Positions 1 through 64,000 of a stretch of 64,000 bases of DNA are shown one piece after another. The stretch is from contig NW_015971539.1 in NCBI RefSeq assembly GCF_000182565.1, positions 174,775-238,774 on the forward strand, read 5' to 3'. The position numbers and the translations under genes are program-made. Origin of the DNA: Spizellomyces punctatus DAOM BR117. Lineage: Eukaryota; Chytridiomycota; Chytridiomycetes; Spizellomycetales; Spizellomycetaceae. Within the stretch, counting starts at the first letter, position 1. Each line of letters starts with the position of its first letter. Below the pieces are notes generated by a model, which was not told the origin of the DNA, searched no databases, and saw only the letters and a list, made by a program, of their open reading frames with translations.

Positions 1-2880
1 TATTTGATCTGCACAGTGTCACCAAAGACATTTACCATTTCCAAGGAGTGGTTCATCATCCAACGCCAGCCCCGAGTCTATAGAGAGAGAGTGACAAGAG
101 CCGGTTTCGGTCAGGTTGATTTAAAGAAACTGTTTTGCCGCATGGGTCTTTTAGCACATACCAGGGTTGAAAATGAGATTCAGAATGTTCTTGCAACGCA
201 GCATATCATATGAAAATCAGATGATATTCACAAAAAGCGGAGCGGCCGGGGACAATGCATCATTGCTCCTCATGGTAACCCACCTCGTCGTGCCGGCTGA
301 CCGCACTGACAGCGGCCCCATTCCCAGGTTGTTCCATTGTGGTTGGTCTGCAAAATGGGGTTCCGCTCAATGTACGTGAGCATATTCCGCCCGTTCGAAA
401 CCACACTCCATCCGATTATGTCGTTCAATCACATGCTGCCACATGATCCGATTCCGGTTGCTCTACACCTGCTGACGTTAACCTACACTTGCTGACGGCA
501 GATCGGGCATCCGCCCCATTGGCACCGGTTCCAAAACCGAGGCTAAGAAGAGGTTCGGATGAGACCGGCTCCAATCACTGCTTTCGGAGGGCAAGTGGCG
601 CCGCCCGAGCCTCTTGTGAACGGCAAGCACATGACTAAAAGTTTATCCAATCCATCCTTGGGATTGCCCCCCAACCAGTTGCATTACTCCCGCAAGGCGC
701 GGATGAAATATCTCGTTTTCATTGAATAGGGGGCACTATGGGGGGGAGGCATGTGTTATCTCTTTGGCTGTTACGACCTGGCAATCTTTTTTATAAATCT
801 GTACATCGTTCCACCTGGCATCTCCTTTAACGAAGGTTGGGGGCCATGCGTGAGATACGCTTCTTCTTCTTCTTTGACCCTCTGTTCTTGCAACAGACCC
901 CACTCGAAAAAAAAGGCCCACGGACGAAAACGGATCACATTGGCCAAGACTTCCGGTCCAACGCACCATTTGTGTGATCGTGAGTTAGCCTGGCGCGTAT
1001 CTGATAAAACTCCTCCTCTCATTTGCAATATTCCTCTCCTGGAGTTTATTTGGGTGACACGTCGGAGGAAAAGACATCCGCGTTTGCAAATGAGACTTAC
1101 TCTCCTTCCACAGAGAGAACGTTTTTGTGGGCCAGACTCTGTCTTCCATGCCTGGAGCGGGTTTTTTTTTCCTTGAAAGCTGATCTCGACTTGAACGGGA
1201 ATTAATACTTTCCGCGGAACGTGTCTGTCCATGGATCAGGGTCGTGCGTGATCTCATAATCAGTCGGTCATCGCCACCACATGACGGGGACGCGTGCCGT
1301 TCACTCGGTCCCTTGGGTCTGCACCAGGAGCATCGGGCGCACCTCCCAGGGACAACGGACTCACGGGAAAATGGCAAACGCCCACATGTCCTTGCACAAG
1401 CGTTTTGCAACTTCAGGGTCAAGTGAAAAGCCATGGGAGGCGTACCAGAACAAGAATTTAAAGAAATAAAACTTGTTTACAAAGCCCCACCCGACCAACG
1501 GGGTGTGTGTGGTGCATACTGTACCTGGCGTCTGGCGGCATGTCACAAATCAGGACAAGATGAGAGCGTACCTCCATGTCGTCACTCTGCCGTAGTTTCC
1601 AAGGTGTTTTCCCCCCCCCATGCGTGTGTGTAGTGCGTGTGTTTGTCAATAGTACAATGGGGGCGATAGCGCCCATTCAATTGTGGAGATCACTTGTATA
1701 TTTTTTCAAACATGGCGTAATTGTTTTTTTTATTACTAGATGCTAAAACGAGCATGAATCATTCTAGCTTTTCCCCTCACTTTTGCACGCGCATAAAAAG
1801 CAATTCTGGGCCTCGACAACAATCTTGTTCTCTAGCGCGCCGATGGAATAAGTTGGGAGGGGGGGATCCGAGCCCGTGTCTTTCACTCCTCCACAATATG
1901 AGTGGTTTACAAGAGCGACAAATTGACAGTTGAACGCAAATTGCGGTTGACCCGCATTGTACTGCGGTTTTGATTTTCTCTCGTCTTTTTTTTAATTTTC
2001 AATACGAACAATAGGGGGCGAACAGAGCAAAAGGGCGCTGGCGGTAATAAAAACTTTTTGCGCGTGCAGGTCCGTGTCAAAAAGAAAATAACGGAACAAC
2101 GGAAGCTCCACGATGATACAAAGGGCAGACGCATGACTGCGCCATGAGATCAGTGGCTGACTTGTTCACGTGATGCGTCCTGAAGCCAACATTCTGGTTA
2201 ACCTTCGCAACATCGGTCGAACTAGAATCGTACCTTACCACGTTTACGTCACTTGTGTGCGCCGTTCTGGGATTAGAGGGCGGTGCTCCAAACTCTCCGG
2301 GAATGTGGATCCATGCAACTAGGTCATGGAATTTGAGCCCCCTTCCCCTTTGTTCCCCAAATCTGAATGTTGTTGGCAGGAGAAGAAAGATCCAATTATC
2401 CTCCAAGGTCTTACGCATCTGGCCTCCTTTTCACCCCCCAGGGCATTTCCCTCCCAGAGTCCTTTAGGGTTCAAAAGAGCATTATTGCCACACACACACA
2501 CGGCGGAATCGTCGTAGACAAGTGCTCTCGCATTTCCGTTAAACACTTCTTTTTTTTTTTATCCCTTCTTGTGGCCCCCTGCATTCCCTTTTTTTTTCCG
2601 TGTCTCTGGGCGGGCTCATTATAACAGACGCATTTTGAACAAGTCGTTTGGGCTCTGTGCAAGGATCTCTCTTTGAACGTTAACGTAGCCATTATAAAAA
2701 GCCCTCTCGTCCTGGTCTTTTTCCCCGCAAGTCAACTTTCAAATATTCCTTTTTTTTTATCTTGTTACCATTCCTTTTCCCATCGTGAGGCTTTTCGCCA
2801 TCGGCAAACCTCGTTCAAGCCTCAGATCCCAAACGTAAAAACAACAACACGAACAACAACTCCCGCCGTTCATCAAAAAG
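1..2880. other. Long stretch with no supported gene
   Basis: Only short overlapping open frames occur on both strands, none with a recognisable domain or a coherent splice chain. The sequence is rich in homopyrimidine and homopurine tracts, especially after about 2,400, which resembles promoter or 5' UTR sequence of the zinc-finger gene that starts at 2,881. I see no tRNA, rRNA or transposon signature. Confidence 0.5.
2693..2700 (+). promoter_or_regulatory. TATA box of the zinc-finger gene
   Basis: The sequence TATAAAAA lies about 190 bp upstream of the ATG at 2,881. It is followed by CT-rich sequence and a run of CAA/ACA-rich sequence just before the ATG, as in many fungal 5' leaders. Assignment is by position and motif only. 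Confidence 0.4.
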
Positions 2881-3882
2881 ATGATTTCCATCGCCGACCT
2901 TGTATGTCAAGAGTCTCAAGATCCAATTCGTAGTAGATCGCAGGATCTCTATCCACCACGAAACGATATCTACAAGGCTTCCCTACAACCTCGCAAACTC
3001 GCTCCTCCTCCTCTCGACATTGCCCTTGCACGGCTGTCGGGGACGCCTGGAGCGCCTCGCGTCGCCACGTATCCTTCCCCGTCTCCTGACAACCGATATG
3101 ACGCGCTTTCGAGGACGATGCCTCACGGTCACGGCAGGACCGCGACTTTCAAGACTGCTGCGATTCCCCTAGTGAACCGGTCCTCGTCAGAGTATGGTCA
3201 CCTATACCAACCACACCATCACGAGCCCGCTCAGGCCTGCTGCAGTCACCCGCTCAGTGTCGCGCCCTCACCGTCATTGTCACCGCCAGTACACGCAAGC
3301 TCGTCTTGCGGTCGGCACAGTCCCCGGCGGTCATTTGATCTCGGCAACCAGATATCCCAGGCGCCAGCAGATTGTGAAAAGCAGTCGTCTCATATTGCAT
3401 ACCCCCCAAGTCCCCGCGACAGCGAACGTTCCTTTTCGTCTTCAAGTACGGTCAGTGAATCAGAGCCCTTTGAATTGTCACCATCAACTCCCGTCCACCA
3501 CCACGACACTCAAAAGGATTCCGCCGACCAAGAAGCAGCAAATGCTCACTTTGCCGCTGTACTTCAAGCCGCTGCGCTAGAGCACTACCGGGAAGGCAAG
3601 GTCAATTGCCCAGATTGCGGCAAGGACTTTCATCGCCTGTGCAACTTTCGCTCCCACTTCCGCATTCACCAACGCACACGGCCGTTTGTATGCAAAGTGT
3701 GTTCGCAACAATTCCTTCGCAAACATGATCTCAACAGGCACGAACGGATTCACGCTGGCGAGAAACCGTTCCGTTGCCGACGTTGTGGCAAGGGGTTCGT
3801 ACGCAAAGACGCCCTCAGGCGACACGAAAACATGATTCCGGAAATCCAAAAGTTTCGATGTGTCGTCAAAACAATGATGTGA
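2881..3882 (+). CDS. C2H2 zinc-finger transcription factor
   Basis: An uninterrupted 333-residue ORF. Residues 1-240 are low-complexity, rich in Ser, Pro and His, with no recognised domain. Three C2H2 fingers follow in tandem at about 243-263 (CPDCGKDF...HFRIH), 271-291 (CKVCSQQF...HERIH) and 299 onward (CRRCGKGFVRKDALRRH), with the typical linker HAGEKPF between fingers two and three. The third finger lacks the last zinc-binding His: after RRH the chain reads ENMIPEI and ends 14 residues later. The family binds DNA in the nucleus; the layout of an acidic/Ser-rich N-terminus with C-terminal fingers is typical of fungal regulators. No specific orthologue is recognised. The ATG at 2,881 is the first in frame and follows an A-rich leader. 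Confidence 0.8.
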   Translation: MISIADLVCQESQDPIRSRSQDLYPPRNDIYKASLQPRKLAPPPLDIALARLSGTPGAPRVATYPSPSPDNRYDALSRTMPHGHGRTATFKTAAIPLVNRSSSEYGHLYQPHHHEPAQACCSHPLSVAPSPSLSPPVHASSSCGRHSPRRSFDLGNQISQAPADCEKQSSHIAYPPSPRDSERSFSSSSTVSESEPFELSPSTPVHHHDTQKDSADQEAANAHFAAVLQAAALEHYREGKVNCPDCGKDFHRLCNFRSHFRIHQRTRPFVCKVCSQQFLRKHDLNRHERIHAGEKPFRCRRCGKGFVRKDALRRHENMIPEIQKFRCVVKTMM

Positions 3883-5045
3883 AGCTAGCCGTTGGATGGA
3901 TTGAAATTGATGTACATAGTTGCTATAGTGGGGGACAAGACAAATTGGGGAGTTAATTAGAAAGCCGACGCATTGTATTGGTGTGAAAACAATGCGTGAC
4001 AGATTTAGTCTTTGAAGTTTTTATTTTCCTATCGTCTTTTTGTTAACAAATTATATTTGATGTGCTTTGAGATTGCTTCACTGTCTTTGATAGTGTATTG
4101 GCAAAAACAAATGTCAGTGCCTCCACCACACGCAGTCCCTACTAGGCCATGATCTGGAACTCTTGATGGCATTGAAGCCAGACTCTTGCATCCAGGAGCG
4201 AATCGACTGGGCAGCATCACAAGCAAGAGTATGTTCAGTAACGAAGGCTTGGAGACTATAAACTGCATGTCAGAAGATGACCCGATGACAAGAAATGCAA
4301 GAAATGCCCTTGATATATACCAACCAAGCTCAACAAATGTGGCAGCATAATAGCAGGTTTGTTAACGGATCCAATTGGTTGCAGCTGGTTCTGATCGCTG
4401 TTGCTGTCGGGGGGACGAGGACCTCGGCACCAGAGCAGTATTCTCATGGTGGACTGAGACTTGAGCGTTGGGCAGATGCTTCGACAGTCGAGGGATAAAG
4501 AAACAAGATGGGGGGAAGAGGAAGAGGGGGGTTTATATGGAAAAACTGAGTCGATAATATTGAGTCATGCAGGTGGCAACTGGAATATTCCTCTCATAGA
4601 TGGCCGCAAGGGATAGTATCCGTTCATTGCCGCAGGTATTGGACCCGTTTTTCATACTGGCCACACATATTGGACCCGTTTTTTCATGATGGAGCATCTC
4701 TGTGGGTATAGTTCATTTGCCTAAATCGAGGGAGGCATCTTGCATTTCATCTCATTCGATCCAGTGGCTGCATCTGCAGACTGACAGTCTTTCACTATGT
4801 TTGCTCTCATGACTGCGCCATGTCCGAGACGTGTCCGAAAGGACTATGAAGTTCGCCTGGTGGACCTTTTTTCTCCTTTCTGCCAGAAACCTTTTTCCCC
4901 AGATCCTGCGCGTTCTCACACCTGCGCAGTCCCGCTCCTCGTCGCCATCCATTCACACACTCGTTCTCCACTCCTGCGGCCCTCGGTGCAAATCCCCTCT
5001 CAAACCTCGGTTGATTCCCGACAATTCTTTGTTAAAGCCAAAGCC
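3883..5045. other. Intergenic region between zinc-finger gene and UBE2C
   Basis: No coding sequence is supported. It holds a near-perfect 18-19 bp direct repeat (listed separately) about 400 bp upstream of the UBE2C start, and CT-rich sequence from 4,860 to the ATG that probably forms the UBE2C promoter and leader. Confidence 0.45.
4638..4687. repeat. Short direct repeat (2 copies, 18-19 bp)
   Basis: ATTGGACCCGTTTTTCAT occurs at 4,638-4,655 and again at 4,669-4,687 with one extra T. The spacing of 31 bp is about three helical turns. Either a duplicated regulatory site or a chance local duplication. Confidence 0.6.
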
Positions 5046-5830
5046 ATGACCACTGTTTCCAGTCCACGCAAACCCTCCCACGCCGGTGTGAAGATGACGT
5101 CGGATGGCGCCTCCGTTGCCAAAAGGTGCGGTGATAGCTGCTTTAGCCGTAGGTGGATGCCCTCTTTGTCGACAGACCATTAATACAATGTTACATGCAG
5201 GCTGCAGAATGAGCTCATGTCTCTAATGGTGAGTAGGGATAATGGCATTCCAGTATATATTGTTGGAAGATGAACGTGAATAATGGTTTGAAATTTTGGA
5301 CAGATGGCAGGTATACCAGGGATTTCAGCCTTCCCAGATGCTGATGACCTGACGTGCTGGACAGCCACGATTCACGGAGCACCAGGAACGGTACGATCCG
5401 AACATGAGCACTTGTTCTTTGGTTTGTTTGTTTGATGACTTTTTTATAGGTGTACGAAGGCCTTAAATACAAGCTGTCCATGAAATTTCCTGCAACATAT
5501 CCTTACAATGCACCGACCGTCACCTTTAAAACACCATGCTTCCATCCAAACGTGGACATGAATGGTGGAATATGTCTGGACATTCTTAAAGACAAGTGGT
5601 CAGCCGTTTACACAGTACAAACGATTTTGGTGTCTTTGCAGAGTTTGCTTGGAGGTGAGAATGCATACATGTCACGGCGGTTGTCGAGAGTCGACTGGCT
5701 GATGACGGCGCATGCTGTAACAGAGCCGAATAACGATAGCCCGCTCAACAATGAAGCTGCGGAGCTCTGGGATCAGCCCGACCTGTTTCGAAAACAGGTG
5801 CTTTCGGTACATCCTGGTAATGACGAATAG
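5046..5830 (+). CDS. UBE2C: Ubiquitin-conjugating enzyme E2 C (APC/C partner)
   Basis: Five exons (5046-5125, 5202-5229, 5304-5390, 5450-5654, 5724-5830) join in phase to 168 residues. The E2 fold is clear: the N-terminal helix [11 protein letters not shown], then [36 protein letters not shown], the catalytic-cysteine region [20 protein letters not shown], and [19 protein letters not shown]. This block order and wording match the UBE2C/Ubc11/UbcP4 branch, which works with the anaphase-promoting complex to ubiquitinate cyclins and securin in mitosis. The ATG at 5,046 was chosen because it gives a short, Ser/Pro-rich N-terminal extension as in UBE2C; the frame is open upstream. Upstream DNA is CT-rich. 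Confidence 0.92.
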
Positions 5831-8140
5831 ATAATTTTTTGGTTTTGTTTATGATTGTGGTTGTTGGGTGTACAAAAGTGATTTCTTGGGTTTGCATATA
5901 TAGAACTAGACCAAAGTATCTAGTAGGCGTACGAGTTGTTTTCAATTGTACAAAAGTCGAAACTGAGGAGGAATAGAACGCTGTGTGGTGGCAAGACGCT
6001 GTTCGTTGGGGTTCGGCATTATTGGACAAATGATCTGCGCAAACCGTCAACCCGAAGCAACGCGACCATCTCGTCAAAAAGTCAAAAATGCAAAATAGAT
6101 CCGCGCGTCCTTCCGTGTTTGATTTGGTTCCAATTGCTTTATCAAAGGATCCGGATAAAGTGCACTATGGCGGCTGGAGGTTAGAGACTGGATGCAACCA
6201 TTCTGGTGTTGGAGGCTGCTGTTGACATTGATTGTAATCACATGCGAATAGGGCTTGCTGAGACTTGTACGGGAAAAACCTGAAGTCCTCATGCAATGCA
6301 ATAGGGCTTTTGGAAAGGTGGGCGGGTGCTCCAGGCCTCGCTCTCTCTGCCACGAGCTCATCAGTCATCACGATCAAATCTGGGAAACTCAATTACGCGT
6401 GAAGAGGTGGAGGTGGGGAGGGGGTCCGACATCATCGGCATTTGGTACAACTCTCTGGATCGATCATCTGAGCTCATTGCCATCAGTGAAACAATCGTAA
6501 AGCGATCGGCCGCCCTGCTCAGGCTTGGTTGAGAGTTGGGATTTGGTTTTGTCGCCACGAGGGTAACTGAGCCTGGCCTGATCAAAGCTTTGATCCCATT
6601 TCCCTTCCGACTTGCTGAGAAACAGTGAACCTTTTTGAAAAAAGCCTCGCCAGCAAAAAATCTTTTTACATCTGTGCTTGTTATTTGTTGTTGCTGTTGG
6701 TGTGATTGGAATTCCCCAAAAACCCTTTTGGCCCTCAACAGGGCATCGGAGCTTTGGACTCCAGGGGCTTGTGGTAAATTGTCTCAACGCATTTACTATC
6801 CAGTGAGGTTCTAGTCGATTAGAATGCGATCATGTGATGTGGTTTCTTTCATTGCCGACTAAACGCGAATTGAAAGTTTCAATGATGAGAAGGGAGAAAA
6901 CACGGTGGGGTTTGCCCTTCCTTTTTGTCCCAAAAACTCGCTTTGGAAAGACCGGGTTGTTCGACGACATTTCCCATCTTTCTACGACCTTCCCTTGTCG
7001 CCCCCCCATCACCGAAATCGACATTGCCCTACTTTTTATTCTACAGTATACTTGTCACGCCACGCAGAGAAAGCACAAAGCCACTTGCAGCACACAAGTG
7101 TGCGGTCGTGTTTTTCAACCATTCCCATTCTACAAAATCATTCTTGTGCTCTTACCGTTTAGCCATTGTTCTTTTTGGCTTGTTCCGTCTTACTGAGCTG
7201 TCGGTCCAGCAAACTCGTCACTGCTACTTACTATCCTATCCTTCTTTTGCACCTTGCATTGTCGGTGACTTGCTCAAACGGACACCTGCCATCGACACTT
7301 TCTATTGTGTGTGACGAGCACTTTTGGTCTCTCTACTTTGTATTCAGCAAGCGACATTGTAAACGTTGAAAGTGTCCGTACGGTTTTCCTTTTGAGCTAC
7401 TTTCGTTACGCACATTTGACGCCACCCCCGCCTTGTCCGCGCGCCCGTTTCCTGCGGATCCGGTTTCCAACTTCTTTTTGTCTACCCGACCGCGGCTGTT
7501 GTGGAAGTTCTTGTTCAGGGTCCCTTGTCGGACGTTTCTCGTTATCTTTGTTTATCGTATTCCACGTTTGCGGACTGGCCATTGTGCTGATTCTACTTTT
7601 TGAGCAAGGTAATTGTGAGAGCATCTTGGAGAACGGTCTCGGTTCTGGGATGGGAGGTTCAAGGGTTGTTGGTTGGAAAGGAAACTAGGCACTATGAATG
7701 ATAGTGGAGGTGCTAAAGTGCAATATGTCGCACATGTAAATTGGCGAGCGAACGTGTATTTGGTCAGTTGGTCTCTATGTGCAGGAAGCGATTGGTGTCT
7801 CATACGGATCATGATTCCTGTTATGCTCGCGTGTAAGATAGTGCGATTGCACCATCTGTTGCTTCGTTGCACCCGTGTGCTTTGGTTCACGGAATGTACC
7901 GGCGAGGAGATGCATATCTTTCAGTCGGAGCTACAAGGATTTTGTAACGCAGATCTGGATCTGAAATCTGACCATTTTTTTCCTTACTTGTTTTCTTAGT
8001 TTCCCGGGGAAGGTCACGTAAATGCATTAATTTTATGCAGCATCTTCCGAGCGACTATACCACCTAATTATCAGCGAAACACGCGTACCCTGCTTCCCAT
8101 TTGCCACAACCTATCTGCCTCAACTGTTACCCTAATTGCA
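5831..8140. other. Long non-coding stretch, probably leader/promoter of the RRM gene
   Basis: About 2.3 kb with no recognisable coding exon on either strand. From about 6,900 the + strand is strongly T/C-rich, as in long fungal 5' leaders, and candidate donors (for example near 7,608) could mark a 5' UTR intron of the gene that starts at 8,141. Several overlapping short ORFs there look accidental. Confidence 0.4.
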
Positions 8141-10639
8141 ATGTCTCACTTACCGAAAACGACGATTCATGTCACTAATATCACCAAAGACAAGGCCACG
8201 CTCAAGAAAATGTTCCAAGACATGGAAGGTTTCCGGCGCATTTCTTTTCATCAAGATTACTGCTTTGTATGCTTTGATGATCTGAGCTCTGCGACTGATG
8301 CGATTGACACCGTGCACAGTCAGGTAACGGATCTACAAAACTCTTGTTAGTTGTATATCCGGACTGATTGTCTTTGATAGACCGACATGCTGGCTGCCTA
8401 CGCCAAACATGGTGTTGCATCCGCAACCACACCCACTATAGCTGTTCAGCCAAATCCCATTCTCTACGTCAGTCTCTTTTCCTATTTTACCGAGGTAGAG
8501 CTTACCAAGATCTTCCGCTCGTATGATGGCTTTGACAGGTATGTACAGCAGATAAATGTGGGATCCTCGGTGATTTGTTAGTAACCTTTGAGGGCGTCTA
8601 CTAGCTGTCGGTTCTTTCCAAGCCATGCTCTCGTTCGCTTCAAGGACGTAGAGTGCGCCAAACGAGCGTTGGAAGATTTGAATTCCACTACGAACCTTTT
8701 TGCAAATTATTCCACCAAAGGCGCAAAACAGGGTAGTAGCAGATCGTCCCGAAGAGGAACAACATCCAGCTCTACCTCAACAACTACAGGTATCGACGGC
8801 GATGGAGCTGCCGAACACGCGAGGGCATCAGACGCGGGCGGCGTCACCGGATCGACTCATCCCAAACGTACCATTCATGTCACCAACATCGACAAAGACA
8901 AGGCACACATCCTGCACCTGTTCTCGCAATATGAAGGCTTCCGTCGGGTAGCTTTTTACGCAGACTATTGTTTTGTGTGTTTTGCCGACACCCGCACCGC
9001 ATCGAAAGCAATTGAAGAAATTCTCTTCAAAACCAAAATGAAGGCCAACTTTGCCAAAGCGGACTTTATTCCTCACCAAATTCCTACATCCGCTATCGGT
9101 CACCCAAATTCCATTATTCGCGTCTCGGACTATCCGTCCAATACCTCTGATTATGACCTTGTCAGAATCTTTGAACGACACGATGGCTTTCAGGACATTC
9201 ATTTTTACCATGCATCCTGCCTTGTTTATTTCAAGGACCAAACCAGTGCGCGCCGTGCTTTAGAGAGCGTCAATGCCACTACCAACTTCACCGCCATTTA
9301 TTCCAAGAAGGGGGTCAACTCGAGGTCCCGAGGAGGAGCTGTATCCCGTATAGCTCGCTCAGCACAGGCATCAGCGTCATCTGTATCCACCGCATCAGCC
9401 AAAACTCTTGCCACTTCTACACCTGCCACCGCTCTTCCTCCAGCAAACACTTCCAGTCAATCATCGCCGGACTCGTCTGAGACGCAAGAAGACGAATCGT
9501 CGTCATCTCCGCGCAACAGCCCCTCGCCCGAGCTACCTGTGGCACAAGATACCGACGAGGCCTACGATGACGACGAGCTGATTCCGCGGGAGAGCGAATC
9601 TCTCACGGCAACATTGACGCATACTCCACCCAGCATGTTTATACAGCCTGATATGGTAAATGACGTCGTTGTAGCAGCAGCTGCAGAAGCATCCGGAGCT
9701 GAAGACGCTGTTCATCAGAATGGGGAAGAGTTTGGCATAGGTGCATTCACATCAGCAGATCGCAGTGACGGATCCAACAGTGTCCATGGGTCAGATCTGG
9801 ATGGTCCTGACCTGGTTCTCCATGAGCACGTCTCACACCACCTTCAACAGCAGCAGCACGATGCGGCTAAACCGCATTTGCACTTTGCTACCTTTTTGCA
9901 CCAGCAGTTCCAATTATCGCCGCAATCCAACCAGGCACCGGAAACACTCTCCGCACCCGGTCTCCTTCCGCCCTTTTCTGCAACATCTACCAACATGGCA
10001 AGCCATCTTGCCTACGCTCAGGCCCTCGCTGACAAAACGGGGCATTCGTCTCTCCCCTCGCACTTTGCTCAAGCACAAAACATGAGCAAAGACTCAACCA
10101 TTGCCATCGGAAACCAACTTTTAGCTACCAAATCCTTCCTTGACGACTTGTTTGGTCGCTACATCCGCCTTGAACAAGAAAACCGCGTGCTACGCCAAAC
10201 CCATCGCCATTCCCAACACCTCGCTGCGCACATGCAAGGAACGCAGCACCCACCCCACCAACATCACCCGTCCCAACAATCACAAGACCAGCAACCCCAC
10301 GACACATCTGACCAATTCCACACCTTGCACACCCAGCAACAGCTCTCAGATGCTCCTAGTGACCCATCCCTCGTTCCACCCTCCACAACCTCCCAACCAC
10401 ACGGCCACGTTCATGCATCTACCACTGCATCACAAACGGTTCCCATCACCCCATCCTCTGAAACAGCTGAAGCACCCTGGATCGAACTCGACCGCCTCCG
10501 TAAAGAAAACGACATTATGAGGCGGGAAAACGCGGTATTGAGAGAGGAGCTCTCTAGACGGAATATGGAATATGAACGCTTGGATGCTGCGCACAAGAGT
10601 TGTGGAGTGTTGCAGGGGTTATTGGCCATGTGTGAATAA
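8141..10639 (+). CDS. RNA-binding protein with four RRM-like domains and C-terminal coiled coil
   Basis: Three exons (8141-8323, 8381-8538, 8605-10639) join to 791 residues. The N-terminal half holds two tandem pairs of short RRM-like domains. Domains 1 and 3 share the wording TIHVTNI.KDK and GFRR..F..DYCFVCF; domains 2 and 4 share I..FERHDGF / RSYDGFD and A..ALE..N.TTN. The pair has therefore been duplicated inside the gene. The centre is Ser/Thr-rich and acidic, followed by long Gln/His-rich tracts. A short coiled coil (LDDLFGRYIRLEQENRVL) and a stronger C-terminal one (LDRLRKENDIMRRENAVL) suggest oligomerisation. Binding of RNA is inferred from the fold; no orthologue is recognised. Q/H-rich low complexity together with RRMs resembles fungal proteins of RNA granules. 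Confidence 0.8.
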
Positions 10640-11440
10640 TTTGTTTTTGTTTTGTTGTGGGGTTGGATGAGGTTTTATTCAATCGAATACCGCTCTTTGG
10701 ATTTTTATTTTTCTCTTACTTGGTTTTTTCCATTTTTGTCGGTTGGTATTTTCGATTGACTGGAAAATAGTGGTGCATCAATGCGCAATGGTAATTGTTT
10801 AGGTCCCCGCTTGTGTCTTGGATCTCGTTGTTGTTTTGTGCTCCGTCTTCTGAACAGAGAATAATCTGATGCGGCCGTGTTTGCGTGGTTTCCTCTGTGG
10901 CTGAACGCATTACAAGAAGCAATGATTAGGGCAGACTGAACCAAGTTTTAGAAAACGCATTTGGTCTGGATATCTTGCTTCATTGCATTCGTATGGGGAA
11001 CCATGTCGAGCGTCAATATTCGTCCAATTATAGATGGAATCTAATTCCTGTGTGCTTCCCACTTTTGGTTGCATGCCCGAAGGGGGTTTCTCTGCTGCCG
11101 TAATACGGCCCTTGCCCACCTCCAAACACTCACTGTCTAGGTACACCCGTCTCATCATCAACATCTCAAAACAACACAAAAAGATGCAAAAGATCCACAG
11201 ACTCAAGAAACTTAATTTTATTAAGTCCGCTACCTAAATCGCTCAAACAAACACTTTCACGGCTGAAACATTCCCGCGCATCCAAATAAAAGACTACCCT
11301 AGAGAAAAAAAAAACAAACGCAAACCCTCACAGTCTAAAGCAAAACAAATGGCTGTGATCAAACCGTTTCCCTTTACGGCCCAACCACATGGGTATGACG
11401 AGAGTCCCTGGAACCCATGCACAATTCATTGCGAGAAAGT
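10640..11440. other. Convergent intergenic region (RRM gene / coronin)
   Basis: About 800 bp between the stop codons of two genes that point at each other. Only accidental short frames. It should hold the two 3' UTRs and polyadenylation sites. Confidence 0.5.
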
Positions 11441-13540
11441 TTATTTCTTCAGCAAGCCTTCCAATTGAGCTTCAAGTTGACGTATCCGTGCATCGCGTTG
11501 TGAAAGCTGGTTTTTAAGGTCATCATTGTCCTTTCGCAAGGTGTGGTACGCGTCTTGGTACTATTTTAAATTCGACATGTTATCAGTTAGATTTCAAAGT
11601 AGGAAGGCATATTGAAAGCAAACATCGCTATCCTGTACCTCCTTTTCTGTCGATGGGAGCTTCTCGGCGCCCGCCTCCACTACAGGAGCAGTTGTTACAA
11701 ACTCCTTGGCGGGTGCAGCAGTGAACCCGGTCTCCAAGCTGATAAGCTTGGGCTGCGCGGTTTTGCCGGCAAAGAACTCATCAACGGTCAAGGCGGGCTC
11801 CGGACCAATGGTTTCTGGGTACAGGTCCGTTTGGAAGGCGTCCGACTAAGTTCAGATCTCGAATTAGAAAAGAAATAGTATGTAACGATGCCAGGAGCAG
11901 TCTTGTACCTTACGGGGGACTTTGAAAGAAATGGGCTCAACAAGAGTGGGATGAACTTTGTACGCACGTGCAATCTCCGTTTCATTGACAGATACAGCAC
12001 GCTTGGGTAAGAATCCGATGCCACGTTGAGGTTCAGCTGATTTGTACTCGGAAAGGAAGTAAAGACCCTTTTCATCATCCACCCATTCGTAGTAGCGGAT
12101 GTTTCCATCACCCTAGTGGAGGACTTAAATTGTAACTAACTCCTTCTGCAATGGTCTTCAAAATCACGTCATACCTTGCCCGCCAGGTACAGCATGCTCG
12201 TGTCACCATCGTAGTAAGGCATCAACATGCTAGCGGCGACATGCGATTTCAGTCCCGGATCAAGCATAAATAGGACAAAATGGCAATACTTTACCCAGAA
12301 GCCGTGTCAATGGTCTCCTGTTTAAGGGGCTCGGCCAAGTTGTTCGAATCGTAAATGAAAACTTGACGATCACTGGTTCTGCTGAAGCCCGTAGTGCAAA
12401 TACGGTTGCTGTTGCCCATCCACGTCACGCGAGCACCTTTGACACCTTGGTGTCCATTGGTTTCCTACTCAATGAAATGCAACTAATTAGCCCACCGGCT
12501 ATTGACGGCATGCCATCCAATCTCACGATAATACCTGGACGACTTTGTTAGCCCGAACATCAAACACTCGGAGTTTCTTGTCCTTGCACGTTGTGACCAG
12601 CAAGGTACCGTCGTAGTTCCAAGACAATGCTTGGATAATCTCGGTGTGGCCAGTAAGCTCTTGTTTTTCCGCTCCTTTAGAGATATCCCAGAGTTTGATC
12701 GTGAAATCCGCACTAGAACTGGCAAGAAGGTTGTCCGCGGTGGGGTGGAAGAGGACATGGCCGACCTTAACGAAGCATGACGTGTTTAGGTAAGGATTTC
12801 TTCAAAAGTTTTTACGCGAATAATCACCTTCCGCCCGTGTCCAGTCAAAGTCAGAGCTGGAGTGGAAATGCTCTCAGTCGGGCCTCCCTCAGGAATCGTC
12901 CAAACCATAACCTGCATGCATGTTCAGCACAATGTTACAAAACCGGTGAATTGATCACGCTCTTCGGACCTTGGTATCTTCGGACGCAGATGCGACAACA
13001 TGGTCATTAAAAGGGTTGAAATCGGTGTCAAGCACAGCAGCAGTGTGACCGTTGTATACTGGAAGTGTTTCGGGTAACTTTCCGGTGGTTCCATGTGGAA
13101 TGACCGCAAATGCACCACCTATACGCATACCGGCGAGTTAGCACGCCGCCACTTGTTCTCCGTATCATTTCATTTCACAGCGGTCCTAATGTAGGGTGAA
13201 CGAACCTCCTCCCGCTTCCAAGTTTACGGAAATGAACAATGGGTTGGCCTTGACAAGGTTGGTATCCCAGGCGTTACGCGAAATCTGCATCACGTAGGTC
13301 GTTAGTCATATAATTCTCACTTCCTCTAAGAATACGCATCCAGTCTTACAAACCTTAACATTGTCGTAACATTGGTCGCGCTTGGTAGCATTTCCAAAGA
13401 CGTGACGGTCTATAAACAACCAATACTTTGGTTTAGCAAACCACTTGTTGCCATCTAGAGTCCATCATCTGGCTCTCCAACGACTGAAGGCAACGCTGCC
13501 ACCGCAACTTACATTTGGACGCACGAACGAAACGCGACAT
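11441..13540 (-). CDS. CRN1: Coronin, actin-binding WD40 protein
   Basis: Eleven exons join without phase conflict to 460 residues: 13513-13540, 13354-13409, 13206-13284, 12970-13118, 12828-12911, 12535-12765, 12295-12464, 12175-12229, 11909-12112, 11639-11845, 11441-11560. The start MSRFVRASKYRHVFG and ISRNAWDTNLVKANP are diagnostic of coronin. A seven-bladed WD40 propeller follows (for example VVASASEDTKVMVW, LLASSSADFTIKLWD, MLYLAGKGDGNIRYYEW). The coronin-specific extension (KRAVSVNETEIARAYKV...VPRKSDAFQTDLYP) comes next, then a short variable linker and a C-terminal coiled coil (LRKDNDDLKNQL...LEAQLEGLLKK) that mediates trimerisation. Coronins bind F-actin, recruit or inhibit Arp2/3 and act at actin patches. 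The linker is short, as in type I coronins rather than yeast Crn1 with its long insert. Confidence 0.93.
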
Positions 13541-14969
13541 TTTAGCGAATTCTTCTGTAGCTTTTCCAAGACTTGACTATACTCTACGTTGTCAATATGA
13601 GTAGATAAAGGTAGGAATTGAAGCGGTCAGTTATGGACCACAAAAGCGGCTCTTCAGATGTGCCATGGTTGCCATCACAAGCGCGTTTGTGGGGCAAGAT
13701 GGTTCCAGTTCTGCTCACCTTTTTACGCCAATAAACCGCCGTAGGAAGGAGGAATGAAGCATATGAGTGACTATTGAGCAAAGAGTCAGCTCTCCTTGTG
13801 ATTAATTACCTTTTTTACGCAGCCGCTATCCCAATGGAGACAAACTAACGTTTGCGTTTTGTACGAAGGCTAGCTTGGAACGGAGGGGGGGTGGATGGAC
13901 CTCCAGCCACAATTGCCTCAACGGCTATTTTGGGCCTAATGGATTACCTAATCCGCGTTCCGCAGTATTCAAAAGACTCGTGCAAAGGGGCAAGGAAACG
14001 GACAAAACAAACAGCGTTTGGGTCGTCTAGAAGTTAAAGGAAGACATGAAAGGTATGAAAGAAGATCAGGAGGGAAGATCAAGTCGTATTGAGCAAACGA
14101 GCCGTTTGTTTTTGTAAGTCGCCTGGTACTGGAAAGGAATACTGGACAACCTCGGGGTGATTGACATCAGCATCCAATCTACTTTAGGATATTATCACTC
14201 TGTATTGTACCTTTCATTCTTACAGTGTCATAGTCTAATGTTATTCCTTAACCGTGAGATATCTGCTCATGTAACTTAACTTCGTAATGATAAGAACACA
14301 GGACAGTCCATTCGAATCTTGTCTCATACTCACTACAACTGGGCTACTATGCCAGATTCATGTTCTCATGATCTTCGTCAGAACCCAATGTGCACCTACC
14401 CTACATAGTTCCAGATCGTATGAAATGAAAATTATAAAGCGCGAAGATCGTCCTCATATGGAAGACAATTCATTCTCGTCTCGTTGGAAAAAGTGGGCCA
14501 TGGCCGACCTTGATCAACTCCAGCATGCCCGCCCGTCCAGTTGGTAGTGGTCTAACCGCTCCATTTAAAAAGCCAGCACTTTGTATGGACGGCGAAAAGG
14601 TTATCTTCCTTGAGTATCTTCCAACACGTTTGAACCTGGAAGTGCTAAAAAACCAACTCGACGTTTTCGAGGCAGTATGAACGCCTTTCGACAAATTAGA
14701 ATAGGCTGACACAATAAGCTTCCCTCTAGCAATAGATTGCTCGTTGCGGCCAAGCACATTCGGTCGGCTTGTTGGCCATGCGAGAAGAGGAACGCATCCA
14801 ATATTTTATTGTAAGTAAATACCGATAAATTCCTGCCCAACTGAATATATGTTCATTCACGAGTTTGATCACAATCTACAATGCCTACGATGATCTTTCA
14901 GTCCATTGGACCCATTTCCTACACGGCAGAAGCCCGTGGACCATGTCGCAAATTGTCGGCCAAAGTGTC
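13541..14969. other. Region between coronin start and BAP31-like stop
   Basis: About 1.4 kb. It contains the coronin promoter side and, at 14,603-14,660, an inverted partial copy of a MED9 exon (listed separately). No intact gene is supported. Confidence 0.5.
14603..14660 (-). pseudogene. Inverted fragment of the MED9 gene
   Basis: The minus strand of this 58-bp segment matches 16,676-16,732 of the MED9 exon 2 almost base for base. The differences are a 2-bp insertion in a T run, one G-to-A change and one missing A. It still reads LALPGSNVLEDTQ in one frame. Similarity stops abruptly on both sides. The fragment and its source flank the BAP31-like gene in opposite orientation about 2 kb apart, so it is a partial inverted duplication, not a functional exon. 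Confidence 0.75.
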
Positions 14970-16177
14970 TCATCTAGACTTTCGGGCGTCATCGGATCCA
15001 CCGAGCTTCCTCTCTAGCTCCACATAGCGATCGGTCAATCGCATGTACTCTGTTCAAATTAATCGTATTTAAAAACTGTAAATGCAACCGCCGATGCTCG
15101 ATGATCGTACCATCATGTGTCTGCTTCGCCTGTTTCTTCACGATTTCCACCTCACGAATTTGCTTTTTCGCTTCTTCAAGCTCCTTCTTTAAATCAGCGA
15201 TCTCCTTCTCGCGATCCTACAGAGCGAGACTGAATAATGAGCAATCGAATGAGCATTCCTGCTACTACTTACCTGCTCCTTATCCAGCAGACGCTGTATT
15301 TGGCCATGTATAGGTAAGTTCCTTTACCATGAAACGCATATAAAAATTGATTCTACCATGTATTCCTTGGACTGCTTAGCGGCTTGTTGCTTTAAAACCT
15401 ATGAAAATTGGAAATTATCAGCACTTTATGACGTATGCAGACGGGGCCACCTTGCACTTACCTCTGCTTTTGATTCGTTGGTGACCAGCTCAGTAATCAT
15501 CGAGAAAAAGCGGTTCAACAGCAGTGACAAAAATAGTACCGCTCCAGTCAAGTACCTGAGACCGCAATATGAGGCAAGGTTTAACCGGGACGGTCCTCGA
15601 GATGACTTACAAATTGCGCTGATCATAAAAGAGTCGGGCACGATGGTAAGGGTCGTGATGGTGATCGGTCGGATTCGCATCCTCCTTCCGCATCGTCCGA
15701 TTCAAGCTGTCTGTAGCGGAACATCAATTAAGAGGTCGGTCGACTTCGATCTCATGCCAAAAAGCCAAAAATCAAGCAATTATGTACCCAGAAACATAAT
15801 GAAGACGTATACAAATACAATCTTCAGCCACTGCTTCGCTTGCGCTATTACGGGGCTTTTGGACATCCATATCTGTTGAAAATGAGTTTAGTTTTGAACA
15901 GGTCAGCATTGGCTTGTACATCGATCGTACCAGGAACTGACGCTTGAGACTCAAAGGAAGTGGTGCTAAACCATGAGAGTAGTTCATAATTGTAAGGCCG
16001 GCATCTCAGACTCCAAACAACAATTCGACTATGTACCAATGAGGAGGGTAAATAGAGCCATCTGGAAGCGAGTTGAGGGTTGAGGATATGAGAAACACAC
16101 CAGCAAGCTTCGGCCCAAACCAAAGCACTCACCTCGGCCGCCAGAATAACAAACACTATCTGATAGAAGAGAGACAT
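14970..16177 (-). CDS. BCAP31: BAP31/Yet3-like ER membrane protein
   Basis: Ten short exons join in phase to 210 residues: 16133-16177, 16037-16061, 15931-15965, 15788-15872, 15611-15710, 15462-15555, 15357-15398, 15273-15293, 15111-15216, 14970-15049. TM1 is at the start (MSLFYQIVFVILAAEMALFT), then APLPLSLKRQFL, TM2 (AKQWLKIVFVYVFIMFLG), a charged luminal/cytosolic loop, the family hallmark YDQRNLYLTG leading into TM3, and a C-terminal coiled coil rich in Lys/Glu (EIADLKKELEEAKKQIREVE). BAP31 proteins act in the ER as membrane-protein chaperones and in exit/quality control. No canonical KKXX is seen at the very end (DDARKSR). It is divergent with MED9, 143 bp between start codons. Confidence 0.85.
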
Positions 16178-16320
16178 TTTGGCGAATAGGCTTCTTCAAC
16201 AAGAATGGTGCCAACTAGTGAACAAGAGTCAAAGAAGGATTTGATGGCTGTTGATCCTGGGTGGCATGACGCGTCCCAAATCCAAGGTTTCCGGACGCTC
16301 AAACCTACCAATCTCAACAA

Positions 16321-16890
16321 ATGATTGGCGCACACTACATGTCCTCCGACGCAGATATCAAATCCGAATACCCATCTGCACCAGGCAGTCCAACAACATC
16401 AGTAACTAGCTGCACGTCTGAAGGAACAGCCCCTTCCGACCAAGTTGCGGAGTTCGATCGCGATGCCTTCAAGTTTATGCCCTTGATAGTGCGAACACTG
16501 GAAATCATGCACCGAGCGGACGTGACAGGGGACGAGACCACCGGATTGCCAGAGGAGGTGGATAGGATGGTATGTAGCTCATGGTTTTGTTATCAACCCG
16601 TGACCAATAGTAGAAATCTGACATTGTGGCCCATTCTCAGATTCGGACTTTAAAAAACATGATACGGGAAGCACACGAGTTGGTTTTAGCGCTTCCAGGT
16701 TCAAACGTGTTGGAAGATACTCAAAGGAAGATTTTGGAAAAGGACCTGGCGAAACTTTCCGCAAAAAGGTTCGTCACGCTCCCTGCAAATGCGATAGGCC
16801 CCTTTTCTCACAATACCTGATGTTAGAGATCGTATCAAGGCCTTTCTACCTAATGAGACGGAAGAGAAGAATGCCATGGAGATGGATTAG
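16321..16890 (+). CDS. MED9: Mediator complex subunit 9 (probable)
   Basis: Three exons (16321-16569, 16641-16768, 16827-16890) give 146 residues. After a Ser/Pro-rich N-terminus comes the MED9 pattern: FKFMPLIVRTLEIM, then two predicted helices (IRTLKNMIREAHELVLALPG and QRKILEKDLAKLSAKRDRIK). This matches the order in animal and fungal MED9/Cse2: a Phe/Leu-rich helix, then helix-LPG-helix. MED9 sits in the Mediator middle module that bridges transcription factors and RNA polymerase II. The family is short and divergent, so the call rests on pattern and length. A second in-frame ATG lies at 16,339. Part of exon 2 is duplicated in inverse orientation at 14,603-14,660. Confidence 0.6.
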
Positions 16891-17560
16891 CGGGTGATCC
16901 CATCAGCCTTCCTTTGCGCTAATGGGTAGGCACTAAGTGCAACCTGGAGCACTACATATGAACATCAGCCGCGCCAAGCATGACCTTACCACGAGTAACC
17001 TTTCCGTATGTTACATCCTTTCCGGGGTGTCCGACCATTGAGGTTTCCGGCACCGTGTACGACGTGCCGTACGTTCCAGACGCGGAGGTTTACTCTAGAG
17101 GCTCTACTGCATAATCGGGAACATTCTATCACGGCATCTCATTGCATCTTTCGTCGTTTTGCAGCCTATGGGCTATGTGCCGAATGCTAAACGGAGCAAC
17201 ACAGCCAACAACTGAATCTTCTTGAGTGTTCAATTATCTGGCCCTGACGCATTGCTTGAGTAGCAGAAGTGACTGTACATAAGCCAATGATCAGTTTCAT
17301 TGAATACCGTTGCAAGAATTTGTGGCCGGCGGTGAAAATACTGTTCCGAATAAAGCTAAGGAGGTGAAGACCTATGTATTGGAAACAACCATGGTCGTAA
17401 ATTGAAAGAAGTGTAATTACATATTGTTAAATCCTGACTGTGCCAAGTTAAGGGAAGGATTTCGGCATTGGTACAAACACAATTTACCCATTAGATACCA
17501 TTTGAGTCATATATTCACCAGACGGAACCATGATCGCTCTGAGTGAAGCCTCATTGTATC
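16891..17560. other. Convergent intergenic region (MED9 / RBMX2)
   Basis: About 670 bp between the two stop codons. No coding exon is supported; probably both 3' UTRs. Confidence 0.5.
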
Positions 17561-18889
17561 CTATCTGCGGCCACTATACCGGTCCCCGTCTCTCTGCCTA
17601 TATGATTCGCGACTTCTTTCTCTGCTACGCGAAGGCGAATATTGTCTATCATAATGTCTTGACCTTTCCCGCCGGCTATCATCTGTTCGTCTTCTCCTCG
17701 ACAAATCATCACCACGCCCATCTCGTCTCTCGACCCTCAATTCTTTCATACCACGTTCTTTGCTATGATCTCGTCCTTTATCAAAATCTTTTCGCTGCGC
17801 GGTATCATGTATGTCATATCCTTCTCTGTGTCGATCGCGGTAACTTTGCTCCACGCCGCGCTCATACGGTGAAACACCGCGTCTGGTAGATCTTTGGTCG
17901 CGGCGTGAGGGCCGATCATCGTCGCTATCTACATGTCTCTTCCTCCGTTCAGGTTCTGTCCTAGATTCTCGCCCTTGTTCTTCATTTATCGATTCTGCCT
18001 CCCCTCTCTCTTTTCTTTTCTTTTTCTTTTCCTTTTTGGCTTTCTTGGCCTCTTTCTTTGCCTTCTTTGCCGCCTTCCTTGCAAGGTACGCCCGCATTGG
18101 ATCCTCCTTGTCAAGCTCTTCTGCTATTCTTCGTGCCTCGTCCATCTCGGACTCAGAAGAACTAGAATCAGCCCCTGCGTCAAAAATATGTAAGCATATT
18201 GATGCAAATAGGAAAGAACTCCGAGGTATACCATCTGGCTTTGGCTCTTTAGGTCGCAAATGTGGCGGAAGAATATGCAGTTTTCTTTTTTTCTCCTCCT
18301 CCTCGTCAAAATCATCGTCCTTTTTGGGTCCGCGATATTTCGCTACATGGTCGACCCTTATAGTACGATTTAGAATCTGCAGTTTTGAGGGAAACGTCTT
18401 GGGTTGGGTCGAGTACTTTGAGAGCAAAAATGCCATTTCTGGGGCCATCTCGAGTGTACCTTAATACCGTTGAAATTGTCCACCGCCAAGGTGGTGCTCC
18501 TTTGGTCCTCAAAGGCAACAAAGGCAAAACCTTTGCTCTTCCCTGACTGCTTGTCCCGCACAAGGTTGAGATCTACAATCTCTCCGTACTGTGAGAACAC
18601 CGCAATCAGGTCGCCCTCCGTCAGTTCATAGGGTATTCCTCCAACAAATACATAGGCAGAGTCCTGTAATTCAAAGTAAGGCAGGCTCGACCAGGCAAGG
18701 ATGGATCATGTGAGGATGAGCTACAAACCTTGTACTGTGAGTGCCAGGATGCGGAATCTTTGATGTCACGGAAAAGTTCAGCAGCGTTCAGCCGTTCAAT
18801 TTCTTTTACAACGCTACAATAAAGCAAGTGCGATAAGTTTGAAGCAATGACTGAAAGAGCCCCAAGTCTCGTACGGCCGCTTACTTCAT
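17561..18889 (-). CDS. RBMX2: RBMX2/Ist3-like spliceosomal RRM protein
   Basis: Five exons (18885-18889, 18729-18813, 18460-18663, 18232-18376, 17561-18174) join to 350 residues. The N-terminus MNVVKEIERLNAAEL and ASWHSQYKDSAYVFVGGIPY are characteristic of RBMX2 and yeast Ist3/Snu17. One RRM follows: RNP2 YVFVGGIP and RNP1 KSKGFAFVAFED. Next come the conserved RTIRVDHVAKYRGPKK and HLRPKEPKPDG, where the yeast protein contacts its RES-complex partners. The C-terminal 200 residues are Lys-rich then RS/RE-rich, as in the animal protein and unlike the short yeast one. It should act in the RES complex of the activated spliceosome. The first coding exon is only five bases (ATGAA). Confidence 0.87.
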
Positions 18890-19132
18890 GAGGATGAATG
18901 AGCGGAGTAAGCCTATGCTCGACCATCTGTGAACCACCACGATTGATGACTGATATTGTGGCACAGCACCATATCCCAAAATTTTGTCGCCAACGTCTCT
19001 CCGTCGCTGTCAACCAACGACGAGCAAATCTGTCCTACAAACCAGTGAAATCATATAATCCTTCATAGCAACTACTGCATCTTTACGCCGACACATCTGC
19101 ATATCTGTGTACCTACTCTAGGATTATTTACC
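18890..19132. promoter_or_regulatory. Shared divergent promoter region
   Basis: Only 243 bp separate the start codons of the RBMX2 gene (minus) and the small membrane protein gene (plus), so both promoters must lie here. No clear TATA box is visible. Confidence 0.4.
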
Positions 19133-19747
19133 ATGTCTCATTACGATACATCAGTGCCAAAAGTGATAGCAGAGAATCCCAAACTGCTGAAGTACCGTCG
19201 ACGGATATTAAACCCACGTAAGCTGCAACTACGTTAGCGACCCTAATCTACGGTAATGTTAAAGCGATGATACGTCTCTAATAGGACGATTGGAACCGAC
19301 ACAGGGAGTGAGAACTATAAAAGTGGCAGGGAAATTGGGAATGGTTGGTGCGGTCTTCTATATGGTACTCATGGCGGACTGGGGAGAGGGGGAGCACTGT
19401 TTCAGTGGGGTGAGAATATCTTGATGTGTTAGATGTGTGACTGCAGTCTCTTAATGGTTGTACGGCGGGTAGGTGCGACGATTTTATGATGAGAAGAAGC
19501 GAGAGTTTTTCACACTATCAGAGGAGGATGAGCGAGGTGGGTTTGGAATCACCTAAGAGATGCCGTTGGAGGCACTTTCGAAGAACTTTGGCAATATGCA
19601 GCCTTTTCAACTTCCAACTCACCCATTCCGTTTTCAGAATTGCGATCAAAAGGCAAGATCGTACCACCTGCAATAAATCCTGCAGATCAAACCCCGTCGT
19701 CACCGAAAGGCATTGGACCTTTTATTAGAAGTGGAACTAGTGGGTAA
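19133..19747 (+). CDS. Small single-pass membrane protein, family not identified
   Basis: Four exons (19133-19217, 19285-19409, 19473-19536, 19602-19747) join in phase to 139 residues. The N-terminus is basic (KYRRRILNPRRLEP). One hydrophobic segment (KLGMVGAVFYMVLMADWGE) follows, and a charged block with an aromatic start (VRRFYDEKKREFFTLSEEDE). The tail is Pro/Ser-rich. A basic N-terminus plus one TM followed by a charged helix resembles small mitochondrial inner-membrane assembly factors such as SMIM4/UQCC5, but the match is too weak for an assignment. The consistent phases across four exons make a real gene likely. Confidence 0.6.
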
Positions 19748-20534
19748 ATCGATCCCGAATGGTTGCAGATATGTACTATCGTATATTTTAACCGGATATC
19801 AGGAAACAACAAGTATGAGTTTGTTATTTATGCTAGAACAGTTGCTTAAATAAATATAATATATGTTTTTTGACCAAGATGTGGTCCGATGTAGATATGA
19901 ACAGATTGTTTAATGTACTATTACAAGGGAAAACTTTGGAATTTCGAGATGCGCGGTGATGGTATCAGAGATCCCATATGTCCAAATTTACCTAACATAC
20001 GGCGTACATTCCATCAAAGAACATCCACAATTCAGAGGCTGTGTGTGATCTACCTCCATTGCCGAATTGGATTTGGGAAGACGAACCATCCGCAGACCAC
20101 AACGCCGTCCTCCGTAAGCCCCAAATGGCGGCACAGGGAGAAAAAAGTCACCCAGATCCAACAGTGCAAGTCATCGTTGCGTCAGACGCCAAGAACATCT
20201 GCTCCAAGGAGGAAGGGCTTCGGTGGCCTGATTGTGGCACTGACGGGTTCCCTGGTCGTCAGTCTCGTCACGCTTCGAAGGTCAGGCCCCAAGGTTGTGA
20301 CGGAAGGGATTCCACGACTACGCCACCTGCGCGTACTCACGTGGCGCTGCGCACCGCCACTGGACGTCATTCCGTTGTCGTCGTCCGTAATCCTCTTGGA
20401 TGACCTCCCAAAGTGGGCATCGTTGGAATATAAAAGCTGGCGACAACGGACGGCATCTTCTACTCAAACAACCAAAATACCATAACATTCAGCTACTTTG
20501 AGAAACAAAGCAACAAAAGCAATCAAATATCATT
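19748..20534. other. Upstream region of the small hydrophilic gene
   Basis: About 790 bp. AT-rich at first, then GC-rich from 20,100 to 20,400, then the TATA box at 20,429. Overlapping short frames occur but none shows a domain or coding pattern. Confidence 0.45.
20429..20436 (+). promoter_or_regulatory. TATA box
   Basis: TATAAAAG, 99-106 bp upstream of the ATG at 20,535, followed by an A/C-rich leader. A strong TATA box is typical of regulated or stress-inducible fungal genes. Confidence 0.6.
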
Positions 20535-20973
20535 ATGCACGGCCATCATCACAACCCCAACCTTGTCAACACCAACTCGACTGCTTATCCAACTCAAACC
20601 ACCACGGCAACCGGGATTCCATCTACCACTCACCACCACCACACGACTCCCACAACCGCATATCAACCGGGTATGAAGACCAATAACGTGACGGCTACGA
20701 ATCATCCCACCGCTCCCAATTCTCACCCGAGTCGAGTTCATGCCGCCGTGGAGAATGCTGTGGGATCCATGCAGGTAGCATCCCGCTGTCTTTGAATGAC
20801 AGAGCTGTCTCATGATACTGATATGATCGCATCTGCAGTCGTCTATTGGTCGCATGACCAACAATCCAAATACCATTATCAAAGGAGAAGAGAAGAAAGT
20901 AGCCGCACGCGCTGAAGCAGATATGGCAAAATTGAGGCACGCCAAGAAACAGCATGCTTCCATGGGAATTTAA
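20535..20973 (+). CDS. Small His/Thr-rich hydrophilic protein
   Basis: Two exons (20535-20774 and 20839-20973) join in phase to 124 residues. The N-terminal half is almost only His, Thr, Asn and Pro (MHGHHHNPNLV, TTHHHHTTPTTAY). The C-terminal half is a charged amphipathic helix (KGEEKKVAARAEADMAKLRH) after a short VENAVGSMQSSIGRM segment. The G..T...N...KGEEKK....A pattern is reminiscent of small CsbD- or hydrophilin-like stress proteins, but no family can be assigned. With its strong TATA box, a stress-inducible role is a reasonable inference. The His cluster may bind metal. Confidence 0.6.
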
Positions 20974-21389
20974 TGTATAAATGTTTAGTAGTATTGGAGT
21001 TGTAAACACAGAGTTGTAAATAGAAATTATGACACATGCTCGTTGTGAAAATTTTGTACTTCTGCCGACAAGATCACTACTTGTCTCGTTCAAAGCGCTA
21101 ACTACATGTTCCAGCTTTCAATTACCCTATTCTACCTTGGGTTCAAAGATTGAAAATGCACGGATAGTGCGTTGCACTCTTCCCACATTCTAATTGAATC
21201 CACAGAGAGAGTTAACGGGTCGGTTGATGGTGGTTCATGATCGCCTGCTCCCGCTGGCAGATGCATCAGGAGGTAAACTTTATCCCTTCCTTTGCTGCGT
21301 CCACTTGAACGACCAACCCGCTGAATCTCTGTCCATTGTGGAAGAAACCGGTATCAGAGTATCAATGGTTATGGCTTTAAGCCGTTCAG
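20974..21389. other. Convergent intergenic region
   Basis: 416 bp between the stop codons of the hydrophilic-protein gene and NTH1. No feature is seen other than presumed 3' UTRs. Confidence 0.5.
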
Positions 21390-22543
21390 TTAGTGCTGAG
21401 CCTTCTTGGTTCCAATCTTCGGGCACAACATTGCAGCAGGACACTCTGCACAACCTGGTTTCTGGGCGCGACACAATGTTTGCCCGAACCCGACTAGCAG
21501 AGGATTGATTGGGCCCCAGTACTCTTTTGGAAGCCACCGCTCAAGACTTTGTCTGGTGGCTTCCGGGTTCTTCGTCCGGACCCAACCTAGACGATTACTG
21601 ATGCGGTGAACATGCGTGTCGACGGCAATTGCAACATCTCTGATCATAGATTGTCAAACTACCGAAGCAGGTCGCGAAATCAGTTGTATGCTGGTTACTC
21701 ACTTGTTCCATGCTATCGACATGGTCAATGCGGCCTAAATAGTGCGGAGAATATCAGAATTATGCACAACTGGAAGCAATCCACTGTAAGCTCCTACTAT
21801 TTTAGGGCCAACCCCAGGAAGGGCGAGTAGCTCTTCCCAGGTAGGAGGGATATCGCCGTCATATCGCTCGTGCAAAACTCTACTCGTTGCCAGCAGAGAT
21901 CTGGATCATAAAGGTTTCAGCCAAATTGCACGGCCATACACGAAACTACGGCGACACAAAACTTACTTTGTTTTCTGGTTTTGCATTCCGATTGTCGCCA
22001 GACAGCTTTTAATCAGTTCAGGATCCATCGCTAATAGGGCATTCGGGGTCATGCCTTCAGGTGTGTGGGATTGGAGCAGTCTCATGGTGGGAGCCAGTTT
22101 CAAGTCGGGTGTTTGAGCCGAGAGAATAAGCGATACAAGTGTCTCAAAACGATACACCTGAATCAAATGCGTTCAGCAAGCAAAGCAACTGTTTGGAAAG
22201 GACGACAGCGTATATGATTTACCTTGTCACCAAATTCTTTTCTGCCGAGGACGGCACACCCGCAGGTATCTACAGGTGCCTCCACCCGCTTCCTATACGC
22301 TTCAATGCTAGTCCACACATCTTGCCATTCGCCTTTATCGGACCTTGACGCCTCCTCTTTGATTTCTGCCTTTACCGTTTCCAGAGCAATCTCTTGGAGA
22401 TCGTAGCGAATCGGAACATGCTTAACCGCGGGTCGCTTCTTTGTCGGGCGCACCTTTGTTTGCTTTCCAAATACGGTAGCGATGGGACAAACTGTCTCCA
22501 CGACAGGAGCCGCTGATCGGGGACGGAGTCCCGGTCGTGGCAT
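21390..22543 (-). CDS. NTH1: Endonuclease III-like DNA glycosylase/AP lyase
   Basis: Five exons (22223-22543, 21967-22157, 21798-21900, 21703-21734, 21390-21639) join to 298 residues. The basic N-terminus ([11 protein letters not shown]...[10 protein letters not shown]) suits nuclear or mitochondrial import. The helix-hairpin-helix motif ALPGVGPKI carries the catalytic Lys, and [16 protein letters not shown] carries the catalytic Asp. The C-terminal [4Fe-4S] cluster motif is complete: C-x6-C-x2-C-x5-C in [17 protein letters not shown]. The usual SSQTKD wording is SAQTPD here. The enzyme removes oxidised pyrimidines in base-excision repair. The Fanzor transposon is inserted 95 bp upstream of this start codon, so promoter sequence may have been displaced. 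Confidence 0.92.
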
Positions 22544-22637
22544 ATGTGGTTTTGAACTGTGAGATATGGGTTATCATCTCCTCCCAACTTGGATTTTACA
22601 TGTCGAGGGGCTTAGCCGAACCCATGGGGCGTAGCAA

Positions 22638-22672
22638 ATTCATAGTGCGGAGCCGATGGGAACTGGCACTAG
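22638..22672 (+). repeat. Left terminal inverted repeat
   Basis: Starts ATTCATA then GTGCGGAGCCGATGGG and ends GGCACTAG. It pairs with 24,765-24,799. It contains CATA directly before the GTGCGG core. Confidence 0.9.
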
Positions 22673-22749
22673 TACATAGATTCCAACCGATTTAATCATA
22701 ATTTTACTCGATTTAGACTCATGAACTATGGTTTGATCCAAAAAATCCT

Positions 22750-22756
22750 ATATAAG
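22750..22756 (+). promoter_or_regulatory. Candidate TATA box of the Fanzor gene
   Basis: TATATAA about 50 bp upstream of the ATG at 22,806 and inside the element, so the transposon carries its own core promoter. Motif and position only. Confidence 0.4.
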
Positions 22757-22805
22757 TTGTCGTGCCCATTTTCCCAGGCTTTCATCTTTTCCCACAGATA
22801 TCATC

Positions 22806-24702
22806 ATGCCGCCAAAAAAGAAGCAAAAACTCGAAAAACTCGACAAACCCACCTTACATACCTGCAACAAGACTTCCTTTGCAAAAGCCCTGCCAAACGA
22901 GATCTATCGCCAACGGCTTCTAGATTACATCGCCATCATCCATCAACTTGCCGACCATGCTTCCCACGCGCTGAAATTCTATCTCCTTTCATCATCAGCG
23001 CCAGTTTTTCCCACGGTAAATGAAGATACAATCGAAGCCATCCTGTATCTTCTCAACAAGGGGGAGGCTTGGCATCCAAGAAAGGAAGCAAAGAAGGCAT
23101 GGCGGGATTGTTTGCTGCCATATGTTCAACGGTACTGCCAAATCGTCGGCTTCATTCACCCAAATCTACGAGGCGAGCAGCAGTCAATCAATTACCTGAC
23201 AGCGAGTATGATGATGAACCTGAAAGTCAACGTTCAAGAGCATTTCATGACGATGCTGCTCCGATATATCAATCTGCAGCTTGACGTGAAGGGACAGAAG
23301 CAGCAACTGCCACCGAAAAGTGATGCGTGGAAAAGTGATGCGTGGAAAGCTTTCTTTGCTCGTCTTCGTTACTTGAAGTCAATTTTCCTTTTTGATGTGG
23401 TGCCCGAGTTGCTGGATCTGAGCAGGACAGAATCCGATATCATGGACGAAATTTGGTCGCTCGATCTGCCTTTTCTTGTCAACGATCCACTGGCATATGC
23501 TGTTGCCGTTGACCCGATGTCCTTTTTCCCTGCATACTGTCGGTTGTCAAGCCTATATGAAAAGCATGGATTTCGACGGTTCAGCGCCATCCCACTTCGC
23601 CACTCCCTCATCCAAACACATATTCACATCGACACGGTCATTCTGTACCAGCATATCCTTTGCATCATGCGACGGGAAGCGGAAACTGTTGAAAAGTTCG
23701 ATTTATGGTTGCGCGTGTGCAACCTGCGGAGCAAGGCTTTTCGGTCTCGCCGCGGTATGCAGTTTGAAGGCTCGATCAGTACGGATGGAACCTCGGTGTC
23801 GGTATACCTAAAGCACCCAGAAGCAGAGTATGGAAAGCGCGGAGCGAGAAAGTCAGCAAAGAGTTTAGAGGATGAAGTTAAAGCGCAATACATGGAGAAA
23901 AACTTACCTGCTTGTCGAGCAGCAGAGAATGTCGTTGTTATCGACCCAAACAAGCGTGATCTACTCTACTGCCAAGACAGCAATGGTGCGACAATGTTTC
24001 ACTACACCGCCAACCAGCAAGCCATGGAGACTGGAAGCCGTCGACAGCAAAGTGCAACGGCAGCAGATGAAGAAAGAAGCTGGAGTTGACCTCATAGAAT
24101 CACGTATCCCTAGCCACAAAACAATGAACCTCATGGACTTTACTCGCTACCTTCTTGTTCGCCGTGCTGATTGGGATCGTCACAAGGAGTTCTACTCACA
24201 TCCTGCCCACACGCGGTGGAAGTGGCATGCATTTATAAACCATCAGAAGAGCGAATCAGACCTCATAAGCGCCATGCACAACAAATACGGTGAAAACTTT
24301 ACCGTTGTGATGGGTGATTGGAGCGATGCCGGTCGAACTGCAAGATTTCAGACCTCATCAAAGACGAAAGGTTGGCGCACCCTCTTTAAGCACAACAGGA
24401 TCACCTGCTTCCTTCTCGACGAGTATAAAACCTCATCTGTCTGCCCTCACTGTTCCTCTGGCGTTGAAAAAGGCTTCAAAACACGACCTCATTCAAGACC
24501 TTGGTGCCGTCGCGAAGGCAAGATTGAAAAAGTCCACGGATTGCTGGGTTGTACCAACCCTAACTGTCAGCAAGCCTGGACGATGCGCTACTGGAATCGA
24601 GATACGCTGAGCACCTGCAATATGCTAATGATTGTGAGATCAATGTTGGATGGGCACTGTAGACCAGAGGTGTTCAGCAGAAGCGTTCCAGCTATAGCGT
24701 AG
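22806..24702 (+). CDS. Fanzor (eukaryotic TnpB-like RNA-guided DNA endonuclease), one frame change
   Basis: The first frame runs 22,806-24,089. It starts with a nuclear-localisation-like MPPKKKQKLEKL and reaches the RuvC-I motif VVVIDPNKRDLLYCQD with its catalytic Asp. The second frame (+1, open 23,872-24,702) continues with KKEAGVDLIES, then FTVVMGDWSDAGRTAR, the alternative Glu of Fanzors in FLLDEYKTSSVCPHC, the zinc finger CPHC...CTNPNC, and RuvC-III NRDTLSTCNM with the last catalytic Asp. All catalytic and zinc residues are present. No GT-AG intron of normal size explains the switch, which falls between about 24,000 and 24,085. It could be a recent one-base insertion, a sequence error or an unusual splice. 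The family includes a biochemically studied Spizellomyces protein. Read as one chain it would be about 630 residues. Confidence 0.88.
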
Positions 24703-24753
24703 CGTAGATTAGTTAGTTAGCTTTTCCGAACCGGTTGTCGCCGGTTCAATCCC
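24695..24753 (+). promoter_or_regulatory. A-box and B-box like Pol III elements before the right repeat
   Basis: TAGCGTAGCGT at 24,695-24,705 matches the A-box consensus TRGCNNAGYGG except at the last base and overlaps the Fanzor stop codon. GGTTCAATCCC at 24,743-24,753 fits the B-box consensus GGTTCRANNCC. The 37-bp gap is within the range of tRNA-type promoters. The surrounding bases do not fold as a tRNA: the T-stem has two mismatches and the acceptor strands do not pair. A Pol III transcript started here would run through the right repeat into flanking DNA. Function is inference. Confidence 0.35.
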
Positions 24754-24764
24754 TGGTGCGGGTG

Positions 24765-24799
24765 CTAGTGCCAATACCCATCGGCTCCGCACTATGAAT
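24765..24799 (-). repeat. Right terminal inverted repeat
   Basis: Reverse complement of the left repeat; the only differences are two bases in the inner third (AAC versus TAT on the same strand). It ends CCGCAC-TA-TGAAT on the + strand. Confidence 0.9.
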
Positions 24800-25264
24800 G
24801 TCGCAAGCAAAACAAACCCAATGCGCAACGATTGGTAAGACGGGTATTTGCCATCTATGCCCTTGTTCACCATTTCTTGCAAACGTACGCTGGTGCACAG
24901 TTTATTATCATGGAGATCCCGGAGTTTGCTGTCCGAATGCAGGAAATCAGCAAACTCTTCGTGGTGAAATTCTACGCAATGGAGTAACAAAGTGCCAAGC
25001 GAAACTGCAAGCGGCTATCGCCCTCCCACGCCTTTGTGGTTGATTCCAAGCGTTACGATCAAAGAAAGCACGCGATGGAAAGCAAAGTAAAAAAATCTAT
25101 TTGACAATTTCTGGTCGCCTACCTTTTAGCACGTTGAGGCGTTTTAAAGAAAAATGATTTTTTACTATTGGCCCCACGGGTGAACGAGCGATAGACGAGC
25201 AACAGTCCAATTGCTGAAAAACAAGTTGCTGCTCATGTTCGCTGCCCACTAGAGATCTCATGCC
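24800..25264. other. Region between the Fanzor element and the seven-TM gene
   Basis: 465 bp. Before the insertion it was probably the common upstream region of NTH1 and the seven-TM gene, which are divergent. No coding exon is supported. Confidence 0.45.
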
Positions 25265-26532
25265 ATGAATACGACGATACCCCCTTCCACATCCGTTGTG
25301 CCAGAGCATCTTCAATATACGTTGGAACTGGTCTTTGGAGGTCTAGGTACCGCCATTCAGCTCTTCAACTGTATATGGGCTGCATCGGTACTGTTCCGTC
25401 GTCCGAATCCCTACAATGGGACTCTGGTTATCTGTGGGGTCTTCTACCTGTTGGCCCAGGGTATTGTCGTGACGCAGACAATTATCTCCTTCTCGGGGGG
25501 CAAAAACCATGAGTACCTCACCATGCTGGAAGACTTGGGCCAAGGAGAGGAAGTGAAGCAACAGTACTCGGACTGGAAATTGGGAGTGATCATGCCCTGG
25601 CTGCAGCGAACATACAATTTCGTTTATGGCGTAGCCACACTTGTTTATGTGTTGATTGTTCAAATTCGATTTCGTGTCGTTCGACGAATCGTCCCGTATT
25701 GGAAGGGTTGGGTACGTTGTAGATCGATTCTTCTCAGACTGAGCAACTCGCATATTGAGACTTTGAACGACCTTAGGATCACATCTTTGTTGGCTTTACC
25801 GTCATTCTATGGGCTGCTACCTTCCTCACTTGGAATGTCATACATTATTCGCGCGATGGCCTTTCGAGTGGGATATCAGCGGCCGTATGGAATATTTATG
25901 TTTTGGTGGTTGATCAACTCTTGTGCGTCCTGTTCCTTATGCGTCTGAAGATGTTCCAAAGAAAGTTTGGCCAATCAATCCGACGCCAGACAGCCAGGCG
26001 AACGGTCTTTGTCGCTCTCATCTGCCTAGCGATAATGTCGTGGGTTGCTTTCGGCGTTTTCATGTACAGTAATATGGGATATCGGCACGACGAAGGGATG
26101 CGTAATGTTTTATTCAGAGTAGCAAGTGCCCTGTCTGGCTTTATGATGTCCGCCGCATTGGTGAGTACATAAGGCTGTAGATGCCTAAAGTCCACCATGA
26201 GGTGTCTGCTAAGGTGGAACAAAATGCTGACTTTAACTTGCCTGGAATAGCTTTTCATTTACACCGTGAAGACGATGATGACCGGCTCAACCACCAGCCA
26301 ATTGAGCCGCTCCAAAGGGTCTGGCGGAACGGAGTTAGAACCAAGTTCAGCTTTGAGAATACCTAGGAAACCTGAAGCCGCTCTAACTGACGCGACAGAA
26401 AGATTGCATGCAGTCGAGGGCCAAGTTACGTATGGGTTCGCGAAGCAGCCCACGTTAAAATGGGCCAAATCCTATGAGACCATAACGACAGCGAGTGTGC
26501 AAAGCGACGCTGCATACGATGCGCGGCAATGA
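25265..26532 (+). CDS. Seven-transmembrane protein of unknown family
   Basis: Three exons (25265-25711, 25777-26160, 26251-26532) give 370 residues. Seven hydrophobic segments can be counted: about 20-44, 52-77, 112-136, 150-170, 185-207, 220-241 and 255-283. The N-terminus is short with Asn-x-Thr (MNTTIPPS), a likely extracellular glycosylation site. The third loop is basic (KMFQRKFGQSIRRQTARR), and the C-terminal tail of about 90 residues is Ser/Thr-rich. This is the layout of a G-protein-coupled receptor, but no DRY or NPxxY signature is seen and no family is recognised. It may be a chytrid-specific sensor. Confidence 0.65.
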
Positions 26533-26866
26533 CGTACACCGATAACTTTCGGACGATACTGCTTAGATTTTGTAGATAATTTAAATACTATGATATATAG
26601 AAATTCATATAGTAATAATTTACTCCCTAGGGCTAGCGTAAATCCAGTGCTGGGTGAGCTGTTTATTTCAATAATCGAACGAGCTTCCAGTCCCCAAGCC
26701 ATCAACCAATCAGAGAACGGTGGCACAGCAGATTTAGCAAAGCGCCTGCAAACTACAGCGCAGTCAGCGAACAACAATCCTTTAAACAAGGATTTCACAC
26801 ACGGCTCCGTTTTCACAAATTTCATACCCTCTGCGAGAAGCACATAGCCAAATAACGGCTTGAAAC
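26533..26866. other. Intergenic region upstream of SF3B1
   Basis: 334 bp, AT-rich, without a supported gene; presumed terminator of the seven-TM gene and promoter of SF3B1. Confidence 0.45.
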
Positions 26867-29800
26867 ATGGCGGACGACCTGGACGCCCAAATCAGGGCCG
26901 CTCAGGCAGCTCGCAAAAAGGAGAAGACGGCAGACAAGGCATCATTGGTTGGAGATGTTAGTTACGATCAGGATTTGTACGGCGGCCGAGGGGTGGAAAG
27001 GTTTGAAGGTTACACCACATCCATTCCAGTGAACGACGAAGACGAGGAAGACGATATGTTTGCAAAGAAAGCCAAAAAGTTGTCCTCTTACACTGCACCA
27101 AAACAAGTTTTCGAGGAGATGGCCAGTATGGAAGATGATGTGGACCCTATGGAGAATTTTCGACCTTCCCGCCGCATTGCGGACAGAGAGTCAGAGTATC
27201 ACGCTCGTCGGTTGAATCGTCAGCTATCTCCGGAGCGAATTGATGCATTTTCCGGACAGCCAGCCAATTCAGAAGCTAGGTCTTACGCTGAGGTCATGAG
27301 AGAGGCAGAATTGGACCGCGAGCAAGCTCAGTTGCAACGGAAGATACAGGAGAAGAAAAAGGAAGAAGAAGAAAATATGAAAGAGTTGGCGTCGTCCGGG
27401 GAACTTCAAATTCGGGCACAAGCTCAAGCTGCTGCCATGGTGGAGAAAGCAAAGGCTGCAGCCGCGGCGGCCGCAGCCAGCGCGGATGGTCCAAAAAAAC
27501 GGAGATGGGATCAGAATGGAGAGGGGAAGACGTCGGAATGGGAAGAAGATGAAAAAAGTACAGGCGGGAAGAGCCGATGGGATGAAACTCCAAAAGAAGA
27601 AGTACCCGCCCGAAAGCGGAATAGATGGGATGAAACACCGGTCGACGCATCCGCATCTGCCTGGGACGCTACGCCTAAAAAGCAAAGTGGAGCCGCAACA
27701 CCCGGTGGGAAACGTTCACGTTGGGACGAAACGCCTGTCGGCATTACCAATCAGTTCGCCGCAACTCCAGTCGGAAACATGGGTCTTATGACTCCCACAC
27801 CGGGACAGATCCCTGTTCCTATGACACCAGAAGCTGTTAACGCCATGCGATGGGAGAAGGAAATCGACTACCGGAATCGATATCTTACTGATGAAGAACT
27901 GGATGCAATGTTTCCCACTGAAGGTTATAAAATTCTCGAACCTCCGGCTACGTATGTTCCTATACGCACTCCAGCACGAAAGCTCATGGCCACTCCCACT
28001 CCTATGGCGGGGCAAGCCGGGGGATTCATGATGCAGGAGGAGGATAGAAATCAAATGTACGATGTACCACCGGAAATTCCAGGTGTCGGCGGTTTGCAGT
28101 TCTTCAAGCCGGAGGATATGCAGCACTTTGGCAAGCTTCTGGATCAGAAGGACGAAGCCGAGTTGAGCGTGGATGAGCTTAAGGAGCGTAAAATTATGAG
28201 ACTGCTTCTAAAAATCAAAAACGGGACTCCGCCTATGCGTAAAACCGCTCTCCGTCAGATCACCGATAAAGCCAGAGAATTCGGCGCCGGCCCACTCTTC
28301 AACCAGATTTTACCCTTGCTCATGTCTCCCACTCTAGAAGATCAGGAACGTCACCTGTTGGTTAAAGTCATCGACCGTGTCTTGTACAAGCTGGACGATC
28401 TTGTTCGTCCGTATGTACACAAAATTCTAGTCGTCATTGAACCACTCTTGATTGATGAAGATTACTATGCCCGAGTTGAAGGTCGTGAAATCATCAGCAA
28501 TCTCAGTAAAGCCGCGGGATTGGCGACGATGATTGCCACCATGCGTCCTGATATTGACCATGTCGATGAATATGTACGTAATACCACTGCTCGTGCCTTC
28601 TCGGTGGTTGCATCAGCGCTCGGCATCCCCTCCCTCCTGCCATTCCTAAAGGCTGTGTGCCGATCAAAGAAGTCTTGGCAGGCCAGACACACTGGTATTA
28701 AGATTGTGCAGCAGATTGCCATCCTTCTGGGTTGCGCAGTTTTACCTCATCTGAAGAGTTTGGTTGAAGCGATTGCCCATGGGTTAGAGGATGAACAGCA
28801 GAAAGTGCGGACAATCACGGCATTGGCCATTGCTGCTCTTGCGGAAGCGGCTGCACCTTACGGTATTGAATCTTTCGATATTGTGCTGCGTCCTTTGTGG
28901 GCGGGTATCAAGAAGCATCGAGGAAAGGGTCTAGCAGCCTTCCTGAAAGCGATCGGCTATATTATTCCGCTTATGGACGCCGAATACGCCAACTACTACA
29001 CTAAGGAGGTCATGATCATCTTGATTCGTGAGTTCCAGTCACCGGACGAAGAAATGAAGAAGATTGTGCTCAAGGTGGTGAAGCAATGTTCTGCGACCGA
29101 CGGTGTCGAACCCCAGTATATCAAGACGGAAATTCTTCCCGAGTTCTTCAAGCACTTTTGGGTACGACGAATGGCTCTTGATCGCCGTAACTATAAGCAA
29201 TTGGTGGAGACGACAGTCGAACTTGCCCAGAAGGTCGGCGTAGCTGAAATAGCAAGCAAGATCGTTGAAGATCTGAAGGACGAATCAGAACCCTACCGGA
29301 AGATGGTTATGGAGACCATTGACAAAGTAGTTAGCCAGCTGGGCACTGCCGACATTGATCACAGGCTCGAGGTGACCTTGATTGACGGTGTTCTATATGC
29401 ATTCCAAGAGCAGACTGTGGAGGACGTAGTCATGCTTAACGGCTTCGGTACAGTTGTCAACTCGCTAGGTCTTCGTGTCAAGCCGTACTTGCAGCAGATC
29501 TGTTCTACTATCCTTTGGCGCTTGAATAACAAGAGCGCAAAAGTTCGTCAGCAAGCAGCGGACCTAATCTCACGAATCGCTGTGGTGATGAAGACTTGCG
29601 GTGAGGAGAAACTCATGGGTCAATTAGGTGTTGTGCTGTACGAATACCTTGGCGAGGAATATCCCGAAGTGCTCGGGTCCATCTTACGCGCGCTAAAATC
29701 GATCGTAAACGTCATTGGTATGAGCAACATGACTCCCCCGATCAAGGACTTGCTACCAAGGTTGACACCAATCTTGAAGAATCGACACGAAAAAGTCCAG

Positions 29801-30619
29801 GAAAACTGTATCGATCTTGTGGGACGTATCGCCGACCGTGGTGCAGAGTTTGTTTCTGCTCGAGAATGGATGCGTATCTGTTTTGAGTTGCTCGACATGC
29901 TCAAGGCCCACAAGAAGGGTATACGCCGTGCCACTGTGAATACTTTTGGGTACATTGCGAAAGCTATTGGTCCACAGGATGTACTAGCGACACTCCTCAA
30001 CAACTTGAAGGTGCAAGAGCGTCAGAATCGTGTCTGTACGACTGTTGCCATTGCGATTGTCGCCGAGACTTGCTCTCCCTTTACTGTGCTACCCGCACTT
30101 ATGAACGAGTACCGTGTACCCGAACTCAACGTGCAAAATGGTGTGCTCAAATCACTTTCCTTCTTGTTTGAATACATTGGGGAGATGGGCAAAGACTACA
30201 TCTACGCCGTCACACCTCTCCTCGAAGACGCTCTCATGGATCGTGACTTGGTTCACCGTCAAACTGCTTGCACTACGGTCAAGCATATGTCGCTCGGAGT
30301 CTTCGGCCTTGGCTGTGAAGACGCTCTTTTACATCTTCTAAACCATGTCTGGCCCAATATCTTCGAAACGTCCCCTCACGTCATCAATGCAGTTATGGAA
30401 GCTATTGACGGACTACGAGTTGCATTGGGACCAAGTGTTATTATGCAATACGTATTACAAGGATTATTCCACCCTGCAAGACGAGTACGGGAGATCTACT
30501 GGAAGATTTACAACAATCTTTATATTGGCAGTCAGGATGGGCTGGTGGCATTTTATCCGCGAATCGAAAATGATCAGAGGAATATTTACGAACGATATGA
30601 GCTGGACCTGGTGATCTGA
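26867..30619 (+). CDS. SF3B1: Splicing factor 3B subunit 1 (U2 snRNP)
   Basis: A single uninterrupted ORF of 1,250 residues, close to the length of animal SF3B1 (about 1,300). The N-terminal 400 residues are disordered, with Lys/Glu- and Ala-rich parts. RWDETP-type repeats (for example RWDETPVG) act as U2AF-homology ligand motifs and phosphorylation sites, and the segment [14 protein letters not shown] matches the SF3B14/p14-binding area. From about 440 to the end is a superhelix of HEAT repeats, including [20 protein letters not shown] and [20 protein letters not shown], the region around the human cancer hotspots. The end [10 protein letters not shown] is typical. The protein holds the branch-point helix in the SF3b complex. 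It has no intron while most neighbours have many. Confidence 0.97.
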
Positions 30620-31132
30620 TTTTGGCATCAAGGCGAGATGATGCTTTTGTATATAGATATGAATGGTGGCAACTTGTGTAAGGTGTTTTGGATGGGAAAA
30701 TTGGGTTATGTTAATGCACTAAAATGAAATTCATCGTGATATACGATCCGTTCAGTACCAATCACTCTTGAACCACCTGTCACGATGCCTTGTCCTGTGA
30801 ACGGTTGAAGAGATGCTTACATAGAAGGTACTAGCTGCACCGTGTTCCCTGACATACGGACGAGGATGGCTTTTACTAGCAATATATCATGGAAAAGTTC
30901 AGTTCAACGTACATAGTCTGACGGCCAGTTTTACTGATCCGCTTTGTACAGAGTTCCAAAATTTCGCCAAACTCTTCATTATCTGACGGATTTCATGCCC
31001 AGGTCAACATGCCCACAGAATTCACCTGTTACAGCTGAATTCAATATAGCATCACGCAATTACATATCAATTTTAGAGATTTTCACATATAAACAATCGT
31101 CTCTTGGTCTGGAGAACTAGCGATGTTTATTA
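30620..31132. other. Convergent intergenic region (SF3B1 / esterase)
   Basis: 513 bp between stop codons, AT-rich, no coding signal. Confidence 0.5.
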
Positions 31133-32430
31133 TCATAGCTGTTTCTTCCATCCAACTTTAGCTCTGATCCAATTGGCAATGAAGTGCATGGCTTGCTCAC
31201 TCTCGTCAAGCCAAGCAAAGAAAACCGGATAGACGTGGCACATCCCTTTTTGAATAATCAATTCTACATCGCCGCCATCCTTCGCAATGTTCTCCGCAAT
31301 TTCCTTGGAGTCATCCAACAACAATTCATGGCTCCCAACAAGGACAAGGGCGGGCGGAAATTCCTCATACGTGGGTGGCGGGATGGGGGTGGGTGACTTT
31401 AGGACTAGAGAACAGACGAACGAGATTGACGGCGCATCCAACATGACGTCCAAAGATTTGTTGGTTTCCATTGAAGGATAATTTGGGTGGAGATTCAAAT
31501 AGGGCGATAACATAACCACGCCAGCTGGGAAATACTGTGGAGTGCGGCGAAGAGCGTTGATGACATGGACCGTCATACCACCTCCTGCACTGTCACCTAT
31601 AAGAGCAAGGTTCGATGCACCGTACCTATGATCAGAAAAATAGCATATTAGCATTAGGGACGGACAAAAGTAGAAGCAATCGGAGGCAATTTCTACCTTG
31701 CAGTAGCCCATTCGAAAACCTTGATACAGTCACCCACAGATTCGGGCAGAAAATCAGCTTCTGGTACGAGGCGATAATCCGGGATAACAATCGGTACACC
31801 GCCCAGTCGCGCAGATAAATCGGCACCGATTCCCCGATAATGATGAGCACGACCAGCCATGTAACCACCTCCATGCAGCCATCTGAAATAGTATTAGCAA
31901 TATCATGTAAGTATCCATCATACATTACAGTAAGAATAATTATTGCATTCATACGCACACAACAGCACCAGGAGGTGTTGGCCCTGTGACGACGGCCGTG
32001 ATGATTTCAGTAGGAACGCCGTTAACTTCCAGCTGAGAAACGCTGTAGGCATTCTTGCTAACAACTAGGTTTACGATTGCTTCGGTACGTTCTCGGACGT
32101 GTTCGACATCGGTGGAGTGGGGCTGCCTGAAGTAGTAAGGAACACGGCACTTGCTCGTCAAGTTGACATACACCTAAAGTGCAGAGAGCGTTACCTATTA
32201 CAAGATACTTACTTGGACAATTTGACGAGTAGCAAGAATGCTCTTGTCCTGGAACTCAAGCCTTCCCACTCTGCACGAAGAGAAGCTGGGGTGACAAGGG
32301 ACGGGACATGATTAAAGAGGAAACGGAGGCCGCCGATTAGGCCCGAGAGAACAGTCCTCGTAAAGCTTCCCTTCAAGGAGTCACCGAATGATCCTGTTAT
32401 TGGACGGAGAAGGAGGGTTGGCGAAGTCAT
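31133..32430 (-). CDS. Alpha/beta hydrolase, hormone-sensitive-lipase type esterase
   Basis: Four exons (32213-32430, 31959-32153, 31697-31882, 31133-31625) join in phase to 363 residues. The oxyanion-hole motif HGGG (WLHGGGYMAGRAHHYR), the substrate-side motif IPDYRLVPEADFLP and the nucleophile GDSAGGG place it in the HSL/GDSAG family of carboxylesterases. The catalytic His is in KGMCHVYPVFF and the acid is probably in LVLVGSHELLLDD. A hydrophobic N-terminal stretch (TRTVLSGLIGGLRFLF) could be a membrane anchor. Such enzymes hydrolyse short acyl esters, sterol or xenobiotic esters. The first junction uses an acceptor (GACGAG) chosen because it is the only one that keeps the frame, so about 10 residues there are uncertain. 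Confidence 0.82.
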
Positions 32431-33607
32431 GGCATTTGGGAAGGTGAAAGTGCAAAAAGAACCATCAGGTAGGATAATCTAGCTGAGTAGAAAGTTATCG
32501 CTCCAATTTGATTTCCAAGGTCCCATTCGGGAAATAATCGCGAATGACCCCTCTTTCTGACTCGGAAGGATTGCATCGGCGTCGTTACAGTACAAGGTGC
32601 ATGAATGATGGATGAATGAACCGGCTTTGCATATCTACATTTTACGCCCGTATTTCGCGTTTCCTGCACCAGAGCCTTCATTAATTTCGTACATCTGAAA
32701 TGACCCAGTGGAAGAAGAATGTGTGTTATCGAATTCATAGATGTGTTTGAATTTGTCTATAGCTCCAAGCGGTAGGACGGAGGATTGTATAAAGCATTCA
32801 TGACAGCTTCCAATATGTAATAGAAATAATACAATGTCGACAAGCTTGTGAATTTAAGCGCGTCTCCGCATTTTCTGAAAAGACTTCAAGATCTTATGTG
32901 TTGGCAGGAACCGAGGGACGGTATAGGCAGAATGTCTATTATATTGTAACTCGCCTGTTTCCCCACAGCCAACGGGACGTTACCCTCCGACAGGTTGTTG
33001 CCGGATCCGTTCACCATCGCTGTGTACTTTACTGCCGAGCTAGAAGTGGGACGCAGACGGTTTGCACAGCAGCTGTAGAGGCCCCTCTAATTAACAATGT
33101 AGATCCCGAAGACCTATAATTCAGCCAGCATCTAAACACATTATTAGCAAAATTTAGCTCGATGCTGGAACATTATCACTGCTCAAATGCCGATGATGGT
33201 AATCTCGTCCCGTGCATTATCAAGATTGTTTCTTCCTTGTAAGTATACATTTCCAACAATACTTTGCATGCAAAGCGATTGGAACAGTTCCAAAAATTGG
33301 GCCGACCAAAGTAGGGCCGACCACATAGATAATTTATGAACTGAGTGTCGGCTCACTTCATCTCAGCTGGAACGTCACTGATGGAGCGCTTCCACCACGG
33401 AGAGAGACGGACGGGGATAATCGCCGTGCGCAGCAGCAGGCTTTTATCCCCAATACCACTATCACGGGCTATGGCGCAGGCGATGATTACGTACAGTAGG
33501 GCTTGCTCAGTCCTGGCGCGGTTCTTGAGAAAGTTCGACTTGGATTGCCATGAATATTCGCTCAGACAGCTACATTGATACACATTCAAGCGCAAGTTAA
33601 ACTTGAA
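32431..33607. other. Intergenic region without supported gene
   Basis: About 1.2 kb between the esterase start (minus) and the DM9 gene (plus). Short frames only, so it should contain both promoters. Confidence 0.45.
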
Positions 33608-34177
33608 ATGCCAACTGCAACTCTGTCTGCACTGGACCATGGTATGCCGTCGACGGCAAACTTATCGCCAACGCTCCTGCCCCGCTGGATTTCTGCTAAA
33701 GCCAACGCCATACCTGCGACACTCGCTTTTCCTGCGGGCCAGGAGGCTACAGGGGAAACGCTCTATATCTCCCGTGGCATACCTCAAAATGGTTCTTACG
33801 CAATAGTGCCAGGAAAGGCGGGGCTTCACCTGCAACCCCGCGGTCTGCACATTGGCTATCTCGGTCAAGAAAGCGTCATTACGGATCACCAGATCTTGCA
33901 TATACCTGATCCAAGTTTATTCGAGTGGGTACCATGGGAAGGTTGCTGTGATATTGAGTCTTTGAAGGCCCAAGGCAGGATCCCGTTAGTTGGTGGGCGG
34001 AATAAAGACGGGGAGTGGATGTTTATTGCTGTGGCATATCCGTTGACCGGTGATGAAGGGGGCCTGCATCCTGGAAGGTGTGGTCCTGGGCTCAAAGGGG
34101 CTGCGATTGGGTATCCAGGGAAGGAGAAGATTGTTGATAAGTCCAGGGTTTTTTGCTTGAGAAAACCTGACAAATGA
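33608..34177 (+). CDS. DM9-repeat (DUF3421) protein, probable lectin-like
   Basis: An intronless ORF of 189 residues. The DM9 signature is present in two repeats: GETLYISRGIPQNGSYAIVP..GLHIGYLGQESVI and then FEWVPWEGCCDIESL...VGGRNKDGEWMFIAVAYP...GYPGKEKIVDKSRVFCL. DM9 domains are known from insects, nematodes, flukes, bacteria and fungi. An oyster member is a mannose-binding lectin and others respond to infection. There is no signal peptide, so the protein is likely cytosolic or released by a non-classical route. The ATG at 33,608 is the first ATG in frame. The role in this organism is unknown. Confidence 0.75.
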   Translation: MPTATLSALDHGMPSTANLSPTLLPRWISAKANAIPATLAFPAGQEATGETLYISRGIPQNGSYAIVPGKAGLHLQPRGLHIGYLGQESVITDHQILHIPDPSLFEWVPWEGCCDIESLKAQGRIPLVGGRNKDGEWMFIAVAYPLTGDEGGLHPGRCGPGLKGAAIGYPGKEKIVDKSRVFCLRKPDK

Positions 34178-34251
34178 CGGGGTGTTCAGGGTAGTTGTGA
34201 ACCCCCCATATTAAGAACCGTAGCAAATACCCCCCTGGAAATTTGATGGAT

Positions 34252-34268
34252 GGGGGGGGGGGGGGGGG
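34252..34268 (+). repeat. Homopolymer of 17 G
   Basis: An uninterrupted G run followed by TATATATG, just past the DM9 gene and in the 3' region of the convergent SUR7-like gene. Confidence 0.8.
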
Positions 34269-34354
34269 TATATATGCAGATAAATTTTTCATATACAAAA
34301 TAATTCGGTGAAGAAAGTAGAACCACCACAGTACAATCTAAGGTTAGCAACGCT

Positions 34355-35322
34355 TTATCGCCTTTTAGGAAACTCCTCGTCCTCTCCGTCCTCTTGCATT
34401 TCAGCCAATGTTACTGCATCTGCGCTCTTTCTACCGTCATTGTGCCCCACCACGCTGGGATCTAACCCGTACGACGATCGCTTCCACATTTCCATATCAT
34501 TTTCCTTCTGTCTCATGATCTTTAATTCCCACATCAGTAATGCGCATGCGACCATGTTGAACAAGACGGCCAATCCCACAATCGTAACACCGATTCCCAA
34601 CCTCCCTCTCCATCCGTTCCCCCACTCCTCCACATTTCGTTTGATAGAGTTATAATAACTTATCAGTGTCGCAAATGCAACAAACCCGCTCAAAAGAGCG
34701 ACCATGCTGGTCGACGGAGCAACAACGTCCGATGTTCCGTTAAGCGACCGAAGCCAAAAGGAAACGATACGGCTGAAGACCGCGATGGCCATGAAAACGC
34801 TAGCACCCAGGAGGAGCACAAAGTCAATCGCATTCATTTTCTTTGGGTAGGCATCTTGGTTTACCACTGTGGAATTGAAATTGAACGAGGAGAACATGGG
34901 GACCTCAGAAGAACATTGGTATGTATGTCGTGTGATTCGACAGTAGCCCTGCGCAGAAGTCGTAAATACGGGTCCGTATAGTTATGTGAAAATCCCTGGC
35001 GTACCCATAGTCCCAGCCCTAAAGTTGTGCGGGTATCGGCTGGCTCAGTTTCATTTGCGATTGTCAAAAAATTCACCTCCTTGACAAACAAATCACGATT
35101 TCCACCAAAAAGCGCCAGCATATAAAGGATGAAAGCGGTGGTAGCAAATATAACCGCCAGGATCGAAACAGCTGACACTGGAAGTGGTCGTTTCCGGGAT
35201 GGCGGCACCATGCCAGTTAGACCCGCAGCAGCGGCACCAAGGACCGAGGTGTCTAGGTACTCGTTAACAAAAAAGCGAAACCTGGACATTTCGTCAGTTC
35301 CGAGGGGAACGTAAGTTGGCAT
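34355..35322 (-). CDS. SUR7/PalI-like four-TM membrane protein
   Basis: Two exons (35005-35322, 34355-34948) give 303 residues. TM1 is PVSAVSILAVIFATTAFILY. The extracellular loop carries the claudin/SUR7/PalI motif GLGLWGYC followed by a second Cys nine residues on. TM2 is DFVLLLGASVFMAIAVF, TM3 VALLSGFVAFATLISYY and TM4 GIGVTIVGLAVLFNMVACAL. The C-terminal tail is acidic (EMQEDGEDEEF). The motif appears only when the intron 34,949-35,004 is removed, which supports the splice. Fungal relatives act in eisosomes or in ambient-pH sensing (PalI/Rim9); which applies here cannot be told. Confidence 0.7.
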
Positions 35323-35400
35323 ACTTGATTGTGGTAAGAGACGATGAATCAATCCTGAAGAGAGGTGGAATCGTAAGTCTCGAAGAATCACACGCGTAAA

Positions 35401-36631
35401 TCAACACGCTTTACCGTAAGGACTAAATCGTCCTTGGCCAAATAAGAACATTAACCCGGTCAACAATAATATCTGGAAACTTGTTGCGATGCTATTTGGA
35501 TACAGATAACAAGTTAACGACCAATGTTGGATAATACCAAAACATATCCATAATTCGATGCAAAAACTCACGATGATAATGTTTGGGACCAAGAAATGGC
35601 TTGGTACTCGGTATAGACAGTCGTCCATTGTGACGATAGTAGGACTCGTACGACAATTGTATCTGCAGATGGCATTTGAAATTGTCCAACATTTGCAATC
35701 TCTGAGAGTCATGCGTAAGATGCTCGATCGCTGTGTACACATCCATCACTGCCATCTCACAAACCGTAAAATATCTCGTGCGAACCATTCAAATATTTGT
35801 ATTCATAAGCTCGAATGCCGTACGTTGTCTCATAGCCCCAGGAACCCTCTTGGACAAGCGGATTGATATCTCTCGACAGGGCCGCTCTTGCACGAAGGTC
35901 CGTAAAGCCATTGAAATTCTCCGGAAGGGCGGAGACGTTGATGGGTCGCGTTTGACCAAAATCCTGCTCCGTTGTGAGTCTACTGCCAAGGAGGGACATC
36001 TGCAATAAAGCTGACGCTGGGGGCCTTCCATTTGGATCAGTGAAGAGCCTAGATCTATTCAGAGACACGACAAATTGTACTGATGTGGATGATATACCAG
36101 CAATCATACATTACTCCGCATAAGAAAAGAACTTACGGTGTGGCGGTTTCCATTTCCGACCTTCAGGGTCCAGTACATACAGTGTCGAAACATTGGGGAG
36201 CGCTTCGGATGGCGCGGTGTTATGGACGAAGCTTCGATTCTGAAGCGAGAACCAATTGACTAATGGCTCTCCAAATGTCGACGCTTGATTCGGTCCCAAT
36301 GCCCGTTCCTTTTGCGAATCAATTACGAGAAAAGGTTGCCATAACGGCTGCGCTTGTGCAGCGCGCCGGTTGAAAATATTGGCAACATCTGCTCCATACG
36401 GCACAACAAACACGAAGTCTGTGGCAAACATGAACAGTTTAACCGGATGCCATGAAAAGCGGAAAGGCGGCAACACATACAAGGAAGAGTTGGTATTTCG
36501 CTCGACAAAGTAATCGAAACACCCGGTATTTGCGTGACATGTAGATACAAGCAGAAACCCGAGTAGATAATGAAAGTTGCGAGAATGATGGGAACGAGGA
36601 CATATTTGGCCGTTGTCACTGTAAGCGCCAT
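35401..36631 (-). CDS. Two-TM protein with large luminal domain, possible TMEM231 relative
   Basis: Five exons (36481-36631, 36137-36418, 35786-36079, 35572-35701, 35401-35491) join in phase to 315 residues. A TM segment near the N-terminus (YVLVPIILATFIIYSGFCLY) and one near the C-terminus (ATSFQILLLTGLMFLFGQG) enclose about 230 residues with several Asn-x-Ser/Thr sites (NRSF, NVST, NVSA). This topology and the approach to the last TM (IVVRVLLSSQWTTVYTEYQA...SWSQ) resemble TMEM231, a ciliary transition-zone protein; a zoosporic fungus would need one. Similarity by eye is weak, so treat the name as a hypothesis. An acceptable alternative is an orphan two-TM protein. Confidence 0.55.
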
Positions 36632-37011
36632 GTTGAAGCGATAAATCTCAAAGGTAATGAACTGGGCGTCAACGACCCAGAACAAGAGGACGTCAAGAAG
36701 AAGGCAGGATGAGAAGAACTTTCCTCGCCGCTCTCCTGAGGAATCCAGCTGGTGGCAATGGCTGTGCAGATCGCTTGGATGTGTAATTAATCTCAATATG
36801 GCAAGTTTCTGTGGGGTAGGTCACGATGAGTAAAGGCCTCAAGTTGACATTCCGTCGACGTCTTCGTCACCGCCAATCTATAGGTTTTTCGCTCCTGACT
36901 CTGGCTGACCCGTGTGACTCCTTCTCGGCTCCACGCCTTCGGCGCAATTGCTCTCCACCCCCAAACTCCCCTCCTGCTACAGAAACGTCGTCGCGTCAAC
37001 TTTTCACAGTG
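36632..37011. promoter_or_regulatory. Divergent promoter region
   Basis: 380 bp between the start codons of the two-TM gene (minus) and the M13 peptidase gene (plus). The M13 reading frame stays open upstream to 36,826 but the ATG at 37,012 starts the natural acidic N-terminus. Confidence 0.4.
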
Positions 37012-40000
37012 ATGGACTCGTTAGACGACAGCAGCAATGCCGACGAGCAGGCGCAATCCCTACTGGGAAGGACCGCTCCTCGGCGCAGAAATTTCTGTCC
37101 CCATATGCTAACGCAACCACGACATCGGATTTGGGGCTCTATTGCTGCTTTATTAATTGCCGTTCCCGTCGTCGCCGCGCTATATCTTACATTCTTTGGG
37201 ATAACGGGCACCTTGGTAGGCCAGCTAGTCACTCAATGTTACACTACTTTCCCAGGCCGATGCTCACATACGCTGTTAGACATCAGAACTACCCTGCAAT
37301 ACTCATGACTGTGTAATCACCGCCGGGCGGATATTGCAAAATATGAATTTTTCAGTAGATCCTTGTGAGGTATAGAGCGTGATCAATTTAACACTTAAAC
37401 GGCATATACATGACAAGACTTCTACGATACTTTTCAAACCAGGACTTCTACGAATTCAGCTGCGGTGCGTGAGTTAGATTCGATAGCATGTCGCGAGCTC
37501 CCGAGAAGCTAATCATCTCCTTATTTGTACTGGAAGGCGGCTGGATTCAAGAACATCCTATTCCTGACGACAAGTCACAGGTCGGGACTTTTGATACACT
37601 TGTCGAGAAAAATTTGAGAATTCTGAAAGATGCGTTTGAGAGCCCGTACGCTCCTGACTCCACCCTGCCACCAGAAGAAGAGACGTTTAACCGCCAGAAC
37701 TTTGACAAAGTTCAGCATCTTTATCTCAGCTGTATTGTAAGCCAGGGTTTTGCTTCACAACAAGTATGCCTCTTTCATCTGACCCACCCGTGGTATCAGA
37801 ATGAAACACAGATCGAAGGCGAAGGAAAGGAGCCAATAGTTGCAACACTGAAGAAAGTGGTCAAGGATTTTCCGTTGGGGATTGATAACAAATTGGATGC
37901 TCATAAAACTATTCTTGCGATAGCAGCAGCGCATGACGTTAACGCTGCTGCACTGTTTGGGATGTCTGTGGGACAAGACGACAAGGACCCCGACCACAAC
38001 GTGATCATGTTCGCACAGAGTGGACTCTCTCTGCCAAGCAAAGAGTCAGTTCTGCAAGCTTCTAACTGTATGCTTACGGGCTCCTGACATCATCTTTGGC
38101 ATTTTATCACTTCTAGGTATTATGACAATGCCCAGTACATAAAAACGCTAACGGATGCTATAGCCAAGTCTTTTTCTTTCATTCTGCCTGATGTGACTCC
38201 CGATAACACAGTCGATTGGGAGAGTTTGGCCAAGGGCGTTGTCAATGTCGAATCAGAACTGGCAAAGATATCGTTACCGAGGTACCTTTCTGAGATCGAG
38301 GTTCCGGTTCCGCATCTGCGATTAACATCTGTTACCCATTTCCCCCAGCTCTGAACTTACCGATCCTAGCAAGCTGTATAATGCGTATACCATCCCGACA
38401 TTGAAAGCGAAGAGTCCGTTTATTCCATGGGACTCGTACCTCCTCGCGAGGTTTCCACCAAGTCATTTCTCCGACGTTATTAATGATTCGACCAGGCTTA
38501 TTGTCACCGTACCCACGTTCTTCGGAAATCTGTCGTCCACTCTGTCCAACATCAGTCCCCAAGATATGCAAAACTATATATTATGGTAGATAAGGCTCCT
38601 TCGAAGTTTTTGCCGCTGATGATTTAGGCAGTCTCACGTTATTTGCCCACACAGGCATTATATCTACAATTACGCAGATCATACTGCCAAATCTCTTAAA
38701 GATCTATTGAATGAGCTGAAGGAGAAAACGGGCCAAAAAGCAAAGCTGGAACCTCCGCGCTGGAGGACCTGTCTTGGGAGAACAGATGCCTTTCTTGGAG
38801 AGGTAGCAGGTCGCTGGTTCGTGACTCGTGTTTTTGGGGGTAAGCACAGTGCAGAAATTACATGGATACCCTCAGTGGCAGTTCTCAAATCAAATGTTAG
38901 GGGACAGTAAGAAGGCTGCTTCCTCTACCGTGGAGTATATTAGGCAAGCTTTTGTCCAGCGCTTGCCGCGAATTGATTGGCTCGATAAGATTACGCGAGA
39001 GCGAGCGATTGAAAAAGCAAATTCTCTCATCAAGAAGATTGGTTATGCGAACATTGTTATGCAGCCGAAAGCGCTCGCCGAAAAGTATCGGGATGCTGCC
39101 GTCTATCCTGACAAGTATTTCGAAAATATCTTGTCCGTTACGAAATGGCACATTCATGAAAACTTGAAAGATATCATCAAGCCCGTGGATCGAGCCAGAT
39201 GGGAAATGACTCCAGCAACCGTCAATGCTGTATGTCTACTTCGTCATTCGTCTAGGCCCGAGAAGCATATTGATATACCTCATTCACTGATAGTATTACA
39301 ACCCAACCATGAATGAAATTGTATTTCCGGCAGGTGAGTTTGAGCGTACCTTTCTTGATTTGTAAAACGATTGCTGAAATGCGGATAGGAATACTTCAAC
39401 CTCCGTTTTATAGTATTAAGGATCCGCAATATCTTAACTATGGTGCTATCGGAATGGTTGTCGGCCATGAACTTACACACGCATTTGATAATATGGGCCG
39501 ACAATATGATTCTCATGGCCGCTTAGTGGATTGGTGGACAAACGCGACGCAAAGAGAATTTTCTAAACGGGCGGGATGTTTTATTGAGCAGTATAGCCAA
39601 TATACTGTCCTGGATCCCGATGGAAAGCCACAGCCAATTGACGGGTAAGAAGTCGCGCTTAAGCTTGGTGACCTAGCATTTACTTGAAGGACACTGCACC
39701 AGAACATTGACACTGGGCGAGAACCTAGCTGACAACGGCGGGGCTACCCGTGCCCTGGAGGCTTGGAGAATGGATTTGGAAGCGCCTGGTGGAGCGCAGA
39801 GGAACCCGATGCTACCTGGATTTGATGGCTTCAGCAAGGAGCAAATCTTCTACATTTCTTTTGCCCAAGTGAGTCTTGACACTTTATTAAACTCGGTCTT
39901 TATCGACTAATGTGCCTGTGTGTGCCTCGTCTGAAACTAGGTCTGGTGCGGCAATACACGACCTGAACTGGCGCTCCGGAGGGTATGTTCGCTGAAGACC

Positions 40001-40180
40001 TTACCGCATGTATAGCCTATTAACTCACTACTGTCCTAATTGCAGCTACGAACTGACCCCCATTCCCCTAATAAGTACCGAGTGATCGGTGCGCTGGTTA
40101 ACTCTGTGGAATTTGCGCAGGTGTACAGTTGCCCAGTGGGTTCCGCAATGAATCCTGAGAAGAAGTGCTTAATTTGGTAA
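37012..40180 (+). CDS. M13 family (neprilysin/ECE-like) zinc metallopeptidase
   Basis: Fourteen exons join in phase to 771 residues: 37012-37215, 37280-37369, 37443-37464, 37537-37736, 37800-38044, 38117-38281, 38349-38585, 38655-38839, 38901-39229, 39294-39333, 39389-39644, 39703-39868, 39941-39982, 40046-40180. An N-terminal type II signal anchor (IWGSIAALLIAVPVVAALYL) follows a short cytosolic tail. The ectodomain begins with the Cys-rich NTHDCVITAGRIL and FSVDPCEDFYEFSCGGW. The active site is complete: YYNPTMNEIVFPAG, VVGHELTHAFDNMG (HExxH zinc site) and GENLADNGG (third ligand Glu). The end EKKCLIW matches the family CxxW terminus. These ectoenzymes cleave small peptides at the cell surface. 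Exon 3 is only 22 bases. A donor-like GGTAAAAC overlaps the stop codon. Confidence 0.93.
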
Positions 40181-40919
40181 AACAAGAATTGACGAACACA
40201 CATTTATTTCCCAACTGTCGTTTGTGATCTGCTGCAATCAAACAATAGCATTTGCGGTCCAAAGCCACCATTAGGATTTTGTCTACGAACCGGCCCTATT
40301 CCCAGGCCGAGAACCTGGCATGGGCAGTGGACGCGGTACGTGAACTCAACATGGAATGGCACTTACACTCCTCCTTGAGACAGCCCACGGATGAACATTT
40401 TGTAGTAGGACGGGTCGAAAGTGGATGATTTCAGGGATGAGCTGGACGTTGTGGACGAGATAGCTCGGGGGAGCCAGTCCGTCGGTTTTTCCAACGTGGG
40501 GAGATAGATACATTCATCGGGCGAAGCGAGTTCGATTTAGGTAGACAGTTGAGATGCCATGAATTTGGTTGGGATCAACTTCTCATGGGACAAGAGTCCC
40601 AGCATGAGGGAGACCTGGTATCGCCGGGTACAAGCGTTAGTTCCGTAGGTAGCTGTGTATAAACTGTGGTTGTGACGACTGGGAACACCCGCCGAAACCT
40701 AATGTGGCGATCGTGTTGTCGATGCCTTTGGATGTACAGTACGCTTGAGGCGGCCATTTCATTGGAAGCTACCAACGCGTTGTATGCGCGGTTTTCGCCC
40801 TTTTTGGTGATGACTCAATTTTGGCCACGACGATACGGTGCTGGAGCCCATGTCCTCGCGGAGTAGACGGTCGTCCATTTTTCACTGGAATTCCAAAGCG
40901 AAGTACTAAAGAAAAGAGA
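40181..40919. other. Region between M13 peptidase and AspRS
   Basis: About 740 bp. It contains an unexplained spliced open frame at 40,249-40,507 (listed separately) and otherwise only short frames upstream of AspRS. Confidence 0.4.
40249..40507 (+). other. Unexplained open frame with a clean intron
   Basis: After an acceptor-like CAATAG, the frame CAT TTG CGG... is open to a GCG|GTACGT donor near 40,336. It resumes in phase after a TAG acceptor near 40,408 and ends with TAG at 40,505-40,507. The predicted peptide (RILSTNRPYSQAENLAWAVD, then KVDDFRDELDVVDEIARG) has ordinary coding composition but no ATG. It cannot be joined in phase to the M13 last exon. It may be a remnant, an alternative exon or chance. 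Confidence 0.3.
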
Positions 40920-42971
40920 ATGTTGCGGAACGTTGGCCGTCCAGGGACGTCCCGTTTCTTGTTCCCAATGCGAACGATTCCCGAAGCCTTAGAGCCTTCC
41001 CTAAGGCGATGTGCTTCACAACGACGGCAACCAACAGTGTACCTCCATATACCACACGTACGTTCGCACACCAGTACTTCGACTGCACTCTCAAACTCTC
41101 AGAACTGCTGGTCGGACCGGTTTCACACAGTTGCTGGTGATAGACGGACACATCGGTGTGGTGATATCCGTTTGTCCGATGTGGGCAAGGAGGTTGTGTT
41201 GTGCGGATGGGCGCTTTCACCCAGAAAGATTGGGTCGGATATTGCCTTTCTGCCCATCCGTGATGCATCTGGCGTGGCACAATTGGTGCATGAGATGCCG
41301 GGTGCAATCTCACAAGCAGATACGACTTTACGGGAATTGCTCTTGTCTCTGTCGCCAGAAACAATAGTATGCGCTACTGGGCTGGTACGCAAACGACCGG
41401 TGGATGCGGTCAATTCTGATCAATCCACTGGGGAGGTGGAGGTACTCTTGAGGTCCTTCCAAGTTTTGAATCCAGCAGACCCACTTCCATTTTCTACCTC
41501 TGCACGCGCAAAGCCTCCCACTGAGGAAACTAGGCTAAGATATCGGTATGTCGACCTGCGTAGGCCAGCTTTACAGGAGAATATTCGAAAGCGGTCCAAA
41601 GCAGCGCACGTGGTTCGGAATTTTCTCCACAATCAAGGGTTTGTCGAAGTGGAAACTCCATATCTATTCAAAAGCACACCAGAAGGAGCTCGGGAGTTTC
41701 TCGTCCCGACCAGAAATAAAGGACAATTCTATGCACTTCCTCAAAGTCCACAACAGTACAAACAAGTGCTTATGTCCGGTGCAGTAGACAAATACTATCA
41801 GATCGCTCGATGCTTTCGTGATGAAGCGTTGGGGGCAGATCGACAGCCAGAATTCACACAAATCGATTTGGAGATGTCCTTTGTATCTATGGAGGATATC
41901 ATGGAGTTAATGGAAGGGTTGGTCTCCGAGTTGTGGGCAAAGGTGGCGAATCATAAAGTTACCATACCTTTGCAAAAGATGTCATACGAGGAGGCTATGA
42001 AGAAGTATGGATCCGATAAACCAGATACTAGGTATGATATGGAGATTCTCGACTTGACGCCTCTATTGGGGAATGTAGAACAGGGGATGATGGTCGAAGC
42101 GTTCAATGTGAAAGACGGTGCACGCATGATCAGTAACAAGCAAGCGGATCGCCTAAAGGACGCGATTCAGAAAGAGAAATTCCCCCTTCTTGGGGGCACT
42201 ATTGATCCCCGCGATTTGTCCTTCGTTCGTATATCGGAAACAGGTGAAAAGGACTGGCTTATGCGGTCCAAGATTGTCGGCAGTACACCACCTGATGCGT
42301 TGACCAACATCAATCAGTCCTTGGGTGTGCAACCTGGGGATCTCATCGTGGTGAATCGACGGAGGGCCGGATATCTTGGCCCTCACACCATTGTTGGGCG
42401 GGCCCGTGTGCATGTTGCTAAAACGCTGGTTTCGTTAGGAAAGTTGGAGCTAGCTGGAAAGCTCAACTTTCTCTGGGTTCATTCTTTTCCGTTGTTTTCT
42501 CCCTCCGAAACCCTTTCTACTCCGTCTGGACGTACGGCCTACGAGTCTACTCATCATCCCTTCACTGCACCCATGTCATCTGATCTCCATCTGCTGCAGA
42601 ATGATGTAGCCGCGGTGCGTGGCCAACATTATGATCTTGTTCTCAATGGGCAAGAAATCGGCGGCGGTTCCATTCGTGTTCATGACCCTCGCCTCCAGTA
42701 TTATATCTTTTCTGAAGTTCTTCGCATTCCTCCTTCCAAAATTGCACAAGATTTTGGGCATTTACTGGATGCTTTACGTTACGGGTGTCCGCCGCACGGC
42801 GGGATTGCGCTTGGGTTTGACAGGTTAATGGCGATTGTGTGTGACGCACCCAGTATCAGAGACGTAATCGCATTCCCAAAACTGTCCGGAGGAGATTTGT
42901 TTGTGGACAGCCCTTCATCAGTGGCCGCTGATTCTCTAAAGGAATATCATTTGAAGGTTCTGGATGGCTAA
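40920..42971 (+). CDS. DARS2: Mitochondrial aspartyl-tRNA synthetase
   Basis: An intronless ORF, 683 residues from the ATG at 40,920. The first 70 residues are rich in Arg, Ser and Thr (MLRNVGRPGTSRFLF, SLRRCASQRR), a mitochondrial targeting sequence. An OB-fold anticodon domain follows (GWALSPRKIGSDIAFLPIRD). The class II core comes next: motif 1 FVEVETPYL, motif 2 YYQIARCFRDEALGADRQPE and motif 3 ALGFDRLMAIV. A GAD insertion (FVRISETGEKDWLM) marks it as the bacterial-type enzyme found in mitochondria. The QIARCFRDE and GADRQPEFTQID wording is typical. It charges mitochondrial tRNA-Asp. Another in-frame ATG follows 16 codons later. Confidence 0.95.
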   Translation: MLRNVGRPGTSRFLFPMRTIPEALEPSLRRCASQRRQPTVYLHIPHVRSHTSTSTALSNSQNCWSDRFHTVAGDRRTHRCGDIRLSDVGKEVVLCGWALSPRKIGSDIAFLPIRDASGVAQLVHEMPGAISQADTTLRELLLSLSPETIVCATGLVRKRPVDAVNSDQSTGEVEVLLRSFQVLNPADPLPFSTSARAKPPTEETRLRYRYVDLRRPALQENIRKRSKAAHVVRNFLHNQGFVEVETPYLFKSTPEGAREFLVPTRNKGQFYALPQSPQQYKQVLMSGAVDKYYQIARCFRDEALGADRQPEFTQIDLEMSFVSMEDIMELMEGLVSELWAKVANHKVTIPLQKMSYEEAMKKYGSDKPDTRYDMEILDLTPLLGNVEQGMMVEAFNVKDGARMISNKQADRLKDAIQKEKFPLLGGTIDPRDLSFVRISETGEKDWLMRSKIVGSTPPDALTNINQSLGVQPGDLIVVNRRRAGYLGPHTIVGRARVHVAKTLVSLGKLELAGKLNFLWVHSFPLFSPSETLSTPSGRTAYESTHHPFTAPMSSDLHLLQNDVAAVRGQHYDLVLNGQEIGGGSIRVHDPRLQYYIFSEVLRIPPSKIAQDFGHLLDALRYGCPPHGGIALGFDRLMAIVCDAPSIRDVIAFPKLSGGDLFVDSPSSVAADSLKEYHLKVLDG

Positions 42972-43179
42972 AAGCATGGGTAGATAGATAGACTAGATAA
43001 TTTATTCATATTTATGGCACAGATAGGGGTAGCTAAGGACAGCAGTGGCGGGCGACATGCTTAATACGCGGAATAATCATTCACCATTCACTGTTTAGCT
43101 ATGAAGGAATCCTCCCAGTGCAAAATGGGTGTTGTTTACGCACAACTTTTGCCCCTTCTTCGTGATCTCGACGTAGGGA

Positions 43180-46100
43180 CTACCCAGGTGCTTCCCTAAT
43201 TTTGGAGTACACAGCCAGTTGTTCTTCAGCGACAATGCATCGAGTCAAAAGGCGAGACCGTTCATCCTCGAGCATGAACAGCGAACCGCGCAGCTGTGGC
43301 GGGACTGTCAAGTTATTCCCTTCAGCAGGTGTAGAAACAATATATCCTCACCTGTCTGGCCACATCCTTCGAGTCAAACCGAGCGGTGAAACATCATTGG
43401 ATGGGTAACGATTGCAGAATACTGTTAGAACATATTGCCAAAAGCGGGCTTCGTCATGCACGGTACCTGTGAGCCATTCTTGGTAACTGTACTTGCACCT
43501 TTGAGCACCTGTTGAGAGACCGTCACTAATTGCATTGTTGTGTCGTCTGCTGAAAAAGAAACACGCACCTTCATTTCCTCCCGACCTAAAAGCAGCTCTT
43601 TCATCAAATGCTCTTCTCTGATTATGTAGGTGCGAAGTATCTCATCGAGAAATCGTTTTACCAGAGCATTAAGAGAGGTCACCCAGCTGGGACTAGCAGA
43701 ATCGTTGTCCGAGAGAGCTACGAGACTCTGATTGACTAAAATTGTTGTAAGCTTTTGGGCTCAATAGTTCGATGCTCACGGATGCATTACGTTCATCCAG
43801 AATGGTACGATATGCATTCATCACAGTTTGTTGCTATTTCATATGTTTCAATAAATAAGCGAATCAAGAAAATCTCTACTGAGCATTTCGGTCGCACCTG
43901 GTTTCTCAAGTCTTCGATGATTTCATCCTTTTTGGCGAGCTGGACCCAAGCGAACGCATTTTGTTCCCCCACGTACTTCACTTTTCTTTCAAATGCCAGC
44001 ATTTCCGCCTGGAGATTTCCAATTTGACTGGCATATGTATCCAGAAGAGTTCCGGTAGCGTTTCCCTGGTCCGCTTTGGTTGTGACAGCGGCTGCCTTTG
44101 TGGAGGAAACACATGACTCTCACATTCGGATGACGAGTTCAGATCGGCACCACTGACCAGCGACTTTGGTGTGCATCCTAGTTGCGATCTCATTTTGCTC
44201 AACAAGTCCCTCGTCTCATTATATTGGTCCCTGTATGTGAGAAAGATGCGATCAGTTTTGTGCTCGTACAATGGAAAGATGTTGCACGGTACCGCAGCTT
44301 TCTAGCTTGCCCGTCGGTTTCCTGTCGGTCACGCTGTTCTTTCTCGTAGAGAGTTTGGAGAAAATCATTGCTAGACCGTGTTGGTCAGCGGAGAAGAAGC
44401 TGGTGACGTTAAAGCTACCTACTGCTTCTTGAGCTTTTGAGTTTCAGCTATATGCTCTTTACTCGTCCTCTGGAGCGATGCCTGTATGCAGAGTGTTAAG
44501 GTACGAGCTGATATATGCTTTTAAAATGACTTACGTTTTCGTTTTTTAAGCTAACCACTTCGAGACTTAAATCAGTAACCTCCCGACACAAAGTCTCGTT
44601 TACTTCTGCTGCACCCTGGAGGGAGCTTTGCAGCGTGATGGCCTTCCGGAAGAGGACAGTAAGGAATAAATTGCAAGATGTGGAGCGGCGACCAGATGTT
44701 TGTACCTGCTGTCTATCAAATTGCAGCTTATTTAGAGAGTTCTCCAACAGCAATTTGCTTTGTGCTGCGGCTTCCAGGCTATCTTTCAGTTTTTCATTTT
44801 CCTGCTGCATCTGTTCATTGGCATGTCGAAGCTAATCGTGTAATATAAGGCAAAACCATTTGGTTATCAGCTTAATCATAGTGTCTAAGTGCGAGGATTA
44901 CCGATTCAATTTCCTCCAACATTTTGCTGCAATGATCGTCAATATCCTGCCTTTCCTTTTTCAAACTCAGGCGCCCCTGTTCACTCTTTGTCAAGCTAGT
45001 CTGAAGATCATCTCTCAGTGCGGCTAGGTCCCTCAATCTTGAACCAACTCAGCAGCCGGCCTTATATCATCCGCGTGTCGTATATTGGAACCTACCGCTT
45101 ATTTGTCATGTCGAGCCTTTCTTGAAGAGTGCCGACATCATGTCTCAGAGCACTGTTATCTAGCACCAATTTCCTAGGATCTGTATTCCCAGCAGTCTCG
45201 CGGTCCTCAGACGTCAAGTAAAGCGATCGTCGCGCTTGATTCTGAAGGCATCCATCCTAAGAACAACTGCTTGCAACTCATTCGCTTAAGGTCCATACCC
45301 AGATCCTGAGGTAATTAGCACGTAGGTTTTCGTCATTGCGAACAGGATAGGTCACAATGTTTCTGAGCATTCCACTCATCTCCAAGATTGCCAAATTTAG
45401 GTTCACGTCATGATCTGGATTCAACGCGAGTAAGAAGGACGAGATGCAGTTTCCTCCGATCTCATCATACAGAAGCTGCGTGGCTATGGACTGTTCGAAG
45501 TCGCAACGGTCCCGCTAATATGATACCGGTTAGGTCTTCAAATATTTACTCTCGCGCAATACTGTACAGACCTTGTTATAGCTGCACGCTTTCAGAGCAT
45601 TCCAGGTGGAGATGATTGGCTGGCTTATGAAGGGACCTTAAGCCGCTGATATATTAGTCCACTTACTGACAAACTCGCATCGAGAAGGATAACCGACCAT
45701 ATTTTATTCTGAGTTTTGCAGGATCCTCTAGAAGATTTTCTACACCGCATAGTTCAACAACTGTAAATTTGGAGTGTATGGTACCAGAACGGATCTTTTG
45801 AAGAGGCTCATCATCGACAATATCGTTTAAAAAAATCGCGTGGCTGCACAAACCTCAGTGTCAATACTGCCATTTCTTTGTTTGCACTGAAGTTGAAACT
45901 GGCAGACCAGGATTGACGTTTGTTCCACGGCATTGACCTCTTGCCTAAAGCTGCTTGCTAGGGCCTATGTAAAGCATTTTAGCTTTCTTTGCAGTTAGAT
46001 TCAGGATCAAATGTCATGCCTTCTTGATAAGCCCAACGCACGTCCATGGATCATCCACTCGAATCAAGGCGACATTGTCCGGTGCCAGACCCTCGTTCCG

Positions 46101-46717
46101 TTCAGGCTGAAGCAAATCACGGACACTTTCACCTGCTATCTCGTAGAGCGTATGCGCTTGTTATGGAATAAACAGTGGCAAGGTTGCTAGCAAAATCGCG
46201 CAAAGGATATTTTAATTTGACCGATTGATTTTCCCTGTCACCTTCGTCAGTTTGTGGCACGGAAGAAATACTGTGAACAAGCATTGAAAGGATTCCTGCG
46301 CTGTCTACAATTCTATATAAGCCAGTTATCCTATAATGAGTTCGTCCAGAGGCACTATAAACACCATTTGAACCATCGGACAATAGCCGCTTTCCGCTGC
46401 CGCTAACACAGGTTGTCAACAATGAGACATTGAAGCCGTCGAGAAATTTCCTGACTAGAGGCTTCATCACAATATCGAACAGCATGTCATTCGAATCATT
46501 TTCAGATTCGACTATCCCGTCAAAATCGAAAGATCTTAGTCTGCGTCAGCGATTTGGAGATACTTCCGCCTCTTTCCACGAGATTTCTATTCACCTCTTT
46601 GAGCCTTTTGCCGCTAAAGGGCGAACATAAAGTCGCCGTCCGTCAGCCACGCATTGGAGTGCTGGAGACGAGTTCTGATATCTCTCCAGCTGGAGAAAAA
46701 CCTTAGTTGAAATGCCC
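43180..46717 (-). CDS. Kinesin-like protein with altered nucleotide motifs and long coiled coils
   Basis: A multi-exon gene on the minus strand; the start is placed at 46,717 and the stop at 43,180-43,182, with about 15 exons whose exact edges I did not all resolve. The head keeps the order of kinesin landmarks but with changed residues. The P-loop region reads LLTTCVSGSGKRLL where motors have GQTGSGKT. Switch I survives as SHAIF. Switch II is FTVVELCGVENL instead of LVDLAGSER. The segment after it, NIVTYPVRNDENLRANYL, corresponds to VPYRDSKLTRLL. The rest (45.2-43.2 kb) is coiled coil, for example ENEKLKDSLEAAAQSKLLL and LMKELLLGREEMKV. It may bind microtubules without ATP-driven motion. No orthologue is recognised. 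Confidence 0.65.
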
Positions 46718-46871
46718 ATAGTCGAAGATGGTAGGATTGCACGGAGGGCATGCAAACCCATTTGTGAACGTAAGCACGGTCTGCGCCACGAATTCATAAC
46801 CGTGGGGCGCAGCCGCTGTGCCAACTATGAAACGCGCTTGGGCTTCCTTCCTTACCACCGAACCCGCAGCA
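46718..46871. promoter_or_regulatory. Short divergent promoter region
   Basis: Only 154 bp separate the start codons of the kinesin-like gene (minus) and KEX1 (plus). Confidence 0.35.
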
Positions 46872-49800
46872 ATGAGTCGACGATCAGTATGTCTTATATG
46901 GATATATATAACTGCATTCGTTCTCTTGCAGTCTGCCACGTTGACGGCAGCTGCGAAATTTTGTGGTATGTCTTAGGTGTCTGTAGACGGATGCTGCACA
47001 GGTGATGGCCGCCTTTGGAAGAACTGCAGGAGTTTTGCGTTATAGAAGTGCATTTTCTGTTCAGAAGTTTTTGGCGTCGTCTACCTATAAAACACCGAAA
47101 TGCCATGAGGACGAGGAATTGAATGTGCTACCTTCTTTTCATAGCTGCCGATTATTATGTTCAAGACTTGCCTGACTTGCAACCTGATGTAACAGAAACA
47201 TTCAAAATGCACGCAGGGTAGGTGATGCAACGATGGAGATGCTCTCGTCAGGCATCACTTCATGCTCATCGAACGTTACCAGACACATGCCTGTAGATGA
47301 TGCAGGGAACTGGCAGCTATTCTTTTGGCTGGTTCAGGCACGCAATAACCTGCCAAAGGATAAGCTCGTATGTATAGAATGATCTGTCTCTGATGTATGC
47401 TATCCCTGGTAGTCTCTTGTCTAAAATAATGCCTTTCTTGTCCTCAGGTTATCTGGCTAAATGGAGGTATGGGGCAATTCGTCGGTTCTGAATCCCCCAT
47501 CGTTGATGGTTTTTATAATGATAACTATTTGTAGGGCCTGGATGGTAGGTTTCCTACTCCATGAACGCGAGAGGACAGAACCTCCCGGTATTAACGTGCC
47601 TTTGCTATGTCACTCTTTTTCTCGTTTTCAGCTCGAGGTAGACGACCACGTCATTCGCAGTTATGGCAGCATGGTGACATTTCATTCTCTGATTAGCATG
47701 GACGGAATGTTCCTGGAAAACGGACCATTTCGGGTGACCCCCGAAGGAAAAGTTGTTGTGAATCCTTACAGTTGGAGTCATAACGCAAATATTCTCTATG
47801 GTACTTTCAACACCATGTTCCGCAATGATACCCAATTGCTCATCTATCGGTCCAGTTGATCAACCTGCCGGAACTGGCTTAGCTTACACCAATGGGACTT
47901 ACGCAACAAGTCAGGCGCAAGTGAGTAAACCAACAGCTGCACACCGTTATTCTTTGGATTCCTTCCTGGCCATTCATAAACTTTGCTAGTCAATTTCTGA
48001 CTTTTCTAAATAATTTCCTGACGGCGTTTCCGGAATTTTGGCGGAGCGAGGTGGGACTGGTGACGATTTTCGTCAAGAGTTTGGGAATGGGAAAGCACGT
48101 CTAATGTGTGTGCCGCAGATTTACATAACTGGGGAAAGCTATGCTGGAATGTACATACCGTATATCGCGTCTGAGATACTGATGAGAAACAGGGCTAGCA
48201 CTCAGAAGGTCGGTACGAGCAATTATCATTATTCTTGGATACAGTCTTACCTAATGTTCGAATTAGCCCCCTTTGCACCTACGAGGTATTACGATCGGAA
48301 ATGGATGGATGGATCCACTGCGGCAGGTAGAGACCCTTCAGGTTCATTAGGTTAACATCATACTTACTTTACCCTTGCACGCTAGTATCCAGCGTACATT
48401 CAATACGCTCAACACCACGGACTCCTTAGCGGGGAGTATCTGGTATGAAATTGGTCACTCTTCGGATCATGACAGTCGGGACGTTCCTCGCTTATGAACA
48501 TTACAGGAAATCGCGATACGCAACTGGAATTCTTGCAGTCCGTCTTTACAGAAGGACGAGGTGGCGAAAAATGATGAGTGTGAGAAAATAGTGAATCAGA
48601 TACTTCGTCAATCAGAAACTGGGTATGCTCGCTTGCGATCGCTATAATTGTCCACTTGGATTGCTGATACTTGAGTTCCAGGAACCAGTACTGCATTAAT
48701 ATGTACGATATCCGACTGAGGGACACTGGTCCTAATCAATATTGTGGAATGGCTTGGCCCGACGGCCTATCGGCTGTTACCCAGTATTTACATGTACGCT
48801 CATCGCACGAGTAACCCATAGTCCTAACTATTGCTGACAAGGCAGTACCATTATAGAGGAGCGATGTCGTGGCAGCGTTACACGCCACTGCTGCACATAA
48901 GGCATGGCAAGAATGCGACTCGTCTGTTATGAATGCATTAGCCGCGGACAGAAGTGCTCCATCATATAAGGTACTGTCCGGCTTCCGATTTGAGTGGTTC
49001 CGTCTTTCAGTATTAATTGTTTTCCTTCGGCCAGCTATTACCGGATTTATTGTCGCAGATCGAAGTGACCCTATTCAGGTAGGATCAGGATGTGGAGGAC
49101 CACGGAGGAGAAACTGAAGTTGTTGTGCTTGCAGCGGCGATCAAGATCTCATTTGTAATTGGTTCGGCACTCGAGATATGATTTCGGAGCTAGAGTGGAA
49201 CGGTGGGAAGGGCTTTGAAGTAGGTCGCAGGACGTAATATCAGGTTAAAGAAACGCTCTGAATGCCATTTCTCCCTGCAGGATACTCCTAAAATGGATTG
49301 GTATGTGGATGACCAACTAGCGGGTTTCTATCAAACGGCAGGGAATCTTTCCTTTGTCGTTTTCTATGATGCCAGTCACATGGTGCCCATTGATAAGCCC
49401 AAAGAAGCACTGGCGATGTTTAATGGCGCAATTAGGGCCAATAGTACCATTAAATCTGTTCTAACAAAGGTATGTGTTGAGAGGAGCGACCTATTATATT
49501 TTAGGGTTATTCCATCCACATCTGAAACACTCTATCTGTCAAATAGCCAGGATTTTCGGAGACGGTGCGACAACATTATTATGCGTAAGTCTTTTCCTTT
49601 CGGAAGGCAGCTGTCATGTCAACGCTAAAACCCATTCCTGGAAAGCGGCGGAGTGCTATTGGTGCTAATGCTATTAGGAACCATGGCGTACGGTGCTTAC
49701 CGGTTACGTGATCGACTACCGTTCGTGAAGTCTGCAATGCAGAAAGTTGGTATGGATACCAGAAGAAGTGCGGCCGGACAGAGTAGCTCTTGGCAAGTTA

Positions 49801-49940
49801 CAGTCAGGTGTTGTTGACTGCTATTTAACCACACTGATAATTGTCTGTATAGGCGTGAAGTGGAGGGCGGCGATGAAGAGGCTCTTTTTAATGCAGAGGA
49901 CATAGAGGAGGAACATGACATGCGACCGATTAACCGATGA
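46872..49940 (+). CDS. KEX1: KEX1-type serine carboxypeptidase of the Golgi
   Basis: A gene with about 17 exons. Exon 1 (46872-46965) encodes a signal peptide ([20 protein letters not shown]). Exon 2 (47145-47217) gives [11 protein letters not shown]. The substrate-binding motif NGGPGCSSMDG is built from exons 47448-47466, 47535-47544 (10 nt), 47632-47637 (6 nt) and 47697-47800. Then come [11 protein letters not shown], the nucleophile [13 protein letters not shown], the catalytic Asp in [10 protein letters not shown] and the catalytic His in [12 protein letters not shown]. Near the end a TM (about 49,650-49,700) and an acidic cytosolic tail ([16 protein letters not shown]) fit Golgi retention. 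KEX1 trims C-terminal Lys/Arg from prohormone-like precursors. One junction, around 47,920-47,990, could not be joined in phase by eye. Confidence 0.88.
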
Positions 49941-50382
49941 ATGTGTACAAGACTAATGTGTATAGCTTTTGTATATTACTGAAGTAAATTAATATAAACA
50001 TCAAAACGTGTGTTGCTGTCTGCAGGGAAGAGAAATGTGAGGCGTATATGAGAACTCTGCTGACTGACTACACCCCACAGTGGGTTACTGTTCAACTTAA
50101 AAATTAAAGCATAGTGTTGCGGAAACATAATAACAGCGGTCCTTTGGACAACCATGCTCAGAGTATAGATAGAGTATAGATATTACTAGGTGGTTGGTAC
50201 AATCAACCGTTATTACAACGGCATCTACCGCGTCATCTTAATGAAACGCTTAGCCTGCCGGTAACGCTTGGGTTGGCAGATATCTGCAAGAGTTCCCTCA
50301 AATCGTGAACGCGTGACGGTCCTTACCTGCGGCACTAGAGTAATCTAAAGGGGCAGCATCAGCACCGGTTGACACGAAAAGC
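49941..50382. other. Intergenic region KEX1-VMA13
   Basis: 442 bp, AT-rich, with a short imperfect AGAGTATAGAT repeat near 50,160. No gene is supported. Confidence 0.45.
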
Positions 50383-52555
50383 ATGACCACGCCGACGGTG
50401 GAAGAGACGAGTGACGTGTCCATCGACGCCCCAATCGTGGCATCTCACAACAAGTATCTGGAAGACCAGACCGTTGCTATTCGCTCGAGAACCATTCCAT
50501 GGGAGGTACGCTGTTTCTTTCAGAAGGTTTAATATTCATGTTACGGAGAGAACTGTTGGGTGTGCCAAAGTATGAGAAAAGCGTCAAGCTCATCACAATG
50601 ACGCCGTTGTACAGGGATATCAACGAGCAAGTCTTATCACGGAGGAAGAGCTTTCGCAAATACGTCAATTCGAAAAGTCACCCACCGCTGCGTTAAACGA
50701 GGTGAACAATATCATATAATGGTGCTCGGAACGCTCGTTATACTAGCTTTATCCCCTAACCAAATGTTAGGCGGGGGACAGTTACATTGACTTGTTCCTG
50801 AACCTTCTTCAAAAACTCAGCCGAGCTGATACCATCCAGAATAGCTTGGTTCTTATCGATGACGTTTTGGCTGGTTAGTGTCCGAAAACTCTAAAAAGGA
50901 AAATTCTTACGGACTTCTTGGTGCGCTAAGCTGTTTACTCTGTTCAGAGAGCGAGGGACGAGTTAATATATTCTACAGACTTGCAGAACAGAAAGGAGAC
51001 ATTTCATTACCTTATAGACCCTTTTTCAAGTAAGGCAATATACCCAAGGTCGTTAATGGTCCAGTCATGATAAATCTTTCCACAGATTGCTGAAAAAAGA
51101 CGATGAGTATATTCAGCTGAAGTCCGCAAAGATTATCACATACTTGCTCATGTGAGTGGCCGAAGAATCATATGCGTGTCGTTCTACTGTATGTAGCTCA
51201 GTCAAGCTTGGCGACTTCAGACATTCAGATGCTGCGACCAAAGTGGATGCCACAGAGCTATTCGTGTGGATTGCCGAGCAGCTGCAGAATGCGAATGCAA
51301 ATATTGTTGATATTGCCGTACAGCTCCTTCAGAGTCTATTGTCAGTACCCGAATACAGACTACCATTTTATCAAACGCCGAATGCTGTCCAGAGGTTTGA
51401 ATCTGGTAGACGCAACAATTTCGGATGCGGATAGCTTACATCTTCTCCAGCCTTGTAGGCATCTTAAAGAAGGGATCATCTAATGCCCAAATGCAATATC
51501 AAGTTATTTATACTTTGTGGCTGTTGACCCTTATCAGGGAGATCGCTGCTGACCTGCAAAGGTAGTCTCGTCGATTTTGATGCATGAAACTGAAACAAGC
51601 ATTTGGCTAAGAGATGGTGTGAAACCCGTCCGGCAGGAAGTTTGACGTGGTACCGGTCTTCATCGAAATTGCGAAAGCAGCTATCAAGGAGAAGGTTACA
51701 CGTGTGGTGGTCGCAACCTTGCGGGTGAGACACGGATGCGAATGCCACGGACCACATTTGATGGAAATGAAGCTTACATTCATGTTACCTCACAGAACAT
51801 GTTGAGTAAGGCACCACAAGAAAATATGGCTGCGATGATAGGCAATAAACTCCTGAATGTTTGCGAAACACTGGCGGGAAGAAAATGGTCAGACACAGAT
51901 ATTACGGAGGATCTGGAGTACTTAAAAGAGGAGCTTGCAAAGAGCGTTGCGAATTTGAGGTATGGTCGCAGAGGGGTAAGGTAATGTAAAAACATTAACA
52001 CTCTATTCCATGTCGTAGTACATGGGATGAGTACGAGTCCGAAGTCAAGTCTGGAAAGTTGGAGTGGTCCCCGCCTCATTTGTCAGAACAGTTCTGGAAG
52101 CAGAACGCCAGTAAGCTGAATGACAGAGATCACGAACTATTGAGGTGAGAAATAAGGTCCCACGTGAAATTAAGCAACGCGTTGACTATGAAATTTTTTT
52201 CACTTTCAAGGATGCTCTCTCGAATCATTGCGACATCTCAGTCGCCACTTGTCCTTGCCGTCGCTGCACATGACATTGGGCAGTACGTGAAGTACTGTGC
52301 AAACGGAAAGAGGCAAGCGGATGTGTTTCTCCGATTGCATGCGTTGGATAGCTTATGATCATGGGTTTGACTATAGGGCTCTCGATGAGATAGGTGCTAA
52401 GACACAAGTGATGCAGTTGATGACACATGCAGATCCTGACGTGCGATATCAGGCCCTCACTGCGGTGCAGTAAGTGTCTCTAGCATCCAGGGGCCTCAGA
52501 TTAGGATGTTGACTTCGTCTTTAGGAAGTTGATGACTCATGCCTACAATTCTTGA
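50383..52555 (+). CDS. VMA13: V-type ATPase subunit H
   Basis: About 11 short exons. Exon 1 encodes MTTPTVEETSDVSID...RSRTIPWE and is followed by LVTEEELSQIRQFEKSP. Later exons give YIDLFLNLLQKLSRADTIQN, LFVWIAEQLQNANANIVDIA, VQLLQSLLSVPEYRLPFYQT and VPVFIEIAKAAIKEKVTRVV. The C-terminal domain has APQENMAAMIGNKLL, WSDTDITEDLEYLKEEL, HLSEQFWKQNASKLNDRDHE and PLVLAVAAHDIGQYVKYCAN, then THADPDVRYQALTAVQKLM to the end. These blocks match Vma13 helix for helix. Subunit H sits between the V1 stalk and the Vo a-subunit and silences ATPase activity after disassembly. The start at 50,383 is the first ATG of the exon. It converges on the DNMT2 gene with 195 bp between stops. Confidence 0.9.
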
Positions 52556-52750
52556 AGAGAAAAGTCCGAATTGGTAACACATTTGAAGCTATGTAATTCT
52601 TTATTTCAGTCATCAGAACGCTGAAACCGGGGATGACAGACGGGTAGTAGGGCATTAGTCGTTATAGCTGCATAACTAAGGCCTCAGCTATCCTATAATT
52701 AATAATGAATTGGGCTACCAAACTGAACGGAACCTGATGAAGGTGTTGAT

Positions 52751-54237
52751 TTACACGCACCTATCAGGTTCACCATTTCCAAAGAGCGCCCAGCGCATCA
52801 GCTCACCCACTACCTTACAATTCATGCTATTTCCAAGCACCCGCCAGCGTTGGATAGTGCTGAGGTCTGGTGGGAAAGCGAAGCTATGCTGCCTTTGTGA
52901 CGTCACGTCGCTTGCATATGAATTTGAGGGTTTCGGTGCTTGGTCGTCGATTGGAAATGCATGTAGTCGGGCGATTCTAGCGAAGGAGCATGGATGCTAA
53001 TTAGCATTGGTGATACCATCTTACCGGATAACACAAACGCACTCTGTCGGGGTAAAAAAGCGTAATCCCAATTTCTCAACCGCTGTCGAGGGATCATCGA
53101 GATACTTGGCGCCCTATAACATGGAGGGTTAGTATGGAAGGGCCCCGGTTGAAAAGACTTTTCCATTGAGCTCACATCGAAGCCCTTCGTTTGTAAGAAG
53201 GATCCTGCTCCTAGACCATGATGACCATATGCTTTCGTGAAACAGGACGATCGCGTACTGAATGGTGTGACAATGGCTATGTGCGTAAGGCAATTCAGTC
53301 GTCTTCAATTCCCATATGGGACACACCATTAGGACATACCTGCTTCGCTGAAAGCTCTTCTTCGTCGCACAAAAGGCTCGGGAACCGCATATATGTCCGC
53401 TATATTACCAGTTGGGTCATCCTCCAAGAAATCGGCTAGCGGCTGTGGTCCTTGATAGTTCTCATACGGCCAAGTCGTGCGGAGGTTGAGGACCGGCGGC
53501 GACTCTACCTCCTTCGTGGTACCTGTTCTGCGCGCCGTCAAATAGTATCTCATGCGATCATTTGGTATTCCGAACTGCAAAGGAGATAACAGCCACTCGG
53601 AGTATTCGTAACCCAAGCGGACAAGTTGCGACACAAGCAAGTCTCGACTACGGGATTTTTCGAAGTTTACCACATTCTCCAAGAAGATGTAAAAAGGGGG
53701 TTCCTTCAATATTGCTAGCAATTCGATAAGATGGAGAAGCCCCTCCGCTCTGGCATCTTGGTCATCAAGTTGTTTACCGGCTGCGACACGATGAATTATT
53801 AGATCGAACCCAGTTAGTGCCACGAAAAACGGATGAATAGTCCGGCATACCTACTCCGCGTATAAGGTTGACAAGGAGGACTAAGAAGCCAACAGTTCGC
53901 ATCGAATGACTCAACTGTCTGGGCCGACACATGGTGAATTCCTACTTGGATGGGATTCACACCCCAGTTGAAGGTGTAACTCCACGATATTTGTCAGCAA
54001 ATCTCAGCAGAGAGTTTGTATTGCCAAAAGTAGGCTGGTCCATTAAACACTACCATTGATTTGCAACCGGGTTGAGATCGAAGGAAGCGACCACTGTCCC
54101 GTCAACTCCAGACCATTTCAGGCCATAATGCTAGCAGGTGGAGGATTTTAGTAGATGACACTAGGTGAACGGAGTACATTGCATAGTTTTACCATGCCTC
54201 CGATGCCAGAAAAAAACTCCAGTGCCCGTACTGTCAT
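52751..54237 (-). CDS. TRDMT1: DNMT2-type tRNA (cytosine-C5) methyltransferase
   Basis: About eight exons on the minus strand. Exon 1 encodes MTVRALEFFSGIGGM (motif I, SAM binding). The next gives HYGLKWSGVDGTVVASFDLN. Then come LLSPPCQPYTRTGKQ with the catalytic Cys (motif IV), YIFLENVVNFEKSRSRDLL (motif VI ENV), SEWLLSPLQFGIPNDRMRYY (motif VIII), CFTKAYGHHGLGAGSFLQTK, GLRFFTPTE, and motif X QRWRVLGNSMNCKVVGELM at the end. The sequence follows DNMT2, not the maintenance or fungal RID enzymes. DNMT2 methylates C38 of tRNA-Asp and protects tRNAs under stress. The exon after HYGLKW...ANQ was not resolved exactly. Confidence 0.9.
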
Positions 54238-54395
54238 GCCGTTGCAGTGAAGTCCCAATCGCGCAACAAACCAAAGTTAATTAACTTTCAGATATGAAGT
54301 TGTGTAACGTCGCTAGCGTGATGAGATAAGCAGTTCCACATATGTTCTGACGAGAGTAGTTCCGCTTCTGTTGCATACAGACAATTGCCGGCAAC

Positions 54396-57300
54396 ATGTC
54401 CAAATCGAAGCATGTAAAAGTAGTAATTCGGACGAGACCGACGTCCGATTATGCACAGGATATGATCAAATTCACTGGCGACCGAAAGGTACTTCGAATA
54501 TCTGCGTTTTGAACACCCGTCGCTACAGTTCATTCCTACTTAATATTAGGGGGTGCATATACACATTCCGAAAAACGTAGAAGGTGGCTTTATCAACAAT
54601 CAGCAAGAAAACTGGGACTTTCGCTTCGACAGTATTTTGCATAATGTGTCACAAGAAACCGTATATGAGGAATGTGCAAGTTCTTTGTTGAAGGGAGTGT
54701 TGGAGGGTTACAATGGTATGTAAAGCTGGAAACCTTACCAGGCATGCAATATTGAGGTGCGCTGTTTTTCAAACTCTTTCTTTCTTCAACTTATTAATGA
54801 CATGCTGCTGAAGGCACAATCATGGCGTACGGCCAAACAGGTAAGTGTCCTCCTCATATCAATTCGTTATCATTTTACCGATGAATTCTATTATGCTACC
54901 TCAGGAGCTGGAAAAACATTTACAATGTTGGTAGTATCAATTGTTAGCACCGCCTTTATGCTTTGCTGACCAGCATGATATTTTATAGGACCGGTGCTAC
55001 AGAAAATTACAAGCACAGGGGCCTTATACCGCGGACAATTTCACATGTCTTCCGGGAGATTGGCGAGCGTCCTCAGCTCTCTTACGTTGTTCGTGTAAGC
55101 TATATCGAGATATATAATGAACAGATGGTGGATTTGCTAGGAAATCTTCCTGATGCATTGAGACTGGACAGCAACTTGAATGTAGTCGAAGATAGAACCG
55201 GTAAATCTGATGGGAAGACAGGTGCAATTCAAATGATGTGTCACTAACCACTCTCTTTCTTATCAGGGACAGCTCAGGTGAAAGGGTTAACAATGAAGAT
55301 TGCGACTAGCGAGGAAGAAGCGCTCAGCTACCTCTTTGAGGGTGAAACAACGAGATCTATTGCAGAGCATCAGCTAAACCGAAACTCTTCAAGGTTAGCA
55401 GCTGCGCCAGAGATGGATTCATACTTTAGCGTGTTTTGCTGAAAAGGCATGGGTAGATCACATTGCGTCTTCACTATCTACCTCGAGTCGCGTTCAAGAA
55501 TCGAATCCTCTGAGAAAGTCTTATTTAGTAAATTGAACCTGGTCGATCTCGCCGGGTCTGAGCGATTATCAAAAACACATACAACAGGCGTCTCTCTTCG
55601 AGAAGCTATGTGTACGTAAACAATGCTGGTACCTTCCGTCTCATCGTAGTCTAAACCTCACCTTTCAGATATCAACAAGTCCCTCACTTTCCTTGAACAA
55701 GTTATTGTTGCGCTGGCAGACAAGAGAAGGCAGGCTTTCATTATTTTCTGGCCTCTTCGGTGAAGTCTTACAAACTATCGGTCCATCACATAGAGGACAC
55801 ATACCTTATCGTCAGTCAAAGCTAACGAACGTGCTGCGGGATGCTCTCGGAGGGAACTGCAATACTTTAATGATATCGAATATACGGTGTGAGTGCTAAT
55901 ATCCGGTCCAGCCCATATTTTTTGAATTAATGGTTAGACTTTTACAGGTGAGGCGGATTATATCGAGGAAACCATATCAACCCTTCGTTTTGCCACGAGG
56001 ATGATGTGCGTAACGAACACGCCCGAACTGAATGTGCAATATGATCCGATAGCGCTGATAAAGAAATACGAGCGGGAAATCAAAGAGCTTAAGCAGGAGT
56101 TATCCATGCATGACACACTTAGCAATCGCAGCCACGTCCAACATGAACCATTCAGCGAACCCCAGCGGCTGGAGCTTCAAAGACAGGTTAAAGCTTTTCT
56201 CGAGAACGAGGAAGACGAAATAGAGGTACGTATAGCCGCATTAGAAGATTTGTCGATTCACTAAGAGACCAACAGGTGGGAATCTATAGATAGTAAGCCT
56301 GCGACAAATCAGGGAGATATTCCACCAGTTTCGCATGTTGTACAAGACCCAAGAACAGGAAAATGAGGATTGGCAACGAATTCACAGGAATGCAATCGGA
56401 ACTCACCCCACTATGGCGAAAGATGATGCTACAGAGAATATCAATATGGTTGGCTAATTTGGTCATCGATTGTGCACATGCAAAAGTTTGCTAAGGCTCC
56501 ATTTTCAGAATACCCGTCCCTTAGATGAAAAGGATGACGGCGTAGGGGAATTGGAAGGAACAGGATTTGGACTTGGTCTGGTACGACTGAACAAGCTGAT
56601 GAACTGAGTACTACGGGAAAATAATAGTTTTGTCTGCAGGCACCTTCAGGTGGTCGGCAAACGGGAGGCATTGCGATGGCAGCTGGTGGTACGCGGGGTC
56701 CTAAGGATAGGCGACGTAAAAATAGTAGGATCCCAGGACTTGGCTTATCTGCACAAATGGGTGCTCCAGCTCACACGGAAGTTGAAGAAGAAGACGGAAA
56801 ACACGAGGTTGGTTTGCACCTTCCTTGTAGGCATGGGACCGTTGCTGACATTCAATATAAACTGGGTTACTTGAAGATTCCCATGGAGAGAGATCGGATA
56901 CCATCTCCGCCCACGAAGGTGACGGAGATTTCATCCCCTGCAGAGTCAAGTGGGCTTCCACCACTGCCGAATGCCCATCATCCAAACAAAAACAACCGGT
57001 CGCTCGCCCCACCTCCGAGTAGAGCTGATGAGTTCGAATCCTTCAAGCGTGGAAAAGGGGCAGATATTAATCGCATTCTTAACGAAAACAAGTGTAAGAA
57101 ATTGCAGAGGAGCGCCCTGTGCTTCAGCTTGTAGTAGGTGGGCACTGATTGGATGGGTCACAGTCATATTGCGCGATAAGAAGAAACATGCCAAGGACCT
57201 GGCGGCATCGGTCAATGATACCAAGAGACATATTGATGACTTAAAGATAAAAATTGACTGTAAGCGACATGATAGAACATGCGGAGGTAAAACTCCATGT

Positions 57301-57802
57301 CAAATTGAACAGCATATGATGACGATACTGATTTGTCTCGACTAGTGGAGATACAGCGAGATGATGAGGTTGTCATTGACGAAGAAGAGTATATCCTTTT
57401 GAACAGTCTGAAGCAGCTCAAACAACACTATCGAGAGCAGTATGAAGCACTTCGTACAGTTAGAGCGGACATTGAGTATTGCTCGCGTCTTGTTGATCAA
57501 TGTCGGCAGAAGCTCATGGCTGAATTTGAGCAATGGTATGAGATACAGTATGGAGGGCAATTACCCGAGGACGGTTCAGATGGTCAGGTCGAGGTGAGTG
57601 CTTTAAAACCTTGTGATTTCCGTGGTTGTTCGATGCAGGGCTAATATGTCATCTTTAGGACTTGATGGATATCGGTGAGAAATTCGACAGATTGCAAATG
57701 GAGCGCATGTCCCAGGAAGATCCGGATTCGCTGCCATTCTATAATGCCCGTAAGAACACCGAAAGACGATATCACAAAGGCCCACGAAGTAAGAGGCATT
57801 AA
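54396..57802 (+). CDS. KIF9: Kinesin-9 family motor (KIF9/KLP1-like), ciliary
   Basis: About 16 exons. Exon 1 (54396-54488) starts MSKSKHVKVVIRTRPTSD, and exon 2 (54550-54715) gives PKNVEGGFINNQQENWDFRF and ILHNVSQETVYEECA, a wording specific to kinesin-9. The P-loop GQTGAGKTFTM is intact and split by introns, one exon being only 27 bases (54814-54840). Switch I is LNRNSSRSH, switch II VDLAGSERL, then YINKSLTFLEQ and IPYRQSKLTNVLRDALGG. The neck continues with YDPIALIKKYEREIKELKQE and HDTLSNRS, again kinesin-9 hallmarks. The tail has coiled coils and ends in a basic RRYHKGPRSKRH. Kinesin-9 acts in the central pair or axoneme of motile cilia, which agrees with a zoospore-forming fungus. Confidence 0.92.
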
Positions 57803-58281
57803 TCACCTCCTACTATGGAACTCACATTCTGAGCTGGGGAATTGGTCAAAATTAACCAGTATTGGAATTGTGCCCCTGGTCAAAAAATAAGTGATAAGTG
57901 ATAATTATTCAAAATTTTCATCATTATAATATGGAGCCACCTGAACCCATTATATGCACCCAGTATTTGATTTTGCAAATCTCCTCCTTTTTAGTATCTG
58001 GAAGGCTATCAACCTACAGTTGGCCAACCATTTTTTCCAAGCAAAGCAAAATTAATAGTGTACAATAAGAGCTTAATTACTCTTTTGGCTAGCTGAAATA
58101 AATACTAGAAAATTATCCTTCATCAGGTATATTTGGAAAATTTGCATAATAGGGATACTGTGGAAAGAATTTATCTGGAATACTCCTTTACTCTAGAAAT
58201 ATTATATAATATACAGTAGTAATACATAGAAAGGAGCTTGGAACTTTCTTAGCTATAAAACTTTGGGACTAACAGATACAT
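57803..58281. other. AT-rich flank of the retrotransposon
   Basis: About 480 bp, strongly AT-rich, without a gene. It holds the kinesin-9 terminator and the insertion flank of the retroelement. Confidence 0.45.
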
Positions 58282-58374
58282 TGTAACAGGCTAGCAGGGA
58301 CAAGAAGACAACAGAAAACTAGGGAAGACTTGGTTACTACTTGTTATTCTTTTGAGGGGTCTCAGAGAGGTCCT

Positions 58375-58383
58375 CTTTTTATA
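58375..58383 (-). promoter_or_regulatory. LTR TATA box
   Basis: TATAAAAAG on the minus strand, about 90 bp before the predicted LTR end, in the position expected between U3 and R. Confidence 0.5.
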
Positions 58384-58420
58384 GACAAAGGGGCTGACAA
58401 ATGCTATATCCTAACTACCC

Positions 58421-58570
58421 AATCAGATCTCACCCACATCATCCTAAACTATTTGTCAGCCTATTGCACCATTTGCAACCAATCAGATCTTGTACATGTC
58501 ATCCTAAACTATTTGTCAGCCTATTGCACCATTTATAGCCAGTCACAAGTGAGACAAGTCATCCTAAATA
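58421..58570 (-). repeat. 60-bp tandem repeat in U3
   Basis: Two full copies (58,421-58,480 and 58,481-58,540) and a partial third. The block ATCCTAAACTATTTGTCAGC recurs exactly 60 bp apart. Upstream of the TATA box in element orientation, so probably enhancer-like repeats. Confidence 0.8.
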
Positions 58571-58767
58571 CACTGTGCCACTTGATTGAAAGGGGCAGAT
58601 GCCAGTGTGTCAGGATACTCATCTAATTTAGCCAGAAATGGCTAAATCTGCTTATTTATCTAATTCTGGTCAAATGAATGCTGACACCATCAGCAAAGTC
58701 ATGTGACCACTAGTTTGGAACCACATCTAACCAGTATAACCATAGCACTGACAGAAGAATTCTGTCA

Positions 58768-58781
58768 CACTCCCCCACTTT
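58768..58781 (-). other. Polypurine tract
   Basis: AAAGTGGGGGAGTG on the minus strand directly between the pol stop region and the LTR start. It is the expected plus-strand primer site of reverse transcription. Confidence 0.7.
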
Positions 58782-58785
58782 AAGA

Positions 58786-61700
58786 TTAAGCTCCCTTCTG
58801 GGCTAGGAACTCCTTCAAGATTTCTCTGCCATGGGGTAGGAGGTTTTCTTCTGGTTCCCAGGTGTTCTGAGAGGAGGGATAGCCTTTCCACTTGATGAGG
58901 TAGAGATTCTTCTTCCTTCTGATCTTGTGGTCAAGAATCTTCTCAACTTCCCAAAACTCTTCTCCTTGCTGGATAATTGGCTCAGGCTCAGGGGGCACTG
59001 GTCTGGTAGGGAAGTCCTCTGTGGGGTCCAAGTAAGGCTTGAGGAGTCTCACATGGAACACTGGATGAATCTTCATGGTGCTGGGGAGCTCCAGGGTGTA
59101 ATTCTGAAATTCATCCTTGGCCTTGATTCTGTAAGGTCCAAGCCAGGGGGGAAGAAGTTTCTGGGCTGGCCTCTGGGCTTCTTCTTCTGGGGTGATACCT
59201 TCTCTAGATAGCCAAACTTTGGAGCCTAGGGGGTAGCTTGGGGCCTTGCTGAGAGACTTGTTGGCTTGCTGAACTTGTCTTTCTTGGGCCAGTATCATGT
59301 TATCCTTGGCTACTTGAAGCAGTTGCTGAATATACTGGTGGAAGTCTGTTGCTTCAAGATCATTGCTTTCTCCTGGTGGTGTTGCTGGGGTCCTGGGATG
59401 CTGGCCATTCTCCAAGTAGAATGGGGTAAAGCCTGTGGTTTCTGAGATACTGTTGTTGTAGGCAAACTCAGCAAAGGGGAGAAGATCTTCCCAATTCTTC
59501 ATGTTGTACTGCAGGAAAGCTCTGAGGTAAATCTTCAAAGTCTTGATGGTTCTCTCTGCCTGTCCATTGGTCTGCTGGTGCCTTGCAGTGGCTAGGAGGG
59601 TGCTGCAGCCTAAGAGTTGCATCAAGTTGGACCAGAATGAACTGGTGAACTTGGTGTCTCTGTCTGATACAATCACTTCTGGGAGTCCATGGTGCTTGAA
59701 GATGTGCTTCAAGAAGAGCAGGGCCAGGTCCTTGGCTGAGGCTCTGGTGGTGGTAGGGATGAAGTGGCCTCTCTTTGACAATCTGTCAACAATGACAAAG
59801 ATGGCATTGTGATCAGAGGAAGTCATAGGTAGGTCAGGGATCAGGTCAATGGAGATCTGGCTCCATCTGGTCTTAGGTACTGGGAGGGGCTGCAGCAAGC
59901 CTGCTGGTGGTTGCTGACTAGGTTTGCTTCTCTGGCAGGAATCACAAGACTTGACATACTTCTTAATGTCCTTGTACATCCTTGGCCAGTAGTAATGCCT
60001 TGCTAGGGCATCATGGGTCTTGGTGATGTCAAAGTGTCCAGCATATTGAGTGTCATGGGTTTCTTGGAGTAGGCTCAACCTTAGGTCTGGGTCACTAGGA
60101 ACAAAGATCCTGCCCTGGAAATAGAGTAACCCATCTTGATGGCTGAGGTATTTGAGCCTTTGTTGCTGGTCTTCTGGTCTCCTGGGGTCATCCAAAGCTT
60201 GGATGAGCTCTTGAAGTTCTGCGTCTTCTGTGGTACTGGTCTTCAATCTCTCTTGAAGGGTGCTGGTGGTGTGGGTCACAGCATTCAACTCTGCTGTCAC
60301 CAAGGCCTTGCACTTGATGCATCTTGGGGCCAGGTCTGGTCTTCTAGACAGGATGTCTGCCACTGTGTGGAGTCTTCCTGGGCCATAACCAATCTCAAAG
60401 TCAAAAGATTGGAAGTTCATGACCCATCTGGCTTGTCTTCTGGTCAAGAAGGGCTGGTTCTGTAGCCACTTGAGGGACTGGTGGTCTGAGATAACTTTGA
60501 AGGGGGTTCCTTCCAGGTAGGGCCTCCAAACTCTGAGGGCATCATGGATGGCTAACAGCTCTTGTTCTCTGGTGTCATATCTGGTCTCTGCTGGGGCCAT
60601 CTTCCTGGAGTGGTAGGCAACTGGTCTCATGCCTTTCCCATCATCCTGTCCAAGCCATGCACCAACTGCATAGCCTGAGGCATCAGGGAAGACAGTGGTA
60701 GGCAAGGCTGGGTCAAAGGGTCTGAGTACAGGGGCTTTGGTGACCATATGCTTCAGCTGCTGAAAAGCTTTCTCCTGAGGTTCAGACCAGGTCCAGGGCT
60801 TGTCATTTCTCAACAGGTCTGTCAATGGTGCAGCTTGCTCTGCCAGGTCCTTCAGAAAGCTATGGAAGTAGTTCACCAGGCCCATGAACTGTCTGACTTC
60901 AGTGACACTCTGAGGGGTGGGCCATTCTTGAACAGTCTGCACTTTCTTGGGATCAAGCTTGACTCCTTCATGTGAGACTACATGGCCAAGAAACTCTACT
61001 TCTTGCTTGAAGAACTGGCACTTGCTGGGGTTGGCATACAGCTTGTTCTGCCTGAGGGCTTGCAGAACCTGCTTGAGGTGGTCCAGGTGATCTTCTGGGG
61101 TCTTGGAGTAGATGAGGATGTCATCTAGGTAGACAATAACAAAGATGTCCAAGAAGGGTCTAAGGACATCATTCATCAAAGTCATGAAAGTGGCTGGGGC
61201 ATTGGTCATTCCAAAGGACATGACCAGGAACTCAAAGTGACCATATCTGGTTCTGAAGGCTGTCTTGGGGATGTCTTCTGGGTGGACTCTGATCTGGTAA
61301 TAGCCTGACTTCAGATCTAGCTTGGTAAACACCTGGGCTCCATTCAGCCTATCCATCAGCTCATCAATCCTAGGGAGGGGATATCTGTTCTTGATGGTGA
61401 TTTTATTCAGAGCCCTGTAGTCCACACACATCCTCAAAGAACCTTCTTTCTTCTTGACAAAGAGGATAGGTGCTCCAAATGGGCTCTTGGATGGTCTGAT
61501 GTGGCCTGCCTCCAGAAGCTCTGAAAGCTGCTTCCTCAGTTCTTCTAACTCCAAAGAAGAGAGGTGGTAGGTTGGTCTCCAGGGGGTCTGGTTGGGGTCA
61601 CTGAGTTCAATTCTGTGATCTACTGATCTCTCAGGGGGAAGTCCTGGGGGAAGCTCTTCAGCAAAGACATCTTGATAGTTTTCAAGAAGCTTGGTGACTT

Positions 61701-61971
61701 TGGAATCCATGGTGTCTGGAGGGGTGCTGGTATCTTGAGGGTTCTTGAGATACACAGCAAAAGCTGTTGCTGTCCTCTTCTTCAGTGTTCTGGCCAACAT
61801 CTTTGCTGATACCATGGTGATAAGATTGGACTTCTGGGATTTGTTGGAAGAGCTGGCCTGCTTAACAAACCATCTGACTCTGGGGTGCTGGGAGGTGGTG
61901 AAGGTCACAGTGTTCTTGTTGTAGTTGATACTGGGATTCCTCCAGGCAAACCAAGGTATACCCAGGATCAA
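58786..61971 (-). CDS. Chromovirus pol: RT, RNase H, integrase, chromodomain
   Basis: An open frame of 1,061 residues. Domains in order: end of the protease region ([10 protein letters not shown]), reverse transcriptase with [11 protein letters not shown] and the catalytic [10 protein letters not shown], RNase H ([37 protein letters not shown]), integrase zinc finger (H..H then CDSCQ), the integrase core with Asp in [10 protein letters not shown], Asp in [14 protein letters not shown] and Glu in [12 protein letters not shown], the GPY-type module (WLGPYRI) and a C-terminal chromodomain ([34 protein letters not shown]). All catalytic residues are present. The chromodomain targets integration to modified histones. 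It has the same frame as gag but is separated by the linker and protease frames. The coordinates are the longest frame from its first Met; the real N-terminus arises by frameshift. Confidence 0.95.
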
Positions 61972-61988
61972 GTCAAACTTGATTGGGG

Positions 61989-62276
61989 CTAGTCTACCAA
62001 CAAAAAATCCGTTACAGTTCCTACTGAGTATTGAACACCTTTGACAAAGCCTATTTCTTGGTGCTTTCTGTTATCAGCCATAGAGATTTCTGCTCCAGGG
62101 AGAGAATGAGTCACCAGTTGTGCCTTCTTGACAAATGACTGTGACACATAGAGCTGGTTTGCCCCATTGTCCAGGAGAATGGTTACTGGGATTCCCTGGA
62201 TTGTACCTTGCACAGTCAGCAAGTGACTCTGGGCAGTCCTTGGCCCTTTGGGGGTACTTAAACAGTATGGAGCCAC
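61989..62276 (-). CDS. Retroelement protease frame
   Basis: A 95-residue frame that stays open further upstream into the linker. It contains the pepsin-like retroviral protease core [18 protein letters not shown]. The usual active-site triplet D-[S/T]-G is D-N-G here. It ends at TAG (61,989-61,991), ten bases after the heptamer T TTT TTG, which lies in the correct phase for a -1 shift into pol. Confidence 0.75.
62001..62007 (-). promoter_or_regulatory. Candidate -1 frameshift site, protease/pol
   Basis: TTTTTTG on the minus strand, read T|TTT|TTG in the protease frame. A -1 slip gives TTT TTT G and enters the pol frame, which is open across this point. The zero-frame stop is three codons further. 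Confidence 0.5.
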
Positions 62277-62281
62277 CTCTA

Positions 62282-62746
62282 CTACATGGATCTTGCTTTC
62301 TTTGTAGGTGACCTGGGGACTCTGGGTTTCATGGGGTTCTGGGGTTCTCTGGGGTTCTTGGGTTCTCTGGGGTTCTCTGGGGTTCTCTGGGGTTCTCTGG
62401 GGTTCTCTGGGGTTCTCTGGGGTTCTGGGGTCCTCTGGGGTTCTGGGGTCCTCTGGGGTTCTGGGGTTCTCTGGTGTTCTTGGGTTCTTTGGGGTTCTGG
62501 GGTTCTCTGGGGTTCCAGGTAAAGTCCATGGATAGTTAAAGTCTCAGGGGTGGTTTCAGGTGGGTCCAATAGGTCCAAGGGTTGAATAACAGGAGAGTGT
62601 ACCAGGTGGTGGGTGTCAGGGTGGTGGTTCTTGATATCTTCCCCAGTAGAGGCAGAACCTCTATCTTCTACTGAGTCTGCTTGCCATTTCCCTGCTGCTT
62701 GGTCTTCAAGGGACAGAGGGGGGCAATATGGCCTGGTTTTCTGCAC
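62282..62746 (-). CDS. Proline-rich linker frame between gag and protease
   Basis: A 154-codon frame overlapping the end of gag in the -1 frame. It is acidic and Pro-rich, with about a dozen PQRTPE/NPREPQ repeats. No domain is seen. It joins gag at the heptamer GGGAAAT and must change frame once more to reach the protease. It would be a spacer of the gag-pol polyprotein, not an independent protein. Confidence 0.55.
   Translation of the reverse strand: MQKTRPYCPPLSLEDQAAGKWQADSVEDRGSASTGEDIKNHHPDTHHLVHSPVIQPLDLLDPPETTPETLTIHGLYLEPQRTPEPQRTQEHQRTPEPQRTPEPQRTPEPQRTPENPREPQRTPENPREPKNPREPQNPMKPRVPRSPTKKARSM
62325..62515 (-). repeat. GGGGTTCTCT-type minisatellite in the linker
   Basis: About 15 units of 10-12 bp (GGGGTTCTCTG with variants) in tandem. 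All three sense frames stay open over most of it because the units lack stops. Confidence 0.8.
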
Positions 62747-63579
62747 CTGAAACAGGCTCCCTTCTTTCTGAGCTCAGTCTTCTCAGCCTCAGTGAGTTTG
62801 GAGAGAGGCTTCCCAGAGTTGGTGGATATACTATCTATCTCCATAGGGACTACTCCAGAGTTCTCAGTCTTGGGGGAGTAGTAGCTGGTGGCCTGGCTTC
62901 TTTTCTGGTAGCTGAACTGGATCTGGTCAATCCTATCAGCTGTTGCTGCAGCTGTGGCTAAGTTGATGGTACTGGTGGGGTTGAGCTCCAGTTGTTCCTG
63001 AACCCTGGGTTTAAGCCCTCTGATAAACTTGTCTAACTTTTCAGCTTCTGACAAGTCATCCACCTGAAGGCATAAAGTATTGAACTGGTTCAGGTACTCC
63101 TTTACTGAGCCTTGTTGTTTGAGCCTGGCCAACTGGTCTCTTGCTGCTCTGGTGGCATTTGCTGGGAGGAACTTCTCTTGAAGGGCTCTCTTGAACTGGT
63201 CCCAAGACTGGATTCTGAGAGGGGATCCTACTGGGTGGTTCTTGACATGGCTTTGCCACCAGACTTCAGCATGGAGTTCCAAGTAGGTGGTGGCTACTAA
63301 CAGTTGGCCTTCTGGTGATAGATCTGCAGCTGCCTGGAAGTACTCTTCAAGTCTGAGGAGGTATGTCCTAATCTCTTGGACATTCCTGTTGCCTTTGTAG
63401 GGCTTCAACTTGCTTTGGAGGACTTTTACCAGGGATTTATCTACTCTGGGTTGGTACTGAGCAGTGGCTGGTGTGGTGGAGTTCAGCTGCTGGAGCTTTG
63501 CTTGATAAAGCTCCTGCCTGACCTGGTCTATGTCAAGCTCAGCAATGGTGTTGAAGAGAATCTCTTCCTGGCTGGTCAT
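62668..63579 (-). CDS. Retroelement gag (capsid/nucleocapsid)
   Basis: 303 residues from ATG at 63,579. The middle is the Ty3/gypsy capsid domain (retrotransposon gag family): VQEIRTYLLRLEEYF, WDQFKRALQEKFLPAN, ARLKQQGSVKEYLNQFNTL and LDKFIRGLKPRVQEQL. Near the end is one zinc knuckle CFRCRKPGHIAPLC (C-x2-C-x4-H-x4-C) that binds RNA. It stops at TAG (62,668-62,670), 15 bases after the slippery heptamer GGGAAAT. Confidence 0.93.
   Translation of the reverse strand: MTSQEEILFNTIAELDIDQVRQELYQAKLQQLNSTTPATAQYQPRVDKSLVKVLQSKLKPYKGNRNVQEIRTYLLRLEEYFQAAADLSPEGQLLVATTYLELHAEVWWQSHVKNHPVGSPLRIQSWDQFKRALQEKFLPANATRAARDQLARLKQQGSVKEYLNQFNTLCLQVDDLSEAEKLDKFIRGLKPRVQEQLELNPTSTINLATAAATADRIDQIQFSYQKRSQATSYYSPKTENSGVVPMEIDSISTNSGKPLSKLTEAEKTELRKKGACFRCRKPGHIAPLCPLKTKQQGNGKQTQ
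62686..62692 (-). promoter_or_regulatory. Candidate -1 frameshift site, gag/linker
   Basis: GGGAAAT on the minus strand, read G|GGA|AAT in the gag frame: a canonical X XXY YYZ heptamer. A -1 slip continues in the linker frame. The gag stop follows five codons later. Confidence 0.5.
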
Positions 63580-63636
63580 GGTGGTAATGGGGTGGAGTCT
63601 TGGGTAGTTACAATATTACTTGTAACAACAACAATA

Positions 63637-63825
63637 GGGTGGGTCACAGGCCCAAGAGATGCAATGTTACTTGCAGTCAAGATAGGGTGGGTCACAGGCC
63701 CAAGAGATGCAATGTTACTTGCAGTCAAGATAGGGTGGGTCACAGGCCCAAGAGATGCAATGTTACTTGCAGTCAAAATAGGGTGGGTCACAGGCCCAAA
63801 ATATGCAATATTACTTGCAAGTACA
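63637..63825 (-). repeat. 48-bp tandem repeat in the retroelement leader
   Basis: Copies start at 63,637, 63,685, 63,733 and 63,781 (the last diverged). The unit begins GGGTGGGTCACAGGCCCAAG on the + strand. Being a multiple of three it keeps frames open in both directions; on the sense strand one frame encodes THPILTASNIASLGPV repeats and ends with a TGA that overlaps the gag ATG. Confidence 0.85.
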
Positions 63826-64000
63826 ACTGGTGGGGAGGATACAGGGGGACTCTACAGCTTCTTCACAATCCCACAATAGAAAAGCTCTATCTGCTTTCTC
63901 AGAGCTTCTGATGCTAACCAAGTGGGGCAAGAGTCTGGGTGTGTCTGGTAGTAGTTCTGGAGGTTGTGCTGGGGGTAGGTTTGTGGTATGGGATGGTGTG

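Follow-up and report, generated by a model that had tools for sequence, protein, structure and literature searches.

The Fanzor1 element SPu-1 of Spizellomyces punctatus was named by Bao and Jurka in 2013, who gave it 33-bp repeats, putative TA duplications and 17 full-length copies (PMC3627910). Saito et al. (2023) list 42 Fanzor and 134 ghost loci, with a CA upstream of the left repeat conserved in Fanzor and ghost loci alike, and report that the target-adjacent motif (TAM) of SpuFz1 is CATA with each base required, that an RNA of 88-90 nt at four loci extends 14-15 nt beyond the conserved region or right end, and that ghost scaffolds are functional with SpuFz1 in human cells (PMC10432273). 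The first-pass annotation of the DNA studied here had named CATA as the motif of a Spizellomyces Fanzor, and for SpuFz1 this is confirmed by PMC10432273. We note that one passage of PMC11423790 assigns the TAM CATA to GtFz1 and TTAA to SpuFz1 ('respectively'), opposite to PMC10432273. The element, its repeats, the putative TA duplication, CATA, the left CA and the guide past the right end are thus already in print. As far as the accessible text of PMC10432273 goes, no transposase lies within or is flanked by these repeats; for Saito et al. the biological role of Fanzors is open, and they suggest help to other transposons in trans and mention sister-chromosome cutting as promoting ssDNA transposons.

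In the IS200/IS605 TnpB elements, as in SPu-1, the TAM lies at the left flank, the guide is taken from the right flank and the filled site is spared. Unlike them, SPu-1 has inverted repeats and a TA at both ends and is not known to carry TnpA, and half of its TAM is supplied by this TA, itself contained in the RNA scaffold. Members of IS200/IS605 have a TnpA transposase, subterminal hairpin ends and no inverted repeats; with its long inverted repeats, the element falls outside the group. TnpB has been reported as a drive for insertion sequences (PMC11870625). The Fanzor1 element of SfAV resembles SPu-1 as a non-autonomous inverted-repeat element with the target duplication within the RNA scaffold and an RNA running about 15 nt past it (Yoon 2023, PMC10711439); it differs in its repeats, its duplication and its host, an insect virus, and the accessible text of PMC10711439 describes no flank asymmetry. 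Tc1/mariner-type transposons share with SPu-1 the inverted repeats and the TA at both ends, but SPu-1 has no transposase gene inside and carries a CA outside the TA on one side.

We analysed a 64,000-nucleotide stretch of S. punctatus DNA (the window), which holds a 2148-bp element at 22645-24792 with one TA dinucleotide at each side. Its features, with the basis of each in brackets, are:

22641-22642, + strand: CA just before the left TA, giving the first two letters of the CATA motif (sequence; CA in 27/31 Fanzor left ends)
22643-22644, + strand: left TA, which completes CATA and is a putative target duplication (sequence; PMC3627910 calls the duplication putative)
22645-22675, + strand: left terminal inverted repeat (arm alignment; has GGGAACTGG, most copies GGGTATTGG)
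22806-24089, + strand: 5' part of the Fanzor1 gene, frame 1 (open reading frame, ORF; PDB 8gkh, SpuFz1, E 1.8e-227)
23872-24702, + strand: 3' part of the Fanzor1 gene, other frame (ORF; PDB 8gkh, E 7.5e-131, alignment starting at its residue 62)
24719-24794, + strand: predicted omega-RNA scaffold, ending with the right TA (covariance model R1, built from 24 sequences with the window copy, L001, among them, 107.5 bits; lengths from PMC10432273)
24762-24792, - strand: right terminal inverted repeat, which also provides the strand that closes stem 2 of the omega-RNA (arm alignment, folds)
24793-24794, + strand: right TA; the filled junction with the preceding bases is ACTA, not CATA (sequence; 34/34 printed right ends are CACTA)
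24795-24809, + strand: predicted 15-nt guide, the first right-flank bases (scaffold end; 14-15 nt in PMC10432273)

The window element is confirmed to be a copy, with a frameshift, of SPu-1/SpuFz1, the Fanzor1 element already published for Spizellomyces punctatus. It has the same protein, repeats, TA ends, left CA, CATA TAM and right-end omega-RNA, and differs in its frameshift and in having, by chance, CA on both sides. The gene had been read as a Fanzor from the letters alone, correctly so, since both halves match SpuFz1 (PDB 8gkh); the SpuFz1-like protein is broken over two overlapping frames, and this copy could therefore be served only in trans. Another copy, L017, encodes a 638-residue protein whose residues 2-638 are without any difference from PDB SpuFz1. 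An ORF above 600 aa is kept in 10 of the 18 two-ended Fanzor copies, and 45 copy pairs gave a median dN of 0.078, dS of 0.488 and dN/dS of 0.155 (range 0.11-0.23); the Fanzor copies are under purifying selection. The window gene also contains a 15-bp tandem duplication of two exact units (23315-23344), which is in-frame and adds five residues relative to SpuFz1. Scans of the window for tRNAs and Rfam families gave no matches.

Inverted repeats had been proposed to bound the element, and they do: the arms at 22638-22675 and 24762-24799 are 38 nt long and 92% complementary, and the repeat pattern has two matches in the window where none is expected (100 shuffles). The flanks read ATTCATA on the left and TATGAAT on the right, so that the CATA and TATG of the first-pass annotation are both present in this copy; TATG is no family feature, being found at 6/36 Fanzor right ends against a background of 8% (two-sided p 0.066). 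The symmetry is an accident of the window copy. Here the flanks themselves are inverted (22638-22644 and 24793-24799), and the joined site ATTCATATGAAT is a 12-bp palindrome; beyond the TA and a weak T/A preference, such palindromy is not seen in the family. It had also been suggested that the empty site would read CATA followed by the right flank. Removal of one TA does yield the site ATTCATATGAATGTCGC, on the assumption that the TA is a duplication.

A right-end omega-RNA with a guide from the flank has been shown by others for the family; what we show is its anatomy. In the window copy the covariance model places a predicted scaffold at the right end, and in 34/34 printed right ends the right TA (CACTA) is precisely where the conserved scaffold stops, with variable DNA directly after it. 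The guide would therefore start at the right element edge, the very position that had been predicted for it, and RNAs running 14-15 nt past the right end (PMC10432273) agree with this. It also follows that the filled right junction is ACTA, which is not the TAM. Folded one at a time, sequences from four repeat types all give two common stem-loops, of which the second is closed by the end of the transposon with its TA. In a covariation test on 8 sequences, with the structure named after the single-sequence folds, 96.3% of cells pair (4/500 shuffles as high), both sides changed in 4/17 pairs (31/500 shuffles as high) and the covariation score is 0.214 (6/500 shuffles as high); further pair types are not above shuffles (256/500), and slid versions of the structure reach at most 51.5% and 2. 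Support for matched changes in the omega-RNA stems is thus modest. The scaffold stretch GGTTCAATCCC resembles the Pol III B box consensus; we give this reading no weight, since the ghost scaffold has GGTTTATTCCC instead.

The family was searched for in 24.0 Mb of genome on 29 contigs. Up to two mismatches, the 16-nt repeat core has 86 genome matches against 4 for a reversed control, and 40/199 first-look places scored in the DNA search; other elements thus share the repeats. The window element has the family inverted repeats and a TA at both ends. Among 31 Fanzor left ends (the stray left end of L013 included) we read CATA in 27, TATA in 3 and TATG in 1, whereas the right ends, read from outside, have CATA in 6/36. 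The CA before the TA is thus found in 27/31 left ends versus 6/36 right ends (Fisher 5.1e-9). Left out of these counts were the right end of L010 (a run of N) and end matches below 40 bits (L005, L028 and L035), those of L005 and L028 being right ends of other repeat types; the right ends of L007 and L020, which have damaged repeats, were read by hand, and L044 at 3496 was assigned to the right ends on the basis of its inner sequence. For L028 and L030 the end search gave no left end. In L022, a Fanzor of another repeat type, the left end is CATA plus one extra A (inexact repeat match).

The same one-sidedness is seen in the ghosts. Counting exact repeat matches only, the left repeats (n=79) adjoin CA in 61, CT in 5, TA in 2, AT in 1, AA in 1 and other letters, not read, in 9, with ends changed in both flank letters visible for one repeat variant only; the right repeats have CA in 3/92 (left 61/79 versus right 3/92, Fisher 4.4e-26).

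Left and right ends can also be compared within the same copy. The 18 two-ended Fanzor copies have CA on the left only in 14, on the right only in none, on both sides in 3 and on neither in 1; for 46 ghost pairs, matched by position and strand rather than read, the numbers are 41, 0, 2 and 3. Altogether 55 of 64 two-ended elements are left-only, 0 right-only, 5 both and 4 neither (sign test 5.6e-17), where a symmetric transposase inserting in either orientation should give equal one-sided counts. Independence of the insertions was checked only for the 18 Fanzor copies; their flanks have no other match. The background of CA before TA, taken from the analysed loci with elements included, is 8.06%; the right CA in 5/60 left-CA elements agrees with it, and the odds enrichment of the left CA over it is about 171. 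At -4, each of the four Fanzor left ends that lack CA carries T, which is what C-to-T decay would produce. One belongs to a copy with a shorter ORF (L008), two to copies that match the 5' part of the element only (L041 and L045), and for the fourth (L043) only a left end was detected. We found no left/right flank comparison in the accessible text, figures excluded, of PMC10432273, PMC3627910, PMC11423790 or PMC10711439, or in literature listings with few subscription papers among the texts covered. The comparison is new evidence on an open question, the element itself being known.

The surrounding bases bear on whether the CA lies in the target or in the element. T at -6, four bases outside the TA, is enriched on both sides alike (left 21/31, p 1.5e-6; right 23/36, p 2.2e-6; difference p 0.80; position picked after inspection of 15 positions per side), and on the right side A or T occupies -3 in 30/36. 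The features of the left side are C at -4 (27/31 versus 10/36 on the right) and A at -3 (31/31 versus 17/36). Judged from these flanks, there appears to be a palindromic integration preference around the TA to which a one-sided CA is added, such that integration looks symmetric and the half-TAM does not. A palindrome centred on the TA puts the CA inside the target, and this argues against the idea that the CA is part of the element's left end and travels along, in which case the empty site would lack CATA and the TAM match would have another cause. The near-invariance of the CA, kept despite a median dS of 0.49, speaks for that idea. Against it, no duplicated bases are seen beyond CATA and the right TA in 18 copies, and we consider the idea very unlikely.

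The TA itself is present at 36/36 right and 30/31 left Fanzor ends and is the only sequence common to both flanks in the 18 copies, in which a longer target duplication, sought at several offsets and lengths, did not emerge beyond shuffles. We treat the TA as a target duplication by assumption; being invariant at the ends, it could also belong to the element.

It is also conceivable that CATA on one side is a requirement of the integration machinery itself, through a complex that discerns left from right as the TnpA of IS200/IS605 does, or through a role of Fanzor and its RNA in target choice, so that CATA would be an insertion preference coinciding with the TAM. In IS200/IS605 the motif of the nuclease is the insertion motif of the transposase, which provides a precedent, and several positions distinguish the left from the right ghost repeats, so that a complex could discriminate between them. 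The equal T at -6 on both sides points the other way, and we know of no one-sided integration enzyme of this kind. A further observation bears on this reading, which we consider rather unlikely. Left-type ghost ends with an omega-RNA scaffold or a right repeat within 1.5 kb have CA in 52/56, whereas those with no omega-RNA end among the scaffold matches listed (100 of 120) have it in 9/23 (Fisher 1.1e-6), a difference that speaks against an insertion preference. Seven of these 23 come from contig C15 or higher, where the listing of scaffold matches (100 of 120) breaks off; on contigs C1-C14 only, where the scaffold listing is near-complete, CA is found in 47/51 with and 4/16 without a listed RNA end. 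Five of the left-type ghost repeats (L053-L057) adjoin CTTA, not CATA, with different flanks and the same repeat (101 bases read), and have no omega-RNA end among the scaffold matches listed. For left-type ghosts without an RNA end, the inner 13-mer showed no near partner by eye in the compared subset (100 of 111 matches listed). The contrast is suggestive only.

We lean, with some reservation, towards a reading in which the element is moved by a TA-specific transposase acting in trans, Fanzor takes its guide from the right flank and cuts the CATA site once this is restored, and the element is copied back during repair. SPu-1 would then be a non-autonomous inverted-repeat transposon mobilized by a putative transposase. 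Its right end would give an omega-RNA, with the right TA as the last bases of the scaffold and the 14-15 nt that open the right flank as the guide. If the TA is a target duplication, the uninserted or excised allele would consist of host CA, TA and guide sequence, that is, a SpuFz1 target. The filled allele would be spared, because its right junction is ACTA and no guide sequence follows its left junction. Cutting of the empty allele, with repair from the filled sister or homologue, would restore the element; insertions without a left CA would not be rescued and would move on or be lost, so that copies accumulate at CATA with the TAM on the left. Ghosts may supply RNA only and borrow the Fanzor protein in trans. 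Homing as in IS200/IS605 had been suggested for this element, and the arrangement on which it depends stands, with the TAM at the left flank and the guide from the right flank; the cut and the copying back we infer.

For this reading speak the one-sided CA in Fanzor copies and ghosts alike, the 55 left-only versus 0 right-only elements, the equal T at -6 beside the one-sided CA, the higher CA count of ghosts with an RNA end than of those without one among the listed matches, the fit of the non-CA left ends to C-to-T decay together with the kept ORFs and low dN/dS, and the published CATA requirement, guide past the right end and working ghost scaffolds (PMC10432273). Against it, the CA is still present in 9/23 left-type ghost ends without a listed RNA end, and it has been kept despite the median dS, meaning that the copies moved long after their lineages split or that the CA is kept otherwise. 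Excision of Tc1/mariner-type transposons usually leaves a footprint, which would spoil the donor site, such that only uninserted alleles would be cut. In addition, the TA is invariant at the ends and may not be a duplication, and the accessible text of PMC10432273 reports no transposase.

Paralogous empty sites were sought by joining the flanks (80+80 bases) of the 18 two-ended Fanzor copies; only their own halves were matched, which also counts against cutting and copying back. The DNA search, run as three queries of six copies each with 12 matches per query, all being the copies' own halves, skips very common words and would miss 15-nt matches. The same result, with the same sensitivity, bears on the possibility that Fanzor has another purpose, such as regulating the host or assisting other transposons in trans, and that the CA bias is a relic. 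The joined sites have no second match in the genome, the guide is each copy's own flank, and the bias is common to Fanzor copies and ghosts. Thus, even though the role is left open by Saito et al., who propose assistance in trans to other transposons (PMC10432273), we give this possibility little credence.

Taken one step further, cutting and copying back would make Fanzor a retention ratchet of a eukaryotic inverted-repeat transposon, an extension to which we give even chances. Copies would move until they have a CA left of the TA, the cut would then fix the insertion, and ghosts would be kept in trans. Because unrescued insertions would keep moving, the roughly 171-fold odds enrichment would be explained without target choice. 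If this is true, one-sided TAM flanks are a genomic signature of Fanzor's role. A one-sided motif in an otherwise symmetric transposon is evidence, from natural copies, that an RNA-guided cut helps to decide which insertions persist.

Two further features were seen at individual loci. Two ghosts of different repeat types (L051 with L052, and L005 at 700-1170) have in common a short reading frame (MRTPMWWCRGPRPPD..., MRMPLWCRGPRPPD...), for which a 43-residue stretch gave no match in Pfam and which lies downstream of a TATA-like box. Within L013 (1410-1520), a fragment of a left end and a right end share a strand and are 74 bp apart, resembling the outcome of an aberrant insertion.
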